From: Thermocoleostomius sinensis A174
GTDB lineage: Bacteria > Cyanobacteriota > Cyanobacteriia > Elainellales > Elainellaceae
DNA length: 64,000 nucleotides
Assembly (NCBI RefSeq): GCF_026802175.1
Contig: NZ_CP113797.1
Location: 4,751,026-4,815,025 of the forward strand
Direction: 5' to 3'
Positions 1 to 64,000 of the stretch are shown here, piece after piece (position 1 is the stretch's first letter; the number at the start of each line of letters is the position of its first letter). Below the pieces are notes generated by a model. It was not told the origin of the DNA. It saw only the letters and a list, made by a program, of their open reading frames with translations, and did no database searches. Position numbers and translations under genes: made by a program.

Positions 1-1509
1 GCTTAAGCTAAAGTCTAGATCACGCTCCTCTAGGGATTCGCGAATTAACAATCGCGTCTCAGGCAGGTGTAAATAGAGCCGCAGCAGTTGCGCTTCTGAT
101 TCCTCTAACAGCGATCGATCGCCAGGTCGCTGCCATTTTTGCGATCGGCCATGCCATCGCTGTCCGCGTACCTGAGTGCGCAAGTCAGATTCAAGCTGCA
201 CAGTTAACCGAGCATTGCCCTGACTTAGCAATTCGGCACAGGTGTGAATATAGTGGGTACGCAGAGTGGCGTTCGGTAATTGTCCTAATAGTTGCACAAT
301 CTCCTGCGTTGCCTGTTGAAACTGATCGGCTTGGCTGAGGTCTGCCTTAAACAAGGTCTGTTGAATTTGCCAATCTAGCCATAGGGGTGCTTGCTCAATC
401 AGAGCTTGATATTCGTCGGGCGTGTGGATTTTGAGGAACTCGTCGGGGTCTTTACCATCCGGAATATTCAGTACGCGTAGTTGCACTTCACCTTTATAAG
501 CAAGATCGGCTACTTCACCAATCGCCCGTTCCGCCGCTTTTGTACCGGCTGCATCAGCATCAAAGTTCAGCACCACCTGTTTCGATTCGGTGTAGCGCAA
601 CAGTTGCCGAACCTGCGCCAAACTGAGAGCGGTTCCCAACGAGGCCACTGCATTAGTAATTCCAGCTGTATGCAGTGCAATGACATCGAAATATCCCTCT
701 ACCACGATTGCCTGATCTTGCTTAGCGATCGTCGTTCGGGCCTTATCAAGGGCAAACAGGGTTTTGCCCTTATCAAACAATTCAGTTTCGGGCGAGTTGA
801 GATACTTGGGCTGTTCATCTCCTAGGGCACGACCACCAAACCCAATTACCCGCCCCTGCAAATCGTGAATTGGAATCATCAAGCGATGGCGAAACCGATC
901 GTAGTAGCCCCGTTCCCCCTGACGCGGAATAATCAGCCCGGCTTGCTCTACTAATTCGACGGGGTAGCGCTTTTGTTCTACCAAATAGCCATACAGCGTT
1001 TGCCAGCCACTCGGAGCATAGCCTAGTTGGAACTGTTGGATGGTTGCGTCAGTCAAATGGCGATCGTTGCGCAAATACAGTAGGGCTTGTTCCCCTTGCG
1101 ATTGGTGCAGCGCATGTTCATAGAAGCGAGCCGTCAGTGCCAGCACTTCGTAAAGCTGTTCGCGTAGCGAAATTTGCCGCTGCAATTCTTGTCGCTGTTG
1201 CGGTTCCAGGGTCTTGACTGGCACTTGATAGCGTTTAGCCAGATCGAGGACAACATCGGCAAACGATCGTTTGTTCAGTTCCATTAAGAATTTAATACCA
1301 TTCCCCCCTGCCCCACAGCTAAAGCAGTAGTAAAACTGTTTGCTGGGGCTGACGCTAAAGCTAGGGGATTTGTCATCATGAAATGGACACAGCCCTACAA
1401 AGTCTTTGCCCTGTTTACGCAACACGATGTGTTCTGAAATTAAATCCACAATATCGACGCGCTGTTTGACGAGATCGATCGTGTCTGGATGAAGGCGAGG
1501 AATGTCCAT
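1..1509 (-). CDS. dnaG: DNA primase, C-terminus cut by window edge
   Basis: DnaG makes the RNA primers used at the replication fork together with the DnaB helicase. Reading leftward from an ATG at 1509, 503 codons are open to the window edge, so about 130 C-terminal residues (the helicase-binding region) are outside. The N-terminus carries a CHC2 zinc ribbon: Cys41 and His44 in CPFH, Cys62 and Cys65 in CFSC. The catalytic core and TOPRIM region follow, seen as VVEGYFDVIAL and the acidic metal site VVLNFDADAAG. The start fits the family beginning MDIPRLHPDTI. It is the only replication gene here and is divergent from the next gene. Identification is secure. Confidence 0.97.
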   Translation of the reverse strand, partial: MDIPRLHPDTIDLVKQRVDIVDLISEHIVLRKQGKDFVGLCPFHDDKSPSFSVSPSKQFYYCFSCGAGGNGIKFLMELNKRSFADVVLDLAKRYQVPVKTLEPQQRQELQRQISLREQLYEVLALTARFYEHALHQSQGEQALLYLRNDRHLTDATIQQFQLGYAPSGWQTLYGYLVEQKRYPVELVEQAGLIIPRQGERGYYDRFRHRLMIPIHDLQGRVIGFGGRALGDEQPKYLNSPETELFDKGKTLFALDKARTTIAKQDQAIVVEGYFDVIALHTAGITNAVASLGTALSLAQVRQLLRYTESKQVVLNFDADAAGTKAAERAIGEVADLAYKGEVQLRVLNIPDGKDPDEFLKIHTPDEYQALIEQAPLWLDWQIQQTLFKADLSQADQFQQATQEIVQLLGQLPNATLRTHYIHTCAELLSQGNARLTVQLESDLRTQVRGQRWHGRSQKWQRPGDRSLLEESEAQLLRLYLHLPETRLLIRESLEERDLDFSLS

Positions 1510-2014
1510 TGAGCACCAAATCTAACCAGTAGCTTGTTCCTTGAAATGACTCTGTGCAAATATCTGCCAGCCATCAATAAAGGGCAATGAGTTACGCCAA
1601 GTCAGATGAGGCTTTCATTTGCCTTGCTTTGACCCACTGCCCCCCTAGTTATGAAGGTCATCAGTAGCGCGATTTTAGCGTAGATTTTTGAAGATCACCG
1701 CTATATGTAGCGTAATTTATAAAAGTAAGCTACTCTAAGGCGTCAAGTTAGTTATGAACTTGAACATCTGTTACTTGAAGAAGCTAATAGTTCAAATGTA
1801 TCACTACCACAAGAAATTGTAAACTTTTGTCGTTAGACGGACAGCCCGATCGACAGGCGGTAAGTAGAGCTATTGCCTTTTGTTTTCTGACCGTATTTCT
1901 AACCGTAATCGGGCTTATCTCGAAACAACAGGGTGGAGTAAGCCTTTAAACCCATCGAGGAGTGGGCAAAAAGACGATCGAAACATACATACGAGAAATG
2001 ACGGAGATCGGGGA
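1510..2014. other. Spacer between divergent dnaG and hydrolase-like gene
   Basis: About 500 bp with no gene that can be defended. It must hold the promoters of both flanking genes. One 36-codon open stretch on the plus strand near 1726-1833 has protein-like composition but no start codon or ribosome site, and may be a decayed gene end. No RNA signature was recognised. Confidence 0.4.
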
Positions 2015-3379
2015 ATGGGACGAATTTTTGTGTCAGCCGGGTACAGCAGCAATCGGGATGATGATTTAAGCTTTGATACTCATACTGGATTGGAAGCGCA
2101 AGAAGTGCTTTCGGTGCGGGATGTCGTGCTGCAACAGTTGCGATCGCACCAGTATGAAGGGGTGGCGGTTCCGCCAGAGTTTACCCTGCCACAGATGATT
2201 GATTGGGTTAACCGTCGGGCCCATCCGGGGGATATCTTATTGGAGTTACGAGCCAATGCTAACGATGTTACTCAATCAGGTACAACGGCCTTTTATATTG
2301 CCTGTAACTATGAGCGCAAGACCCAAGCTGAACAATTGCTGCAAGCTTATTTGCGACGAGTTCCACAATTACTGAACCGAGGAGCAAAGTCCGATCTGCA
2401 ATCGCCCCTCGGACAGCTTGCGGTTTGTCGTCATATCAACGTGCCATCCCTACAACTCACGATCGGGTCTCTTTTAGATGCAAACGATCGTCGTCTTCTG
2501 CAAACTCAGCGACAAAATGTAGCACTGGGCATTGCCGAAGGGCTAGCGATTTGGAGTCGCGCAGTTTCTGCATCCCTTTCAAGCACGACTCCTTCAGGCA
2601 CAACCGAACCGCCTCAGACTACCCAAGTCACAATCTTGGTGAATGGCGCCACACATGACGAGCGAGGAGTATTAGTGAATGGAAATGTATACGTACCCAT
2701 TGATTTAGTGGATCAACTAGATATTGATCTGCCGCTGGACGCAACCATTCGCCGCATTAATCATTATGGGGTTGTGCTGGTGCGGGCGATCGACTTACGG
2801 GAATTGAATTTATCCGTGTCTGTTTACGAGCAGGATCATACTCCAATCGTTGCGCTGCGATCGTCCTTACCAATTGCGATTAACCAGATGGAGCAAATCA
2901 TGGGTCAGGGCCACACTTCTGAAATCCAACTAATGATGTTTTTGAAAAGCCAAGGAACCGACGGATTTAGTCGCTTTCCCGAACTGCCTAAGCTTTACCG
3001 CGAAGAAGCCGCGATCGAAGGGGTAAATTACGACATTGCCTTTGCGCAAATGTGCATTGAAACCAACTTCTTGGGGTTTGGGGGGACTGTAAAACCCGAG
3101 CACAATAACTTTGCCAGATTGGGCGACAACCACAATGGCGGTGAAGCCATTTTTGCCAGTTCTCGTATCGGCGTTCGGGCCCACATTCAACACCTCAAGG
3201 CCTACGCCAGTAGCGCCCCCCTCGTGCAGGCGATCGTCGATCCGCGTTTTGGCTGTGTCCGTCGAGGCATTGCCCCCCATCTCAGCCAACTAAGTGGGCG
3301 CTGGTCTGCGGATCTGAACTATCACCACAAAATCCTAGCGATGCTCAGACGGCTGTACGAGTCGGCAGGTTTTCTTTAA
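2015..3379 (+). CDS. Degenerate amidase_3 + glucosaminidase cell-wall protein
   Basis: A 454-residue protein in three parts. Residues 1-180 align with cyanobacterial amidase_3 (N-acetylmuramoyl-L-alanine amidase) domains, for example in the segments LEAQEVL, FYIACN and GIAEGLAIWS. Residues 204-290 resemble a copper-amine-oxidase-N-like module (VNGNVYVP). Residues 295-454 form a glucosaminidase domain with the expected catalytic Glu349 in QMCIETNFLGFGG. The amidase zinc ligands are altered: the usual SAGH reads SAGY10, the usual IHA reads LRA with Arg79, and the catalytic Glu of the EVGFL motif is Thr149. The amidase half therefore looks inactive while the glucosaminidase half looks intact. 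ATG 2015 is preferred to upstream starts because GGAG lies 8 nt before it. No signal peptide is evident. Confidence 0.8.
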   Translation: MGRIFVSAGYSSNRDDDLSFDTHTGLEAQEVLSVRDVVLQQLRSHQYEGVAVPPEFTLPQMIDWVNRRAHPGDILLELRANANDVTQSGTTAFYIACNYERKTQAEQLLQAYLRRVPQLLNRGAKSDLQSPLGQLAVCRHINVPSLQLTIGSLLDANDRRLLQTQRQNVALGIAEGLAIWSRAVSASLSSTTPSGTTEPPQTTQVTILVNGATHDERGVLVNGNVYVPIDLVDQLDIDLPLDATIRRINHYGVVLVRAIDLRELNLSVSVYEQDHTPIVALRSSLPIAINQMEQIMGQGHTSEIQLMMFLKSQGTDGFSRFPELPKLYREEAAIEGVNYDIAFAQMCIETNFLGFGGTVKPEHNNFARLGDNHNGGEAIFASSRIGVRAHIQHLKAYASSAPLVQAIVDPRFGCVRRGIAPHLSQLSGRWSADLNYHHKILAMLRRLYESAGFL

Positions 3380-3387
3380 TGAGAAGC

Positions 3388-3424
3388 AAAGGGGCATATC
3401 CTACTTGAACTCAGTTGCCCCTTT
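3388..3424. terminator. Bidirectional hairpin between convergent genes
   Basis: A perfect 9-bp stem AAAGGGGCA/TGCCCCTTT (3388-3396 with 3416-3424) and a 19-nt loop lie just after the stop of the hydrolase-like gene and before the end of ybaB. It has A-rich and T-rich edges on the two sides, so it can serve transcripts from both directions. Confidence 0.6.
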
Positions 3425-3468
3425 ATAGTCTGGTCTATCTTTGTAATCTTTCAGCCGTTGGTCTTTTC

Positions 3469-3819
3469 TTAAAACCCTGGTAAGTTCAAGCCACCAGTTA
3501 GCTCTTCCATCTTTTCGCGCATGGTTGCAGTCGATTTGATGTAAGCATCCTTCATTGCAGCCGTGACTAAATCTGAAAGCATTTCTGCACCCTCGTTCAT
3601 CGCATCAGGAGAAATTTCCACCCGACGCGGCTCTTGATTACCGCTTAACACCACCTTGACTGAACCGCCACCCGACTCGCCTTCAATTTCCATCATCTCC
3701 AGCTCTTCCTGGAGGCGCTTGGCTCCTTCTTGAACCTGCTGTGCTTTCTTGAGGGCTTCGGTTAGCTCTTTCATTTTGCCCAAACCAAATCCGAAGCCTT
3801 GTCCTTGTCCTTTTGACAT
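3469..3819 (-). CDS. ebfC: YbaB/EbfC nucleoid-associated protein
   Basis: A 116-residue small DNA-binding protein of the YbaB/EbfC family. These form dimers that bind and bridge DNA and often sit near DNA repair genes. The sequence has the expected shape: a Gly-rich start ([15 protein letters not shown]), a long helical segment ([21 protein letters not shown] in outline), the [14 protein letters not shown] strand region and the [18 protein letters not shown] helix. Length is typical. The Gly-rich N-terminus is somewhat extended compared with many homologues. It is convergent with the upstream gene and separated from murB by about 150 bp, so co-transcription with murCB is possible but not shown. 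Confidence 0.93.
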
Positions 3820-3967
3820 AACTCTTCTTTGCCCTATTGGCTAAACAACGAACTAAACACAATGAACTAAATCTAGACTTGTCAGCACAACCTGATTTCA
3901 GATTTGCAACAAGCGAATGGGAAGTTGAGCTTCCTCAAGTTATACCTTATCTCCAATAGAAACGACT

Positions 3968-5008
3968 TCATGCCGCTTGAAACTCACCCAACATTTTCAC
4001 TTCTGGATGCAGCCAGAGCGACCACTGTTGTTCCACTTGCTCTTGGACATGGTGAATTAGTTGAAAAATATCGCTGGCGGAGGCACCACCACAATTGAGG
4101 ATGAAATTGGCGTGGCGTTGTGCCACCTGTGCGCCGCCAATTTGATAGCCTTTAAGTCCCGTTTGTTCAATTAACCAGCCCGCCGTATAGGGAGGAGGAT
4201 TACGAAACACACTGCCACAACTTGGCAAATGATAAGGCTGAGTGGTACGCCGACGATTGAGGTGCTCGGTGGTGGTAGCTAAAATAGCGTCTGAATTACC
4301 AGTGGGTTGAAGCTGTAAGGTTGCCTGTGTCACCAATCGCACGGGCTGGGAAGACGCTGCCTGGGTTTGCAAAACAGAACTGCGATAGCTGTATTGCAGG
4401 GTTTTGGGCGTGAGTACTTGGGCGTCGCCTGCCAGCGTCAAGACATGAGCGTTAACTAAGATATCCGCGATGCAGCTTGTATGGGCTCCCGCGTTCATAA
4501 CCACTGCCCCGCCGATCGTTCCTGGAATACCAACTGCCCACTCTAATCCACTCCAACCACGTTCTGCGGCTTGCCAGGACAACCGGGGTAAGGGTTCTCC
4601 GGCTCCAACCGTTACCTGTCCGGTATCAGCATCGAAGTGCATGTGACGCAGATGTCGAGTGCAAATCACCAGCCCTGGCAAGCCCCGATCGCTAATGAGT
4701 AGATTGCTGCCTGCTCCTAGGAGGGTAATGGGTAGCTGTCGCGCTTCGGCCCACGCGAGGCTGGCGTGCAAGTCTTCAAGGGTTTGGGGCGAAACGTAGA
4801 GTTCGGCAGGCCCTCCCACTCGAAAGGATGTCATGGCAGCAAGGGAAACGTGGGGACGAATCAAGCAGCGACTACCTGGTAAGCGAATGGGCTGTGGTGC
4901 ACTTCCCAGCGGGGGGAATCGGAGAGGATCGGAGTGAGTCACGGAAGATTGAGAACTACCACGAATAGGAGAAGGTTGGATACCGGGGGGGTCTTGAGAG
5001 AGCGTCAT
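3968..5008 (-). CDS. murB: UDP-N-acetylenolpyruvoylglucosamine reductase
   Basis: MurB reduces UDP-GlcNAc-enolpyruvate to UDP-MurNAc with NADPH and FAD in cytoplasmic peptidoglycan synthesis. The 346 residues contain the FAD-binding segments RVGGPAELYV, LLGAGSNLLISD and GIPGTIGGAVVMNAGA. The catalytic C-terminal region holds GSVFRNPP, GYQIGGAQVAQRHANFI and the terminal acidic motif LHPEVKML. The first ~45 residues are a Pro/Ser-rich extension before the conserved core (LIRPHVSLAAMTSFR), so a shorter form is possible. It lies downstream of murC on the same strand with a 231-bp gap, the usual cyanobacterial murC-murB order. Confidence 0.96.
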   Translation of the reverse strand: MTLSQDPPGIQPSPIRGSSQSSVTHSDPLRFPPLGSAPQPIRLPGSRCLIRPHVSLAAMTSFRVGGPAELYVSPQTLEDLHASLAWAEARQLPITLLGAGSNLLISDRGLPGLVICTRHLRHMHFDADTGQVTVGAGEPLPRLSWQAAERGWSGLEWAVGIPGTIGGAVVMNAGAHTSCIADILVNAHVLTLAGDAQVLTPKTLQYSYRSSVLQTQAASSQPVRLVTQATLQLQPTGNSDAILATTTEHLNRRRTTQPYHLPSCGSVFRNPPPYTAGWLIEQTGLKGYQIGGAQVAQRHANFILNCGGASASDIFQLIHHVQEQVEQQWSLWLHPEVKMLGEFQAA

Positions 5009-5239
5009 GGCTTTGCAGAATTAGGCAATGCTCGGAAAGATAGAAGTTGATGTGAAGAAAAGTTGATGATAGGAGCAGCAGCCAGGTATCAACAGCGCGA
5101 TCGAACTTGAGGGGTTTCGTCTGAGACGATTGAGATTAAAGCAATTGAGAAGATAAAAAGTAGGTAGATTGATAAACCGCTAGTATGCTAAGACGAGCCA
5201 GTTACATTGATCACCCAATTACCAGATGCACCTAGCCAG

Positions 5240-6691
5240 CTACCGTACCGGACTGACCTGGGCATCGGAGGGAGAATCGACTCGTTGACTTTGTTCTACT
5301 TGTTGATAGTAGGCTGCCAAATCAGGAATGATTCGATTGAGATTGCCTGCTCCTAAACACAAGACCAAGTCACCCGGCAGCAACGTTTCCATGAGGTAAG
5401 CTGAAACGGCTTGTAGGGTGGGTTGATAGACCACATGAGGGTGATGGGCCGCAATGGCCGTCGCCACCTGTACACCTGTGATAGATCCTATAGGTTCACC
5501 TGCGCTATAGATATCGGTTGCAATGACCAAATCTGCATCTCCAAACGCTTGAGCAAACTCTGCAAGGAAGGTTTGAGTCCGACTATAGCGATGAGGTTGA
5601 AATACAGCCACCACTCGGCGCTGCTCAGTTTCTGACACACTAGCGCTCAAACGGGCTGCTCGAAGCGTTGCCTGAATTTCACTGGGATGATGGGCATAGT
5701 CATCGATAAATAAAATATGGTGATATTCACCGCGATGCTCGAAACGGCGACGTGCTCCCTCAAAGGTGATAAGAATAGAGGCGATCGCATCAAACTCTAA
5801 ACCGACAAATCGACCCACGGCGATTGCCGCCAACGCGTTACTCAAATTATGTGGCCCCAACAACGCTAGGGTTAGGGTGCCCAGCCGTTCTCCTCGTTCC
5901 CACACCTCTGCCACGGTACAATCAGCCTGGTAGCTGACAGATGTCACTGTATAATCTGCCTTCAGCGCAGGATTTAAGCTATAGGTAATGGTGGGTTGCA
6001 AAGACCGACGAACATTTTCACAATCAATACATCCGACCACGACTTGGCACTGCTGTGCAAAGGTTTGAAACGTCTCAATCACCTGCTCTAGGGTGGTGTA
6101 ATGGTCAGGATGATCTAGTTCGATGTTGGTGATCACTCCAAGGTGGGGAGAAAACTTGACAAGTGAACCATCCGACTCGTCGGCTTCTGCCACAAAGTAG
6201 GAGCCTTGCCCGACGCGAGCATTGCCCTCCCAGGCTTTCACCTCTCCACCCACTACGATCGTTGGGTCGAGACCTGCCTGAAGCAACAGATAGCCAATCA
6301 TGCTGCTGGTGGTCGTTTTACCGTGGGTTCCGGCCACAGCGATGCCCTGATATTCCTGCATCAGCGCCGCTAACAGATCCGATCGATGAAATATCGGGCA
6401 ACCCAACGTCAGTGCCGCTTGGTATTCTGCATTGGCTGGGTTGATGGCCGTTGAGCAAATTACCTGCGGTAACGCTTCAGCCTCGCAATTTTCTAAATTT
6501 GCGGCATCTTGATGCCAAAAAATGTGAACTCCTTGCTCTTGTAGCCGCTGTGTAATATGACTGAGACTAAGATCTGAACCAGATACAGGTAGCTTGCGTT
6601 TATTTAATACATGCGCGAGAGCCGACATGCCAATTCCACCAATGCCGATGAAATGAAAGGGTCTCCCGCCGAAATCAACAGAATTCAGCAT
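5240..6691 (-). CDS. murC: UDP-N-acetylmuramate--L-alanine ligase
   Basis: MurC adds L-alanine to UDP-MurNAc using ATP, the first peptide step of peptidoglycan synthesis. The 483 residues show the N-terminal nucleotide-like fold (FIGIGGIGMSALA), the Mur ligase P-loop VAGTHGKTTTSSM near residue 120, the central-domain LDHPDHY site and the C-terminal IDDYAHHPSEIQATL and FQPHRYSRT motifs. Length is normal. It is transcribed toward murB and is divergent from nadD across a 258-bp spacer that must contain both promoters. Confidence 0.97.
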   Translation of the reverse strand: MLNSVDFGGRPFHFIGIGGIGMSALAHVLNKRKLPVSGSDLSLSHITQRLQEQGVHIFWHQDAANLENCEAEALPQVICSTAINPANAEYQAALTLGCPIFHRSDLLAALMQEYQGIAVAGTHGKTTTSSMIGYLLLQAGLDPTIVVGGEVKAWEGNARVGQGSYFVAEADESDGSLVKFSPHLGVITNIELDHPDHYTTLEQVIETFQTFAQQCQVVVGCIDCENVRRSLQPTITYSLNPALKADYTVTSVSYQADCTVAEVWERGERLGTLTLALLGPHNLSNALAAIAVGRFVGLEFDAIASILITFEGARRRFEHRGEYHHILFIDDYAHHPSEIQATLRAARLSASVSETEQRRVVAVFQPHRYSRTQTFLAEFAQAFGDADLVIATDIYSAGEPIGSITGVQVATAIAAHHPHVVYQPTLQAVSAYLMETLLPGDLVLCLGAGNLNRIIPDLAAYYQQVEQSQRVDSPSDAQVSPVR

Positions 6692-6949
6692 TATCGCTCC
6701 TTACACACCACACCACACCAATAACACGCGATATCATAGCAAGAATTGCTTTTTTTGAGACGTATATCCGTACCCAAGTTTACCCATTTCGATAAAATTA
6801 CCCCATGATTCTAGTGACGGCTTCTGGTACTGGCCCAACACAACTTTTTGTTCGAGTAAACCCTCAACTAGTATCCAGAATTTGTCGCCGATCTTCTAGG
6901 TTTTTTTGAACAAAAATCGCCGTCCTGGTGTGAGGTCAATCTGTACGAT

Positions 6950-7672
6950 ATGGCGCAGAATGGTAATTTCTGTCTGGCTCGATCGCCACACTCAACCTTA
7001 CCCTTGGCGATATTAGGTGGGACGTTTAACCCCGTCCATGTTGGACATTTGCTAATGGCAGAAACCGCCTTACAGCAGTTTGCCCTAGAGCAAATTCTTT
7101 GGGTTCCGTCTTACTGTCCGGTTTACAAATCGGCTCCAGATTTATTGAGCTTTGAGCATCGGACGGAAATGCTGCGGCGGGCAATTGCGTCCCACCCACA
7201 ATTTATACTTTCCACCATTGAACAAACTCAGCCTCACCCGGTCTACGCTGTTGATACTTTTCTAGCACTCCAGTCCCAGTATCCGGACTGTTCTTGGTCT
7301 TGGATATTAGGACTAGATGCCTTTCGTTCGCTACCGCGCTGGTATCACTATCAAGAATTAGTACCGCGCTGTCGGTGGCTAGTAGCACCACGTTGGCCAC
7401 AAGCTGATCAATTAGAGGAGATTGCCGAACCAAATGTTGGAGAGCGCTCAAGTCAGCCTCACCCTTTCTCTCTATCTGCAACATGCCAGCAAGTAGCCAA
7501 GCAACTGGCGCAAGCATCGATCAATCTCACCTGGCATCTGTTGGATATGCCTCGCCTGGATATTTCCTCAAGCTTAATTCGTCGCTACTGTCGCGATCGT
7601 CGTTCCATTCGCTATCTGGTTCCCGAACCCGTCCGGCTCTACATTCACGAGCACCAGCTTTACCAAAATTAA
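6950..7672 (+). CDS. nadD: Nicotinate-nucleotide adenylyltransferase
   Basis: NadD transfers AMP from ATP to nicotinate mononucleotide in NAD synthesis. The 240-residue protein has the nucleotidyltransferase signature ILGGTFNPVHVGHLLMAE, with the HxGH motif as HVGH, and the C-terminal ISSSLIRR site followed by RSIRYLVPEPVRLYI. About 17 residues precede the conserved core, so the true start could lie slightly downstream. It stands alone between murC (divergent) and gap2 (same strand, 276 bp away). Confidence 0.93.
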   Translation: MAQNGNFCLARSPHSTLPLAILGGTFNPVHVGHLLMAETALQQFALEQILWVPSYCPVYKSAPDLLSFEHRTEMLRRAIASHPQFILSTIEQTQPHPVYAVDTFLALQSQYPDCSWSWILGLDAFRSLPRWYHYQELVPRCRWLVAPRWPQADQLEEIAEPNVGERSSQPHPFSLSATCQQVAKQLAQASINLTWHLLDMPRLDISSSLIRRYCRDRRSIRYLVPEPVRLYIHEHQLYQN

Positions 7673-7717
7673 CGTTACCTCCTCCACACGGGAATAAACC
7701 CGGAAGAAAAAATAAGT

Positions 7718-7739
7718 CAATAGGAAAAAATTCCTATTG
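7718..7739 (+). terminator. Perfect 9-bp hairpin after nadD
   Basis: The stem CAATAGGAA/TTCCTATTG closes an AAAA loop 46 bp after the nadD stop. A smaller CGGG/CCCG hairpin at 7689-7702 precedes it. There is no long T-run afterwards, so termination is likely but not certain. A role in the gap2 leader is the alternative. Confidence 0.4.
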
Positions 7740-7948
7740 CTAACTTGTGGATTTTATCCCCCCGGTTTTACTTACTGCTTAAGTGACTTATTTAGCGCTT
7801 TTTGAGCCTATCCCCCCACTCCCTATTTTTGATCCCTAATTTTTTGTCTATGATCCCGCTCGGAATCTCTTGAGAGGCAAACTCCTTAACGTGTATGATC
7901 TGTTTCACTACTTAATGATTTTTTTATCTACACAGAGGGCAAGACGCA

Positions 7949-8965
7949 GTGATTAGAGTAGCAATCAACGGTTTTGGACGCATCGGGCGTAACTTCTTGC
8001 GGTGCTGGCTGGGACGGGAAAGCAGCCAGTTCGAGGTAGTGGCCATCAACGATACCTCTGACCCCAGAACCAATGCGCACCTGCTTCGGTACGATTCTAT
8101 GCTGGGAAAGCTGGATGCAGATATCAGTGCTGATGACAACACGCTGACAGTCAACGGAAAAACGATTAAGTGTGTGTCCGATCGAAATCCCCTGAACTTG
8201 CCCTGGGGAGCGTGGGATATTGATTTGATTATTGAAGCCACCGGGGTATTCGTCACCAACGAAGGGGCATCTAAGCACATTGAAGCAGGAGCCAAGAAGG
8301 TGCTGATCACTGCTCCTGGCAAAGGCGATAACATTGGCACGTATGTGGTCGGAGTCAACCATGCCGACTATGCCCACGATAAGCATAATGTGGTCAGCAA
8401 CGCTAGCTGTACGACCAACTGTCTTGCTCCGATCGCAAAGGTACTCCATGAAAACTTTGGTATTGTCAAAGGCACAATGACTACCACTCATAGCTATACG
8501 GGCGACCAGCGCTTGCTAGATGCCAGCCACCGTGATTTACGGCGTGCCCGGGCTGCTGCCTTAAATATTGTGCCTACTACCACTGGAGCCGCTAAAGCCG
8601 TTGCGTTGGTGCTGCCTGATCTCAAAGGCAAACTGAACGGGATTGCGCTGCGCGTCCCCACGCCGAACGTATCGATCGTGGACTTAGTGGTTCAGGTAGA
8701 AAAACCCACCATCATGGAGCAAGTAAACGAGGTTCTCAAATCGGCGGCAGAAACATCGCTGAAGGGAATCTTGGAATATAGTGATCTGCCCCTCGTATCC
8801 TGTGACTATCGCGGAACTGATGCGTCTTCAATTGTAGACGCCAGTCTGACAATGGTTATGGGCGGCGACATGGTGAAAGTCGTCGCTTGGTATGACAACG
8901 AATGGGGCTATAGCCAGCGCGTAGTTGACTTGGCTGAAATCGTAGCGAAGAACTGGGCCGCGTAA
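7949..8965 (+). CDS. gap2: Glyceraldehyde-3-phosphate dehydrogenase, Gap2 type
   Basis: A 338-residue GAPDH. Gap2-type enzymes in cyanobacteria use NADP(H) or NAD(H) and serve the Calvin cycle and gluconeogenesis. The nucleotide-binding N-terminus is [15 protein letters not shown], the catalytic Cys lies in [12 protein letters not shown], and the substrate site residues are in [24 protein letters not shown]. The end [14 protein letters not shown] is typical. The start is GTG at 7949 with GAGGG about 10 nt upstream. No ATG fits the conserved N-terminus. A strong terminator hairpin follows. Confidence 0.97.
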
Positions 8966-8998
8966 CTTTCCGATTGTGGGGTGATTGATTGCGAACTG

Positions 8999-9023
8999 GT
9001 AAGGTGGGCAAGACCCACCTTAC
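8999..9023 (+). terminator. Strong hairpin after gap2
   Basis: A perfect 10-bp stem GTAAGGTGGG/CCCACCTTAC around a CAAGA loop lies 34 bp after the gap2 stop and is followed by a T-rich tail (ATTGTTTT). It also resembles a palindromic element scattered through cyanobacterial spacers, so it may be both a repeat copy and a terminator. Confidence 0.65.
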
Positions 9024-9123
9024 ATTGTTTTAGCCAACTACGTCTCCTGCTTGGGATTGCTCCTGCTACGGTCATGGTTTCAGCACTTGTCAGATGGCGA
9101 TTCTGACGCCGGGAAACCCAGAG

Positions 9124-9849
9124 CTAAGAAATCGATGAGGGTTCTCCTTGAGCTTCAAGGTTTGGCGCTTCAAACTTATAGCCTACACCTCGCACCGTTT
9201 GAATGAGAGCAGGCTGTGACGTATCGATCTCAATCTTCTTGCGGATTTGACCAATATGAACATCCACAACCCGCTGATCGCCTACATATTCATAATCCCA
9301 AACTTTTTGAATGAGTTCGGCGCGCCGCCAGACTCGCCCCGGATGACTGGCCAAAAAATGCAACAAGTCAAACTCTAGAGCAGTCAATGGAATCATTTCG
9401 CTGTTCAGCATCACTTCCCGTCGTACTGGATCAATGACTAACCCATTGAATGCTAAACATTGCTGTTCAGCGGTGGTCACTGGTCGTTGCCGCTTCAAAA
9501 TGGCTCCGACTCGCACCTCTAATTCGCCTAAGCTAAACGGTTTGGTGAGATAGTCATCAGCCCCCTGAGAGAACCCTCGAATTTTATCAGCCTCATCGCT
9601 GCGGCTTGTCAGCATCAGTACGAAAACACCCGTACGGCTCTGCATTTCCTGACAAAGGGTGTATCCAGTGGCGTCGGGCAAATTCACATCCAAAATCACG
9701 AGATCTGGATTGAACTGCTCAAAAATTGCCATAGCGCTTTTACCGTCCTCGGCAGATTCTAACTGATAATTCTGCTTGGAGAGAAAACGGTAAATCAGTG
9801 TTCGGATAGCGGGATCATCGTCAACTACGAGAATTTTGGCTTGTGCCAT
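9124..9849 (-). CDS. OmpR/PhoB-family response regulator
   Basis: A 241-residue two-component regulator with an N-terminal receiver and C-terminal winged-helix DNA-binding domain. The receiver has the acidic pair in VVDDDPA, the phospho-acceptor Asp in LVILDVNLPDATG, and the conserved Lys in DDYLTKPFS. The output domain shows LTALEFDLLHFLASHPGRV and the recognition region VDVHIGQIRKKIE ending in IQTVRGVGYKF. The start is placed at ATG 9849 (MAQAKILVVDD), because residues upstream do not belong to the fold. No sensor kinase is adjacent, so the signal is unknown. It does not clearly match RpaA or RpaB. Confidence 0.92.
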   Translation of the reverse strand: MAQAKILVVDDDPAIRTLIYRFLSKQNYQLESAEDGKSAMAIFEQFNPDLVILDVNLPDATGYTLCQEMQSRTGVFVLMLTSRSDEADKIRGFSQGADDYLTKPFSLGELEVRVGAILKRQRPVTTAEQQCLAFNGLVIDPVRREVMLNSEMIPLTALEFDLLHFLASHPGRVWRRAELIQKVWDYEYVGDQRVVDVHIGQIRKKIEIDTSQPALIQTVRGVGYKFEAPNLEAQGEPSSIS

Positions 9850-10272
9850 AGCCGTAACCTTAGCGTCAACATTAAACAAGACAGGAGCAAAATTGGAACA
9901 GAATCATCAAGGCTAGATGAAAAATTGCACGCGACCTCCTCATCCGATCGCGCATCGATTCACAATAACTATATACTCGGCATACTGGGGCATTACTGGA
10001 ATAATTACTGGAACAATCATCAGTTTAATAATTAGCAGGGAAAATCGCCCTGTTTTAGGATGAAGAAGGCGGGAAAACAGTGCACTCCCCAAAGTAACCT
10101 TTTGTTGATTTTGTTTGCGGGCGGTAGGTAGATGGTTAAACTAATGGCTAAGCAGCGATGGTTTGCGGTCTAGGGTAGAACACATGAAACGATGCCCCTT
10201 GCTACCGATGTCACTAATTTCCTTATGCCAATCATAATCGATTATGTAAAGGGAGTCTTCTGGAGGTTGTAG
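9850..10272. other. Divergent promoter region with near-perfect tandem repeat
   Basis: A 423-bp spacer between the response regulator and the CPP1-like gene. It contains a 12-bp tandem duplication with one mismatch (ATTACTGGAATA/ATTACTGGAACA, 9992-10015) and a small CAGGG/CCCTG hairpin followed by TTTT near 10036-10057. Just before the downstream gene a GGAGG ribosome site lies about 8 nt from its ATG. No gene is apparent. Confidence 0.5.
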
Positions 10273-10881
10273 ATGAGCGACAAAAGTCCCTATGAGAGGC
10301 TTGGGGTAAATGATGAATCATCCTTTGATGAGATTCAGGAGGCTCGCAATCGGTTAGTGGAAGCCCATAGCGGCGATCGTAAAGAAGTGGAAGCGATTGA
10401 AGCTGCCTATGATGCGATTTTGATGGATCGCTTACGATTGCGCCAAGAAGGCAAAATTAAAGTACCCGATCGCATTCGCTTTGCAGAACGCCGCGTTGAA
10501 CCTCCCACAGATTACACACCGCCTCCCACGCCGCAAACTCCCAATTGGTTTCAGCGGCTCGTTGACACGCCTAGTCGAACGGATGTGCTGCTGCCAGCAG
10601 GTTTATTTTTAGGAACTAGTTTATTAAGTTTTGTTGTTAGCCCTGCCTTTACTCTGGCGGTAGGAGTTGGCTTTAGTGTCTACTTCCTAGCGCGGAAGGA
10701 AAATAAGTTGGGGCGGGCTTTTCTGCTGACCTTCTTGGGTCTGATTTTAGGTGTCGTGATTGGGTTGCAGCTTGGCATGTTGCTGTTGCCGCAATTGCCA
10801 CAGATTCCTGCAACCGTTGAAACTGTAGCCGCCATTATCACCTTCCTTGTCCTATGGGTAATTAGCAGTTTTCTCCGCTAG
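10273..10881 (+). CDS. CPP1-like / DUF3353 J-like membrane protein
   Basis: A 202-residue protein with an N-terminal J-like helical domain (KSPYERLGVNDESSFDEIQEA, residues 4-60) that lacks the HPD motif of true DnaJ proteins. A Pro-rich linker and three to four membrane segments follow from about residue 105 to the end. The plant relative CPP1 is a chaperone-like protein for protochlorophyllide oxidoreductase in the chloroplast. The cyanobacterial members are conserved and probably act at a membrane, but their client is not established. Start supported by GGAGG at good spacing. It stands alone, with spacers on both sides. Confidence 0.88.
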   Translation: MSDKSPYERLGVNDESSFDEIQEARNRLVEAHSGDRKEVEAIEAAYDAILMDRLRLRQEGKIKVPDRIRFAERRVEPPTDYTPPPTPQTPNWFQRLVDTPSRTDVLLPAGLFLGTSLLSFVVSPAFTLAVGVGFSVYFLARKENKLGRAFLLTFLGLILGVVIGLQLGMLLLPQLPQIPATVETVAAIITFLVLWVISSFLR

Positions 10882-11012
10882 CTGTTGATCGTTACAATCG
10901 GCTTGTTGCGTCTTCAACTTCAACAATAACGGCATCAATGACAGCAACAATGATGGCGCGGCAAACCTTCAGTGCAACGCGAACGCTAATTTGAACTCGA
11001 GCAAGGAGAGGG

Positions 11013-11411
11013 TTATTCCTTCTCCTTTTGCGTTTGGGACGATGTGGTAAACAATCCCGCTTTAATCACTAAATCTAGTCGAAATGGCGTAGCAACGGGA
11101 ACAGATGTTGCAGCCGATCCGCTGGCAATGGTAGGAGTTGAGGGCAGTGAGTTAAGGGTTTGATGGCAGAGCAACGACAACACACACGAGCACACTGCCA
11201 GCAGACAAAAATCTAAATTTTTGCCCGATCGTAACCAAAGCCCCATCTGAGAGATTGCAGCGACTGTAGACCCAGTCTGAGTCGATCGAATCTGCTTTGC
11301 CAATCCAGTTGACGAACGAACCGCCACAGGAACCGCTTGAAACCGGGGTTCTAACTTAGGTTCTAACTTAGGGCGATAGCCAATCGGCTTTACGTTGTAC
11401 TTCTCCACCAT
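11013..11411 (-). CDS. Hypothetical single-pass protein
   Basis: A 132-residue protein of unrecognised family. One hydrophobic segment (LDFCLLAVCSCVLSLLC, about residues 67-83) divides a basic N-terminal part from a Ser/Thr-rich C-terminal part. Near the N-terminus LEPKLEPR is encoded by a perfect 12-bp tandem duplication (11347-11370). The start MVEKYNVKPIG at 11411 is chosen because GAGG stands 6 nt upstream. A longer form from 11429 is possible. The sequence around it holds several short duplications, so slippage has shaped this locus. Function unknown. Confidence 0.5.
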   Translation of the reverse strand: MVEKYNVKPIGYRPKLEPKLEPRFQAVPVAVRSSTGLAKQIRSTQTGSTVAAISQMGLWLRSGKNLDFCLLAVCSCVLSLLCHQTLNSLPSTPTIASGSAATSVPVATPFRLDLVIKAGLFTTSSQTQKEKE

Positions 11412-11815
11412 CTTCAGCCTCAATTTCAAGTCCCTATGATAACGCTGACCTACCTATAGCTGACCTACCTATAAACGTTCCAACGAGTAGGAATCGTTTC
11501 AAGTCTACTTAATTCATCGAGAAGAGGACAAATTCGGGCTCCCAACGTTGATGTTAGTCACAGTGTTAGTCACAAGATCTGCCCTTCCTGCTTCGTCTTT
11601 TCTCCTTCAGCGATACTATCCAGACAGGCTAGCAAAGCTTTAAGACACCTAAGTTTTTCAATTGGTTCCAATTCCAATCGGGGCATCTCTGAACTTTTGT
11701 GCAATTTTTTATACCTTCTGCAAGGTATTGTCTTTGTCAAGCTTTTAAAGCAAAAACGAGCTTTTAGTGCCAAGCAGGATTACAGTAGAATCAGAACCTT
11801 CTATCTGCCTCAGTT
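11412..11815. repeat. Spacer with two short tandem duplications
   Basis: The 404-bp spacer contains a perfect 15-bp tandem duplication GCTGACCTACCTATA x2 at 11444-11473 and a 12-bp duplication TGTTAGTCACAG/A at 11552-11575 (last base differs). A 67-codon open frame on the minus strand (11570-11773) starts at TTG without a ribosome site and is not accepted as a gene. The promoter of the downstream plus-strand gene should lie near 11700-11800. Confidence 0.6.
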
Positions 11816-12568
11816 ATGACAGAACTGGCGAAGGATGTCACAGCGATTGATGTCACAGATTTATTAACACGTTACAGTTTTGATCTTGATGGGTACACTG
11901 TTGGGCAGGTTGTAGAAGCTTGGCTACAGCATTATCCTATCAAGTGGGTACGGCTGGCTGTGATTGAAGCTCTCTATCAAGGCCGCTATAAAGCCATTTC
12001 GGTTGAGCAGATTTTGAACCTGTGGAAACGCCGGGGCAAATCGCTTTATCGCTTCAATCATGAATTTGAGCGCATTATCTGCGGGCGGTTTCCGGGACAC
12101 TCAACGGCACTACCCCGCTTTTATCAGGGTCCATCTCGACGATCGTCACCTCGCGTACTCCATCCCCCTTCAATCGGATCTGCAACCCCGCCCTCTTCCC
12201 CAGCCTCTTCATCGCTTTCGCAACCTCCCTCTAGCGAGGCGACAACGTCCCCCCTCAACTCCGAACAGCCGACTGACACCGAAACAACGCCTGCCTCTGT
12301 GTCAGATTTGCCCCCCGAATCAATTGACATTGAGCCGACTTCACCGCCTACGGCAACGTCTGCTTCGACGAGTTCTCCTGTTCCTCCCTTTCAACCAGAC
12401 GATCGCTTTGCAGAACCACTAGTGATGATCAGTACAGCCCGATCAAGCGTACATCGCGAACCGATTCATCAATTTGTTCCGGCTTCCGAATTCTCTGATT
12501 TCTACGCCAAGTTGAAGCTAGTCGCGCAAGAAGCAGTGTCTAATCAGGACAACTCTCCACTTAATTAG
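11816..12568 (+). CDS. Conserved cyanobacterial hypothetical protein
   Basis: A 250-residue protein. Residues 1-95 are a compact, mostly helical domain (DVTDLLTRYSFDLDGYTVGQ, KWVRLAVIEALYQGRYKAIS, LNLWKRRGKSLYRFNHEFE). Residues 100-205 are a low-complexity Pro/Ser/Thr-rich linker, and the last 45 residues (FVPASEFSDFYAKLKLVAQE) form a second short helical piece. I recognise the N-terminal part only as a domain seen in cyanobacterial proteins of unknown role. The helical domain could bind nucleic acid, which is inference. Its 3' end overlaps the convergent permease gene by 8 bp. Confidence 0.72.
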   Translation: MTELAKDVTAIDVTDLLTRYSFDLDGYTVGQVVEAWLQHYPIKWVRLAVIEALYQGRYKAISVEQILNLWKRRGKSLYRFNHEFERIICGRFPGHSTALPRFYQGPSRRSSPRVLHPPSIGSATPPSSPASSSLSQPPSSEATTSPLNSEQPTDTETTPASVSDLPPESIDIEPTSPPTATSASTSSPVPPFQPDDRFAEPLVMISTARSSVHREPIHQFVPASEFSDFYAKLKLVAQEAVSNQDNSPLN

Positions 12569-13655
12569 GTGGTGTTAGATCAGTCAAGGAGCCTAGTTCA
12601 TCCGATCGCATTGTTTCGATCGTGCTTTTGATGGTGGCAGCAATGGGCATAGACAACACGACCCCCAGAAAGCCAGCTACTCGTCCACCAATCAGCAGAG
12701 CAATCACAATCCAAATCGGATTTAGCCCCGTGAAATCACCCCGAATTCTGGGCGCAACGACGTTATCAGTGATTTGCTGAAAAACAACGCTGGTCACCAC
12801 AATTTGTAGCGCGGGAATCCAGCCTTGTAGCCCCAAAATCAACAGCGTGATCAGGCTAATACCAATCGTGGCTCCAAACAGAGGAATGACTTCAAACAAT
12901 CCCACCACCAAGGCTAGCAGCAAAGCAAAGCGAATTTTGAGAATCAGGAACGTAGGAATGAGGCAGAGTACCATGACCAACGCTAACAATAGCTGACTGA
13001 GAAAAAACTGATGGAACTGTTGCCTTAGCGATTCATGTAGCGCTCTAGCTAGCTTTGCAGGCAAGAGCTTCAGCAATCCCTGCCAAAATCGATCGCCATA
13101 CAGCAGCATATAAAATGCCAACACAATTAGCAGGACTACGCCAAATAGCTGACCGGCGGTATTAATCGCCAGTTCTGGCAACAGCCCGATCGTCTCTTGC
13201 GCTTGACTGGTAAGCTGAAGCCCAATTTGGTTGAGATCGAACGGTAAGTGATAGCGAGCAATTAAATTCTCAGCCCAAACTAAATTGCGTTGACTGGCTT
13301 CCAGCAAATTCGGCAAGCCCTGCACCAGTTGCGTTGCCTGATCCAGAACGATCGGAATCAGGGTAGAAGCCAAAATTACCAATAGCAATATGAATAAAAA
13401 CAATACGACAAAGACAGCTTGGGTGCGAGTAAAGCGCAAGTGCTGAAAAAATTGGACTAGATAGTTCAAAATTAGTGCCAGAATGGCACTGAGAATTGTA
13501 AACGTGATTAATCCTTCAAAATATTCAAAAATTTGCCCTAACACCCATAGGTTTAAGACAATTACTGGACCACTAAGTCCGTAGAGCAGGTAGCGGCGAA
13601 CGAGTTCTGAGAGTGACATCTGGTCAACGGCTGAATTTCCAGTGCCCTCTATCAT
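12561..13655 (-). CDS. AI-2E family (PerM/TqsA-like) transporter
   Basis: A 364-residue polytopic membrane protein of the AI-2E transporter superfamily. Members export quorum signals or act as Na+/H+ antiporters, and the cyanobacterial substrates are unknown. Hydrophobic helices cluster at residues 15-75 and 145-350. Between them is the typical soluble segment with VLDQATQLVQGLPNLLEAS. The C-terminal signature IPLFGATIGISLITLL and VVFQQITDNVVAPRIRGDFTGLNPIWIV is clear. Two starts are possible, 13655 (MIEGTGNSAV) and 13619 (MSLSELVRR). Longer readings would run into aroB. It probably shares the aroB transcript, with a gap of about 40 bp. Confidence 0.9.
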   Translation of the reverse strand: MIEGTGNSAVDQMSLSELVRRYLLYGLSGPVIVLNLWVLGQIFEYFEGLITFTILSAILALILNYLVQFFQHLRFTRTQAVFVVLFLFILLLVILASTLIPIVLDQATQLVQGLPNLLEASQRNLVWAENLIARYHLPFDLNQIGLQLTSQAQETIGLLPELAINTAGQLFGVVLLIVLAFYMLLYGDRFWQGLLKLLPAKLARALHESLRQQFHQFFLSQLLLALVMVLCLIPTFLILKIRFALLLALVVGLFEVIPLFGATIGISLITLLILGLQGWIPALQIVVTSVVFQQITDNVVAPRIRGDFTGLNPIWIVIALLIGGRVAGFLGVVLSMPIAATIKSTIETMRSDELGSLTDLTPPN

Positions 13656-13695
13656 ATTCTGCAATTTCTGCAATTGGCGTTGCGACGGAGATTGG

Positions 13696-14811
13696 TTAAG
13701 GGCTGCCGATCGCCTGTAGTACCTGATGCACAACTGCTGATGGCACTTCATCTGTCACTTTCACAGTGCCAATCTCGGTAGGCAAAACAAAGCGCACCTT
13801 GCCAGCTTGCACCTTCTTGTCGGTTTGTAGCGTTGCCACCACTTCGTCAATTTTCAAGCCAGCAGGCAAACGGGTCGGCAATCCTGTTTTTTCGATTAAA
13901 GCCCGCTGTCGATCGCACGCTTCCGGTGTCCATAGATTCAGTTCCACAGCAATGCGCCCTGCCGCTTCCATGCCGATCGCCACTGCTTCTCCATGATTGA
14001 CTACGCGATAACCTGTTAAACTCTCTACCGCATGGCCGATCGTGTGGCCATAATTCAGAATGGCACGTAGCCCCGCCTCTTTTTCGTCTTTGCTCACAAC
14101 ATGAGCCTTGGACTGACAGGATCTCGTCAAAATGGTCTGCAATAAGTCCTCGCTGATATAGCGCGGTTGATCCAATCGTTCAGCAGCTTCTAATTGCGCA
14201 AACAGTTCGGCATCCCAAATCACGCCATACTTAATTACCTCGGCCATGCCCGCCCGAAATTCTCGCGTTGGCAGCGTTGTCAGCACTTGCGGATCAATTA
14301 GCACTAGTCGCGGTTGATGGAACGCCCCAATCAAATTCTTGCCCTTGGGGTGATTAACGCCTGTTTTGCCCCCGATCGCCGCATCTACCATTGCTAACAG
14401 CGAGGTGGGGACCTGAACGAAGTGAATGCCTCTCAACCAAGTAGCGGCTGCAAACCCTGCCATATCGCCGATCACACCTCCCCCCAGTGCCACAATGGTA
14501 GACGATCGCTCTAAACGACTGTTCAGGGCCGCATCGTACAATTTTTGAATCGAATTCAGCGTTTTGTAGCGCTCACCCGCCGGCAAAATACAGTGGGACA
14601 CCTCAAACCCTGTCGCCGCCAAGGATGCATTCAGCTTGGCTCCATAGTGATTAAAAACGATCGGATTAGAAACCAGCAGGACTTTTTTTCCAAGTTTCAG
14701 TGGCTCCATCCAATTGCCTAAATGCGCTACTCCTTCTGGAGCAACAACAATGTCGTAAGACTGCTGCGGTAGTTCAACCGTAATCACCGATTTCATAATG
14801 TTTTGCATCAT
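13696..14811 (-). CDS. aroB: 3-dehydroquinate synthase
   Basis: AroB converts DAHP to 3-dehydroquinate, the second step of the shikimate pathway, using NAD and a divalent metal. The 371 residues contain the NAD/substrate loop [22 protein letters not shown], in shorter form [12 protein letters not shown], plus the phosphate-binding [21 protein letters not shown] region and the metal-binding GHTIGHAVE and [10 protein letters not shown] motifs. Length is normal. The conserved protein begins at [12 protein letters not shown], so the start may be 14796 rather than 14811. Neither has a good ribosome site. Likely co-transcribed with the downstream permease. Confidence 0.96.
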
Positions 14812-15218
14812 TCAGGTATTTAATACTAGCGTGAGTTCGACCCATCACAGAAGAACTTGAGGCAAAGCAGCAAGACCTTGAGGATGACCGATTCAATCAC
14901 ACGGCTCGCTTGCAGGGCAGGATTTTGTCCAGTAGGGATCAAGCTATGGTTCAGGGTCGTTGAGATGCTAGTCATGAGCTTGAAGACCGCGTTGCCAATG
15001 TTACTCAATCCCTGACCAGCCAATATAGTTTCTCTCGATCGTCAAAGCGCTGGCAAACATACTACGGGTCAAACAGGAAGTAACGCAACGTTAATAAAGT
15101 TTCAGAAGTCAGTAGAGATTAGCCCCAATGTGCTGCTAATCGCCTAGACTTTGGTCTAAAGTTGAAGAATATACTTGAGGCATACGTTTGTACTTATCAG
15201 CCAGGAGACTTGTGAATT
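14812..15218. other. Divergent aroB/ssb promoter region
   Basis: A 407-bp spacer. Near the ssb gene there is an AGGAG site 11 nt before its ATG. A 65-codon minus-strand open frame (14826-15023) was considered but has no homologous look, no ribosome site and overlaps likely promoter sequence. No repeat or RNA was recognised. Confidence 0.4.
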
Positions 15219-15701
15219 ATGAATAGCTGCATCTTGATGGCGGAGATCGTCCAAGAGCCTCAACTCCGCTATACTCCAGACAATCAAACCCCAATCGCCG
15301 AAATCATGGTAGAAATTGCTGGACTGCGAGATGATGATCCGCCAGCCCGGCTAAAAGTGGTCGGGTGGGGAAACTTGGCTCAAGAGATTCAGGAGAACTA
15401 CCACCAAGGCGATCGTATTATCGTAGAGGGTCGCTTGCACATGAACTCAATCGATCGCCCTGAAGGATTTAAAGAAAAACGGGCAGAACTGACTGCACAA
15501 AAAATTCATCTGCTGGGAGCAGGCGCAACTTTAACAACCAGTACCACCCCCACCGCTACAACCAGTGCCACCGCTAGCCCCACAACAGTAGCTGCACCCC
15601 CTGCCCCGTCCAAACCTCGATCGGCAGAACTCAGCAAAACGCCCGCCTATTCTGCGGCTCCTAGCAACAATCCTGTAGACTATGACGATATTCCCTTCTA
15701 A
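15219..15701 (+). CDS. ssb: Single-stranded DNA-binding protein
   Basis: A 160-residue SSB. The OB-fold occupies residues 1-105 (MNSCILMAEIVQEPQLRYTP, VVGWGNLAQEIQENYHQGDR, RLHMNSIDRP). A Thr/Ala/Pro-rich flexible linker follows, and the protein ends in the acidic tip DYDDIPF, which in SSB proteins recruits RecO, PriA, RecQ and other partners. SSB coats single-stranded DNA during replication and repair. Length and tip are typical of a functional protein. Cyanobacteria often have two SSB-like genes, and this one has the full tip. It ends directly before a palindrome that probably ends transcription. Confidence 0.94.
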   Translation: MNSCILMAEIVQEPQLRYTPDNQTPIAEIMVEIAGLRDDDPPARLKVVGWGNLAQEIQENYHQGDRIIVEGRLHMNSIDRPEGFKEKRAELTAQKIHLLGAGATLTTSTTPTATTSATASPTTVAAPPAPSKPRSAELSKTPAYSAAPSNNPVDYDDIPF

Positions 15702-15715
15702 GGGAAATTTCCCTT
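15691..15715 (+). terminator. Overlapping palindromes at the ssb stop
   Basis: The ssb stop codon sits inside TTCCCTT-CT-AAGGGAA (7-bp stem) which overlaps a second palindrome AAGGGAAATTTCCCTT (15700-15715) followed by TTATG. The middle arm can pair with either side, so two mutually exclusive hairpins can form. Confidence 0.45.
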
Positions 15716-15835
15716 TATGTTGATCGATGGCGCCGCAAGTAGAACTGTTTCACCGAGGTGTTCAACTGAATGTCTTAGGTGGTGGCGATAGAGTTTCGGC
15801 ACTATCTCCCTCAATCACGAGACACTTCCGTTTCC

Positions 15836-16231
15836 CTACTGCGGCACTCTCGTCTGCAAATCAGCTACCTGTTCTTCTAAAACCACAATTCGTTCTTTTA
15901 GTTCAATGGCTAATGTCGCCAAACGATCGAACATCGGATCAGACGATGAGACGCTTGGCTGTGGAATATCCACCTCAGAGGGAGTAGCATAGCCAATACC
16001 CGCATTAGAACTGAGGCGGGACACTTGACTTTCTAACTGACTCAATCGCGATCGCAAAGCACTGGTTTCAGATTCCACTCGTGACACCCGCGATGACAGG
16101 AATGAGGTGTCTTGGGCTGTGGCGATCGTCTGCCAACTGAGCAACAAAACGAGGGCAAGGGCCAGGAGATGAAGCGGGCGGAAGAGAAACTTCACCCAGA
16201 ATGACAAAGAACGAGAAGAGCGTTTGATCAT
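15836..16231 (-). CDS. Hypothetical exported coiled-coil protein
   Basis: A 131-residue protein with a basic start (MIKRSSRSLSFWVKFLF), a hydrophobic core (LHLLALALVLLLSW) and a likely cleavage after TIATAQ, so it is probably exported or membrane-anchored. The mature part contains two heptad-rich segments (VSRVESETSALRSRLSQLES and LAIELKERIVVLEEQVADLQ) typical of short coiled coils. No enzymatic motif is seen. The start at 16231 places the signal peptide at the N-terminus. The upstream extension to 16342 is Cys/Ser-rich and unlikely. It stands alone, function unknown. Confidence 0.62.
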   Translation of the reverse strand: MIKRSSRSLSFWVKFLFRPLHLLALALVLLLSWQTIATAQDTSFLSSRVSRVESETSALRSRLSQLESQVSRLSSNAGIGYATPSEVDIPQPSVSSSDPMFDRLATLAIELKERIVVLEEQVADLQTRVPQ

Positions 16232-16695
16232 GATGATTGCCTGTGAACTATCTTCAATCCTAGAACGTGGGTTTCTATCACGCGATGTGCAACTCAAACA
16301 ACTAAGAGACAGCAGGTTGAGCAGTTGGAGTTGCTTGAACAAGACCCCAAGCAGGGCGGATGATTTCCGCGATCGACGTTGTAGGAGTTTAAGGGTAGGT
16401 TTGATTTATATTGATGCGTCGTTTGGTGTGGACGCGAATTTTTCGATGAGACTTTTGAAATCGATTGTTTGAATAACTTGCAGAAGTAGTACACACTCAT
16501 GTTCACGTGTTGCGCGATTGCAGAGAATTTCAGATTTGATCAACGCTATTTCTAATCCGTTAACTTCGGCAGGTTGGCGATCGAACCCGGTGCACCGTTA
16601 ACCATCATTGGTTCTTTCACCGTCGAATTTTAGGGCAATCCAGAAGGAATCGATCGATTTTACAATATAGACACGCCTTTAACCTAGAGCCTTCC
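16232..16695. other. Spacer without recognised features
   Basis: A 464-bp spacer between the exported coiled-coil protein and a broken Uma2 gene. It has no convincing gene, hairpin or repeat. Promoters of both neighbours are expected here. Confidence 0.35.
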
Positions 16696-17295
16696 ATGCT
16701 GAGTACAGCCACATCCTCATCCGCTCCATTGCTGGTGCGACTGCATCCGGTTGTGAATATGACCGATGCTCAGTTTTTTGATTTTTGCCAACTCAATTGA
16801 GAGTTGCGCATTGAACGCACCGCCACTGGAGATTTAATCATTATGCCCCCCACCGGATCAGCCACAGGCGGGCGGAACTTTAACCTAATTGGTCAATTAT
16901 GGCGGTGGACAGATCAGGATGGAACGGGCATTGGATTTGACTCCAGTACTGGTTTTACCTTACCCAATGGTGCCCAACGATCGCCCGATGCTGCCTAGAT
17001 TAAGCTCGATCGCTGGAATCAGTTAACGGAAGAGCAGCAAGAACGATTTGCCCCCATTAGCCTAGACTTTGTTGTGGAACTGCGATCGCCGTCGGATAAC
17101 ATGATAGATCTGCAAGCCAAGATGCAGGAATATATTGAGAACGGGGTTCAGTTGGGATGGCTAATCGATCGTCCCCAGCGACAAGTATTTATCTATCGGG
17201 CGAATGTTTCAGTAGAACAGTTGGATAATCCAGATCATTTAAGCGGTGAATCACTTTTACCAGGATTTGTATTAGATCTAAGCAAGATTTGGTGA
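16696..17295 (+). pseudogene. Uma2-family endonuclease broken by two in-frame stops
   Basis: A complete 199-codon Uma2 (DUF820, PD-(D/E)XK nuclease-like) reading frame runs from ATG 16696 to TGA 17295 in one frame but contains TGA at 16798 (codon 35) and TAG at 16996 (codon 101). The surrounding reading is fully Uma2-like: MTDAQFFDFCQLN, LRIERTATGDLIIMPPTG, GFTLPNGAQRSPDAA, LDFVVELRSPSDNMIDLQAK, GWLIDRPQRQVFIYR, LLPGFVLDLSKIW. In homologues the two positions are usually Arg (CGA to TGA) and Trp (TGG to TAG), so each stop needs one base change. Two different stop codons argue against programmed recoding. A recent pseudogene is the best reading. Confidence 0.88.
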
Positions 17296-17314
17296 GTTAT
17301 TTGGTGAGTTATTT
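17291..17314 (+). repeat. 12-bp perfect tandem duplication
   Basis: GGTGAGTTATTT occurs twice in direct succession, spanning the stop of the broken Uma2 gene and ending 3 bp before the next ATG. It duplicates the stop codon region and sets the spacing to the following gene, which has no clear ribosome site of its own other than TTTGGA. Confidence 0.85.
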
Positions 17315-17317
17315 GGA

Positions 17318-18322
17318 ATGATTAGATTACTCCAACAAGTAAACTGGAAGTGGCGATCGATCTGTCTAGGATGGCTGGCATTTTTGTTTGTGATGGTCAG
17401 TAATGCCGCCTGTACTCCCAATACAACGACTCAATCCAGTACGCCAAGCCCGACAGCCGAGTGCCGCATGGTGCAACATTCTGTCGGAGAAACTTGCGTT
17501 CCGCTCAACCCCCAACGTATCGTTGTCTTGGATAATTTAGACGGCGCCTTGGCTTTGGGTGTCAAACCGATCGCCTACTTGGGTACTGCTGATCCGTTCC
17601 TAATGACCCACTTGGACAATACGGAAGAACCTGTTGAGACGATCGGGTTAACCGAAACTGGTCCCAATTTAGAGGCAATTGTGCGATTAAAACCCGACTT
17701 AATTTTGGGCATGACTTGGCATACTGGAGAGAGTATGTATCAGCCGCTATCGCAGATTGCACCTACCGTTCTAGTGGATGTTGACTCGGATGGACAGTGG
17801 AAAATTCCGTTAACCAAGTTTGCTGAAGCACTAGGAAAAACCGCAGAAGCTGAGAAAATCCTGGCAGATTACAGTGCGCGATTGGCAGAATTCAAGACCG
17901 CAATGGGCGATCGGCTTGACCAACTCACCGTTTCTATTCTGCGCGTATATCCAGATGCCCTAGCTTTTTATTTAAAGAACTCATTTCCTGGCTCAATCTT
18001 GGACGATGCCGGGCTTAAACGCCCACCCGCTCAAGCGATCGATCGAACTGGACAAAATCAACAGCGGATCGATAAAGAGTTGCTACCGATGCTAGAAGCC
18101 GATGTGATGTTTGTATGGACGTATGGACATACTAAGGAGATTGCTCAGAATGCCCAGACAGCACTAAGCCAGTTAAAAACCAATCCGCTTTGGCTCGCAT
18201 TAGATGTCGTTCAACGCAATCAGGTTTATGATGTGTCATCGTATCATTGGCTGGGGTTTGGGCCGATCGCGGCCAATCTTGTATTAGATGATCTCTTTAA
18301 GTATCTGGTTGAGGGTTTCTAA
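17318..18322 (+). CDS. Iron-siderophore ABC transporter binding protein
   Basis: A 334-residue FecB/FepB-type periplasmic binding protein for ferric siderophores. A signal segment (LGWLAFLFVMVSNAAC) leads to Cys32, which may be lipid-modified, although the lipobox is not perfect. The mature part shows the usual class III fold signature: PQRIVVLDNLDGALALGVKP at the first lobe, LEAIVRLKPDLILG, the long connecting helix with KFAEALGKTAEAEKIL, and WLALDVVQRNQVYDV near the end. No permease or ATPase gene lies next to it. It sits upstream of the AraC regulator, receptor and second binding protein, which fits an iron-uptake locus. Confidence 0.9.
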   Translation: MIRLLQQVNWKWRSICLGWLAFLFVMVSNAACTPNTTTQSSTPSPTAECRMVQHSVGETCVPLNPQRIVVLDNLDGALALGVKPIAYLGTADPFLMTHLDNTEEPVETIGLTETGPNLEAIVRLKPDLILGMTWHTGESMYQPLSQIAPTVLVDVDSDGQWKIPLTKFAEALGKTAEAEKILADYSARLAEFKTAMGDRLDQLTVSILRVYPDALAFYLKNSFPGSILDDAGLKRPPAQAIDRTGQNQQRIDKELLPMLEADVMFVWTYGHTKEIAQNAQTALSQLKTNPLWLALDVVQRNQVYDVSSYHWLGFGPIAANLVLDDLFKYLVEGF

Positions 18323-18735
18323 TCATGACACACATGCTGTTTGTTTGCATTCCTGTAGCGCCACGATCGCCCATGATAATGCCAAGGATAGTTCTCTAAC
18401 AGAAGAGAGATAATTAGTAAATCAATTAAGCGAATTAACATAGAACAAAGCTGAGAATAATCTATTAAATGTACAAGCAGTTAGCTGCTCATGGACATGC
18501 GATTGTTCCTGTGCTGTTACATTTGCCTGTTCTGGAAAATATATGTATCATTTTGTGAATTTGGATCACGATACTTGTATCACTAAGCTTTAGCTTTGAA
18601 TGCTGCCAGAGATAAAGGCAAACATTGACATTCTTCCTAGTTCTAACCTCCTATACTTGACGAATGGTTTAGTTTATTTGAGAATAGCTTTCATTAAGCA
18701 GGTTTTTTTAACTGTGATACCCTACTCGCCCTGTT
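18323..18735. promoter_or_regulatory. Regulatory spacer before AraC regulator
   Basis: A 413-bp AT-rich spacer. The octamer TGAGAATA occurs at 18452-18459 and 18679-18686, and again at 20361-20368 upstream of the receptor gene. The second and third copies share TTGAGAATAG. They are candidates for a common iron or AraC-type regulatory site. The similarity to Fur boxes is only partial. Confidence 0.35.
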
Positions 18736-19719
18736 ATGGCAATCACTATTTCTAGAGCAGACTACGATGAGATATGGAATCAATTCAATCTAGCTGTCTA
18801 TTCGACTAATAGTTCCAAAATAGTTGAAACAGTTCAGATGGTTCCACCACAGTTTGGGCAAGGTCAGATTCGCTCAATTTTCCTCCAAGGAATGGAGCTT
18901 TTGATCTTCCAATACCGACTTCACGATGATCTGCGTGTGATTGATGAGGCAGGTGGAACCGAATGGGAATTTGGATTCAATATTTCCGGAAATCGTTGTG
19001 GAAAACAAACGGGCGAAAGCTTTATTGGATGGGGAAGTTATGAGGATGGAGGTATCTACGAAACCTATGCTAATGATGCGATTTTAAAAATAGACATTAA
19101 TTTACATACTCCTGAGCAACTTTATCAACTGATTGGCGAAGAATTAGAAAATGGCTTTTCAAATATTACAGAACTAATTGAAGCAAGCAAAAAATCTTTT
19201 CTTGGTGAAATTAATTTGATTACACCTGCGATGCGATTGGCACTCGATCAAATTTTGCATTGTCCGTTTATAGGGAATACCAGACAGATTTATCTAACCA
19301 GTAAGTGCTTAGAACTGATTGCGCTAAAATTGGATCAACTTCACCAAGAAAATTCAGATACCAAAAAAAACCTGTGTTCTCTGAAGCCTGATGATATCGA
19401 TCGTATTTACCTGGCAAGAGACATTATTACCAAAAACGTAGACAATCCTCCGTCTTTGATACAATTGTCTCGGCAGGTTGGGCTAAATGATTTCAAGTTA
19501 AAGTCAGGATTTCGTGAGATCTTTGGAACGACGGTGTTTGGCTATCTTCATCGCCATCGGATGGAAAAGGCTCGTCAACTGTTGAACGATCGCCGTTTGA
19601 ATGTGAAGGAAGTGGCACAAGCGGTGGGATATGCGAACCAGAGCCGATTCGCTGCGGCCTTTCGCAAACAGTTTGGCATTAACCCCAAGGCCTACCTGTT
19701 GAGACAACAATCCGGATAG
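18736..19719 (+). CDS. AraC-family regulator, PchR-like
   Basis: A 327-residue transcription regulator. The first ~200 residues form a sensor domain as in PchR-type proteins that respond to ferric siderophores. The C-terminal ~95 residues hold two helix-turn-helix units: SLIQLSRQVGLNDFKLKSGF and VKEVAQAVGYANQSRFAAAF followed by the signature FGINPKAYL. Length is typical. The position between a binding protein and a TonB-dependent receptor suggests it activates this uptake locus when its siderophore is present and iron is scarce. This is inferred from the family and the neighbourhood. Confidence 0.92.
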   Translation: MAITISRADYDEIWNQFNLAVYSTNSSKIVETVQMVPPQFGQGQIRSIFLQGMELLIFQYRLHDDLRVIDEAGGTEWEFGFNISGNRCGKQTGESFIGWGSYEDGGIYETYANDAILKIDINLHTPEQLYQLIGEELENGFSNITELIEASKKSFLGEINLITPAMRLALDQILHCPFIGNTRQIYLTSKCLELIALKLDQLHQENSDTKKNLCSLKPDDIDRIYLARDIITKNVDNPPSLIQLSRQVGLNDFKLKSGFREIFGTTVFGYLHRHRMEKARQLLNDRRLNVKEVAQAVGYANQSRFAAAFRKQFGINPKAYLLRQQSG

Positions 19720-19809
19720 GAAAGTAAACTGAATGAGGGCGATCGCTCCAGTAATCTTCTACAATAAAGCGAATACAATGAGATTAGTTCTGCTGAGGGC
19801 AGCCGTCTC

Positions 19810-20264
19810 GTGATCAATATTACTGATAAGGTTACGTTTCCAAATGCTAATCTACTGGTCACCGAGGATGATACGTCGGTAGACAACTTCGCTTCGGCAA
19901 AACAGCAACGATTACTGGTCAGCAGTCTCTATACTTCTCCAATACCCAAATGCGGGTAAGTTATTATGTCGTCTATGATTCCGCTCAACAGTTGGGAAAT
20001 TCCCCCCCTTTACGGCTCTACAAACTACGAGGGCTACACCACACCGAATTGACTGAGCCGTGGCTAGAGCAAGTGAATTTAGGCTTCAGGCTTTGGCAAG
20101 GGGAGTTTGAAGGGCGGCGAGATACCTGGTTACGCTGGTGTGATGAGAAGGGAAATATCTTGTTGACAGGCGATGAAAAGACAGAGCAGGAACGTCAACG
20201 GGCAGACCGGTTAGCGGAGATGTTAAGAGCGCAGGGAATTGACCCCGATCAACTTTCCTCTTAG
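19810..20264 (+). pseudogene. Uma2-family gene with internal deletion and frameshift
   Basis: Two pieces of a Uma2-type protein remain. The 5' piece (from GTG 19810, INITDKVTFPNANLLVTEDD) resembles the N-terminus and ends at a stop near 19957. The 3' piece, in another frame (19950-20264), gives MRVSYYVVYDSAQQLG, PPLRLYKLRG, LGFRLWQGEFEGRRDTWLRW and the characteristic coiled tail ERQRADRLAEMLRAQGIDPDQL. The central nuclease core is missing. The 3' piece could still be read as a 104-residue protein, but it would lack the catalytic part. Confidence 0.75.
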
Positions 20265-20372
20265 GCTCTGAAGTCGAGTAAAAGATCCGGATGGGGCGCA
20301 AAAAGATCCCGATGGGAGCGATCAAACCTGCCCATGTCGTCTAATTTCCCGGTATCTTCTTGAGAATAGTTC

Positions 20373-20392
20373 CTAGTAGTTTTGTCTACTAG
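20373..20392 (+). promoter_or_regulatory. 20-bp inverted repeat upstream of TonB receptor
   Basis: CTAGTAG and CTACTAG, perfect 7-bp arms around TTTTGT, end 27 bp before the receptor ATG and lie just after a TGAGAATA octamer. The position fits an operator for the neighbouring AraC-type regulator or for an iron repressor. A leader hairpin is the alternative. Confidence 0.4.
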
Positions 20393-20419
20393 CTAGTTTT
20401 AAGAGGTGTGGGAAAATTC

Positions 20420-23065
20420 ATGGGAATCAGTTTGAGGAATTGGAACAATGGCTCACGTTTTGGGGTTGGCAATAGAGAGCGATCGCCTGCCCTGCTGGGT
20501 ATTTGCGTTTTGAGTGCCCTGATTTTGCAGCCACGACCTGCTCAGGCGATTGAGGATCTGACCCTACAAACTGCGCTCCAAGCCCCAGCCATTGATGAAG
20601 GTTCAGGAGCGGACATTCCTCAACTGAGTGACCTGGAGCAACCCGCTACCACGATCGAAGATTGGATAGCGCAGATTTCTCAGGCTCTTGTGCAAGTGAC
20701 GGGAGTGCGGGTAGAGGTGACAGAATCCGGGTTACAGGTGGTGTTGGATGTTACAGAGGGCGAACTGCCGACTCCCACAATGCGATCAGTGGGGAATGCG
20801 TGGATTACCGATTTTCCCGATGCAGTGTTGGCAGTGCCGGATGGAGAGGAGTTTTCTCAAGCAAATCCGATCGAGGGAATAGCGCTAGTGAGCGTAACGA
20901 GTTTACCAGGCGATCGGGTACGCGTTGCTATTACAGGGGTGAATGCTCCCCCCATGGTGGATGTGCGCGAGGAAGGGCAGGAATTTGTTCTTAGCGTCGT
21001 TCCAGGAACGGAAGGGGCTGGCACTGATCAAGATGCCATTCAGGTGGTAGTGACGGCTGAACAGGATGAAGGTTATAACCCTTCCAGAGCCACTACTGCG
21101 ACGCGAACGGATACGCCCTTACGGGATATCCCAGCTTCTATTACGGTGATTCCTCGTCAAGTGATTGAAGATCAGGGAGCCGTTCGCCTCGATGAAATAT
21201 TGCGTAACGCAAGCGGCGTGACCTTCTCCAGTTCTTTCGGAAATCGAGGGCAGGACTTCCGAATTCGAGGATTTGGTGCGACGCAGTTTAGAAATGGATT
21301 AAGGGAAGATGCGGGTGGAGGAGGTTCCTTTGTCAATCGCACTGCTCAAGAAACGGCGAATATTGAGCGGGTTGAAGTGCTTCGAGGTCCTGCTTCGGTC
21401 TTGTTTGGACAGGGTGAACCGGGAGGAGTGATTAATCTTGTTTCCAAAAGTCCCCTCACTGTGCCTTACTACGATATTGAATTTACGGCTGGAAATTTTA
21501 ACTTTTATCGCCCTACACTGGATTTTTCAGGCCCATTAACGGATGATGGTGCGCTGGCTTACCGTCTAAATTTGGTCTACGAAGATACCGATAGCTTTCG
21601 AGATTTTGCTGATTCAAGGCGTTACTTTATTGCTCCGACCTTAGCGTGGCGAATGGGTGCAGATACAACGCTGACTTTAGAGGCTTCTTATCTGCAAGAT
21701 CGACGCACATTCGATCGCGGTTTGATTGTGTTGAACGGTGACGATCGCCCAGCCGACTTACCCCTAAATCGAGCCTTGTTTGATCCAAGATTCTCTGCAA
21801 GTAACTTTGATGAAACGCGAGCATATTTATATTTTGATCACGAATTTTCTGATAATCTCTCGATTCGTAGTGCATTTCGGTATACTACTAGTTTTGAATC
21901 GGATCGGGAAGGAACTTCTAATGCGATCGGGCTGTTAGACGATAATCGCACTGTAGAGCTTGAATCCTATTTTGGTGATCAGCGTTTTGAAACTTACACG
22001 TTTCAAAATGATTTAGTTTGGGGATTTGATACTGGCTCCATTGCACATACGTTGTTGATTGGGTTAGAACTTGCCAGTAACAATGCTCGATTTACGTCAC
22101 AAGCTCCCGCAGAGCAACAAGCGTTAACTGGAGGATTACTTGATATTTTCGATCCAGATTATGATGCCATTACCTATACCGGAGGTTATCAGTTTACATT
22201 TGATGGCAATCGCCAAAATCAAAGAACGCTTGGCATTTATGTACAGGATCAAATCAATATATTAGACAACCTTATTGTCTTGCTAGGAGGACGCTTTGAC
22301 TCGATCGATTCGGAAGAACGTTTTGGAGACTTTAGCCAAAATAGCAATGACAATGCCTTTTCTCCGCGTGTTGGTTTAGTTTATCAGCCCAACGCAACAT
22401 TATCACTCTATGCTAGTTACGCCCGATCATTTGTTCCAGAAGCTGGTCGAAGTGCAGACAACACACCATTTGAACCAACCAGAGGAACTCAATACGAAAT
22501 TGGAATTAAAGCTGATTTTCTAGATGGTCGCCTCTCGACAACTCTTGCTGCCTATGACATCACCAGAAGCAATATTACAACTCTCGATCCAGATAATCCT
22601 AATTTTTCGATTCAAGTGGGTGAACAACGAGATCGCGGCATTGATTTTGACATTGCAGGCGAAATTCTACCGGGTTGGAACATCATTGCTGGCTATTCCT
22701 ATTTAGACGCTTCCATTACAAGAGATAATACCTTTGAAGTTGGTAATCGCCTAAATAACGCTCCTAGAAATTCGGCGAGTTTATGGACAACATACACTAT
22801 TCAATCGGGTGATTTAAGAGGACTTGGTTTCGGTGCAGGAATCTTTTTTGTAGATCAACGTGCGGGGGATCTGGCTAATAGTTTCACGCTTCCAAGCTAT
22901 ACTCGGTTTGATGCAGCTCTTTACTACAACCGTGATAATTTTCGAGCTGCGTTGAATTTCAAAAATTTGTTCGACACTGAGTATTTTGCAGGTTCACAAA
23001 GTCGATTTGCAGTTGTACCCGGTGCGCCTTTTGAGGTAAGAGGTACGGTTTCCTGGCAATTCTGA
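20420..23065 (+). CDS. TonB-dependent siderophore receptor with AMIN domain
   Basis: An 881-residue outer-membrane receptor that imports ferric siderophores using TonB energy. After a signal peptide ending around ARPAQA-type residues (LQPRPAQA), residues 75-190 form an AMIN domain typical of cyanobacterial receptors. The plug follows (TPLRDIPASITVIPRQVIED, RGFGATQFRNGLRED, VEVLRGPASVLFGQGEPGGVI) and then a 22-strand barrel ending in Phe (VRGTVSWQF), the usual signal for outer-membrane insertion. The ATG at 20420 is chosen because GGGA lies 6 nt before it. GTG 20408 would add four residues. The second binding-protein gene follows after 11 bp, so they form an operon. Confidence 0.95.
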   Translation: MGISLRNWNNGSRFGVGNRERSPALLGICVLSALILQPRPAQAIEDLTLQTALQAPAIDEGSGADIPQLSDLEQPATTIEDWIAQISQALVQVTGVRVEVTESGLQVVLDVTEGELPTPTMRSVGNAWITDFPDAVLAVPDGEEFSQANPIEGIALVSVTSLPGDRVRVAITGVNAPPMVDVREEGQEFVLSVVPGTEGAGTDQDAIQVVVTAEQDEGYNPSRATTATRTDTPLRDIPASITVIPRQVIEDQGAVRLDEILRNASGVTFSSSFGNRGQDFRIRGFGATQFRNGLREDAGGGGSFVNRTAQETANIERVEVLRGPASVLFGQGEPGGVINLVSKSPLTVPYYDIEFTAGNFNFYRPTLDFSGPLTDDGALAYRLNLVYEDTDSFRDFADSRRYFIAPTLAWRMGADTTLTLEASYLQDRRTFDRGLIVLNGDDRPADLPLNRALFDPRFSASNFDETRAYLYFDHEFSDNLSIRSAFRYTTSFESDREGTSNAIGLLDDNRTVELESYFGDQRFETYTFQNDLVWGFDTGSIAHTLLIGLELASNNARFTSQAPAEQQALTGGLLDIFDPDYDAITYTGGYQFTFDGNRQNQRTLGIYVQDQINILDNLIVLLGGRFDSIDSEERFGDFSQNSNDNAFSPRVGLVYQPNATLSLYASYARSFVPEAGRSADNTPFEPTRGTQYEIGIKADFLDGRLSTTLAAYDITRSNITTLDPDNPNFSIQVGEQRDRGIDFDIAGEILPGWNIIAGYSYLDASITRDNTFEVGNRLNNAPRNSASLWTTYTIQSGDLRGLGFGAGIFFVDQRAGDLANSFTLPSYTRFDAALYYNRDNFRAALNFKNLFDTEYFAGSQSRFAVVPGAPFEVRGTVSWQF

Positions 23066-23076
23066 GTCATAAGAAA

Positions 23077-24084
23077 ATGAAGTATTGGTTTAGACGATGG
23101 AATGTGTGGTTGTTGGCAATTCTTGTATGTGTTGCTGTCGTTGCTTGCAACAGTAATTTATCTCAATCTGGAAACTCTCAATCCAACAGCAGTCAAGGTG
23201 TAGACAATATTTCTTCAGATTGTTGTGTAATTCAGCATGACGGAGGTGAAACTGAAGTTTGCGGGCAACCACAAAAAGTAGTTGCTTTGAGTCCACCCCT
23301 GTTAGATATTTTGCTGTCGCTCGGAGTGCAGCCAGCAGGTTATGCAGAGGTGGAGTTATTAAACCAGAAAGTGTTTGATAACCCTGCTCAACAGATTCCC
23401 TTCCTGGGCGATCGCGTTACCAGTCAACCCGTCAATCTGGGTAGTCGCGACAGCCCCTCCCTTGAAACGCTCTTGACCCTCAACCCCGACCTAATTTTAG
23501 GCGAGAAGTTCTCTGTAGAAGCTAACTATAACCAATTCTCAGCCATTGCTCCCACAGCTTATTTTGAAACAACTGGTGAGGAGGGTTGGAAGCCTATTCT
23601 TCAGGCTATTGCAGCAGGTTTGAACCGTCAAGACAAAGCACAACAGGTGCTGGATGCACATAATCGGCACATTGAGGCGACTCGCCAAAAGATTGCTCCC
23701 CTAGTCGCTGGTCAAACCATCATTGTCCTCGGTTGGCAATCGATCGCCAATCAGTCCTTTGTACTTGAGCGCGGTTTCGTCACTAATTTATTGGAAGATT
23801 TGGGCTTTCAGGTAATTGTGGCAAGCTCTGATGAAACAGCCCTATCAATGGAATCTGTTGCTGGTCTTGATGCCGACCATATTCTCATTATGCCAACGGG
23901 TGACAACACGATCGAACGAGCCAAGCAGCAGTGGGAGACCCATCCAATCCTACGCTCAATTCCTGCGGTACAGGCAGGAAACCTGTATTTTATGGATTAT
24001 CAACTGGCTCGCATTCGCGGCCCGATCGCTGCTGAAATCTTTATCCACGAGTTCACATCACTGCTTACTCAAACCCAGACATAG
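23077..24084 (+). CDS. Iron-siderophore ABC transporter binding protein, lipoprotein
   Basis: A 335-residue FecB-like periplasmic binding protein. The N-terminus is a clear lipoprotein signal: basic start, hydrophobic core LLAILVCVA and lipobox VVAC with Cys24. The mature protein carries PQKVVALSPPLLDILLSLGV, LETLLTLNPDLILG, and the C-terminal lobe with VVASSDETALSM-like and AVQAGNLYFMDY segments. It is transcribed with the TonB receptor 11 bp upstream. Together with the binding protein at 17318 the locus has two related binding proteins and no permease, so partner FecCD/FecE components must be elsewhere. Confidence 0.92.
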   Translation: MKYWFRRWNVWLLAILVCVAVVACNSNLSQSGNSQSNSSQGVDNISSDCCVIQHDGGETEVCGQPQKVVALSPPLLDILLSLGVQPAGYAEVELLNQKVFDNPAQQIPFLGDRVTSQPVNLGSRDSPSLETLLTLNPDLILGEKFSVEANYNQFSAIAPTAYFETTGEEGWKPILQAIAAGLNRQDKAQQVLDAHNRHIEATRQKIAPLVAGQTIIVLGWQSIANQSFVLERGFVTNLLEDLGFQVIVASSDETALSMESVAGLDADHILIMPTGDNTIERAKQQWETHPILRSIPAVQAGNLYFMDYQLARIRGPIAAEIFIHEFTSLLTQTQT

Positions 24085-24440
24085 CTCATCGTCAACTCCT
24101 AGCTCCCTTAGTACCGTATATCCGATATGAAAAGAAGCAATCGTTGATGCTATATAGACGCTACCGAAACAATCAGTATCCAGGTAACTTTCCTGATTCA
24201 ACCCTACCAAGCAATCTCGAACAACGGGTATAGGTACAGAGAAAGTTGGCGAGTAGCGGAATTGTAACACTGTTAGCTTCCCTGTTGAAAAATCCTGCTA
24301 GCTGGTAAAAGAATTTGCAGATTGGGAGGCAGCAAGTGATGAAGATTGGTTTAACCTGGAGATAGCCCTAGCATCTGCTTGCGCTCAACCCGACTCTACT
24401 TGGCAAGGTATTTAGAAGTGGAGACTCCTCGCTGGCTAGT
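24085..24440. other. Spacer between iron locus and interrupted STAND gene
   Basis: A 356-bp spacer that contains the ends of two convergent transcription units. No gene, RNA or repeat could be supported in it. Confidence 0.35.
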
Positions 24441-24567
24441 TTAGCGATATTCGGTCACTGAAACAAAGGGCGGTGGAACAACGGCTTCGATCGCCCCCAA
24501 TGACTCCAACGTCATCTTTTGAGCATCGGTTAATCCTTTCACGCCTAAAATGTTCATCCCGTCATAA
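24441..24567 (-). pseudogene. Severed 3' end of the STAND/WD40 gene
   Basis: Read on the minus strand and joined across the insertion element, this segment continues the STAND protein in frame with 41 more codons: after LRTPQP comes YDGMNILGVKGLTDAQK, then MTLESLGAIEA and a Pro-rich end, stop TAA at 24441-24443. Sequences of this type (PYEGMNI, GLTEAQ, LKALGA) form the usual C-terminus of cyanobacterial NB-ARC/WD40 proteins, which supports the reconstruction. The piece has no start of its own. The intact ancestral protein would have had 1276 residues. Confidence 0.88.
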
Positions 24568-25480
24568 GAGGGTGTTTGAGAAGCCAGGAAGGTCGTAAAA
24601 AAGCTCACTCAGTGTAGGCTGCGAATAGCAAATATCTACAGCCCTGAGTGAGTCAGATGAGTAAAGCATATCCCAGTAACCTAACCCGCGCCCAATATGA
24701 GGTTTTGAGTGAATTAATTCCAGCAGCAAAGCCAGGTGGTCGTCCTCGCAGCGTTGACCTGTGGGAGGTGCTCAATGCCATGCTCTATGTTCTGGTTGAA
24801 GGCTGTCGTTGGCGTTCTTTACCTGGTGATTTCCCAGCCTGGCAGACGGTGTACACGTACTTCCGCAACTGGCGATTGGACGGCACCTGGATTTCCATTC
24901 ATGACCAGTTGCACCAGTGGGTTCGCATCGATGCGCAACGCTATCCTAGTCCATCAGAAGCGATCATCGATAGCCAAAGCATCAAGAGTGCAGCAGGAGT
25001 TCATCAACAAGTTGGCTTTGATGGAGGCAAGCTGATTACAGGACGCAAACGATTTTTAACGGTGGATACGTTAGGACTGGTTTTGCGGGTGTTTGTGAGT
25101 GCGGCAAACCTGGGGGAACGCGAAGGGGGCAAACGTGTCCTCAAACGAGTCAAACGGATGAAGAAAAAGGTTTCACGCTTAATCACCATTTGGGTAGACG
25201 GCGGGTTCGATGGCGCCCCTTTTCTGATGTGGGTGATGGATGTTTGTCGTTGGATTGTGCAAGTTGTACTGCGACCTGAGCAAACCAAAGGCTTTAGCTT
25301 GCTCAAAAAGAGGTGGGTGGTAGAACGAACTTTTGGTTGGCTAATGGGATGCAGACGGTTGGTCAGAGACTATGAATTATTACCAGAGACATCAGAAACC
25401 TTGATCTACCTTGCCATGATTCGGATTATGGTGAGGCGGTTGGCATAAATTTGACACCTCAAATCTTTTCAAACACCCTC
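24568..25480 (+). mobile_element. Intact IS5-family insertion sequence, 913 bp
   Basis: The element is bounded by 16-bp terminal inverted repeats with 15 matches (24568-24583 GAGGGTGTTTGAGAAG, and 25465-25480 in reverse GAGGGTGTTTGAAAAG). A 3-bp direct repeat TAA flanks it at 24565-24567 and 25481-25483, the TNA-type target duplication of IS1031-like IS5 elements. It carries one uninterrupted transposase gene. Ends, duplication and open frame are all intact, so the element is probably recent and possibly active. It inserted 41 codons before the end of the STAND gene. Confidence 0.93.
24648..25448 (+). CDS. IS5-family DDE transposase
   Basis: A 266-residue transposase with an N-terminal DUF4096-type region (LTRAQYEVLSELIPAAKPGG, GCRWRSLPGDFPAWQTVYTY) and a DDE catalytic domain. 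The triad is visible as Asp108 in IIDSQSIKS, Asp184 in WVDGGFDGA and Glu226 in WVVERTFGWLMG. It cuts and joins the ends of its own element. The start is GTG 24648 or ATG 24657. Both lie in or next to the 3' arm of a 9-bp inverted repeat (CTCACTCAG 24604-24612, CTGAGTGAG 24644-24652), which would hide the ribosome site in transcripts entering from outside. Confidence 0.95.
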   Translation: MSQMSKAYPSNLTRAQYEVLSELIPAAKPGGRPRSVDLWEVLNAMLYVLVEGCRWRSLPGDFPAWQTVYTYFRNWRLDGTWISIHDQLHQWVRIDAQRYPSPSEAIIDSQSIKSAAGVHQQVGFDGGKLITGRKRFLTVDTLGLVLRVFVSAANLGEREGGKRVLKRVKRMKKKVSRLITIWVDGGFDGAPFLMWVMDVCRWIVQVVLRPEQTKGFSLLKKRWVVERTFGWLMGCRRLVRDYELLPETSETLIYLAMIRIMVRRLA

Positions 25481-28400
25481 TAAGGTTGCGGCGTCCGCAA
25501 GGTTTCTAGACAGTCACCTGTTGTCAGGTTCCAGTATTTAATGGTTTCGTCAAAGCTACTGCTCAGCAATAATTCGCCTTCTGTCAACAGACCCGAAATA
25601 ATTCCTTGATGTCCTTCTAAGGTATGTAGGCACTTGCCCGTTTGCACCTCCCACAATTTAATCGTTTGATCGAAGCTACCACTGATAAGTCGCTGTCCGC
25701 TGGTATCGAATGCTAGAGCCACAACCGGGGCAACATGTCCTGTAAAGGTGCATACACACTCGCCCGTTTGCACCTCCCATAGTTTTAGGGTGTTATCGTA
25801 GCTGCAACTAGCTAAGTATTGTTGGTCAGGGCTGAGTGCCAATCGCCAGACTTTGTTAGTGTGCCCTTGAAGCACCCGTATACAGTCTCCAGTTTTTACC
25901 TGCCACAGCCGAATCGTTTCATCAAAGCCGCAGCTAAACAGCCAATCGCCCGTTGCATTAAATAGCGTATCAACTACCGGGGCTGTATGACCGTTCAGCG
26001 TCCGTATGCACTCGCCGCCGGGAATTTCCCAGAACTTGATCGTGCCATCGTAACTGCCACTGGCCAACAGCGGAATGGTGGGATGAAATACCACTGCCCA
26101 CACCCAACTAGCGTGTCCGTGCAAGGTTTTCAAACATTCGCCCGATCGCCAGTTCCAAAGTTTGATGGTTTGATCACCACTGCCACTGGCCAGAATCGAT
26201 GTATCGCGGGATTGGGGACTGAAGGCAATTGCCCACACTCGATCGCCATGCCCTCGCAGGGTGCGAAATACGCGCTTGGTTTGCACATCCCAAAGCTTGA
26301 TGGTTTCGTCTTCGTGTCCACTCGCGAGCACCGAACGATCGCCATTAAAAATCATCCATAGCAACGCATTGGTGTGACCTCGGAATGTTTTAAGGCAGTG
26401 TCCTGTATGCATATTCCAAAGCTTAACGGCGTGATCATCTCCCCCGCTGGCAATACGTTGCCCATCAGGGTGAACTGCCACAGACCACAGACGGTTCGTA
26501 TGCCCTTGTAATACCTTACAACAGCGCCCCAGATTCAAATCCCAGACTCGCAACGTGTGGTCATGGCTGCTGCTAATCAACTGTCCCCCCTCCGGACTAA
26601 ACCCAACCGCTGTGACGGCGTTGCGATGCCCAGTTAAGGTTTTCAGGCATTGTCCCGTTTGCACATCCCACAGTTTCAGGGTTTGGTCGTGGCTACCCGT
26701 CGCAATCAGATGACCATTGGGATGAAACGCGATCCCTTTGACCCAATCCGAGTGTCCTACCAGCGTTTTAAGGCAGGTTGCTGTTTGCCAATACCACAAT
26801 TTCACGGTGTGATCTTCAGAACTACTGGCCAAGGTTTGACCATCCGGGCTAAAGCCCAGTGACCACACTCGTCGATCGTGCGCAACCCAACAATGATCAT
26901 AGGAGCCAGGGTCACAAGTATTCCACAAGCGAATGGTGAGATCGTCACTGCTAGTAGCCAACCACTCGCTATCGGGGCTAAACGCTACCGCTAGCACCGC
27001 CTGAGTATGACCGTTCAGCGTCCGTAAGCAAGTTCCGGTCGCCAAATTCCACAGTTTTGCTGTGTTGTCGTCACTAGCACTCGCTAGCCATTGTCCATCC
27101 GGACTAAAGGCGATCGACCAAATCCAAGTTTCATGCGCCCGTAGAATTAATTGCGATCGACCGCTGGATATATCCCAGACGCGAATGCCACCGTTGCTAT
27201 CTGCCACCGCCAACTGCTGCCCATCCGGGCTGAAGGCAACCGAAACAATGCCACCAAAACTTTCAGCAAATACTGATTTTGATAAATCGGCATAGGCAAA
27301 GTTGACATGGGGTAAAGACACCGCAGGTAAATAGGCTTGCCAAACGGCTAGATGAGAGAAATCGTAACCTGTTAAATCAATTTGCAAATAGCACAGTAAA
27401 TTCAGGATGTTACCAGCTGCATAGCCAGGCTGTAGAGGAGCGTGTTGTTTAAGACTTGCTAAGATTTGCTGTAAGCAGGATTCCAATTTGGTTTTGCTGC
27501 CAAAGTGAAGCAATAGTTGATTGACGATCGGTTCTAATAGAATGCGGGTTTGGGCCTCACGAACATAATCTTTGCATTGTGCTTTTAGCAACGCATAGCG
27601 GCAAAGTAACGGAGTAGGCAACGGTGGCGGTGGTGGGCAAGCAACTGACAAAGCATCTGTAGTTTCGTTTAACTCAAACGTTTCGTCAGATTCATAGCTC
27701 ACCTCATTACCGTCAATTTTTGATTTAGTATTCCATTCAATAATTTCCGTTACAATTCGTTCAATTAATCGTTCTGTGACATATTCCATCACAACTGGTT
27801 GCTGAGTGAAGCCATGAGTTGTTTTTTCAATTAGCGATCGTTGTCTCAACAAAGCTAATGCATCTAACAGTTTATGCAATGACTCTGTGGAAAAAATGTC
27901 TTCGTTGAGATCACTATCGCTGACTGGTTCCCGGTTCACCGTGAGCCAATACATAATATCTTGCTCAGTATGAGAAAGCCGTTCAAATTGGCGATCGAGC
28001 AAATCATGAATGTCTGCAAAAGCAACTTTATTAGGCTGAAGATAGTCTTGAACAAACCGCGACAAATTTCCATCTAACACGTCTTGAATGCGAGAAGCAG
28101 CGATTTTGAGCGCCAATGGATTGCCCGCATAGTGCTTTATTACCGTTTGCCAGTCACTGTCACTGCCTTGAAAACAACCATATTCTTCAAAAATTTGTTG
28201 TCCACCTGTCACTCCAACTCCGGCAAGCTGAAGAATGCGAACTGGACGAGTTTTTCCGGCTAGTTGACTAATTACCTTGGGAGCTTCCCGGCTTGTTAAA
28301 ATTACGCAGCTTTGATGCAACGACTGGGCAAGCCGACGGAACAACTCGGCATAATTTTCGTATCCACAACGAAATCGCCCCGCTTGCTCTCCACTTTGTA

Positions 28401-29187
28401 ACAGTGGTTCAACGTTATCTAAGACCAACAAGCAGCGCGATACGGTTAAGGCTTGTACTAATTGCCCGATTTGTTCAGATTCTTGTTCAGGCAGGGCAAT
28501 CGTTGCCTGATGCGATAATACTTTCAGTAGATCGAGCAGTAACTGATCAAGGGGGGGAGCTTCCCGCAAACTGCGCCAAATCACAAATTCAAAATTTTCC
28601 AGAGCAGAAATCATCTCTCTGGCTTGGATGGTGTCGTTGCCTAGGATATCGGGTTGATTAGTTCCTTGGGCAAACTGCTGTGCTAACGTCACCGCTAACG
28701 CCGTCTTACCAATTCCACCCATACCCAACAGCAATACCAATCGACAACGATCGCCCTGAACCCATTGATGCAATTGGTGTAATTCCAAACGACGATCGAC
28801 GAAAATAGACACATCGATCGCTTCGTCCCAATCTGTTCGGGAGACGGCTGATCTAGTTGTTGCTCCAGATATAGTAGAAGGTGGTGAAAGCGAGTGATGC
28901 TGTGTCGATTCTTCCTCTTGAGTTTGCCAATAGTGCTGTAACACTGTTTGGACATTTTGCTTGGTCACTCGCTCTCCCAATTTTTCAGAAATCGCCCGCC
29001 ATAACTCAGCACCTGTGTTCTTAACATGTCCTATATCTCGACTGTTCGCCCTGGCAATTTCTTTGTAGGAAAGTCCTTTCCAACTCTGCCGAAATACTAA
29101 TTCTTGTAACTTGTTTAAACGCTTCTCTAAAAGTTGTTCTACAAGCCCTAGCCCGTCTTTGACCGTAATCACGCTTGGTTTCCTCAC
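25480..29187 (-). CDS. STAND NTPase: vMAP-HTH, NB-ARC, 14 WD40 repeats (truncated by IS)
   Basis: A 1235-residue NLR-like protein. Residues 1-90 match the HTH-like domain of vWA-MoxR-associated proteins (LQELVFRQSWKGLSYKEIAR). Residues 130-400 are an NB-ARC ATPase: P-loop GMGGIGKT at 155-162, RCLLVLDNVEPLL (Walker B), VILTSREAPKVI, and GNPLALKIAA. A helical linker follows, then fourteen WD40 repeats from about residue 650 (for example SPDGQWLASASDDNTAKLWN), enough for two seven-bladed propellers. Such STAND proteins sense a ligand through the repeats and switch by nucleotide exchange. Some act in defence, others in signalling. The original C-terminus of 41 residues was removed by the insertion element, whose last base completes the present stop codon TAG. 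Confidence 0.93.
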   Translation of the reverse strand: MRKPSVITVKDGLGLVEQLLEKRLNKLQELVFRQSWKGLSYKEIARANSRDIGHVKNTGAELWRAISEKLGERVTKQNVQTVLQHYWQTQEEESTQHHSLSPPSTISGATTRSAVSRTDWDEAIDVSIFVDRRLELHQLHQWVQGDRCRLVLLLGMGGIGKTALAVTLAQQFAQGTNQPDILGNDTIQAREMISALENFEFVIWRSLREAPPLDQLLLDLLKVLSHQATIALPEQESEQIGQLVQALTVSRCLLVLDNVEPLLQSGEQAGRFRCGYENYAELFRRLAQSLHQSCVILTSREAPKVISQLAGKTRPVRILQLAGVGVTGGQQIFEEYGCFQGSDSDWQTVIKHYAGNPLALKIAASRIQDVLDGNLSRFVQDYLQPNKVAFADIHDLLDRQFERLSHTEQDIMYWLTVNREPVSDSDLNEDIFSTESLHKLLDALALLRQRSLIEKTTHGFTQQPVVMEYVTERLIERIVTEIIEWNTKSKIDGNEVSYESDETFELNETTDALSVACPPPPPLPTPLLCRYALLKAQCKDYVREAQTRILLEPIVNQLLLHFGSKTKLESCLQQILASLKQHAPLQPGYAAGNILNLLCYLQIDLTGYDFSHLAVWQAYLPAVSLPHVNFAYADLSKSVFAESFGGIVSVAFSPDGQQLAVADSNGGIRVWDISSGRSQLILRAHETWIWSIAFSPDGQWLASASDDNTAKLWNLATGTCLRTLNGHTQAVLAVAFSPDSEWLATSSDDLTIRLWNTCDPGSYDHCWVAHDRRVWSLGFSPDGQTLASSSEDHTVKLWYWQTATCLKTLVGHSDWVKGIAFHPNGHLIATGSHDQTLKLWDVQTGQCLKTLTGHRNAVTAVGFSPEGGQLISSSHDHTLRVWDLNLGRCCKVLQGHTNRLWSVAVHPDGQRIASGGDDHAVKLWNMHTGHCLKTFRGHTNALLWMIFNGDRSVLASGHEDETIKLWDVQTKRVFRTLRGHGDRVWAIAFSPQSRDTSILASGSGDQTIKLWNWRSGECLKTLHGHASWVWAVVFHPTIPLLASGSYDGTIKFWEIPGGECIRTLNGHTAPVVDTLFNATGDWLFSCGFDETIRLWQVKTGDCIRVLQGHTNKVWRLALSPDQQYLASCSYDNTLKLWEVQTGECVCTFTGHVAPVVALAFDTSGQRLISGSFDQTIKLWEVQTGKCLHTLEGHQGIISGLLTEGELLLSSSFDETIKYWNLTTGDCLETLRTPQP

Positions 29188-29721
29188 ATGTTAGTAATAA
29201 AGTGGAGCCTCCCTGATTGCATTGCTCATCGATTTAACATTCGTTGCGGTACACACGACAGTGACACAAAACCTCTGATTTTTAACCATAGTGGCTGATG
29301 ACTCATTATCTATTGTCTGACCTTTTTCTGACTTTAGCGCTGACTTTTATCTGATCTTTATCTGACTTTTCTGTCAAATCAGGTCATAAAGTACCGCTAT
29401 ACTAAGTGATGTCACGAGGATACTTCTCAACTCCGGAGAAGACACTGCTGCGATCGCTGCAATTTCTCTACCGTTCAACCTCGTCTGTTTCCAATGCCCC
29501 AAGTTCTAGGTTGCTTCCTTAATGGACTGGGAAGATGGTTGTCCTGCTGAATCCTAGCGGTTGTCTTTGTACAGGTTGAGTATTTGCCCTGATTTGATTG
29601 ACGAAATATTAGTTGACGAGTCTTGAATTGCCCTCACTTCAGCCTCTCTGTCAGAATAGGTGAGGAGCTTTCGAGCCATGTTTTGCGTTGAAGCCCCTTT
29701 GCTCTGTGTGGGAGAAGGGGT
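29188..29721. other. Leader region of the STAND gene
   Basis: Apart from the phased repeats at 29317-29375, this 534-bp stretch shows no gene. It must contain the STAND promoter and borders a degraded area to its right. Confidence 0.4.
29317..29375. repeat. Helically phased CTGACTTTT repeats upstream of STAND gene
   Basis: CTGA followed by a T-rich tract recurs at 29317, 29328, 29340, 29351 and 29362, with a partial copy (CTGT) at 29371. The spacing is 11, 12, 11, 11 and 9 bp, close to one helical turn. The block lies 130-190 bp upstream of the STAND start codon. It could be a regulator-binding array or an intrinsically bent promoter element. Confidence 0.6.
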
Positions 29722-29889
29722 TTAGGAATACGGACAATTCCTATTTGCGTTCAGCAACGCCAAAATTTGCCAGTCAACTAAATCTTTGTCTGCTCCCTGT
29801 CTGCTCACATCTTCCACAACTCGGACTTCTGCGTCTTTACATGTTTCCAATTCAGGGCAAATATTGAGTGCAATTGGAGTAATTTTTAC
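29722..29889 (-). pseudogene. 55-codon coding relic, unknown family
   Basis: An open reading on the minus strand with protein-like composition (ITPIALNICPELETC, DAEVRVVEDVSRQG, DLVDWQILALLNANRN) ending in TAA at 29722. It begins directly after a stop codon and has no ATG, GTG or TTG start, so it looks like the surviving 3' end of a lost gene. I do not recognise the family. Confidence 0.35.
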
Positions 29890-29891
29890 TC

Positions 29892-30118
29892 ATCACCTTT
29901 GCACCTGTTTCATACCCTTAGAAATTCCTTGACGATTTCCTAGCGCTCTTACTCTAGTTTCTACTCGCCACGTAGAGTACCAGAGTTGAATGGGATCGGG
30001 ATCAGTGTCCATCGCTCGCAAACGCTCTGCAAGGCGATCGGTTCGCTGACGCTCTTGCTCTAGCTGATGTTCACTGCGTTCAAACTTTTGTTGAATCGCC
30101 TCAATTCAGCGAAATTGC
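29892..30118 (-). pseudogene. Uma2-type C-terminal tail relic
   Basis: The minus strand encodes EAIQQKFERSEHQLEQERQ, then RTDRLAERLRAMDTDPDPIQ, which matches the coiled, Glu/Arg-rich tail that ends many Uma2-family proteins (compare ERQRADRLAEMLRAQGIDPD at 20200). An in-frame TGA precedes it and no core domain is present. It is probably a third degenerate Uma2 gene, though other proteins have similar tails. Confidence 0.45.
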
Positions 30119-30185
30119 TTGGTGATGTCACTGAAACTCGTTCGGGTACTTTGAACTTAGTACAAAGAATAAATCACCCAACGGG

Positions 30186-31571
30186 CTAGCCAAACCATCG
30201 CCGCAAGCGATCGAGTTTATGTCCATAGGGCGGATAGCGGAAAGGAAGGTCTGGCCAAAACGGCTTAGTAACAATGCTTTTGGTATGCGAGAAGGTATCA
30301 AATCCCGCTTTGCCGTGGTACTGCCCCATGCCACTATCTCCAACGCCTCCAAACGGTAACGTGGTCACGGCCGACTGCATGATCGTGTCGTTGATAGCAA
30401 CACCGCCCGATGAGGTGCTTTGCAGCACCTGCTGTTGCAAAGCTGGATTGCGCGAAAATAGATACAAAGCTAAGGGTTTTGGTTGAGTTTGAATCTGTTC
30501 GATCGCTTCTTCAATCTGGGTATATTCTAAAACTGGCAGAATAGGTCCAAAAATCTCCTCCTGCATCACAGGAGCGTTCCACGTTATTTGATCTAATACA
30601 GTAGGGGAAATATAGCGATTTTTTGCATCTGTCTTTCCACCCACAATAATATTTCCAGTCTCTAGCAGTGTCACAAGACGATTGAAATGTTTATCATTGA
30701 CAATGCGACCATAATCTGGACTGTGGGCTGGATTGTCTCCATATAGTTGAGTAATGGCGACTTGAATTTCGTTCATTAAAGCAGATTTGATGCGACGATC
30801 GACCAGTAAATAATCCGGTGCGACACAGGTCTGTCCAGCGTTCAAAAACTTACCCCAAGCGATGCGCTTAGCGGTGGTTTGAATCGGAACATCGGCGTCA
30901 ACAATACAAGGGCTTTTGCCGCCCAGTTCTAACGTAACAGGTGTCAAGTGGTTGGCGGCTGCCTGCATGACAATTTTGCCGATCGCGGTTCCTCCGGTGA
31001 AGAAAATGTGATCAAATTTTTCTGCTAAAAGTGCTTGGCCAATGTCAATACCTCCTTCCATCACTGCCACATAGTCTGGCTCAAATGTCTTTTCCACCAC
31101 AGCCGCCACTACCCGCGAAACATTCGGCACCAATTCAGATGGCTTTAACACAGCACAATTGCCTGCCGCTAAAGCAGCCACCAGAGGCGCAAGCACAAGC
31201 TGAAATGGATAATTCCAAGGAGCAATGATCAGCACTACTCCTAACGGTTCGGGTCGCACCGTCGCTTTCGCGGGTTGCAGAGTAGAAGGAACCGCAACTG
31301 ATCGTGGTTTTGCCCACGATCGCAAATGCTTGACCGCATAATCAATTTCTTCGGTTACGAGTCGAATTTCAGCAAAGTAGCTCTCAAACGCGGGTTTATT
31401 GAGGTCTGTCTTTAGCGCTGCTAGAATGGCATCTTCCTGATCGGCAATCGTTTGTCGCAGTCGCTTTAACTGGTCAATGCGAAACTTTAACTCTTGAGTT
31501 TGACCAGTGCGAAAGAAAGCTCGCTGCTGTTGAACGAGGTTGCTGACCGGCTCGGCAGTTATGTTACCCAT
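30186..31571 (-). CDS. Aldehyde dehydrogenase, class-3-like
   Basis: A 461-residue NAD(P)-dependent aldehyde dehydrogenase that oxidises aldehydes to acids. Visible motifs are IAPWNYPFQLVLAPLVAALA (cofactor site), FFTGGTAIGKIVMQAA, the general-base region VTLELGGKSPCIVD, and the catalytic Cys in FLNAGQTCVAPDYLLV. The C-terminal SGGVAINDTIMQSA and LPFGGVGDSGMGQYHG segments are typical. The short N-terminus and length place it with class-3 fatty or apocarotenoid aldehyde dehydrogenases of cyanobacteria. The substrate cannot be told. It is transcribed alone, with a candidate structured RNA about 230 bp upstream on the other strand. Confidence 0.94.
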   Translation of the reverse strand: MGNITAEPVSNLVQQQRAFFRTGQTQELKFRIDQLKRLRQTIADQEDAILAALKTDLNKPAFESYFAEIRLVTEEIDYAVKHLRSWAKPRSVAVPSTLQPAKATVRPEPLGVVLIIAPWNYPFQLVLAPLVAALAAGNCAVLKPSELVPNVSRVVAAVVEKTFEPDYVAVMEGGIDIGQALLAEKFDHIFFTGGTAIGKIVMQAAANHLTPVTLELGGKSPCIVDADVPIQTTAKRIAWGKFLNAGQTCVAPDYLLVDRRIKSALMNEIQVAITQLYGDNPAHSPDYGRIVNDKHFNRLVTLLETGNIIVGGKTDAKNRYISPTVLDQITWNAPVMQEEIFGPILPVLEYTQIEEAIEQIQTQPKPLALYLFSRNPALQQQVLQSTSSGGVAINDTIMQSAVTTLPFGGVGDSGMGQYHGKAGFDTFSHTKSIVTKPFWPDLPFRYPPYGHKLDRLRRWFG

Positions 31572-31761
31572 GCTACTGATTAAAAACTATCAACCTGATT
31601 AACAGCAATCCTATCTTTCTGCAAGCGATCGTCTGGGGATTTTCAGACGACATTGTTTTAATCAAAGTAAAAGGTTCGGTTATTTTGAAATTCTCATCGG
31701 TTTCCCCTTGCGGCATCCCCACTCCTCCTCGCTACAATGGATATCAAGTTCTGCTGCGACG

Positions 31762-31789
31762 TTGGTGACTGCCAATAATGTTTTATGAT
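31762..31789 (+). promoter_or_regulatory. Candidate sigma70-type promoter
   Basis: TTGGTG (31762-31767) and TATGAT (31784-31789) are separated by 16 bp. Transcription would begin near 31796-31798, directly before the structured RNA candidate. No coding gene follows on this strand. Confidence 0.4.
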
Positions 31790-31797
31790 CTATGCCT

Positions 31798-31933
31798 TAT
31801 GAACAAGGGGAGCGAGTTACTTCAGTGGCAGTAGACCGGGCATGTACCCGGAAACTTAAAGCTGAGGTCAAGATCCCCACCTGGAGTATTCCAGGTCAAA
31901 AACTGAGGTAAGACGGCGTTGCGGGGGGCTTTT
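31798..31933 (+). ncRNA. Candidate structured RNA, class unknown
   Basis: About 135 nt with nested pairing. GGGGA (31807-31811) can pair with TCCCC (31874-31878). CTTCAGT (31820-31826) can pair with GCTGAGG (31861-31867) around hairpin CCGGG-CATGTA-CCCGG (31836-31851). A perfect hairpin ACCTGGA-GTAT-TCCAGGT follows (31879-31896). CTTCAGT can instead pair with ACTGAGG (31902-31908), and CCCC can pair with the late G-run before TTTT (31930-31933), so two exclusive folds are possible. The GGGGAG start recalls yybP-ykoY elements, but the match is not convincing. No gene follows on the strand, so a free small RNA or an orphan leader is more likely. Confidence 0.4.
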
Positions 31934-33680
31934 AAAGCGTTTGATTCGTGCTAAAGGGCTTCTTGTCCTTGCTAAGACAGGTAGAATTTGTGTCAGGCTG
32001 ATGCTTCAATCGCGACAACAGCGGGGCGGCAGCTAACAGGGTTTGAGTATAGGGATGCTGTGGATGGGAAAAAATTTGCCCTGTCTCCCCTATTTCCACA
32101 ATTTTGCCTGCATTCATGACCGCAATGCGATCGCACAAAAATCGAGCAACCCATAGATCGTGAGTAATGAACAAATAGGTCAGGTCAAATTCTTGCTTCA
32201 ATTCCAGCATTAAATTGAGCACTTGAGCTTGTACACTGGCATCGAGCATACTGACTGGTTCATCACAAACTAGCAGTTTGGGACGGGTAATTAGAGCGCG
32301 GGCGATCGCCACTCGCTGTTGTTGCCCACCTGATAACTCATTCGGGTAGCGGGAGTAAAAGGCCTCGGCTGGCACCAACCCAACCCGCTCTAGCATAGCT
32401 TGGGCTTGGGACTGGGCTGTAGCGGCATCGGCCAAACCATGAATCAGCAACGGATCAGCAATACTATCGCCTACCATCATCAATGGATTTAGACACGCAT
32501 GAGGGTCTTGAAACACCATCTGCATCTGGCGTCGCTGTTGCCGCAATGCTTGCCGCGAGAAGGTTGTTAGATCGTGTCCTAAAAATTCTACCCTTCCAGC
32601 CGTGGGTCGGATCAATTGCAAAATTGTGCGTGATAACGTGCTCTTGCCGCAGCCCGATTCCCCCACCAGTCCCAAGATTTCTCCAGGATAAAGTTCCAGC
32701 GAGACGCCATCTACCGCCTTGATGGTTTTATCTTGATCTGACGTTAGCCACCGCGCTACAAAATTTTGCTCTAGGGTATAGTGCTGCTGCAAATTTTCAG
32801 TGCGGAGGAGGGGTGAAGAGTCATCTGAGTTTCGCCCATTCCCTACTCCCCGCTCCCCAATTTCTGCTTTCTGTTTTCCTGCCTGAAGATGTAATGCAGC
32901 CTGTAAAAGGGACTGCGTATACTCGTGCTGTGGGTGCACCAATACGGCTTGGGCGGCTCCGGTTTCTACTACTTTGCCTTGATACATGACAGCAATGCGA
33001 TCGCAGTACTCACCGACCATGGCCAAATCATGGGAAATTAAAATTAGCGCCATCTGTCGCTCTTGGCACAACCGAGTCAGTTCTTGCAGAATTTGAGCCG
33101 AAACCGTGACATCCAAACTAGTAGTCGGTTCATCGGCAACGATCAGTTTGGGATTGAGCAATAATGCTAGGGCGATCGCCACTCGTTGCCGCATTCCACC
33201 ACTAAACTCATGGGGATATTGAGACCACCGACTCGCAGGAATTTTCACTGCTTCTAATGTGGCAATGGCTCGATCTTTGGCTTGTCGCCGAGACAAGTTG
33301 GGCTGATGCGCTCGCAAGGTTTCCAAACAGTGCTCTCCGATCGTCATCACCGGATCTAGGCGGGTCATCGGGTCTTGAAAGACCAGCGCTACGGCTTCTC
33401 CCCGAAAGCAACGTAATTCTTTAGGCGAAAAGTCAAACACCGATCGTCCTTCAAACAATACTCGCCCTTCAATCCGGGTAGAGGGAGGCAACAATCGCAT
33501 GGCTGCCCGCCCCAAGGTCGATTTGCCACAGCCGGATTCTCCTACAATCCCTAGCCTTTCGCCCGCCTGTAGGGCGATCGACACCTCATCGACCGCCCAC
33601 TCAATGGCGTCCTTAGCAGTCCGCTGCGGTGGATAGGCAACCCGCAAGTTCTCAAGTTGAAACAGAGCGTCAGTCGTCAT
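31932..33680 (-). CDS. Fused dipeptide-type ABC transporter ATPase (two domains)
   Basis: A 582-residue protein with two ABC ATPase domains, like DppD and DppF joined. Domain one (residues 1-265): Walker [12 protein letters not shown], signature FSGGMRQRVAIALAL, Walker B LIVADEPTTSLD. Domain two (295-560): [44 protein letters not shown]. Each domain ends with the oligopeptide-transporter C-terminal part (HPQHEYTQSLL and HPQHPYTQTLL). It powers import of peptides, nickel or glutathione-like solutes. No permease or binding protein is nearby. A second fused ATPase lies at 46531. Substrate unknown. Confidence 0.92.
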   Translation of the reverse strand: MTTDALFQLENLRVAYPPQRTAKDAIEWAVDEVSIALQAGERLGIVGESGCGKSTLGRAAMRLLPPSTRIEGRVLFEGRSVFDFSPKELRCFRGEAVALVFQDPMTRLDPVMTIGEHCLETLRAHQPNLSRRQAKDRAIATLEAVKIPASRWSQYPHEFSGGMRQRVAIALALLLNPKLIVADEPTTSLDVTVSAQILQELTRLCQERQMALILISHDLAMVGEYCDRIAVMYQGKVVETGAAQAVLVHPQHEYTQSLLQAALHLQAGKQKAEIGERGVGNGRNSDDSSPLLRTENLQQHYTLEQNFVARWLTSDQDKTIKAVDGVSLELYPGEILGLVGESGCGKSTLSRTILQLIRPTAGRVEFLGHDLTTFSRQALRQQRRQMQMVFQDPHACLNPLMMVGDSIADPLLIHGLADAATAQSQAQAMLERVGLVPAEAFYSRYPNELSGGQQQRVAIARALITRPKLLVCDEPVSMLDASVQAQVLNLMLELKQEFDLTYLFITHDLWVARFLCDRIAVMNAGKIVEIGETGQIFSHPQHPYTQTLLAAAPLLSRLKHQPDTNSTCLSKDKKPFSTNQTL

Positions 33681-33814
33681 AGGCAGAGAGGCTAGAGGCT
33701 AAAGGATGAAGGATCAAATTCAAACTCCTGGTACAAAGCCGTTAAGCTAATCCTGTTCTAACAGTCCTTCCGTAGCGATTACAAAAGGAAAGCATATTCA
33801 AGAACAGTTAACTG

Positions 33815-34204
33815 TTAGGACTCTAGAGGCAGACCCAGCCAGTCTTTGAGATGCGATCGGAGCGCTTGGCTAAATGTAGGACGGCGCTCAAACTGAAGGC
33901 TACGAGTTGGTTTACGGGTTTCATCCAACATCCAGCCATAGTCACTACTCAACCGCAGTTTATCCTGCCAATCGGAAATGGACACAATCCATCGCGAGGA
34001 CTCTTCTTCATATCCGCACACATAAAAGACATAATTAAACGTATTTTGCTTACCAGGAGCCACCGTCGAAGGTTGCCCAAATTTTTCCTGAAGAATCGAG
34101 CGAGTGCGATCGACCACCTCAACACCATTGAACTCTTCCAGCGTTTTTACCGCCAATGTTAGAGCAAAATAAAACTCTTCTACCGACACAAACTCTAACT
34201 GCAT
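33815..34204 (-). CDS. Conserved hypothetical protein
   Basis: A 129-residue soluble protein beginning MQLEFVSVEEFYFALTLAV. The start at 34204 has GGAG 5 nt upstream and is preferred to an earlier ATG at 34273. The sequence looks folded: mixed helices at the start, a central strand-rich part (NTFNYVFYVCGYEEESSRWI, VSISDWQDKLRLSSDYGWML) and a helical end (FSQALRSHLKDWLGL). No catalytic motif was recognised. It is divergent from radC. Function unknown. Confidence 0.65.
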   Translation of the reverse strand: MQLEFVSVEEFYFALTLAVKTLEEFNGVEVVDRTRSILQEKFGQPSTVAPGKQNTFNYVFYVCGYEEESSRWIVSISDWQDKLRLSSDYGWMLDETRKPTRSLQFERRPTFSQALRSHLKDWLGLPLES

Positions 34205-34391
34205 AATCTCCGCAATCCCTGCTGCAACCAAGAGTGTATCACCCAGAAGCATGAAGAGTGAGCGATGAGACACGAAAAAGCTAAAGGAGAAAACAAGGAG
34301 AAAACAATGTCTGACAAACTTTTCCCAAATTTGGGATAACTAAAAATATCTTCCCGACTCCTAACATCCAACCCTGTATCCCCGCTGCCCA

Positions 34392-35123
34392 ATGACCTAC
34401 CGCCTGCGCGTTGCTGATCTTCCTGCTGCTGAACGACCCCGTGAGCGCTTGATGACTTACGGAGCAAAGAGTTTGTCTACGGCTGAGCTAATTGCCATTT
34501 TGCTAGGAACGGGGCAAGGTCCAGGCAAACTCTCGGCCGTGGGACTAGGGCAGCATATTTTGCAAAAATTAGGAGAACATCAGCGCGATTCGCTGGCGGT
34601 GTTGCGCGATGTGAGCGTCCAAGAATTAATGCAGATTCCTGGGGTGGGTGTAGCGAAGTCCACCACAATCGTTGCGGCGATCGAACTAGGTAAGCGGGTG
34701 CTTTATTCCCGTCCGCCCGATCGAACGGTGATTGATGATCCCAGTGTAGCCGCTGCCATCCTCAGTGGTGATCTAATGTGGCAAGCCCAAGAACGCTTTG
34801 CTGTGCTGTTGCTCGATGTTAAGCATCGACTGGTAGGAACTCAAATTATTAGCGTTGGGACGGCGACCGAAACTTTAGCCCATCCTCGGGATATTTTTCG
34901 AGAAGTGATTCGTCAAGGAGCCGTCCGAGTCATTGTGGCACATAACCACCCCTCAGGGAATGTAGAGCCAAGCCCAGAGGATATCGCCTTAACTCGTCAG
35001 CTTTTAGCGGGAGCACAGATCTTGAATATTCCGTTGTTGGATCACCTCATTCTAGGAGATGGTCATTATCGCAGCCTGCGTCAATCTACCACTCTTTGGC
35101 AGGAATTTCCTCAAGGTGATTAA
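34392..35123 (+). CDS. radC: RadC-family JAB/MPN protein
   Basis: A 243-residue RadC (UPF0758) protein. Residues 1-100 include the conserved start [20 protein letters not shown], with LLGTG after it, and a helix-hairpin-helix ([18 protein letters not shown]). Residues 115-240 are a JAB1/MPN metal-binding domain with the JAMM motif [17 protein letters not shown] (His-x-His and downstream Asp) and the upstream Glu in DIFREVIR. Historically linked to DNA repair, but a direct role is disputed. A peptidase-like or nucleic-acid-linked activity is inferred from the fold. Full length, no defects. Confidence 0.95.
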
Positions 35124-35291
35124 CATAATTAGGGAAATTCTACATGGGCAAACCCCGCCAATGCGAACAAGCGACAGGTTTATAGCGGAAGAGGGAACAT
35201 GAGTGGTTGCATCCTGTGCTATCCTGACCTATACTTGAACCTCGGATTTAATAATTTTGTCCATTTGTATAAGATGCTATAGGAGGGTTCT

Positions 35292-35663
35292 ATTCCTGAA
35301 ACGCTTACCCTAACTCTTAGTTTGAAAGGCAATCGTGAAGTCAGAGACAATTGCCAGCTATTTCGTCTTGCAGGTTTGTTAGATGCGTATTCGGAACAGG
35401 CCTTCCTCAAGGCGTTAGAAAAGTTTTCTGAAGAAAATCCTAAAAACATTATTCTTGATCTATCGCAAATTGACTTCATTGACAGTTCTGGTATTGGAGC
35501 GTTGGTCAAGCTTGCTAAAAAAGTTCAGAATAATGGGGGCACCTTTCAAACCGTTACTAATCCCAGAGTAACTCAGACGGTTAAGCTGGTTCGTCTGGAA
35601 CAGTTTCTCTCTCTTCAACCCACCGTCGAAGACGCTTTAGCAAAACTGAAGCAAAGTTCGTGA
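35292..35663 (+). CDS. STAS-domain anti-anti-sigma factor, ATT start
   Basis: A ~123-residue STAS protein of the anti-sigma-factor-antagonist type. The phosphorylatable Ser lies in the signature IDFIDSSGIGALVKLAKK, followed by TVTNPRVTQTVKLVRLEQ-like sequence. Such proteins bind kinase-like anti-sigma factors, and phosphorylation of the Ser controls release. The start is unusual. The ideal site AGGAGGG (35281-35287) stands 4 nt before ATT at 35292, which opens the frame (IPETLTLTLSLKGN). The only other candidate, TTG 35322, has no ribosome site, and no in-frame ATG or GTG precedes the domain. No kinase partner is adjacent. Confidence 0.85.
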   Translation: MPETLTLTLSLKGNREVRDNCQLFRLAGLLDAYSEQAFLKALEKFSEENPKNIILDLSQIDFIDSSGIGALVKLAKKVQNNGGTFQTVTNPRVTQTVKLVRLEQFLSLQPTVEDALAKLKQSS

Positions 35664-35777
35664 ACTTCATTAAGTCAGTTCTTTTTTCAAGGGCTGACTT
35701 CCACATGTCGCCTCGAGTTAAGCCAAGATAGTAAATGTGCTAACGTAGTGAGGTCATTGCAGGTGGAATCTGAAAGG

Positions 35778-36293
35778 ATGAATTCAGATAGAATAACGGC
35801 TCAGCGATCGTCTGGGTCGCTTTTTTCTGTAGAATCTGCTGAATTCGCCTCGTTTTTGCCTCCTACAGCCGTAGCACTCGAGCAGCTTTCTCCAGCGGCA
35901 CTAGCTTATCTAGGAGATGCCGTCTATGAACTTTATGTTCGATCGCACTATCTCATACCGCCCAAACGGTTGCAAGACTATCATGCCCAGGTGGTGAGAC
36001 AGGTGCGAGCGGAGGGACAGGCACTTCAGTTGCGTCTGCTACAACCCTATTTAACGAGCGCAGAACAGGAAATTCTTCGGCGGGGAAGAAATGCAGCTAG
36101 CCATAAATCAAAACGAGGCGATCCCAAAACGTATCAGCAGGCAACCAGTTTAGAAACCCTCATTGGTTATCTTTATTTGACTAATCCACAGCGATTGTTT
36201 CAGCTTTTAGCTCATCTGGAGTTTGTGCCGGGTGCGGCCGATCGAGCCAGCGACGATCTTAAAGAGACTGCTTCAAGTTCAGAGAGTTATTAG
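35778..36293 (+). CDS. mrnC: Mini-ribonuclease III
   Basis: A 171-residue RNase III-fold enzyme without the double-stranded RNA-binding domain. In Bacillus it matures 23S rRNA ends. The core has LSPAALAYLGDAVYELYVRS, with catalytic Asp in GDAVYE, the basic stretch RRGRNAASHKSKRGDPKTYQ and the second acidic site SLETLIGYLYLT. About 35 residues precede the conserved part. ATG 35778 is preferred to GTG 35748, which has no ribosome site. The RlmB-like methyltransferase follows, so both act on 23S rRNA and may be co-expressed, as in many cyanobacteria and Firmicutes. Confidence 0.92.
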   Translation: MNSDRITAQRSSGSLFSVESAEFASFLPPTAVALEQLSPAALAYLGDAVYELYVRSHYLIPPKRLQDYHAQVVRQVRAEGQALQLRLLQPYLTSAEQEILRRGRNAASHKSKRGDPKTYQQATSLETLIGYLYLTNPQRLFQLLAHLEFVPGAADRASDDLKETASSSESY

Positions 36294-36410
36294 CACAATC
36301 GATTAGCACCATTGATTCAGTATCTAGCTATCCCTCTAGACGAGCATCACTCGGCTTCACAACCTGATTTTACGAAGATTTCCACATCAGTAAAGGACTG
36401 CAACTTAGAC

Positions 36411-37565
36411 ATGGCTGCCAAGCATCATTCCTCTGGCTCATCCGATCGCCCTCATCGTCAGGGTGATTCAAACCAAGCTGCTAAAAAACCGTTTAAGCGA
36501 GCGGGGAAATCAACTCCAAAACTCAAATTTCGATCGGCTGATAGCAACCCAGAGGCTGCAAATAACCGTCGGCAACGCCCCGATAGTCGAACTGAAAAGA
36601 GAACTTTAAAGCCCATTGATTCTTCCAAAATTAAACGAGCCGACACATCGGAGCCAATGCCCGCGTCAGGCTCTCGATCGTCCCATCGTTTCCGTGCTCA
36701 TTCTGCCGATCCCAGTCGCTCTAGGAAGTCACCCGTTGCCCCTGATACTGAATCTGAGAGCGATTTGATTTATGGTCGTCACAGTGTTCAAGCGGCTTTA
36801 GAAGGCAAACGAAATCTGAATCGCGTTTGGATCATTTCTAGGTTACGCTACGATCCCCGCTTTCATTCACTTTTATCGGCTGCTAAAGCCCATGGGACGG
36901 TGGTTGATGAAGTGGAACCTCGACGGCTTGATCAACTGACTCAGGGGGCAAACCACCAGGGAATTGTTGCTCAGGTTGCTCCATATGAATATGCTGAACT
37001 TGGGGATCTAATTGAGCAAGCGAAGGCTGCCACCGAGCATCCAGTGCTTATAGCCGTTGACGGAATAACTGACCCACAGAATTTGGGTGCAATTATCCGC
37101 ACTGCCGAAGCAATTGGCGCTCAGGGATTGGTGATCCCGCAGCGACGAGCGGTTGGAATCACATCGACCGTTGTTAAAGTGGCTGCCGGAGCTTTAGAAA
37201 CTTTTCCAGTGGCGAGGGTTGTCAACCTGGCGCGAGCACTGGAAGAATTGAAAAGCGCTGGTTTTTGGATCTATGGTACTGCTGTAAACGCCAGTCAACC
37301 GGTGGACACGGTTCGATTTGATCAACCACTTGTTCTGGTCATTGGTGCAGAAGGAGAAGGGTTGAGTTTGTTGACACAACGCTGCTGTGATGTTTTAGTC
37401 TCTATTCCGCTATCGGGTAACACTCCTAGCTTGAATGCATCCGTGGCAGCCGGAATGGTGCTCTATGAAGTATATCGGCAACGGCGATCGCAAACGTTTT
37501 ACCTGGATGATATGTCAAGAGGTACTTTTCAAAACCCAGCGCAACACAGTATAAACAAATTGTAA
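36411..37565 (+). CDS. rlmB: 23S rRNA (guanosine-2'-O-)-methyltransferase, RlmB/TrmH family
   Basis: A 384-residue SPOUT methyltransferase that probably 2'-O-methylates a guanosine in 23S rRNA with S-adenosylmethionine. The first ~115 residues are basic, Ser/Pro/Arg-rich and disordered-looking. The substrate-binding domain starts at [15 protein letters not shown]. The SPOUT knot motifs are [20 protein letters not shown] (motif 1), [10 protein letters not shown] (motif 2) and [20 protein letters not shown] (motif 3). ATG 36411 is used. An upstream TTG would add 33 residues with no support. It follows mini-RNase III, another rRNA-maturation enzyme. Confidence 0.94.
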
Positions 37566-37651
37566 AAAAGCGCAATTTTGCATAGGTCTCTGTCACAATT
37601 TCCGAGAAGCCGCTTTGTGCCTGTAATCTTCCAGAGAACTGGTAGGAGCTT

Positions 37652-37939
37652 ATGAAAGAACTTTGGATCACTATTCTTGAATCCCTTGGGTTGGCCTGGT
37701 GGGTTGAGGTTGTCACAGAATCGCCCAAATGTACCTATTATTTCGGGCCCTTTGCCACCGCCAAGGATGCCAAAGCCGCTCAATTTGGGTATGTTGAAGA
37801 CTTAGAACTAGAAGGTGCAAAGGGGATCAAAGTCGAAATTAAACGCTGTAAGCCAACCCGATTAACAATTGTTGAAGAGGAAGAAGATGAGTCTAACCCA
37901 TTTGGGGGAATCTCGCCGATTCTTAGTGGACAACTTTAG
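37652..37939 (+). CDS. DUF1816-domain protein
   Basis: A 95-residue small protein of the cyanobacterial DUF1816 family, seen in AWWVEVVTESPKCTYYFGPF and the ATAKDAKAAQFGYVEDLELE segment, ending in an acidic tail (VEEEEDESNPFGG). The role of this family is not established. It is sometimes associated with phycobilisome-linker (CpcD-like) contexts, but nothing here shows that. A clear ATG follows GGTAGGAG-like sequence with good spacing. Its last 17 bp overlap the convergent alpha/beta hydrolase gene. Confidence 0.88.
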   Translation: MKELWITILESLGLAWWVEVVTESPKCTYYFGPFATAKDAKAAQFGYVEDLELEGAKGIKVEIKRCKPTRLTIVEEEEDESNPFGGISPILSGQL

Positions 37940-38750
37940 GATTGCTCTCTAACCATCGATCGATATCACGCAATACTGTTTCTGTGATCTCCCATGGGAA
38001 CAAGTGGGCTACGTTGTTGTAGCAATAGGCTTCACCATTGGGCAGGGCCTTGGCTGTTTCCAGACTGGATTGAGCGGTAATATGACGATCGTCGGCTCCG
38101 GCAAGGACAAGGGCAGGACAGCGCAAGTCCGTTAGGGCCGCTAGGCGATCGTAGCCTGCTTGTAGGCTTCTCTGTAGAGCTTGGTTAGCGAATGGGGAAG
38201 TTTGAAGGTAGGCGGTAATAGCCTCATCGGCAATGTGCTGATAGGCGTTTGCAGTATGTTGTTGAATTAGGTATCGAAACAGCGATCGTTTGCCAAAGGT
38301 ATCGATATTCCAATCCCAACCGGGCTTGAGTTTATTGAGAATTGAGGCGATCCCCGTGTAAAGATTATCTTCCCATGTAACCGGCGGATGGTTACTGCGG
38401 GGACGGGCTGCGGTAGCCACCAAAATTAGTCCGCTGACGCGATCGGGTTGCCTCAGCGCCAGTTCCATAGCCAAAATTCCCCCCAATGACCATCCCAATA
38501 CTAAACAGCGATCGAGGTGCAGGCGATCGAGCAGAGCTTCTAGATCGATCAAATGATCGACCATATCAAATGGACGATCGGTGCGGCTTTGCCCATATCC
38601 ACGTAAATCGGGGGCAATTGTCTGAAAGCGCTGCGATAGGTGATTAGTGAATACCGACATACAGCGTCCTGATCCTGGATGTCCGTGAAGACACACGATT
38701 GGGTACCCAGTTCCTTTGGTTTCAAAAGCCAGTTGGACAGCAGCCATCAT
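37923..38750 (-). CDS. Alpha/beta-fold hydrolase
   Basis: A 275-residue alpha/beta hydrolase. The oxyanion region is IVCLHGHPGSGR, the nucleophile elbow GWSLGG contains the catalytic Ser, the acid is in VLAGADDRHI and the catalytic His in NNVAHLFPWE. The motif APDLRGYGQSRTDRP is typical of the haloperoxidase/epoxide-hydrolase-like branch. The substrate cannot be predicted. ATG codons at 38750 and 38747 are both possible starts. No operon partners. A Uma2 relic lies just upstream on the other strand. Confidence 0.9.
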   Translation of the reverse strand: MMAAVQLAFETKGTGYPIVCLHGHPGSGRCMSVFTNHLSQRFQTIAPDLRGYGQSRTDRPFDMVDHLIDLEALLDRLHLDRCLVLGWSLGGILAMELALRQPDRVSGLILVATAARPRSNHPPVTWEDNLYTGIASILNKLKPGWDWNIDTFGKRSLFRYLIQQHTANAYQHIADEAITAYLQTSPFANQALQRSLQAGYDRLAALTDLRCPALVLAGADDRHITAQSSLETAKALPNGEAYCYNNVAHLFPWEITETVLRDIDRWLESNPKVVH

Positions 38751-38763
38751 GGAGATCTTTCAA

Positions 38764-38791
38764 AAAACAAAACAACATAAAACAAAACAAC
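38764..38791 (+). repeat. 13-bp direct repeat
   Basis: AAAACAAAACAAC occurs twice, separated by AT (38764-38776 and 38779-38791), just upstream of the alpha/beta hydrolase start. It is another short near-tandem duplication of the type common in this window. Confidence 0.75.
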
Positions 38792-38814
38792 TAAGAGTTG
38801 CCACTATAGCGAAT

Positions 38815-38980
38815 CTAGTGGTTCATCTGCTTTGGTATCCCGTAGAGGAGCAGACTACAATCGTCACCGCTCTGGATGTCATGGTTGTGTTTAGACGACC
38901 CAAGGGCGATCGAAGCTGAAACTCGTGCCGCTCGATTGGCCGATCGCTTACGATTGTTGGAAGTTGATCCAACTGACTGA
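38815..38980 (+). pseudogene. Uma2-family relic with large internal deletion
   Basis: VVHLLWYPVEEQTTIVTALD followed by VMVVFRRPKGDR matches the N-terminal half of one Uma2 subfamily (usual form VAGDLLWYPVEG and DVMVVFGRPKGDRGSY). One base later, in the next frame, AIEAETRAARLADRLRLLEV and DPTD-stop reproduce the family's C-terminal coiled tail. The nuclease core between them is gone, and the two halves are joined within the GCGATCG sequence near 38906. No functional product is expected. Confidence 0.7.
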
Positions 38981-38999
38981 TCTACAAACTGATCTACAA
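38976..38999 (+). repeat. 12-bp perfect tandem duplication
   Basis: ACTGATCTACAA is repeated twice in direct succession, starting within the stop codon region of the Uma2 relic. Confidence 0.85.
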
Positions 39000-39161
39000 G
39001 AATAGCCCTGTGGGTTAGGTATCCCATACTAAAATGCAATAGTTCTGCTTGTAAGGGCGTTTGACGCCCCCTATGGCATGTAGACTGAACCAACATCTTC
39101 TGTTTGTTCCACTATGTCGTTCAGTTGGGTTAAATCGCTACTAGTTAATTGAGGTTATTGC

Positions 39162-40694
39162 ATGGCATCCATTCGCGAGTTGCACAATCAACTCATCAGC
39201 AAAGAACGGTCTGCGGTTGAAATTGCACAAGAAACGCTCGATCGGATTCAATTACTCGAACCTAAGCTTCATAGTTTTCTGTGCGTGACAGCCGATCGAG
39301 CACTGGAGCAGGCCCAACAAGTGGATGCCAAAATTGCTGCTGGTGATGACATCGGTTTGTTGGCCGGGATTCCGATTGGTATTAAAGATAATTTATGTAC
39401 TAAGGGGATTCCGACGACTTGCGCTTCTAAAATCTTGGAAAATTTTGTGCCGCCCTATGAATCCACTGTCACTGCTCGACTGGCTACCGCCGGAGCCGTG
39501 ATGGTTGGCAAAACCAATATGGACGAATTTGCCATGGGCAGTTCCACCGAATCTTCTGCGTTTCAGCTAACGGCTAACCCGTGGGATCTAGAACGTGTAC
39601 CGGGTGGGTCTTCTGGTGGTTCAGCCGCTGCGGTGGCTGCCGCAGAATGTACAGTAGCATTGGGATCAGATACGGGGGGTTCAATTCGACAGCCTGCTTC
39701 GTTTTGTGGCGTTGTGGGGCTAAAGCCGACTTATGGACTAGTTTCTCGTTATGGATTAGTGGCGTTTGCCTCATCACTGGATCAAATTGGGCCGTTTGGG
39801 CGATCGGTGGAAGATGCCGCCATTTTGTTGAAGGCGATCGCCGGACATGATCCCAACGATGCCACTAGCTTGAACGTCAAGATTCCTAACTATGTCAGCA
39901 GCCTCACGCCCAATCTAATGAAACAACGCAAATTTCGCATCGGCATTATTAAGGAGGCATTTGGTGAAGGGTTAGATCCAGTGGTGGGGAAAACCGTGAT
40001 GGACGCTGTAGATGAGTTACAAAGGCTTGGGGCTGAAATCACCGAAATCTCTTGCCCTCAGTTCCGTTATGGGCTGCCCGCTTATTACATCATTGCTCCT
40101 TCCGAAGCGTCGGCCAACTTGGCGCGGTACGACGGCGTCAAGTACGGCTTCCGCAGTGACGAAACTCACAACTTGATGGAGATGTACACGAAAACTCGCG
40201 CTCAGGGGTTTGGTGCGGAGGTGAAACGCCGGATCATGGTTGGAACCTATACCCTCTCTGCCGGGTACTACGACGCCTATTACCTCAAAGCGCAGAAAGT
40301 GCGGACGTTGATTAAGCAAAACTTCGAGCAGGCATTCTCTCAAGTAGATGTGCTAGTCTGCCCCACTTCACCGATCACGGCCTTTAAGGCAGGAGAAAAA
40401 ACCAATGATCCCCTTAGTATGTACCTAACCGACTTACTGTCGATCCCGATCAATCTGGCTGGCTTGCCAGGATTGAGCTTGCCCTGTGGATTTGATGAAG
40501 CGGGACTGCCGATCGGACTGCAAATGATTAGCAATGTGCTGCAAGAAGAAACCCTGCTGCAAGCAGCTTATGCCTACGAGCAAGCAACCCCGTGGCACGA
40601 ACGATCGCCGCAGCTAGAAGACACGCCGCCATCCACTCAAACCACTCAGAGCAAAAAAACCAAGAAAAGCTCCGTTAAACGCAAGAAAGCATAA
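39162..40694 (+). CDS. gatA: Asp-tRNA(Asn)/Glu-tRNA(Gln) amidotransferase subunit A
   Basis: GatA is the amidase subunit of GatCAB, which converts misacylated Glu-tRNA(Gln) to Gln-tRNA(Gln). The 510 residues show the Ser-cisSer-Lys triad in place: Lys75 in [10 protein letters not shown], Ser150 in VPGGSSGGS and Ser174 in [13 protein letters not shown]. The core ends near residue 485. A 25-residue Lys/Ser/Thr-rich basic tail ([13 protein letters not shown]) is extra compared with many homologues and may be lineage-specific. Subunits B and C are not in the window, which is normal for cyanobacteria. Confidence 0.97.
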
Positions 40695-40703
40695 ACAATC
40701 GCC

Positions 40704-41657
40704 GTGTTGCGTTCCTCTATCACTGGTATGTCGTTGATTCTCAAACTATCGCTACTGTTCGGTGGGCTACTGTCTACTGTTTACCTCGCCATCTGTGGCG
40801 TGCTGTATCTGCGGCAAACACGCATGATCTTTTTTCCGTCGCCCTATGTGGAGGTAACACCGGCCGGACTAGGGCTGGACTATGAAGAACTGTGGCTTCC
40901 CGTTGCAGCCGATACCGTAAATCTTACATCTTCATCTTCTCCATCTTCCTCACCGTCCCCATCTCTCCAACATCTACATGGTTGGTGGATTCCGGCGATC
41001 GCCCCCGAAACTGGAGTCTTGTTGTACCTGCACGGCAACGGCTTCAACATTGGAGCAAACCTGTCTCATGCAGCCCGGTTTCATCAGCTTGGCTTCTCGG
41101 TACTGCTGATGGATTACCGGGGCTATGGTCGCAGCGAAGGTGAGTTTCCCCACGAAGCTCAGGTTTACGAAGATGCCGAAACCATGTGGCACTACTTAGT
41201 GGAAACGCGGCAAATCTCACCCGATCGCATTATCGTTTATGGACATTCCCTAGGCGGTGCCATTGCGATTGATCTCGCAGCACGGCATCCGCAATTAGCA
41301 GGCTTGATCGTGGATGGCTCTTTCACGTCGATGCGTCACATGGTTGCCCTCTCACCGATGTTGCGGTTTTTTCCAATTGACTGGTTACTCACCCAACAGT
41401 TCAATTCCCTAGAAAAGATTAGGATGCTCCAAATACCTATTCTGTTCATTCATGGCACCGCCGATGCAAAAGTACCTGCCAGCATGAGCCAGACTCTCCA
41501 TGAAGCAGCCCCACAGTCCCAGCTTTACTTAGTGCCGGATGCCGGACATAACGACGTGGCAGAGCGGGCCGGAACAACTTATCTAGAAACCGTCCAGCAA
41601 TTTGCCCAGCAGGCGATTCGATCGGACACGGGTATTGGTCACAGAACTGGACGCTAA
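40704..41657 (+). CDS. Membrane-anchored alpha/beta hydrolase
   Basis: A 317-residue hydrolase (309 if started at ATG 40728) with an N-terminal membrane segment (LSLLFGGLLSTVYLAICGVLY) and a catalytic domain outside it. LLYLHGNGFNIG forms the oxyanion region, YGHSLGGAIAIDLA the nucleophile elbow, ILFIHGTADAKVP the acid region and VPDAGHNDV the His. This BAAT/DUF1100-like group includes esterases and peptidases of the BEM46 type. A Ser-rich loop (SSSSPSSSPSPS) sits at residues 74-85. It starts 9 bp after gatA and may be read through from it. Confidence 0.88.
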   Translation: MLRSSITGMSLILKLSLLFGGLLSTVYLAICGVLYLRQTRMIFFPSPYVEVTPAGLGLDYEELWLPVAADTVNLTSSSSPSSSPSPSLQHLHGWWIPAIAPETGVLLYLHGNGFNIGANLSHAARFHQLGFSVLLMDYRGYGRSEGEFPHEAQVYEDAETMWHYLVETRQISPDRIIVYGHSLGGAIAIDLAARHPQLAGLIVDGSFTSMRHMVALSPMLRFFPIDWLLTQQFNSLEKIRMLQIPILFIHGTADAKVPASMSQTLHEAAPQSQLYLVPDAGHNDVAERAGTTYLETVQQFAQQAIRSDTGIGHRTGR

Positions 41658-41682
41658 CGCAAAGGGCAGCACCTTGGAAATT

Positions 41683-41762
41683 ATCCGAAAACCAGCGTGA
41701 GTTGAGCCAGTGTTTCCACAAAGTCTGCTGTCTTTCAATCAAGCAATCAAGGTTTTCGGATA
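41683..41762. terminator. 12-bp inverted repeat between convergent genes
   Basis: TATCCGAAAACC (41683-41694) and GGTTTTCGGATA (41751-41762) are perfect inverted repeats 56 bp apart, located between two convergent genes. They could form a long stem that ends transcription from both sides, or be the ends of a very small mobile-type element. No target duplication was seen. Confidence 0.35.
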
Positions 41763-41779
41763 GAACTCCCATGCCAACA

Positions 41780-44398
41780 TCATCGATTCAAATTGACGGA
41801 TGTTGGCGCTTCCTGAGACGTGGTTTGTCCAGCGGGTTGCCAATAAACCGTGTTTATAGACAAACCTGTCACTTCCGACGGTAAGGTGAATTTGCTGGTA
41901 AATGGTACGGTTTGACCGGGTTGCACAATGCTATTGGGCAGATTCAATCCTCCCACCGCCAAATTGTTGCCCGCGCCAGTTTGATAGCCAATGCTGACCA
42001 AATCGATCGGTTGAGACGTGCGATTCGTGACACAGCCAATCAAATTGATTTGCTGGGGATTGCCAGAGGTAGGCTGGAACTGCAAATTAGACAAGGCAAT
42101 TGGGGCCGAGGTTGTTGCGTCGGTGGTGGGTGGGCAAGTTGTAGGAACCGCATTAGGAGCAGCAACAGTCTCCGGAGCCGCCGGATCTGCAACTGCATCC
42201 GGAGCCGCCGGAGGAGACGACAGTCGTGACCACAAAAACGCAAAGCTAATTAATCCAACAATCCAACCGCTAATTCCCAGTAGGATTAAGGGGAACAACC
42301 AAGGAGTCCCCCGGTTTTCAGGGACAGGATCTCCAGCAGAAACCACTCCGTCGGCAGGCGGATTCGCGCTATTTTCCAGATCAAACTCAGCTAGCTGCTG
42401 CTCCAATGCCTCTTGAGAAGGTTCTTCATAGGCAGAAATTGGTGCTGGTGCTGGAATTTCTGTATCAGGGTAGGAGCTACTGTAGACTGGTGCTGGAATT
42501 TCTGTATCGGGATAAGCTGGTTCTGGAATTTCTGTATCGGGCATGGTTTCTGCCATCTCTGCATCTGCCGAAAACTCGTCGTAGGGGGTGTACTGGGGGT
42601 CATCTCCCATCAACGCCGAACCGGGGAATTGGTTAAACGAAGCGGTTTCGACAGTGCTTGGCTCTGAACGTGGTGCATCTGGATCATCAATCGATTGTGA
42701 CCAACCATAGGACTGGCTTATCTCTTCGGTCGTGGGTTCGTCGATCGGCTCTTCGGCGAAAAAATCAATCAAAGCTTCATCGGACAACGGATCGTCAGAA
42801 GAAGCTGGATCAGCCGCCGCTGGATCAGAAAAGTCGGTCAATGAAAACGCCGAGGTATCTGATGTCATGGACGGATCTGCGGCATCTAAATCAGACTCAT
42901 CCAAGATCCAATCGGTCTGATCAAATTGATCGAGTTCCGTGTTGGAATCATCTTCGGGTCTCGATGGTTGAAATTGGTTATTATCCTGTCCTTGCATTTG
43001 TTCTATAAAGGGGTTCGATTGCGGTACAACATAGAGATCCTCAGACTGATCCACGGGAGTGTCTTGAAATTCTTGCAAGAAATCGGGAGGAAACTCGGCG
43101 AGAGCGTCTGACTCGCTTGGCGTATCTGATTCCACTGCATCAGTCAGTGGGTCACGAACTGAATTCCAAGATTCTGGCGCGGCATCGATAGCAGCAGTTT
43201 GATCTGCCGAAGTATCAATCTGAGCGTCAGGTTCGATATCAACCCCTAACGATAGCTCATCCGTCAAATTTGCGAACTCATTCGTTGTAAATTCGTCTGT
43301 AGCAAAATTATCTGTAGCGATCTCATCGGCTTTCACCCAACTGGATGGTTCACTTGCAGCAACAGTGGGGTCATTGCCCGTGAGCGCCAGTAACAAATCC
43401 GGATCTTGCGGATCGGGAGCATCAAACAGCAGATCCTCGTCTGTTGTCAGATCGGGGGGAAGGGTCTCACCAGAAACCTCTTCGGATGGACGCGCCAGGT
43501 CTCCTAGTGGAAGGGTTTGGCTGAGGGCTGGTTCGTTCAATTCGTCGCCCAGGAAATTGAACAGCACTTCATCCGGTTCGTCGATCGGCTCTCCTACTTC
43601 ATCTACGCCCATGTTTGCCACCAGGGGTGGCGATTCTTCCAGGAAATTGAACAACACTTCATCTGGTTCATCGTCTAAGGGTTCAGACGTCTCGGCTCCA
43701 TTGAACCAGGATGGATCAAAGGTTAGATCAGCTTGTTGCAGCGCTGCTTCAATTTGTTCACTCAACGCACTCCTAGCATCGTCTAGCTCTAGCTCGGTCA
43801 GCAAATCGGGATCTTCGACAGGTTCTATCCACAACCCTTCTTGCTCATGAGACTGAAAGCGATCGTCCGCTTGCTCGCTTAAAAACGACTCAAATTGCTG
43901 CGCCGAGTCCTGTGGTTCCTCCTCGGTCATCAACTCAGCTAAGAAATCCCGCGCAGATTCATCAGACTGCTCTGTCCATAAGCTCTCTAATCGACTTTCT
44001 AGTTCCTGGCGCTGTGGATCAAACGGCGGTTGGGGTGATGGATCAGATAACTCTGCTTGCACCTGGGAAAGCTCTTGAATGGATTCGTCAAACCCAGGGA
44101 GAAACGACTCGAAAAAAAGATCCTGCTCCCAGGCAGGCGAAGCCGCTCCTATTTGCTGACCTGCAACTCTGACTGTTTTAATAGACGGAATATCCAACGT
44201 TTGAATGCCGCGCTCAACAAAATCGGTGAGGGATTGTCGGTTGGGAATTCGATCTGCCTTGAGCACAACATTCAAGTGATCGCCTTGTCGCTCAACGTAG
44301 GCGGTCATCCCTTTCGGTTGCAGAGCATTGTTCATTAAAGCGGCGATCGCTTGTGGATCACCTTGTTTGGCTTGTTCTAGGAGAAATGGCTGTGTCAT
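41780..44398 (-). CDS. Large acidic single-pass protein
   Basis: An 872-residue protein. Residues 1-90 form a conserved N-terminal domain found in cyanobacterial proteins of unknown role (LLEQAKQGDPQAIAALMNNA, LQPKGMTAYVER). Residues 95-715 are very acidic and low-complexity, with internal repeats: PDEVLFNFL twice, and DTEIPAP-type units three times near residues 635-670. A single membrane helix (LFPLILLGISGWIVGLISFA) lies at about 725. The last ~110 residues look like a small beta domain (LIGCVTNRTSQPIDLVSIGY) outside the membrane, perhaps of FxLYD type. Codon use is unremarkable. Possible scaffold or surface protein, function unknown. Confidence 0.8.
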   Translation of the reverse strand: MTQPFLLEQAKQGDPQAIAALMNNALQPKGMTAYVERQGDHLNVVLKADRIPNRQSLTDFVERGIQTLDIPSIKTVRVAGQQIGAASPAWEQDLFFESFLPGFDESIQELSQVQAELSDPSPQPPFDPQRQELESRLESLWTEQSDESARDFLAELMTEEEPQDSAQQFESFLSEQADDRFQSHEQEGLWIEPVEDPDLLTELELDDARSALSEQIEAALQQADLTFDPSWFNGAETSEPLDDEPDEVLFNFLEESPPLVANMGVDEVGEPIDEPDEVLFNFLGDELNEPALSQTLPLGDLARPSEEVSGETLPPDLTTDEDLLFDAPDPQDPDLLLALTGNDPTVAASEPSSWVKADEIATDNFATDEFTTNEFANLTDELSLGVDIEPDAQIDTSADQTAAIDAAPESWNSVRDPLTDAVESDTPSESDALAEFPPDFLQEFQDTPVDQSEDLYVVPQSNPFIEQMQGQDNNQFQPSRPEDDSNTELDQFDQTDWILDESDLDAADPSMTSDTSAFSLTDFSDPAAADPASSDDPLSDEALIDFFAEEPIDEPTTEEISQSYGWSQSIDDPDAPRSEPSTVETASFNQFPGSALMGDDPQYTPYDEFSADAEMAETMPDTEIPEPAYPDTEIPAPVYSSSYPDTEIPAPAPISAYEEPSQEALEQQLAEFDLENSANPPADGVVSAGDPVPENRGTPWLFPLILLGISGWIVGLISFAFLWSRLSSPPAAPDAVADPAAPETVAAPNAVPTTCPPTTDATTSAPIALSNLQFQPTSGNPQQINLIGCVTNRTSQPIDLVSIGYQTGAGNNLAVGGLNLPNSIVQPGQTVPFTSKFTLPSEVTGLSINTVYWQPAGQTTSQEAPTSVNLNR

Positions 44399-44518
44399 AA
44401 CTCAATTTAGTGCATCACTTGTTTTGCTTAATTTTTGCTTTACAATCTTGGCATTGGTTGTCTTGTGTCTTGACTTCGTTAGTTTGCCCACTCTCAGCCT
44501 GCAATTTTTCTCTGACCT

Positions 44519-46114
44519 ATGAGCCTTGGATACCTTGCCCTCGTTCTTCACGCCCATCTGCCCTTTGTTCGGCATCCAGAAAGCGATTATGTATTAGAAG
44601 AGGAATGGCTGTTTGAGGCAATCACAGAAACTTACATTCCCTTGCTTACCCTCTTTGAGGGGCTGAAGCGGGATGGGGTTGACTTTAAGATGACCATGAG
44701 CCTGACCCCGCCGTTAGTGTCCATGCTGCGCGATCCGCTGTTACAAGAACGGTATGATCAGCATTTAGCCAAGCTTCAAGAACTGATCGAAAAGGAAATT
44801 GAACACAACGTTCATCATGGTCACCTCCGTTACTTAGGGGAATTTTATGCCACTGAGTTTAGCAAGGTCAGAGAAACTTGGGAGCGGTATAACGGCGATT
44901 TAGTGGCCGCATTCAAGCAATTTTTAGACAGCAACAATTTGGAAATTATTACCTGCGGAGCCACGCATGGATACTTTCCCTTAATGAAAATGTACCCGCA
45001 GGCTGTTTGGGCCCAAATCCAAGTTGCTTGTGAACATTATGAAGAAAACTTTGGCCAGCCGCCTAAGGGCATTTGGCTGCCTGAATGTGCTTATTATGAC
45101 GGACTAGAACGCATGATTGCGGATGCCGGGTTGCGGTATTTTCTCACCGATGGACACGGTATTCTCTATGCGCGACCTCGGCCCCGCTTTGGCACCTATG
45201 CCCCTATCTTCACTGAGACAGGGGTCGCAGTGTTTGGTCGCGATCACGAATCATCCCAACAGGTCTGGTCGTCGGAAGTGGGGTATCCAGGTGCACCCGA
45301 ATATCGAGAGTTTTACCGCGATCTTGGCTGGGATGCTGATTATGAGTTCATCAAGCCCTACATTATGCCCAATGGTCAGCGCAAGAATACAGGCATCAAG
45401 TATCACAAAATTACGGGCCGCGGCTTGGGGCTAAGCGAGAAGGAATATTATGATCCGCATTGGGCCCGCGAAAAGGCCGCTGAACATGCGGGTAATTTCA
45501 TGTTTAACCGCGAGCGGCAGGTGGAGCATCTTTACCAAATCATGCAACGCCCGCCAATCATCGTGTCGCCCTATGATGCCGAACTGTTTGGGCACTGGTG
45601 GTATGAAGGGCCGTGGTTCATCGATTACCTATTCCGCAAGACCTGGTTTGATCAAAACACCTATGAGATGACGCATCTGGCTGATTATTTGCGGAAACAT
45701 CCAACGCAACAGGTCTGCCGACCAGCCCAGTCTAGCTGGGGCTTTCGCGGATTTCATGAATATTGGCTCAACGAAACTAACGCCTGGATCTACCCGCACT
45801 TGCACAAAGCAGCCGAGCGCATGATTACTCTTTCCTGTCGGGAGGCAGAAGATGAGCTAGAGTGGCGCGCCCTCAACCAAGCCGCCAGGGAATTGCTGTT
45901 GGCTCAATCTTCTGACTGGGCGTTTATTATGCGAACCGGCACAATGGTTCCTTACGCAGTACGCCGCACCCGATCGCACTTACAGCGCTTCAACAAACTT
46001 TGGGAAGACATTAACCAGGACAAGATTGATGCTGGTTGGCTAGAAAAAGTCGAAGCGATCGACAATATTTTTCCCAACGTCAATTATCGGGTGTACCGAC
46101 CGCTGATGGGCTAG
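44519..46114 (+). CDS. GH57 1,4-alpha-glucan branching enzyme
   Basis: A 531-residue glycoside hydrolase family 57 protein with the DUF1957 C-terminal domain, as in GH57 branching enzymes that make alpha-1,6 branches in glycogen. The family start is seen in LALVLHAHLPFVRHPE. The nucleophile is Glu189 in GIWLPECAYYDG and the acid/base is Asp353 in VSPYDAELFGHWWYEGP. These positions match characterised archaeal enzymes. The end (ELLLAQSSDWAFIMRTGT) is typical of the branching-enzyme subgroup. No other glycogen genes are near. Confidence 0.94.
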   Translation: MSLGYLALVLHAHLPFVRHPESDYVLEEEWLFEAITETYIPLLTLFEGLKRDGVDFKMTMSLTPPLVSMLRDPLLQERYDQHLAKLQELIEKEIEHNVHHGHLRYLGEFYATEFSKVRETWERYNGDLVAAFKQFLDSNNLEIITCGATHGYFPLMKMYPQAVWAQIQVACEHYEENFGQPPKGIWLPECAYYDGLERMIADAGLRYFLTDGHGILYARPRPRFGTYAPIFTETGVAVFGRDHESSQQVWSSEVGYPGAPEYREFYRDLGWDADYEFIKPYIMPNGQRKNTGIKYHKITGRGLGLSEKEYYDPHWAREKAAEHAGNFMFNRERQVEHLYQIMQRPPIIVSPYDAELFGHWWYEGPWFIDYLFRKTWFDQNTYEMTHLADYLRKHPTQQVCRPAQSSWGFRGFHEYWLNETNAWIYPHLHKAAERMITLSCREAEDELEWRALNQAARELLLAQSSDWAFIMRTGTMVPYAVRRTRSHLQRFNKLWEDINQDKIDAGWLEKVEAIDNIFPNVNYRVYRPLMG

Positions 46115-46530
46115 GCAATCGGTGGCTCAGTCGCTAATTGTGGTGTCGGAATTATCGCTCGATCGCCTAGCAATTGCGCATGATATTAAGCGAGATAGAT
46201 CTACGAGATAGATCTACAAAACCTGTCAACGATTACACAATAGCGGTGCCAAGGCTGCTAAAATCCAGCGTAAGTTTCTTTGACGACTTGCAGCAAATTT
46301 CTCTGGCATTGCTGAGCAGAGCGATGAATCGTGAAGTTCCTGACAAGCTTATTAAAGTTGGATGGCTTAGGGACATCTTCGTTAAATTTAGTTAGTTAAA
46401 TTTAGCAACTCCGTTTCTCTAACTGCGTCTATTGTTTCAGTACAGCGACTCCACAATCCTTAAGACTTCAGCATCCACCTGGAAAAACAGCCTAAAATCG
46501 TAAATCTAAGCTTCGACATTGCGTTAATCC
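46115..46530. repeat. Spacer with 13-bp tandem duplication
   Basis: The 416-bp spacer contains CGAGATAGATCTA repeated twice without gap at 46191-46216. A 73-codon open frame across it (46174-46395) has no ribosome site and poor composition and is not accepted. The promoter of the ABC gene should lie in the second half. Confidence 0.6.
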
Positions 46531-48627
46531 ATGAACGACACCATCCTTGATGTTCGTAACCTCCAGGTAGAATTCCAAACCAGCGAATGTGTGATCAACG
46601 CTGTTGACACCATCTCCTTTCAGGTACAACGCGGGCAAACGCTGGGAATTGTAGGCGAGTCTGGCTCGGGTAAATCGGTGACATCGCTGGCGGTGATGGG
46701 ATTAATTCCCTATCCGGGGCGCGTCACAGGTGGCGAAATTTGGTTTCAATCCCGTGACACAGACACACAGCCTGTTGATTTGCTGCGCTTGTCGAAGCCG
46801 CAAATGCAGCAATACCGCGGCGGACAAGTGGCCATGATTTTTCAGGAACCGCTGAGTTCACTGAATCCGGTCTATACCTGTGGCTTCCAGATCATCGAAG
46901 CGATTCGTCAACACGAACCGACGATCGCTCCGGCGGAAGCCCGGCGTCGAGCCATCAATTTACTGCAAGAAGTAAAGCTGTTACCCAGCGATGCCGAACT
47001 GCAAGAGCACTGTTTGGAACAGTGGCGCAAAACCAATCCCGATGCTGTGTTGCCCGATCGCGACTTGGCCAGACAGATAGGGCAGCACAAACACGCGATT
47101 TTGGATCGCTATCCCCACGAGCTATCGGGCGGGCAGATTCAGCGGGTGATGATTGCGATGGCCATTTGCTCGAATCCATCACTGTTGATTGCTGATGAAC
47201 CGACGACGGCACTGGATGTGACGGTACAGTCCAAAATTTTGGATCTGCTGCGAGAACTGCGCGATCGACGCGGCATGTCCATGATGTTTATTACTCATGA
47301 TTTGGGGATCATTGCCGAAATTGCCGATTGGGTGGCGGTGATGTATAAGGGCAAAATTGTGGAATACGGCTCGGTTTGGGATATTTTCTCCAATCCTCAA
47401 CATCCCTATACCAAGGGCTTGCTAGCTTGCCGTCCCCAGCCAGATCGGCCATTGAAGTACCTGCCTACGGTGTCAGATTTTATGTCTGTCACCACCACTC
47501 CTGACGGGGAATTGGTCATTCAAGAAAAGCCGTTGACCCTCGAACAAGCCTTCAGTAGCCACGCGGATGAGTCTATTGACCCAACCGATGCTGTGAGCAC
47601 GCATAGGATTGGCAACGGTTCGATCGGGCAATCTACTCAGCCTTATGGAGGTGTGGCAAACTATCAAGCTGACAATTTAGCGGAAAACCGACTGCCGACA
47701 GAACTACAGCCGACAGAACTACATCAGAGTCCTTCTCTGCATTCGCCCATTCATCCGACGCAAGATTCAAACCACCCAGTTGAGCTTGAAAGATCGCCCA
47801 TTCTTACCGTGGAGGATTTGCAGGTAAGCTACCCGGTGCGCGGCATGTTTGGACAAACCCAACGCTATATTATGGCGGTGAATGGAGTCTCATTTGAGGT
47901 TTATCCGGGCGAAACCTTGGGGCTGGTGGGCGAGTCGGGCTGTGGTAAATCGACTTTGGTGCGCACCTTACTACGGCTGAATAAGCCTGCTAGGGGACGA
48001 ATTGTGTTTGAGGGCGTCGATGTTTGTTGTCTCAACCGCCATCAGTTGCGGAAACTGCGACGCGAAATGCAAATCATCTTTCAAGATCCCTTCAGTTCGC
48101 TTGATCCTCGGATGACGATCGGGGAAGCTATTATGGAACCGCTGAGAATTCACAACTGCGGCGGCAATCGCCGGGCACGGCTGGAGCGCGTTTCGTACTT
48201 GCTCGATCGGGTGGGCATTGATCCCAGTTGCAGCAATCGCTATCCCCACGAATTTTCTGGTGGGCAACGGCAGCGGATCTGCATTGCCCGGGCCCTGGCG
48301 CTTAATCCCAAGTTCATCATTTGCGATGAATCGGTTTCTGCTTTGGATGTGTCGGTGCAGGCGCAGGTATTGAACTTGCTGAAGGAACTACAAGACGAAT
48401 TCAATCTCACCTACATTTTCATTTCCCATGATCTGAGCGTCGTCAAGTTCATGAGCGATCGAATCATGGTGATGAACCGAGGCAAGATTGAGGAAATTGG
48501 TCCGGCCGAGCGTATCTACCGTGAGCCGCAGCAAGCCTATACTCAACAACTGATTGCTGCCATTCCTACAGGTAGTTTGCAAGCTATTCGCGATCGACAA
48601 TTACAGCGCGGGTTTGCAGTGAGCTAA
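46531..48627 (+). CDS. Fused dipeptide-type ABC transporter ATPase (two domains)
   Basis: A 698-residue double ABC ATPase of the DppD-DppF/GsiA kind. First domain: [20 protein letters not shown], signature [15 protein letters not shown], Walker [15 protein letters not shown]. An insertion of about 40 residues ([20 protein letters not shown] region) precedes the signature. Second domain after a variable linker of ~90 residues: [52 protein letters not shown]. It should energise a peptide-type importer, but no permease or binding protein lies near. It is a paralogue of the gene at 31932 and is longer because of the insertion and linker. Confidence 0.92.
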
Positions 48628-48718
48628 GGTAGGTACTTTGCCGAGAGCCTTTCGATGACAGCGTTCAACTCGCCTGACCCGCGAACGTGATGAAGATTGG
48701 ATACTAGGCTCCCAGACG

Positions 48719-49267
48719 ATGATGCGTAAGCCCACAAATGCTGAAATTCAGGCGGCCTTTGGGCGCACGGTTCCTGACATCATTGCCCCTCATTTGCAGG
48801 TATTGTTCTGTGGCATTAATCCCAGCCTTTACAGCGCTGCCGTCAATCATCACTTTGCGCGTCCAGGTAATCGCTTTTGGAAAACATTGCACGGAGCAGG
48901 TTTCACCGATCGCCTCCTCTCTCCGTTCGACGATCAAGACCTGCTGAAATTTGGGTATGGGCTAACCAATCTTGTTGATCGCGCCACCGCCAAAGCCGGC
49001 GAATTAACATCGGCGGAACTGGTGAATGGGCATCAAGCACTCGTTGCAAAGGTACAGCACTATCAGCCGCGTTGCCTAGCAATTCTGGGTATCAGCGCCT
49101 ACCGCACCGCCTTTGCCCAACCAAAAGCGACGATGGGGAAACAAGACAGCGCTGTGGCTGGAGCGATCGTCTGGGTGTTGCCCAATCCCAGCGGCCTGAA
49201 TGCTCATTACCAACTCGCAGATTTACAGCGAGTTTATCGTGAGTTACGGCTAGCTGTTACCGCATGA
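48719..49267 (+). CDS. mug: Mug-type G/U mismatch-specific DNA glycosylase
   Basis: A 182-residue DNA glycosylase of the Mug/TDG branch of the uracil-DNA glycosylase superfamily, which removes uracil or ethenocytosine opposite guanine. The active-site motif LFCGINPSLYSAA and the C-terminal loop VLPNPSGLNAHY are both present, with PGNRFWKTLH and LTNLVDRAT between them. The Asn in GINPS is the usual catalytic residue. Two ATGs at 48719 and 48722 are possible starts. No operon link to neighbours is evident. Confidence 0.9.
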   Translation: MMRKPTNAEIQAAFGRTVPDIIAPHLQVLFCGINPSLYSAAVNHHFARPGNRFWKTLHGAGFTDRLLSPFDDQDLLKFGYGLTNLVDRATAKAGELTSAELVNGHQALVAKVQHYQPRCLAILGISAYRTAFAQPKATMGKQDSAVAGAIVWVLPNPSGLNAHYQLADLQRVYRELRLAVTA

Positions 49268-49330
49268 GGCAATCGGGTTGCGGCTCCGCTCTGCCCAATG
49301 GCTTTGTTCAATACGGGTCTTAAGATTATA

Positions 49331-49356
49331 TTTTTTATTCTTATTTTTTATTCTTG
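49331..49356 (+). repeat. 13-bp T-rich tandem repeat
   Basis: TTTTTTATTCTTA and TTTTTTATTCTTG stand in tandem in the AT-rich leader of the MOSC gene, giving a long T-rich plus strand about 45-65 bp before its ATG. It may act as a terminator for the mug gene or an upstream promoter element. Confidence 0.65.
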
Positions 49357-49397
49357 TATATTTTTTATCCTTGCTCCCTCCTCCTTCCTCTTTGCCC

Positions 49398-50177
49398 ATG
49401 CCCCACCTTTCCAAACTTCTCATCTACCCAATCAAGTCGCTCGATGGGGTGGAAGTCACAGAAGCCACTATTCTGCCAGGAGGCGCGCTGGCCCACGATC
49501 GCGAATTTGTCTTGTTTGATCCACAGGGACGGGTAGTGAACGGGAAACGCACTGCAAAAATTCACACGCTGCGATCGATCTATGAGTTGGCTGCCAGAAC
49601 GGTGACGCTCCGGATTCAAGATCGCGATCGTCCGGCTGAAACCTTTCATTTGGATGCCGATCGGTTAGCTCTCGAAGTTTGGTTCAGCGATTTTTTGGGC
49701 TTCCCGGTCACGCTTCAGCAAAATCTGCACCAGGGCTTCCCGGACGATACCGATGCTTCTGGTCCAACGGTGGTGAGTCTGGGTACATTGGAAACGATCG
49801 CCAACTGGTTTCCAGACTTAAGCTTAGAAGCAGTCAGACAGCGATTTCGCACGAACTTAGAAATTGCCGATGTACCGCCCTTTTGGGAGGATCAGCTATT
49901 CGGTGATGTCGGTCAACAGGTGGCGTTTCAGATTGGTTCGGTGACATTCCTTGGCAATCACCCTTGCCAACGTTGTGTAGTTGTCACCCGCGATGCTTTA
50001 ACTGGTGAAGCGTACCCCAATTTTCAAAAACAGTTTGTGTCCCAACGGCGAGCCACGTTACCAACTTGGACAACTCCTTCACGATTCAACCATTTTTATC
50101 GGCTGACTGTGAATACGATCGTGCCTGCCTCGGAAGCTGGAAAAACGCTGTGCCTGGGAGATAAGGTGAGTCTCTAA
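49398..50177 (+). CDS. MOSC-domain protein
   Basis: A 259-residue protein with an N-terminal MOSC_N beta-barrel (LSKLLIYPIKSLDGVEVTEA, LAHDREFVLFDPQGRVVNGK) and a C-terminal MOSC domain. The conserved Cys lies in NHPCQRCVVVTRDALTGE, the site that binds molybdenum cofactor or carries sulfur in related sulfurases and in mARC/YcbX-type reductases. Likely a molybdenum-dependent reductase of N-hydroxylated compounds, by family. The start ATG 49398 matches the domain. Longer readings pass through a T-rich, non-conserved leader. Confidence 0.9.
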   Translation: MPHLSKLLIYPIKSLDGVEVTEATILPGGALAHDREFVLFDPQGRVVNGKRTAKIHTLRSIYELAARTVTLRIQDRDRPAETFHLDADRLALEVWFSDFLGFPVTLQQNLHQGFPDDTDASGPTVVSLGTLETIANWFPDLSLEAVRQRFRTNLEIADVPPFWEDQLFGDVGQQVAFQIGSVTFLGNHPCQRCVVVTRDALTGEAYPNFQKQFVSQRRATLPTWTTPSRFNHFYRLTVNTIVPASEAGKTLCLGDKVSL

Positions 50178-50346
50178 GCACCGCCTTGCGGAGGGGAGAC
50201 ACTGTCTAGGCTCATCCCTCAAGCCATTGCAGTCGAGGTTTAGTGAACGGAGATCGATCGCCAGGATACCTAGAGCGGTATAGTGCTGAAAAGACGAGTG
50301 ACGCTGAAGCCTGTCCTATCGATAAACTGTCAAATCTTTTGAATTT

Positions 50347-50979
50347 ATGGACACTCCGAACCGGATCTTGATTTTGTTTGCTCACCCGGCTTTGGAAAAA
50401 TCACGGGTCAATCGGCGTTTGCTACAAGCTGTGACTGGGCTAGACTCCGTCACCATTCACGATCTCTACGAAACCTATCCTGATTTTCAAATTCAGGTGA
50501 AAGATGAACAGAATCTTTTGCTAACGCACGATATTATTGTGTTCCAACATCCCTTCTACTGGTACAGCAGTCCGGCGTTACTGAAGGAGTGGCAAGATTT
50601 GGTACTAGAGCACGGATTTGCCTATGGGCATGAGGGGGTGGCGCTACGCGGCAAGAAAATGCTTTCGGCAATCACCGCCGGTGGCAGTGAACAAAGCTAT
50701 TGCCAAAAGGGTTATAACCGCTTCAGCGTTCGGCAACTATTGGCCCCGTTCGAGCAAACAGCCCATTTGTGTGGGATGGACTATTTGCCTCCGTTTATCG
50801 TGCATGGTACACACAGGCTAGAAGGTACACAGGACATTGACAAGCACGCTGAAGACTACCATCGCGTGATTCTGGCCCTGCGCGATAACACCATCCGTTG
50901 GGACAGAATCAGTCAATGTCGTCGCTTGAATGAAGACCTGCTGCAAATTATTCAACAGGAATCTGCCCATGCAACCTGA
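50347..50979 (+). CDS. KefF-like NAD(P)H oxidoreductase
   Basis: A 210-residue flavodoxin-fold quinone reductase of the KefF/NQO group. FMN/FAD binding is visible in ILILFAHPALEKSRVNRRLL, HDIIVFQHPFYWYSSPALLK and AITAGGSEQSYCQKGYNR. In enterobacteria KefF is the accessory subunit that activates the glutathione-gated K+ efflux protein KefC. Here the next gene is a KefC-like antiporter that overlaps its last 11 bp, a tight translational coupling that supports the same partnership. Confidence 0.9.
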   Translation: MDTPNRILILFAHPALEKSRVNRRLLQAVTGLDSVTIHDLYETYPDFQIQVKDEQNLLLTHDIIVFQHPFYWYSSPALLKEWQDLVLEHGFAYGHEGVALRGKKMLSAITAGGSEQSYCQKGYNRFSVRQLLAPFEQTAHLCGMDYLPPFIVHGTHRLEGTQDIDKHAEDYHRVILALRDNTIRWDRISQCRRLNEDLLQIIQQESAHAT

Positions 50980-52828
50980 CGATTTTTTCTTTCAAGCGTT
51001 TGTGTATTTGGTGGCAGCGGTGCTGTCTGTACCGATCGCCAAGCGATTGGGGTTAGGGTCGGTGTTGGGCTATTTAATTGCGGGAGTGATCATCGGCCCG
51101 TTTGTCTTGGGGTTTGTAGGACGTGCCCGCAGCGGCGATGTCATGCAATTTGCCGAGTTTGGCGTGGTGATGATGTTGTTTTTGGTGGGGCTAGAGCTAC
51201 AGCCCGCTTTGCTGTGGCGACTGCGCGTTCCAATTGTGGGGTTAGGCGGGTTGCAGGTGGCTATGACCACAACCCTCCTGACGGTGATTGGCATCCTGAT
51301 CGGCTTGCCGTGGCAAATGGCGCTGGCGATCGGGCTAATCTTACCGTTATCTTCAACGGCGATCGGGCTACAAACCTTGAATGAGCGCGGGCTTCTGAAA
51401 ACCGAAGGTGGACAAGCAGCCTTTTCGGTGTTGTTGTTTCAAGCGGTGGCTGTGATTCCGATTCTGGCTGTGTTGCCGCTGTTGGCCATGGAGCCAAGTG
51501 CCGCCGATTCGACCCAAACCAGTGGGCTAGCAGGTTGGCAACAAACGCTTCTGGTCATTGGCACGGTGGGTGGCATTGTGCTGGGTGGGCGGTTTTTACT
51601 GCGGCCGGTGTTTCGCTTCATTGCCGATACCCAACTGCGCGAGATTTTTACCGCAACTGCCTTGCTGTTGGTGATTGGAATTACGCTCGCTACTCAACAG
51701 GTGGGATTGTCGCCAGCGTTGGGTACGTTTATCGGGGGTGTGGTCTTGGCTGAAAGTGAATATCGTCACGAACTGCTAAGTACGATCGAACCTTTCCAAA
51801 GCTTATTGTTGGGGCTGTTTTTCATCTCAGTGGGAGCCAGTATTGACTTTAATTTGATTCTTCAGCAGCCGCTGCTGATCTTGGGATTGGTGCTGGCTGT
51901 GGCCGTGCTGAAATGCACTGTTCTGTTTGGGCTGGGACAGTTTTTTAAGTTGGCCCTCAGCCACAGTCTACTGTTTGCCTTTGCGCTGGTGCAGGGGGAT
52001 GAATTTTCCTTCGTGCTGTCGTCGTTCGCCGCCCAAAGCAATGTGTTACCACAGTCTACAGCGGGAATTGTGGTGGCGGTGGTAGCCCTGTCGATGTTGC
52101 TGTCACCTGTATGCATGATTCTGTACGAAACTGTGATTCAACCCCGCTTCTCTGGAGAAAACAGCGATCGCGACCCTGATGAGATTGACGAGAACGAAAA
52201 TCCGGTGATCATTGCTGGGTTTGGACGATTTGGGCAAATTGTGGGGCGATTACTGATTGCCAATGGTTTTAAAATTACTGTCCTGGATCACAATGCCGGA
52301 CAAATTGATCTGCTGCGCCGGTTTGGTTGGAAGGTGTTTTATGGCGATCCGTCTCGTGTCGAATTGCTGCGATCGGCCGGAGCCAACCAAGCCAAACTGT
52401 TTGTGATTGCCATCGACGAGCGAGAAAAAATCCTGGAAACCGTCAACTTGGTTCGCAAACATTTTCCCCACTTGAAAATTCTAGCGCGGGCCATCGATCG
52501 GCAACATGCCTATGAACTAATTCGACATGGCGTGGATATTGTACAACGAGAAACTTTCGATTCCGCGTTGGAATTAGGGGTAGAAGCCCTGAAACTGTTG
52601 GGTATTCGCGCCCACCGCGCCCATCGAGCGGCTCGTACCTTCAAACGCCACGACGAGCAAGCTGTGCAGCAAATGGCTCATCTAACCGACGATGAAACCG
52701 TTCTGATTGCTCGATCGCGTCAATTGTCCGAAGAACTCGAGCAAATTTTACGATCGGATACTCGTGGAAACATTACACCAGAAGTCGATCGGGCGTGGGA
52801 TATCTCATCGTTGCGCAAAGAAGTATAG
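50969..52828 (+). CDS. KefB/KefC-like CPA2 cation:proton antiporter
   Basis: A 619-residue membrane protein of the CPA2 family. Twelve to thirteen hydrophobic helices occupy residues 1-385 (AVLSVPIAKRLGLGSVLGYL, LVQGDEFSFVLSSFAAQSNV). After a short acidic linker, a TrkA-N Rossmann domain follows at 410-530 (NPVIIAGFGRFGQIVGRLL), and the C-terminus is a helical tail. Kef proteins release K+ to acidify the cell when electrophiles react with glutathione. The start ATG 50969 overlaps the end of the KefF-like gene. A conserved operon pair. Confidence 0.93.
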   Translation: MQPDDFFFQAFVYLVAAVLSVPIAKRLGLGSVLGYLIAGVIIGPFVLGFVGRARSGDVMQFAEFGVVMMLFLVGLELQPALLWRLRVPIVGLGGLQVAMTTTLLTVIGILIGLPWQMALAIGLILPLSSTAIGLQTLNERGLLKTEGGQAAFSVLLFQAVAVIPILAVLPLLAMEPSAADSTQTSGLAGWQQTLLVIGTVGGIVLGGRFLLRPVFRFIADTQLREIFTATALLLVIGITLATQQVGLSPALGTFIGGVVLAESEYRHELLSTIEPFQSLLLGLFFISVGASIDFNLILQQPLLILGLVLAVAVLKCTVLFGLGQFFKLALSHSLLFAFALVQGDEFSFVLSSFAAQSNVLPQSTAGIVVAVVALSMLLSPVCMILYETVIQPRFSGENSDRDPDEIDENENPVIIAGFGRFGQIVGRLLIANGFKITVLDHNAGQIDLLRRFGWKVFYGDPSRVELLRSAGANQAKLFVIAIDEREKILETVNLVRKHFPHLKILARAIDRQHAYELIRHGVDIVQRETFDSALELGVEALKLLGIRAHRAHRAARTFKRHDEQAVQQMAHLTDDETVLIARSRQLSEELEQILRSDTRGNITPEVDRAWDISSLRKEV

Positions 52829-52872
52829 ATAGCGATTGTCTGCCCCCCTCGAAGCGCGGATCAGCCTGTGTC

Positions 52873-53451
52873 TCATTCTCCACCTTGAATCAGGGCTTCT
52901 AGAATGCTGGTACCCAAATAAATATAAGCTGCGACAATTGCGGCGGCACTAATAATCAGCGCAATCAAAAACCGAGCAAAGGGAATTCGTGTAAGCCCAA
53001 CGGCATAGCTGACAATATCCTGCGATAGCGGCATAATCACCAACATGCCTAAAATATCTCGATGCCCGCGCAATTGCTGGGTAAACCGATCGAGTTCATC
53101 CAAGTTGCCCTCACCCACAAATCGACTGACCACTCGACGACCAAAGGTTCGAGAAATCCAGAAATTGATACTACAGCCGACGATCGACGCTGTCCAACTC
53201 AGCAACCAAGCCAACTCTTTGCCGAAGAGTGCGCCTCCCACTACAAACAGCGAACTGCCGCTTAATGGAGCCAAAATCAAACTGACAGCACACAACAAAA
53301 TAAAAATAGCCGGCGCCCACCATCCGGTCTGCTCAATGAAGGCTTGAGCGTTGTCTAGTCCGATCGCCTGTAACGCCAGTGCAAGACCGACATACAGCAC
53401 AACCGCAAACAACAGCGCGGTCAATAGCTTTTTATATTTTCCGATCCGCAT
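52873..53451 (-). CDS. TVP38/DedA-like VTT-domain membrane protein
   Basis: A 192-residue polytopic protein with the VTT (DedA/TVP38/TMEM64) domain: AVSLILAPLSGSSLFVVGGA and FWISRTFGRRVVSRFVGEGN, then ILGMLVIMPLSQDIVSYAVG. Related proteins are linked to lipid scrambling, undecaprenyl-phosphate recycling and envelope homeostasis. Which of these applies is open. ATG 53451 (MRIGKYKKLL) gives a typical basic start before the first helix. An upstream ATG at 53484 is possible. Convergent with the Kef gene, 44 bp apart. Confidence 0.88.
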   Translation of the reverse strand: MRIGKYKKLLTALLFAVVLYVGLALALQAIGLDNAQAFIEQTGWWAPAIFILLCAVSLILAPLSGSSLFVVGGALFGKELAWLLSWTASIVGCSINFWISRTFGRRVVSRFVGEGNLDELDRFTQQLRGHRDILGMLVIMPLSQDIVSYAVGLTRIPFARFLIALIISAAAIVAAYIYLGTSILEALIQGGE

Positions 53452-53634
53452 TCCTGTACCTGACTTTGGATGGCGAAACCACAATCACCACTGTAATCGA
53501 AGTCAAATCGAAGTTACCCAACAGAAGTGATGATTCAAGCTTGAGAGATTGACTGCAAGCGTTAGAGGTTGTTGAAACATCACAACTTTTGCGCCCCCAT
53601 CCCCCAACCCATGCTCTTGTGGGAGAGAAAGAGG

Positions 53635-53664
53635 GCAGTTTGAGCCATTGCAGTTTGAGCCATT
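53635..53664 (+). repeat. 15-bp perfect tandem duplication
   Basis: GCAGTTTGAGCCATT occurs twice without spacer in the intergenic region upstream of the VTT gene. No hairpin or motif overlaps it. Confidence 0.85.
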
Positions 53665-53724
53665 ATTGATCCGGTTCAAATATCCTCTTGAAGTGAGAGA
53701 GAATCAAACAAACTCAAGACCTGA

Positions 53725-55407
53725 TCAGCAATCGCCCGCTAAACGCACCTCTTGGACGATCGGTAAGTCGTTGAGGAACTGGCGATCTTCGCTGACATGA
53801 GGAAATTTTAGCTGCGACTCGGCCATGCCGTTTTGAATCAAATGATACCGTAGCCGGGCAAAACTGCCCGATTCTAAAATGCGGAGGCGTGGTTGAGGAA
53901 TTTGATCGCGCCGTTTGATGGCATAGAAAGCATGAACCTCTTGGAGAATATCGTCAAACTTTTGCAAGAACAGGTCTGGCTGCGATAGCGTTTCTCCAGG
54001 GGCTAATTCAATGTTGACCAAATAATGGGGAGGAATCGCGTCGTCAGATAGGGTGATGCAGAAATTCTCCAGTGTTACATTAAACGCCTGCTGCAACATT
54101 TGCATGGTTTGAGTTACATGAAACTCGCTAGTCTTTTCGGTGGAAGCTGATAGAACGCCACCTCGACGGTGCCGAAAAATCATCAGCGGTGCCCGCCCAA
54201 CCATGCCATCAATTTCGACGACATCGCCTAAGTCATAGCGATAGAAGCCAGCATAGTTGCTAAACACCAGACGATAGCGCTTGCCCACCTGCACTTCCCA
54301 CGGCAACAACGTTTTTGGATATTTGACTTCCCACTGATCTTCGGGAATGAATTCAAAGAATCCACTGTCGATCGCCGGAAATACGCTGTCGGTGTTGAAA
54401 TCGCGATGCACGCCTAACACTCCTTCAGCACAGGCGTAGGTGCCACCAAAAATGGGAGTATCGCCAAAAAATTCAGGGAAGCGATCGAAGTAGAAATTTG
54501 AGGTGCCACCCCGCGCTGTCACCATAAAGGACAGATCCGGCCAAGCATATTTGGGTAACAGTCGTCCGTGGCTGTGAAGTACCTGACGCAAATAGTCAGC
54601 GCGATCGGGAGCCGCCGACCACTGTTGTTCTAGTTTGAAGCGCAATTCTGGTTCCAGTTTCAGCCAGTGAGCCATTTCGCCTGTTTCCAAATCTTGAATC
54701 AGTTCGTCGGCGTTGGCTTCCAAATGTTCGCACAGTTGCAGCGCTAATACGGGAAAGGTGGCTGCAATCACGCGCAGATCGGCATTGCGCAGGGCAAATA
54801 AAAGGCAAATATAGTACCGCGTTTTTGTGTCGGAAATTTGCACTGCTTCAAACGGATAGGTGAAAATTTGGCGATAGAACCAATTTCCCAACCGTAGATC
54901 GCTAGTGCTAACTGGAGCATAGGCAATGCCGCTTTCAGTGTAGCCCAACGGTTTGACCGACAGAGGAAGCAACATTTTGCCGAGTGGTCGTCCCGATCGC
55001 CGCGCTGCACCTACCAGAAACCCGAGAGCAGCTTGATTGGCTCTAGAAACAAACCGACGCGATCGTTTCGTGACAGGAATCAGCTTTTTGTGCCCGGTGG
55101 AACCACTGCTGAGATTAATGTAAATTACCGGATCGGGCGTCAAGATGTTCGGCTCCCCTTTGGCCATACGCTGGGTGTAGGGATCAAAGGCACTGTAAGG
55201 CTGTACAGGCAGTCGATCGCGAAATTGATCAATGGTTTTAATCTCACCAATCCGATACTCTTGCCCAAACGCTGTATTCTGATAAGCTTGCAGCAGCGAT
55301 CGCAGAAATGTTTCTTGGGTGGCTTCAATCTGGTCAAGGCGATGCAAAAACTTGGCTTTCGATTGGGAAGCGACAACGGACAAGGCAGATAGAACTAGGT
55401 TTACCAT
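53725..55407 (-). CDS. GH3-family acyl-adenylate amide synthetase
   Basis: A 560-residue member of the GH3 (auxin-responsive) family. These enzymes activate a carboxylic acid with ATP and join it to an amino acid. The ATP loop is YINLSSGSTGHKKLIPVTKR. Further family signatures are YACAEGVLGVHRDF, the VFSNYAGFYRYDLGDVVEI motif, and the C-terminal cap region with LRYHLIQNGMAESQ. Plant members conjugate jasmonate or auxin. Bacterial members have largely unknown substrates. It follows a cysteate-synthase-like gene by 163 bp on the same strand, so an amino-acid conjugate made from that product is possible (inference). Confidence 0.88.
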   Translation of the reverse strand: MVNLVLSALSVVASQSKAKFLHRLDQIEATQETFLRSLLQAYQNTAFGQEYRIGEIKTIDQFRDRLPVQPYSAFDPYTQRMAKGEPNILTPDPVIYINLSSGSTGHKKLIPVTKRSRRFVSRANQAALGFLVGAARRSGRPLGKMLLPLSVKPLGYTESGIAYAPVSTSDLRLGNWFYRQIFTYPFEAVQISDTKTRYYICLLFALRNADLRVIAATFPVLALQLCEHLEANADELIQDLETGEMAHWLKLEPELRFKLEQQWSAAPDRADYLRQVLHSHGRLLPKYAWPDLSFMVTARGGTSNFYFDRFPEFFGDTPIFGGTYACAEGVLGVHRDFNTDSVFPAIDSGFFEFIPEDQWEVKYPKTLLPWEVQVGKRYRLVFSNYAGFYRYDLGDVVEIDGMVGRAPLMIFRHRRGGVLSASTEKTSEFHVTQTMQMLQQAFNVTLENFCITLSDDAIPPHYLVNIELAPGETLSQPDLFLQKFDDILQEVHAFYAIKRRDQIPQPRLRILESGSFARLRYHLIQNGMAESQLKFPHVSEDRQFLNDLPIVQEVRLAGDC

Positions 55408-55570
55408 TGCTGCATCAAGATATGGGAATCAGGACGTGAGGAGTAGGGAGTGGGAAACAAGTGAGCAAATGACTATCATACCGAGGGCTGGACTATGGCT
55501 GGAAAGATGGTGTGAGAAATGATACTATGAGCAAAGGGTTGGGACGCTCAAGTCCACACCTTTCCGCGCC

Positions 55571-56959
55571 TTACACGGCTTCCAGGTCGTTAGCGCTGAG
55601 CAAGATCGGATTGCGTTGATCTTGTTCGAAGTGTTCGAGGACAATCTCTGGTTGAATCTCATGGGGCGCGAATGCGATTGCAGGCTGAAGGGTCTGCAAC
55701 GGATAGTCTTGTTGCATCCGCTTGGCTCCTCCTCCAGTAATATTGAGTAAGATGCAGTCCCGGCGATCGAGGTTCCCGGCTTTCACCGCTTGAAGCAGAG
55801 CGGCTGTGGCAACGCCAGAGGCCGGGCAAATGTCAATTCCTTCTAGTTCTTCAAACAATACTCTGGCTCGTTCGGCTTCGCGGTTGGTGACGCCATACAT
55901 TTGGCCATCGGTCTCCAGCAAGGCTTCATACAATCCACCTGCAATCGAATAGGCAGGCTGGCGATTGGTTAACACTTTGGCGGCCACGCGGTTAATTTGT
56001 GCTTTGGCTCGGTTTTGATGCATGGGGGGGAGATCTCGACTCTTGGCGTTCCAAGCTTCAACCATTGGGGTAAAGGGGGCATTTTGCGCCAGATGTAATT
56101 TCATGCGGTTGCTGCCAAATCGCCCGTCTTCCAGTAGGCGCAGATTGGCTTCCCAGGCAGAAATTCCACCGGTGCCCGATCCGACGGCTTGAAAATAATG
56201 ATCGGGAATGCGACCCAAGCTCACAGCGGCATCTAAGACTGTCAATCCCATGCCATCGCGGCGGGCAACGTTGGCGGCTCCTCCTTCTGGGAAATACTGA
56301 TCTAATTGGCTAATCATCTTTCCGAGGGCAATCGCATCAGAATAATCACCATTGCCACTGACGACTACCAAGCGAACGTTGGGCTGGAAGCGGTACCTAG
56401 ACCAGATCGCCGATAGGTTTTGCCCAGGGATGACCAAGCAAAGAGGGAGTCCTTGGTCGGAACAGACGGTAGCAAAGGCACGACCTGTGTTTCCGGCAGA
56501 AGCAATAACCAAGGTGCGGGGATGGTGAGAAGGGATTCTTGCTAAGACCGAGGGCGCTTCTAATTCTTTAAACGAACAGGTGTACAATTCGGCTTGGCGA
56601 TCGGGCCAGTACCCATTGAAGCTGATGTAAAGCTGGCTGAGACCTAAGTACCGGGCAAGATTGTGGCTTTCATAGGTAATGGGCTTGCCAGCTACGTTGA
56701 GAGTTTGCTCAACGGGTAGCCAATCCATATAGCGAAACAAACCGGGAAGCTGTTCTTTCACCTCCAGCTTTTTCGATCGATACACCGCTCGCAGTAAGGC
56801 CGGTTCGTGCTCGGCGTCACAGTGGAGGCGGAAGGGATCGGGATCGTACTCTGCTCCGCACAAGGTACAACACAGCGTATATTTGGGCCTACGAAGTAAA
56901 CGATGAAGGGTCTGAGACACCGTGAGTCCGTCCTTGAGTCTGCTCGATGTACTGCTCAA
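55571..56959 (-). CDS. Cysteate-synthase-like PLP enzyme (threonine synthase fold)
   Basis: A 462-residue PLP enzyme of the threonine-synthase/cysteate-synthase group. Cysteate synthase makes L-cysteate from O-phosphoserine and sulfite. PLP-binding Lys131 lies in CSFKELEAPS. Asn in VIASAGNTGRAFATV and the glycine loops EGGAANVARRDGMG and AVGSGTGGISAWEA follow, and the end ILLNITGGGAKR is characteristic. An N-terminal Cys-rich segment (CCTLCG with Cys47 in LHCDAEH) resembles a small zinc site. The segments LPGLFRYMDWLPVE and LYISFNGYWPDR favour cysteate synthase over ordinary threonine synthase, but the substrate is not proven. Upstream of GH3, downstream of the importer genes. Confidence 0.82.
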   Translation of the reverse strand: MSSTSSRLKDGLTVSQTLHRLLRRPKYTLCCTLCGAEYDPDPFRLHCDAEHEPALLRAVYRSKKLEVKEQLPGLFRYMDWLPVEQTLNVAGKPITYESHNLARYLGLSQLYISFNGYWPDRQAELYTCSFKELEAPSVLARIPSHHPRTLVIASAGNTGRAFATVCSDQGLPLCLVIPGQNLSAIWSRYRFQPNVRLVVVSGNGDYSDAIALGKMISQLDQYFPEGGAANVARRDGMGLTVLDAAVSLGRIPDHYFQAVGSGTGGISAWEANLRLLEDGRFGSNRMKLHLAQNAPFTPMVEAWNAKSRDLPPMHQNRAKAQINRVAAKVLTNRQPAYSIAGGLYEALLETDGQMYGVTNREAERARVLFEELEGIDICPASGVATAALLQAVKAGNLDRRDCILLNITGGGAKRMQQDYPLQTLQPAIAFAPHEIQPEIVLEHFEQDQRNPILLSANDLEAV

Positions 56960-57081
56960 AGACTATCAGAATCTACCCAACAGGTTGGGGAATTCTGGAC
57001 AGTGTGCAAATTGAACCACTACTGTTTTCTATGGTGGTCCGACATGATCTGATGTCAGCTACCAAGATAGATTAGGGGAAT

Positions 57082-57891
57082 TTACTGGCGTTGCTGTTTG
57101 GAGATGAATTGAAACGCGAAAAAGGCGATCGCAATCATACTAAAGGAAAATAGGGTGGTTAGGGTTCCCAGGGCATACAGAGCCGGCGAAGTAACGTTGG
57201 TGGTCATACCGAAGATTTCTAGCGGCAGCGTATTGTACTGTCCAGACACCAACGAAGTACGAGTAAATTCGTCGTAGGACAAGGTGAAGGTTAAAATACC
57301 CACGCCCAGCAAGCTGGCAAAAATAAGAGGGAAGACAATTTCCCAAAAGGTTTTGAAATCGTTGGCTCCCAAGTCTCGTGCTGCTTCTTCGCAGGATGGA
57401 TTGAAGCGATTAAAAATTCCCAGCATGATCAAAAAGGCAAAGGGCACAGTCCAGGTGAGGTGTGCACCTAATCCAGAGGTGAACCATTCGGTTTGCAGCC
57501 CCAACACTTGAAAGGTAATGCCGATGCCTAATGACACCAAAACGCTGGGCACAATCAGGCTAGCGATCGTCAGGTAAAAAATTGCGCCCGATCCTTTGAA
57601 GCGATGGCGGAAGGCCAGCCCTGCCAATACACTAACGGTAATTGACAGCAACATGATCAGCACCCCCAGCACAAGCGATCGTTGAAAGGCATCGACAAAG
57701 TTGCCAACGCGCTGTTCTTGAAACACCTGCCCCAACCAATAGAAGCTGAAGCCACGCATAGGAAAAGTGAGGGTACCTTCGGGTCCCTGAAGCGACAGCA
57801 TAAAAATTGTAATCATGGGGCCGTAGAGAAACAGCACAAATAGCCCAAAAAAGGCAGCTAAAGCATAGAAAGACAATGGGCGTTTTTTCAT
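57082..57891 (-). CDS. Polyamine-type ABC transporter permease (PotC-like)
   Basis: A 269-residue inner-membrane permease with six helices and the EAA loop (EEAARDLGANDFKTFWEIVFPL) that contacts the ATPase. The pattern fits PotC in spermidine/putrescine-type importers. It starts 5 bp after the PotB-like gene, with AGGAG directly before its ATG, so the two are translationally linked. The final permease of the importer set. The transported molecule is not evident from sequence. The same family also carries amino-compounds other than polyamines. Confidence 0.93.
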   Translation of the reverse strand: MKKRPLSFYALAAFFGLFVLFLYGPMITIFMLSLQGPEGTLTFPMRGFSFYWLGQVFQEQRVGNFVDAFQRSLVLGVLIMLLSITVSVLAGLAFRHRFKGSGAIFYLTIASLIVPSVLVSLGIGITFQVLGLQTEWFTSGLGAHLTWTVPFAFLIMLGIFNRFNPSCEEAARDLGANDFKTFWEIVFPLIFASLLGVGILTFTLSYDEFTRTSLVSGQYNTLPLEIFGMTTNVTSPALYALGTLTTLFSFSMIAIAFFAFQFISKQQRQ

Positions 57892-57896
57892 GGCTC

Positions 57897-58775
57897 CTAT
57901 AGCTCTTTGCGAATATCAACCACGCGCAAAATCCCCACGACTAGTAGTAGCGTCACCACCAACAAAATCACGGCATTGGCGGCAGCTAAGGGGTATTGCA
58001 AACTGCCAATCTGGGTTTGAATTAATTTCCCGATCGAGGCCGATTGTCCGCCGCCCATCAACCGCACCGTAACGAATTCGCCCATCACCAGCGTCACCAC
58101 AAAAATCGAGCCGATCGCAATCCCTGGAGCCGCCAAGGGCAAAATAATTTCTTGCAAAATTTGCCACCCGGACGCGCCCATGTCTTGCGCGGCGGTAATC
58201 AAGGTGCGATCGATCCGCATCAAGCTGTTGAAGATGGGCGCAATCATAAAAAAGTTATACAGATGCACCATGCCCAACACCACCGCGAAATCAGAATAGA
58301 GCAACCAATCTACAGGCTGATCAACGAGATTGAGACCTAGCAGAAGCTGATTCACTAATCCTTCTCGACCCAATAGCGGAATCCAGGAAATCATCCGAAT
58401 AATATTCGATGTCCAGAACGGAACCGTGCAAATCAAAAACAGAATAATTTGCCAGGTTGAGTTCTTCACATAGAACGCAAGAAAGTAAGATACGGGGAAG
58501 GCGATCGCTAAACAAAAGAACCAAACTAGGGCAACATATTTGAATGTATTGAGATATGTTCTGAGAGTAACTTCTGACGTAAAGATAGATGTGTAATTGT
58601 CCAGCGAAAAGGCCGGAACCATCGAATAGCCCGTGAATTGCCAAAAGCTGACAATAAAAATCATGAGAATAGGCAACACCAGGAATAATAGAAATACCAG
58701 CGTCTGCGGTGTTGCCAAGAAATAGGGGGTGAATGCTTTGAGAGGATGATTCATAGTTGGGTAGGAGCGAAACAT
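57897..58775 (-). CDS. Polyamine-type ABC transporter permease (PotB-like)
   Basis: A 292-residue permease with six membrane helices (TLVFLLFLVLPILMIFIVSF first) and the EAA-type loop ITAAQDMGASGWQILQEIILPL. It pairs with the PotC-like protein to form the channel. The start at 58775 has GGGAGG about 11 nt upstream. An internal ATG at 58754 is an alternative. Encoded 72 bp after the binding-protein gene on the same strand, so one operon is likely. Confidence 0.93.
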   Translation of the reverse strand: MFRSYPTMNHPLKAFTPYFLATPQTLVFLLFLVLPILMIFIVSFWQFTGYSMVPAFSLDNYTSIFTSEVTLRTYLNTFKYVALVWFFCLAIAFPVSYFLAFYVKNSTWQIILFLICTVPFWTSNIIRMISWIPLLGREGLVNQLLLGLNLVDQPVDWLLYSDFAVVLGMVHLYNFFMIAPIFNSLMRIDRTLITAAQDMGASGWQILQEIILPLAAPGIAIGSIFVVTLVMGEFVTVRLMGGGQSASIGKLIQTQIGSLQYPLAAANAVILLVVTLLLVVGILRVVDIRKEL

Positions 58776-58847
58776 TCAGAAGAGAACCTCCCAATGTGTG
58801 GTCAAAACTGACTCCCAAATGCTTCACCAGTACAGATTAAATTGCCT

Positions 58848-60179
58848 CTAAGAAGCCACAAACTCGTTCCACTTTTGCACAAGGTATTGCTGTTCGTCCA
58901 TTGTGGAGTTCCAAACCACCACATTACCCATGCGTTCTTTAAACGAACCGCCATCGCGCACGGCTCCTGCTGACTCCAGCTTCTTGCCAAACGGATCGAT
59001 CATGTCTTCGGCGGCGGGTTTGCCTTCATACCAGAAATCATACTCGGCTTGCGACATGAACTTCTTAGCGTTTTCCGGCACCGCGCTGTAGTAGCCTTGC
59101 CGTCCCAAGAAGGCACCCACCCAACCGTCTAGCATCCAGTTCATGTACTCGTAGGCTGCATCCAAATTAATTCCCGAAAGATTCTTCGACAGTCCAATGC
59201 CGCCGCCCCACCCACGATAGCCTTCTTTCATCGGTGCGTAGATGCACTGAATTCCTTGTGACTTTACCGCCGTCACCGCAGGCGACCACATCGATTGCAG
59301 CACTACTTCGCCCGACGACATCAAGTTCACCGATTCATCAAAGGTTTTCCAAAAAGCTCGGAATTGTCCGGCTCGTTTCTGTTCCTTCAATAAATCGGTA
59401 ATCTGATCAATCTCTTCGCGGGTCATATTGCCCTTGTCGCCGAACTTCATCAATCCTGATGCTTCCGCTACCATTGCTGCGTCCATGATGCCGATCGACG
59501 GAATATCGAGAATCGAGGTTTTGCCTTTAAACTCGGGATTGAACAATTCTGCCCAGCTTTCAATTTTGCGGTTGACCAAATCTGGACGATAGCCCAAGGT
59601 GTCAGCGTTGTACTGGAACGGCAGTAGCGTGGCCCAGTTAGTAGGTTCGGTGGCAAATTCGGTCGAATTTTGGTCGGTCAAATACATCACCTTAAAAGGA
59701 TAGGTTCCTTGTGAGGTTTCCACCGGAGTACCGTCAAACTTGCCTTGAGTGAAGATTGGCACAATTTTGTCAAATTCGGTGATTTTGCTGACATCGATCG
59801 CCTGCAAATTACCGGATGGCACCACTAGCGGCAAACTGAAAAATTCACCGTCAAAAATGTCGTATTGTCCCGGCTGGGAAATGGCAATCTGGTTATTTTC
59901 CTCAGTGCTCAGCGCCCGCATTTGCAGCTTGAAGCCCAAATCTTCTTGGGCTTTGTCGCGAATTTCGTTAATTTGAGACACGCCTGTGCCAATAAACCGC
60001 AGCGTTACATCTTTGATTTGATTAGTATTAACTTCTGGGCCAGTCGCAGGATTATTCGGTGTGCCGCTAGGGGCATTGGTTTGGGCGGTATTTGTTCCGC
60101 TAGCGCAGCGGGCTACGGTAAAGGCAGCACCCGCAGCTAATCCGGTCTTCATCAGTTTGCGGCGAGAAAGTCTAGTCAT
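58848..60179 (-). CDS. ABC transporter substrate-binding protein (PotD-like), Tat signal
   Basis: A 443-residue periplasmic binding protein of the spermidine/putrescine-type family. The N-terminus has a twin-arginine signal (SRRKLMKTGLAAGAAFTVA), so it should be exported folded through Tat. Cys25 after TVAR is not a canonical lipobox, so lipid anchoring is doubtful. A Thr/Asn/Pro-rich linker leads to the binding domain (FIGTGVSQINEIRDKAQEDL, WATLLPFQYNADTLGYR, GGGIGLSKNLSGINLDAAYE). The ligand cannot be named. It is separated from the ATPase gene by a tandem-repeat hairpin. Confidence 0.92.
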   Translation of the reverse strand: MTRLSRRKLMKTGLAAGAAFTVARCASGTNTAQTNAPSGTPNNPATGPEVNTNQIKDVTLRFIGTGVSQINEIRDKAQEDLGFKLQMRALSTEENNQIAISQPGQYDIFDGEFFSLPLVVPSGNLQAIDVSKITEFDKIVPIFTQGKFDGTPVETSQGTYPFKVMYLTDQNSTEFATEPTNWATLLPFQYNADTLGYRPDLVNRKIESWAELFNPEFKGKTSILDIPSIGIMDAAMVAEASGLMKFGDKGNMTREEIDQITDLLKEQKRAGQFRAFWKTFDESVNLMSSGEVVLQSMWSPAVTAVKSQGIQCIYAPMKEGYRGWGGGIGLSKNLSGINLDAAYEYMNWMLDGWVGAFLGRQGYYSAVPENAKKFMSQAEYDFWYEGKPAAEDMIDPFGKKLESAGAVRDGGSFKERMGNVVVWNSTMDEQQYLVQKWNEFVAS

Positions 60180-60222
60180 AGGGGTATTCAGGTAAGTGAT
60201 AGAGAGGGGTGGGGAGGAATTG

Positions 60223-60329
60223 GTAATGGGTAATTAGTAATGGGTAATTAGTAATGGGTAATTGGTAGTGGTAATCAGTCATAACCTATCACCTATTACC
60301 GATTACCCATCATCCATTACCCTCCTCAC
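60223..60329. repeat. Three 14-bp tandem repeats with inverted complement
   Basis: GTAATGGGTAATTA occurs three times in tandem (60223-60264, last base of copy three changed). Imperfect complementary copies follow at about 60288-60321 (ATTACCGATTACCCAT and CATTACC). The block lies between the end of the ATPase gene and the start of the binding-protein gene in the same operon, and its transcript can form a long stem. It may protect the downstream mRNA or reduce read-through. Confidence 0.75.
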
Positions 60330-61508
60330 CTAATGTGGTAAAAAGATACAGTTTTCGGTGTCCCAACTCAGAGTAACGAGTTGTCCTTCGTTTGCGGCTT
60401 GGGTGAGCCAGTCGTGGGTGCGAATTTTGTAAACAATCTCTTCGCCAGTGGCTTCGGCTAATAGGGAAACACGAGTCACATATCCAGTGAATTCGATCGC
60501 CACAACCCGAGCTGTTAATTGATTGGGGGCAGACGGGTTGCTGGGAGGATAGGGCCACAGGGTCATGCAATCGCTGCGCACACAACAGGCGGCGGTCATA
60601 CCCACATCAGCCGCTTGACCGCGACAGAGAAAGGTGCCAAGGCGATCGACTTCCAGTTCAATAATGGCACCCGTGTGAGCGGCGGCTACACTTGCTACCT
60701 TGCCCACAAAGATGTTGTTATCTCCAACAAAGCGGGCCACAAAGCGAGAGGCTGGTGTGTTGAAGATTTGATCAGGGGTGCCGATTTGGTCAATGCGGCC
60801 GTGATCCATGACCACGATTTGATCTGAAAGAGCAAAGGCTTCGTCTTGTCCGTGTGTGACTTGAATAAAAGTCATGCCAAACTCTTTCTGCAATCGCCGC
60901 AACTCGGTGCGCGTTCTCACCCGCAAATTTTCATCCAAAGCGCTGAGCGGTTCGTCAAGCAATAATACCTGGGGGCGAGTGACGAGTGCCCTGGCCAAGG
61001 CGACCCGCTGCTGTTGTCCACCGCTGAGTTGGTTGGGTTTGCGATCGGCAAACTTTATCAGCCCTACTACTTCCAGAATCTCCGCTACACGACGAGTGCG
61101 TTCTTCCTTGGGCACGTTTTTCATGCGTAGCCCAAAATCGATGTTCTGCCACACGGTTTTGTGGGGAAACAACGCATAGCTTTGAAACATCATCGAGGTG
61201 TTGCGCTGCGCTGGTGGTAAATCATTTACCCGTCGATCGCCAATGAATAAATCCCCCCTTGTAATTTCTTCATGGCCAGCAATCATGCGCAGTGTCGTCG
61301 TTTTGCCACAGCCACTTGGTCCCAACAAACAAGTATAAGATCCGGCTGGAATCTCCAAATTGATATCTTCAACCGCCGTAAAGGAGCCATACTGTTTTGT
61401 CACCGAGCGCAGAGTCACCCCGGCGGTATGCGAGGATAGTTCTTCTTGGATGCTGCCAATGGGAGTCGATGACAGTTTTGACGTTGAAGCAGAGACAGGT
61501 AAAGTCAT
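60330..61508 (-). CDS. Polyamine-type ABC transporter ATPase (PotA-like)
   Basis: A 392-residue ATPase with N-terminal ABC domain and C-terminal TOBE domain. Walker A LLGPSGCGKTTTLRMIAG, Q-loop MMFQSYALFPHKTVWQN, signature LSGGQQQRVALARALV, Walker B VLLLDEPLSALDENLR, switch His in QVTHGQDEAFAL. The TOBE part starts near residue 300. It energises the importer formed by the following three genes and is the first gene of that group. An operator-like sequence stands about 190 bp upstream. Confidence 0.94.
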   Translation of the reverse strand: MTLPVSASTSKLSSTPIGSIQEELSSHTAGVTLRSVTKQYGSFTAVEDINLEIPAGSYTCLLGPSGCGKTTTLRMIAGHEEITRGDLFIGDRRVNDLPPAQRNTSMMFQSYALFPHKTVWQNIDFGLRMKNVPKEERTRRVAEILEVVGLIKFADRKPNQLSGGQQQRVALARALVTRPQVLLLDEPLSALDENLRVRTRTELRRLQKEFGMTFIQVTHGQDEAFALSDQIVVMDHGRIDQIGTPDQIFNTPASRFVARFVGDNNIFVGKVASVAAAHTGAIIELEVDRLGTFLCRGQAADVGMTAACCVRSDCMTLWPYPPSNPSAPNQLTARVVAIEFTGYVTRVSLLAEATGEEIVYKIRTHDWLTQAANEGQLVTLSWDTENCIFLPH

Positions 61509-61812
61509 AGGAAAACCGTCAAGCTAGGAAATGATGACACATGGCGATGATGAATCACGGGTGGGTGGAGGCGCATCGCGGAGAACTAGACAACCTAGAC
61601 AACAGAGTGCAACCCGGATGGTGACTTGAAAACAGTCGCTAGGGGGCTAACTAGAAAACCGATAGGATTCAGTACAAATCTTTTTGGAGGGATAGATTGT
61701 ATTCAAAATCACATTTCATTAGGATTTTTGTAGTCTATCTCTCGATAGTGGCCTTTACGCTATCTTTCCCGAATTTGACTATTTGTCTACAACTTGTCTA
61801 CAACCTTGATCC
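61509..61812 (-). promoter_or_regulatory. Importer promoter region with operator-like site
   Basis: A 304-bp spacer. ATTGTATTCAA at 61696-61706 is identical to a sequence at 63120-63130 next to the GntR palindrome and resembles its half-sites, so the same regulator may act here. The AT-rich stretch around it could hold the importer promoter. No other gene is seen. Confidence 0.4.
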
Positions 61813-63063
61813 TTACAGCGGATAGAGTCGATCGAGTTGCAGAAAGGTTTGCAGCAAAACATTGGCTCCTTGGGTGCATTGCTCAGGCGATGTATATTCT
61901 TGACCAGAGTGGCTGAGTCCGTTCTGGCTCGGCACAAAAATCATACCCATGTCTGTAAACCGTCCCATTTCCATCGCGTCATGTCCTGCCCGGCTGGGTA
62001 ATGAGCAGTAGCCCAACCCTGAGTCTTGGCAAACCTGAGCGATCGTTTCTTGAATGAGCAAAGCAGCGGGGGTCGGATCAACGCACAGCACTGGAGCTAT
62101 GCTGATGTCGGTATGGGTAGCTTGGGCGATCGACTGAAGGGTATCTGCCAATTGCTGTTCCATCTCGTTGAGGCAGGCTTCGGACAGATCGCGCATATCC
62201 ACCATCAGGTCTACTCGACCGGGCACAATGTTGGCCGCGTTGGGCGAGACATTCAAAAATCCAACGGTGGCGACTGGTTGGCTCGGTTGACGCAGGGCCA
62301 TTTGCTGTACAGCTAGGATCACCTGGGCGGCAGCCACCAGCGCATCTTGGCGAGCAGTCATCGGAGTAGTTCCGGCATGGTTTTCTTGTCCAAGGATGGT
62401 GATGGAGTGTCGCCGCATTCCTACCACGCCTTGCACCACCCCGATCGCCATCTCGAATTGTTCCAACACTGCCCCCTGTTCGACGTGCAATTCCACAAAG
62501 GCGGCCATGTCGCGCTTGGTGCGTTTTGCGGTTGCTAGAGCATCCCAATTGCCGCCAATTGTTTCCAGATGGGCTTCGATCGATCCGCCAATTTTGGGGC
62601 GATAACGATCGGGCGCTTGCAGCAGGGCTGTACCAGCCATTGCCTGACAGCCAATCATACTGCTCTCTTCGTCAGTAAACACAATGACCTCGATCGGGTG
62701 ATCTAGATGAAGATGTTGTTCGTGCAGGGTTCGCACCATCTCAATCCCTGCCAGTACACCTAATACGCCATCATAGGGACCACCCGACGGCACGGTATCG
62801 ATATGCGATCCGGTAGCCAAAGCAGGTGCATCTTCGACTCGGCCAGAATAGCGCCCAATCACATTTCCAGCAGCGTCAATGCGCACCGTCATTCCGGCTT
62901 CGCTCATCCACTGCTGCACTAGATAGCGCGCTTGCAAATCTGCGGGCGTGAAGGCCAACCGACAAATATCACCATTCTCCAACTTCCCCACCTTCGCTAG
63001 GCGATCGATGTTAGCATTAAGCCGATCGCCATTGATGGTCAGCTTTTTTGTTAAAACGGTCAT
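61813..63063 (-). CDS. M20-family amidohydrolase (allantoate/N-carbamoyl amino acid type)
   Basis: A 416-residue zinc-dependent hydrolase of the peptidase M20 carbamoylase group, whose members cleave allantoate, N-carbamoyl amino acids or ureidoglycine-type amides. Metal-binding and catalytic residues are visible: His and Asp in ATGSHIDTVPSGGPYDG, the Glu pair in VIVFTDEESSMIG, HVEQGAVLEQ, and the late His in PSRAGHDAMEM. The dimerisation domain (GMRRHSITILGQENHAGTTP) lies between. ATG 63063 is used, because the reading upstream crosses the operator palindrome. Divergent from a GntR regulator and upstream of an importer, consistent with hydrolysis of the imported molecule. Confidence 0.9.
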   Translation of the reverse strand: MTVLTKKLTINGDRLNANIDRLAKVGKLENGDICRLAFTPADLQARYLVQQWMSEAGMTVRIDAAGNVIGRYSGRVEDAPALATGSHIDTVPSGGPYDGVLGVLAGIEMVRTLHEQHLHLDHPIEVIVFTDEESSMIGCQAMAGTALLQAPDRYRPKIGGSIEAHLETIGGNWDALATAKRTKRDMAAFVELHVEQGAVLEQFEMAIGVVQGVVGMRRHSITILGQENHAGTTPMTARQDALVAAAQVILAVQQMALRQPSQPVATVGFLNVSPNAANIVPGRVDLMVDMRDLSEACLNEMEQQLADTLQSIAQATHTDISIAPVLCVDPTPAALLIQETIAQVCQDSGLGYCSLPSRAGHDAMEMGRFTDMGMIFVPSQNGLSHSGQEYTSPEQCTQGANVLLQTFLQLDRLYPL

Positions 63064-63088
63064 CCTTGAACACTCCCTATCTATGATT

Positions 63089-63105
63089 TTGTATACTGTA
63101 TACAA
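63089..63105. promoter_or_regulatory. 17-bp perfect palindrome, GntR/FCD-type operator
   Basis: TTGTATAC-T-GTATACAA lies between the divergent hydrolase and GntR genes, 26 bp before the hydrolase start. The core TTGTATACAA is typical of operators bound by FadR/FCD-type GntR proteins. A related ATTGTATTCAA follows at 63120-63130. Autoregulation and control of the hydrolase are the likely roles. Confidence 0.75.
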
Positions 63106-63303
63106 GCTTAACCAAAATTATTGTATTCAATCCTACCGCTAGCACATTTAATGAATTAGGGAGGGTGTGAGGGAGGGCGAGGATGCATGAATCGATATAG
63201 CATGGTGATCCTAGCAGTCTGAAGGGGATCAGCTTTTTCTAGCTGCCCATTATCCCAGCGCCCATCCCCGAGAACACGGTTCATTGTTGACGGAGGCTAC
63301 GCC

Positions 63304-64000
63304 TTGTCCATATCTCTCAACTCAATTCAGCGAAGTAAATCTCTATATGAGCAAACCTATGATGCCCTGCGCACTAGTATTCTCACTGGAGATTTAGAAC
63401 CAGGAGCACGACTAGTAGAAACTCAACTGGCCGAACAGCTTCAAGTCAGCCGCACCCCTATTCGTGAAGCCATTCGACAACTGCAACGGGATAATTTAGT
63501 GACAGCCGATGCAAACGGAAGCTTGCGAGTCACCACAATCTCGATCGCCGATGTGGCTCAGTTGTATGATTGTCGTATTGCCCTAGAACAGTTGTCAGTT
63601 GAAGCAGCTTGTCAAAATGCCACCGCCTTGCAACTGCGACGGCTTGAAGACTTGGTATCACAAGCTGAGCATCTCCAAACCCAACCTTGGGCCCAATCCG
63701 CTCGATCGCCCCGCTCCAGTTCCTATCTGTTGGATTTGGATTACCAGTTTCACCATACGATCGCGGAAAGTTCGCAAAATCGCTGGTTGGTGACGTTGCT
63801 GGAACAAGTGTTCGACCAAATGACCCTGCTGCGGGTGCAAACCACTCGCCACAACCCCAGGGTGTTGGAAATCCGGTTAGAACATCGCCAGATTTTTACT
63901 GCCATAGCCCAACGGGATGTAGTGGCATCCGTGGATGCAATTCGATCGCACCTGATCGCCAGCAAAGCCAGAGTGATTCAAGAAGTGAAGAATTTGCATG
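63304..64000 (+). CDS. GntR-family regulator (FCD), right end outside window
   Basis: The first 232 codons of a GntR/FadR-type repressor. The winged helix-turn-helix is in YDALRTSILTGDLEPGARLV, then LAEQLQVSRTPIREAIRQLQ. The FCD ligand-binding domain starts near residue 80 (LYDCRIALEQLSVEAACQNA) with metal-site residues in LDLDYQFHHTIA and IRLEHRQIFTAI. The start is TTG 63304, with GGAGG 7 nt upstream, and no ATG fits the N-terminus. It presumably senses a carboxylate or amino-acid-like ligand and controls the divergent genes. Confidence 0.9.
   Translation, partial: MSISLNSIQRSKSLYEQTYDALRTSILTGDLEPGARLVETQLAEQLQVSRTPIREAIRQLQRDNLVTADANGSLRVTTISIADVAQLYDCRIALEQLSVEAACQNATALQLRRLEDLVSQAEHLQTQPWAQSARSPRSSSYLLDLDYQFHHTIAESSQNRWLVTLLEQVFDQMTLLRVQTTRHNPRVLEIRLEHRQIFTAIAQRDVVASVDAIRSHLIASKARVIQEVKNLH

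What the first reader, a model, noticed from the sequence alone, without database searches (positions are those of the whole stretch)
53725..56959. Cysteate-synthase-like enzyme paired with a GH3 amide synthetase
A PLP enzyme with cysteate-synthase signatures is followed on the same strand by a GH3-type enzyme that joins acids to amino acids. Together they suggest synthesis of a cysteate (sulfonated amino acid) conjugate, perhaps an acyl-cysteate lipid or signal. I know of no described pathway with this pairing.
Basis: inference. Interest (0 to 1): 0.6.

Follow-up and report, generated by a model that had tools for sequence, protein, structure and literature searches.

The report
Cysteate synthase paired with GH3 ligase
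A cyanobacterium carries, side by side, an enzyme that should make the sulfonated amino acid cysteate and an enzyme of a family that joins acids to amino acids; the same two genes sit together in several other cyanobacteria, which points to an undescribed sulfonated lipid or signal.

Summary
Window 55571-56959(-) is a cysteate synthase (CS; TIGR03844, 520 bits, cut-off 324.9); 163 bp downstream on the same strand, 53725-55407(-) is a full GH3 enzyme. The genome has a separate threonine synthase. CS is rare in cyanobacteria (4 of 386 genomes), yet a GH3 lies within 5 kb of it in 9 of 18 CS-bearing cyanobacterial genomes or records found, including 4 of 4 in the window's order, where GH3 is universal (36 of 36). 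In the main clade the flanking genes mostly differ, and the two gene trees are compatible. A distant CS lineage is also paired, with other GH3 branches. Six of the nine unpaired CS lie in a taurine-like cluster. GH3 neighbours are often lipid-modifying genes, and GH3 co-occurs with an alpha-oxoamine synthase (22 of 23 genomes), so the acid is probably a fatty acid. Best reading: CS makes cysteate and GH3 N-acylates it to an N-acyl-cysteate aminolipid. A capnine route is less supported, as the cyanobacterial oxoamine synthases lack the SulA lysine, but it is not excluded. Substrates and product are inferred; nothing biochemical was tested. A new variant of known kinds.

The parts
55571..56959 (-). 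cysteate synthase (PLP fold type II; O-phosphoserine + sulfite to L-cysteate, function inferred from family)
   Evidence: TIGR03844 520.4 bits vs cut-off 324.9; PF00291; PDB 9k3c E 8.5e-128; in an alignment of 4 cyanobacterial homologues FKELEA is invariant, SAGNT is kept in 3 of 4 (SAGST in G374) and the glycine loop reads GSGTGG or GSGAGG
53725..55407 (-). GH3 acyl-acid amido synthetase of the CS-linked clade
   Evidence: PF03321 251.6, PF23571 77.1, PF23572 72.8 bits; plant GH3 structures; in a 5-row set with the CS-linked GH3s of G401, G394, G421 and the GH3 of G215 at SH-aLRT 98; loop YAPVSTSD
55408..55570 (-). 163-bp gap between the two genes; no terminator-like or sigma-70-like site was found in it, so one transcript is possible but not shown
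   Evidence: coordinates; scan (consensus matches only)

Best explanation
The two genes form a small module. Step 1 (inferred from the enzyme family): CS makes L-cysteate from O-phosphoserine and sulfite. Step 2 (inferred): the neighbouring GH3 enzyme adenylates a long-chain, perhaps hydroxylated, fatty acid with ATP and Mg2+ and transfers the acyl group to the amino group of cysteate. The product would be N-acyl-cysteate, a sulfonated relative of the N-acyl-ornithine made by the planctomycete GH3 enzyme OlsH, used as an aminolipid, its lyso precursor, or a signal. Shown here: family membership, adjacency, its recurrence, compatible trees of the two genes in the main clade, and lipid-type genes near several of the pairs. 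Not shown: substrates, product, expression.
For: CS and GH3 identity. In the window's order GH3 is in 36 of 36 genomes and CS in 4 of 36; in all 4 a GH3 adjoins CS. Of 18 distinct CS-bearing cyanobacterial genomes or records, 9 have GH3 within 5 kb: G000, G401, G417, G421 and Lyngbya confervoides (directly downstream, same strand), G394 (divergent), G570 (tail to tail), G159 and G374 (two genes between). CS tree: window, G401, G417, G394, G421 form one clade (100/98); G159+G374 are a distant pair (100/100). GH3 tree: window, G401, G394, G421 fall in one set (98, with G215, in which no CS was found) with a branching order compatible with the CS tree, while the GH3s of G374 and G159 sit in other GH3 branches, so CS probably met GH3 more than once. 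In 4 of the 8 paired genomes searched (G000, G394, G401, G417) there are further GH3 genes, and the CS-linked one is a separate gene. Position 164 is Ala in 6 of 8 CS-linked GH3s (G in G159 and G570) and in 1 of 64 others; this loop aligns with hormone-binding residues V172/L173 of VvGH3-1 (alignment; residues from passages of PMC4294127). Lipid-type neighbours: OlsC-like hydroxylase beside GH3 in G374 (254 bits, cut-off 450), OlsE-like hydroxylase beside CS in G401 (114 bits, cut-off 475), PF04116 fatty-acid hydroxylase next to CS in G159 and G374 and Mpo1-like PF06127 in G159. In G159 a CuyB-like cysteate racemase (123.6 bits, cut-off 190) lies between CS and GH3. OlsH shows that a bacterial GH3 N-acylates an amino acid with free fatty acid and ATP (PMC12493201).
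Against: No substrate, product or transcript was tested. 9 of the 18 CS-bearing genomes or records have no GH3 beside CS. A prediction written down beforehand held in 1 of 2 test cases (G570 yes, G618 no). One origin of the pair is not ruled out by the well-supported branches of the CS tree. G159, G374, G421 and L. confervoides have a single GH3, so there the GH3 is not an extra, CS-specific copy. The window GH3 is far below the OlsH cut-off (98 vs 620 bits). The basic residue that goes with acidic amino acids in plant GH3s is Lys at window position 152 and K in G159, but Q, N, N, N, Q in G401, G394, G421, L. confervoides and G374. CS of G374 has Ser for the Asn of the SAGNT block. No O-acyltransferase was recognised among the neighbours whose families were searched. 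In G570 the CS lies inside an oxoamine-synthase cluster, which fits the capnine rival as well.
Confidence: 0.5

Rival explanations
1. Capnine-type sulfonolipid. CS feeds cysteate to the genome's alpha-oxoamine synthase (AONS), which condenses it with an acyl thioester to 3-ketocapnine; an SDR reduces it, and GH3 or the GNAT N-acylates capnine to a sulfonoceramide.
For: An AONS orthologue (71-100% identity) is in all 8 paired genomes searched and in the unpaired CS genome G530, but not in the 4 Moorena-type CS genomes searched (best 34%). In G570 CS sits between Rieske and GH3 in an SDR-GNAT-AONS-Rieske-CS-GH3 cluster. AONS (28 of 386) and strong GH3 (23 of 386) overlap in 22 genomes. Outside cyanobacteria 6 of the CS loci have an AONS on the same stretch, 4 of them right beside CS (L086, L099, L118, L126).
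Against: At the position of SulA Lys281 (whose change to Ala cuts activity by three orders of magnitude, PMC9304779) the 29 different cyanobacterial AONSs have I, C or V (30 rows, the window genome's counted twice). As controls, the 6 AONSs of non-cyanobacterial CS loci have K in 3 (L086, L112, L126) and N in 3 (L099, L118, L122), so the mark separates less cleanly than hoped. The AONS is mostly found without CS (25 of the 28 AONS genomes lack CS). Each paired genome searched has only one close AONS, whereas 4 of 8 have a CS-linked GH3 besides other GH3s.
Confidence: 0.25
2. GH3 attaches cysteate, as a head group, to a carboxylic acid other than a simple fatty acid (an oxidised lipid, a hopanoid or a secondary-metabolite acid), giving a small sulfonated amide signal rather than a membrane lipid.
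For: Plant GH3 enzymes conjugate small acids to amino acids, some of them to aspartate; the CS-linked signature loop aligns with the acyl-binding loop; Rieske and fatty-acid hydroxylase genes beside other GH3s could make such acids.
Against: Recurrent neighbours include fatty-acyl modifiers, and the tested bacterial relative OlsH uses fatty acids.
Confidence: 0.15
3. The adjacency is genomic hitch-hiking: CS serves taurine-like osmolyte or sulfonate metabolism (as its neighbours suggest in Moorena) and GH3 has an unrelated substrate.
For: Moorena and Symploca CS lie beside PLP decarboxylase, methyltransferase and mostly TauD-methyltransferase genes; GH3 is universal in the window's order, so one chance meeting followed by inheritance is possible.
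Against: Pairing in two distant CS groups with different GH3 branches, in different orientations and among mostly unrelated neighbours; rough chance figure 5e-10 for the four genomes of the order if they were independent, which they are not fully (where two fragments of one broken GH3 in G417 were counted as two genes).
Confidence: 0.1

Closest known systems
Cysteate synthase TIGR03844 (coenzyme M branch of Methanosarcinales; also Alistipes/Odoribacter sulfonolipid branch)
   Same: Full-length match far above the curated cut-off; same PLP lysine block; nearest solved structure is a cysteate synthase
   Different: Lies beside GH3; the main cyanobacterial CS group is sister to CS of three Spirochaetes and one Aminicenantes record in the tree
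OlsH, lyso-ornithine lipid synthetase (planctomycete GH3; NF052613, PMC12493201)
   Same: GH3 domains and motifs; ATP-dependent amide synthesis expected; OlsC- or OlsE-like lipid hydroxylases in two of the paired neighbourhoods
   Different: 98 bits against an equivalog cut-off of 620; gene partner is cysteate synthase, not OlsI
Plant GH3 acyl-acid amido synthetases (JAR1, VvGH3-1, PBS3)
   Same: Best solved relatives, E 1.4e-35 to 4.5e-28; active-site Lys (PBS3 Lys428 position) kept at window K425 and in all 71 cyanobacterial rows
   Different: Bacterial; acyl-pocket loop differs; probable acid is a fatty acid
Bacteroidota sulfonolipid (capnine) pathway: CapA or CS, CapB/SulA, CapC (passages of PMC10191378; abstract and one section of PMC9304779)
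   Same: Uses cysteate to build a lipid
   Different: Needs a cysteate-using oxoamine synthase; the cyanobacterial AONSs lack SulA's Lys281; no GH3 step in the passages read
Roseobacter sulfur-containing aminolipid SAL (SalA; passages of PMC8319176, PMC11631085)
   Same: Expected product class: an amide-linked aminolipid with a sulfonate head group
   Different: Head group is aminopropane sulfonate or cysteinolic acid, not cysteate; its N-acylation gene is stated to be unidentified; SalA is an O-acyltransferase

Membership tests
Cysteate synthase (TIGR03844) | score above the curated equivalog cut-off | tested here: met
   520.4 vs 324.9 bits; CS of G159 465.9, G374 445.7, G421 498.2, L. confervoides 513.7
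Cysteate synthase (TIGR03844) | distinct from the genome's threonine synthase | tested here: met
   separate ThrC, TIGR00260 338 bits (cut-off 167) at L002
Cysteate synthase (TIGR03844) | turns O-phosphoserine and sulfite into cysteate | not testable with these tools
   needs an enzyme assay
GH3 family (PF03321/PF23571/PF23572) | three GH3 domains above cut-off and three nucleotide-binding motifs | tested here: met
OlsH lyso-ornithine lipid synthetase (NF052613) | score above the equivalog cut-off | tested here: not met
   98.5 vs 620 bits
OlsH lyso-ornithine lipid synthetase (NF052613) | ATP-dependent N-acylation of an amino acid with free fatty acid | not testable with these tools
   needs an enzyme assay
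Capnine-type sulfonolipid pathway | oxoamine synthase with the SulA lysine (Lys281) | tested here: not met
   I, C or V in 29 of 29 different cyanobacterial AONSs; K in 3 and N in 3 of 6 AONSs from non-cyanobacterial CS loci
Capnine-type sulfonolipid pathway | cysteate synthase in the genome | tested here: met
Bacterial ceramide pathway (Spt, bCerS, CerR) for the AONS-GNAT-SDR genes | AONS, N-acyltransferase and reductase present together | tested here: inconclusive
   AONS and a GNAT co-occur (21 of 21 AONS genomes tested) with an SDR next door in 3 loci; NCBIfam models are below cut-off or absent and no bCerS/CerR reference was compared

The most novel reading that the evidence does not exclude
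Some cyanobacteria make a sulfonated aminolipid, N-acyl-cysteate or an O-acylated form, by a two-enzyme route (cysteate synthase + GH3) that I did not find in the papers searched. It would be a second use of GH3 chemistry in bacterial lipids and would offer a candidate chemistry for the unidentified N-acylation of aminosulfonates in roseobacter lipids.
Probability: 0.45. Interest if true: 0.75.

Novelty: new variant of a known kind. Interest (0 to 1): 0.6.

Why it matters
Amide-linked aminosulfonate lipids are known from roseobacters, where the N-acylating enzyme is stated to be unidentified (PMC11631085, passages), and a 2023 review describes cysteate-derived sulfonolipids as apparently limited, among bacteria, to Bacteroidota (PMC10191378, passages). 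A cyanobacterial CS-GH3 module would add a phylum, a two-gene route with a clear enzyme test, and a substrate hint for bacterial GH3 enzymes, of which one (OlsH) was tested in the papers read. Sulfonated lipids of bacteria can act as signals (Algoriphagus RIF-1, recalled), so the product is worth looking for.

Tried and rejected
Threonine synthase for the PLP enzyme: rejected.

OlsH for the GH3: membership cut-off not met.

SulA-type capnine synthesis: tested through the Lys281 position and not met in cyanobacteria; kept as a rival because CS sits in an AONS cluster in G570 and because only 3 of the 6 AONSs in non-cyanobacterial CS loci carry the lysine themselves.

Membership of the upstream polyamine-type ABC transporter genes (57082-61508) in the module: set aside, because they do not recur beside CS in the other paired genomes; a GntR regulator of the same family as window 63304-63999 does lie near CS in G401 (L159).

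Acidic-amino-acid lysine as proof of cysteate use: rejected, not conserved among CS-linked GH3s.

Ala164 as a general mark of CS-linked GH3s: only 6 of 8, since G159 and G570 have Gly.

A CS relic beside the GH3 of G215 (same loop as the CS-linked clade, no CS match): one 25-residue match at E 0.057, too weak to use.

Structure prediction was not run: the fold is clear from sequence, and I expected no coordinates for a pocket analysis.

Literature: 'cysteate synthase' with 'GH3' 0 papers; with cyanobacteri 1 paper, where it occurs only in the reference list; 'cysteate synthase' alone 13 papers, of which I looked into three. 'Gretchen Hagen 3', cyanobacteri, amido synthetase (two of three) 199 papers, 10 listed. 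'Sulfonolipid' with cyanobacteri 40 papers, 12 listed, none of them opened. Six names for acylated cysteate and cysteinolic acid: 13 papers, hits only for 'cysteinolic acid'. Searches were the other searches.

Rows dropped: the GH3 tree kept rows of at least 450 aa, so the broken GH3 of G417 is absent; residue counts dropped 8 remote rows of 79; duplicates L071, L074, L077 were left out of the CS tree, and G570 and G618 were found after it. Neighbourhoods were fetched for 32 of the 64 GH3 matches. 'Strong GH3' (E below 1e-70) was set after seeing the gap.
Full report
What is there. On the minus strand the window holds a 462-aa PLP enzyme (55571-56959) followed after 163 bp by a 560-aa GH3 enzyme (53725-55407). 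The PLP enzyme matches cysteate synthase TIGR03844 at 520.4 bits (cut-off 324.9); threonine-synthase models stay far below their cut-offs, and the nearest solved chain is cysteate synthase 9k3c. The genome, one contig of 5.8 Mb, has one CS over the cut-off and a separate threonine synthase. The GH3 protein has the three Pfam GH3 domains, plant GH3 relatives among solved structures and the three nucleotide motifs. No terminator-like site was found in the gap.

How common the pair is. In a 386-genome sample of the phylum CS is in 4 and GH3 in 52. In the window's order (36 genomes) GH3 is in 36 and CS in 4, each with a GH3 next to it. In two overlapping samples of another order CS is in 8 of 195 and 11 of 388. 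Nine have GH3 within 5 kb: G000 (window), G401, G417 (Leptolyngbyaceae CSU_1_4; GH3 broken into several ORFs), G421, G553 (Lyngbya confervoides BDU141951), G394, G159, G374 and G570. Nine do not: G360, G463, G520, G539, G569 and Moorena SIO3H5 (L075), where a PLP decarboxylase lies near CS (a TauD-methyltransferase too in all but L075), and G530, G551 (L076) and G618. Of these nine, G463, G569 (searched as G549) and G551 have a GH3 elsewhere and G360, G520, G530, G539 none; G618 and L075 were not searched whole. Apart from the pair, the main clade's neighbours are mostly unrelated from genome to genome.

Phylogeny. The CS of the window, G401, G417, G394 and G421 form a clade (100/98) inside a cyanobacterial group whose sister is CS of three Spirochaetes records and an Aminicenantes record; G159 and G374 form a distant pair (100/100) whose exact place is not well supported. 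The GH3s of window, G401, G394 and G421 fall in one set (98) with a compatible order, plus one GH3 from G215, in which no CS was found. The GH3s of G374 and G159 lie in other GH3 branches, and that of L. confervoides is a long branch of uncertain place. So the pair looks inherited as a unit in one lineage and probably formed again elsewhere; the CS tree alone does not rule out one origin. Ala at position 164 is in 6 of 8 CS-linked GH3s against 1 of 64 others, and 8 of the 17 positions special to the main clade lie in two blocks, 164-169 and 323-334. The first block aligns with hormone-binding residues V172/L173 of VvGH3-1, and window V330 with its Y342 (alignment, read by eye; residues from passages of PMC4294127). 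This suggests a changed acyl pocket.

What the GH3 works on. Around 31 GH3-bearing loci (32 fetched) the recurrent neighbours are a fatty-acid hydroxylase (10 loci), an Mpo1-like 2-hydroxy-fatty-acid dioxygenase (8), an amidohydrolase (8), an MFS transporter (8), a Rieske-family oxygenase (8), an OlsC-like hydroxylase (5) and an alpha-oxoamine synthase (5). Across the 386 genomes the AONS is in 28, strong GH3 in 23, both in 22; G296 has strong GH3 without this AONS, and six genomes have the AONS without strong GH3 (not corrected for phylogeny). A GNAT gene goes with the AONS: it is in 21 of 21 AONS genomes tested and in G296, absent or weak in the 6 other genomes tested. This looks like a sphingolipid-type pathway. 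OlsH, the one bacterial GH3 with tested chemistry among the papers read, N-acylates ornithine with free fatty acids, ATP and Mg2+ (PMC12493201; abstract, sections 6-8 and part of 9).

Choice between mechanisms. Direct N-acylation of cysteate by GH3 is preferred because where GH3 is multiple (4 of 8 paired genomes) a separate GH3 goes with CS while the AONS stays single, because most AONS genomes have no CS (25 of 28), and because the cyanobacterial AONSs lack the lysine of known cysteate-using synthases (29 of 29 different sequences; PMC9304779, section 9). That mark is not perfect: of 6 AONSs in non-cyanobacterial CS loci 3 have K and 3 have N. The best counter-example is G570, where CS sits between the Rieske and GH3 genes of an SDR-GNAT-AONS cluster, so a capnine-type route stays open; and in G159, G374, G421 and L. 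confervoides one GH3 must do whatever GH3s do there. In G159 a CuyB-like cysteate racemase lies between CS and GH3, which supports cysteate as the pathway's amino acid.

Limits. All functions are by homology; no assay, expression or lipid data were available. A prediction noted held in one of two new cases. The lysine expected for acidic amino acids is present in the window GH3 (K152) but not in most CS-linked relatives.

Literature. 'Cysteate synthase' with 'GH3' gave no paper. A 2023 review calls sulfonolipid synthesis in bacteria apparently limited to Bacteroidota (PMC10191378, passages), although a 2021 paper classes a roseobacter aminosulfonate lipid as a sulfonolipid (PMC8319176, passages). 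A 2024 review states that the N-acylating gene for that lipid is unidentified (PMC11631085, passages). PMC11211663, PMC11253546, PMC11334938, PMC8539013, PMC4294127 and PMC12172450 were seen as passages only.

Noticed in passing
L043 7813-14695 (G000:C1 about 2355800-2362700): A second GH3 of the same genome lies with an OlsC-like hydroxylase, MFS, Rieske oxygenase and an alpha-oxoamine synthase. Across 386 genomes this AONS is in 22 of 23 strong-GH3 genomes: a candidate cyanobacterial sphingolipid-type pathway with GNAT and SDR partners.
   Followed up: partly
L041 4023-14331 and L072, L075, L077, L162, L163: In Moorena and Symploca the cysteate synthase lies with a PLP decarboxylase, in most also TauD-methyltransferase and small methyltransferases, in some a ProX-like binding protein and a gene of unrecognised family (372 aa) that I took for an amidinotransferase; this could be a route to methylated taurine (taurobetaine-like) osmolytes.
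   Followed up: partly
L039 11330-13766, L052 10535-12875 and six other loci: A conserved trio (PF04116 fatty-acid hydroxylase, Mpo1-like, PF04909 amidohydrolase) sits near GH3, in most loci divergently.
   Followed up: partly
L039 8630-9325: CuyB-like cysteate racemase (123.6 bits, cut-off 190) between cysteate synthase and GH3 in G159, suggesting D-cysteate.
   Followed up: no
L160 4988-6668 and L065 8774-10396: The CS-linked GH3 of G417 is broken into several ORFs (low-coverage MAG); G215 has a GH3 of the CS-linked type with an altered third motif, and no cysteate synthase was found in its genome.
   Followed up: partly
window 57082-63999: Directly upstream of CS on the same strand is a polyamine-type ABC transporter set with a hydantoinase/carbamoylase-family amidohydrolase; a GntR regulator lies on the other strand. 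The set does not recur beside CS in other paired genomes, but a GntR of the same family lies near CS in G401 (L159 12742-13509).
   Followed up: partly
L237 4464-12327: In G570 the cysteate synthase lies inside an SDR-GNAT-AONS-Rieske-GH3 cluster, at the place where related clusters have an MFS gene.
   Followed up: partly
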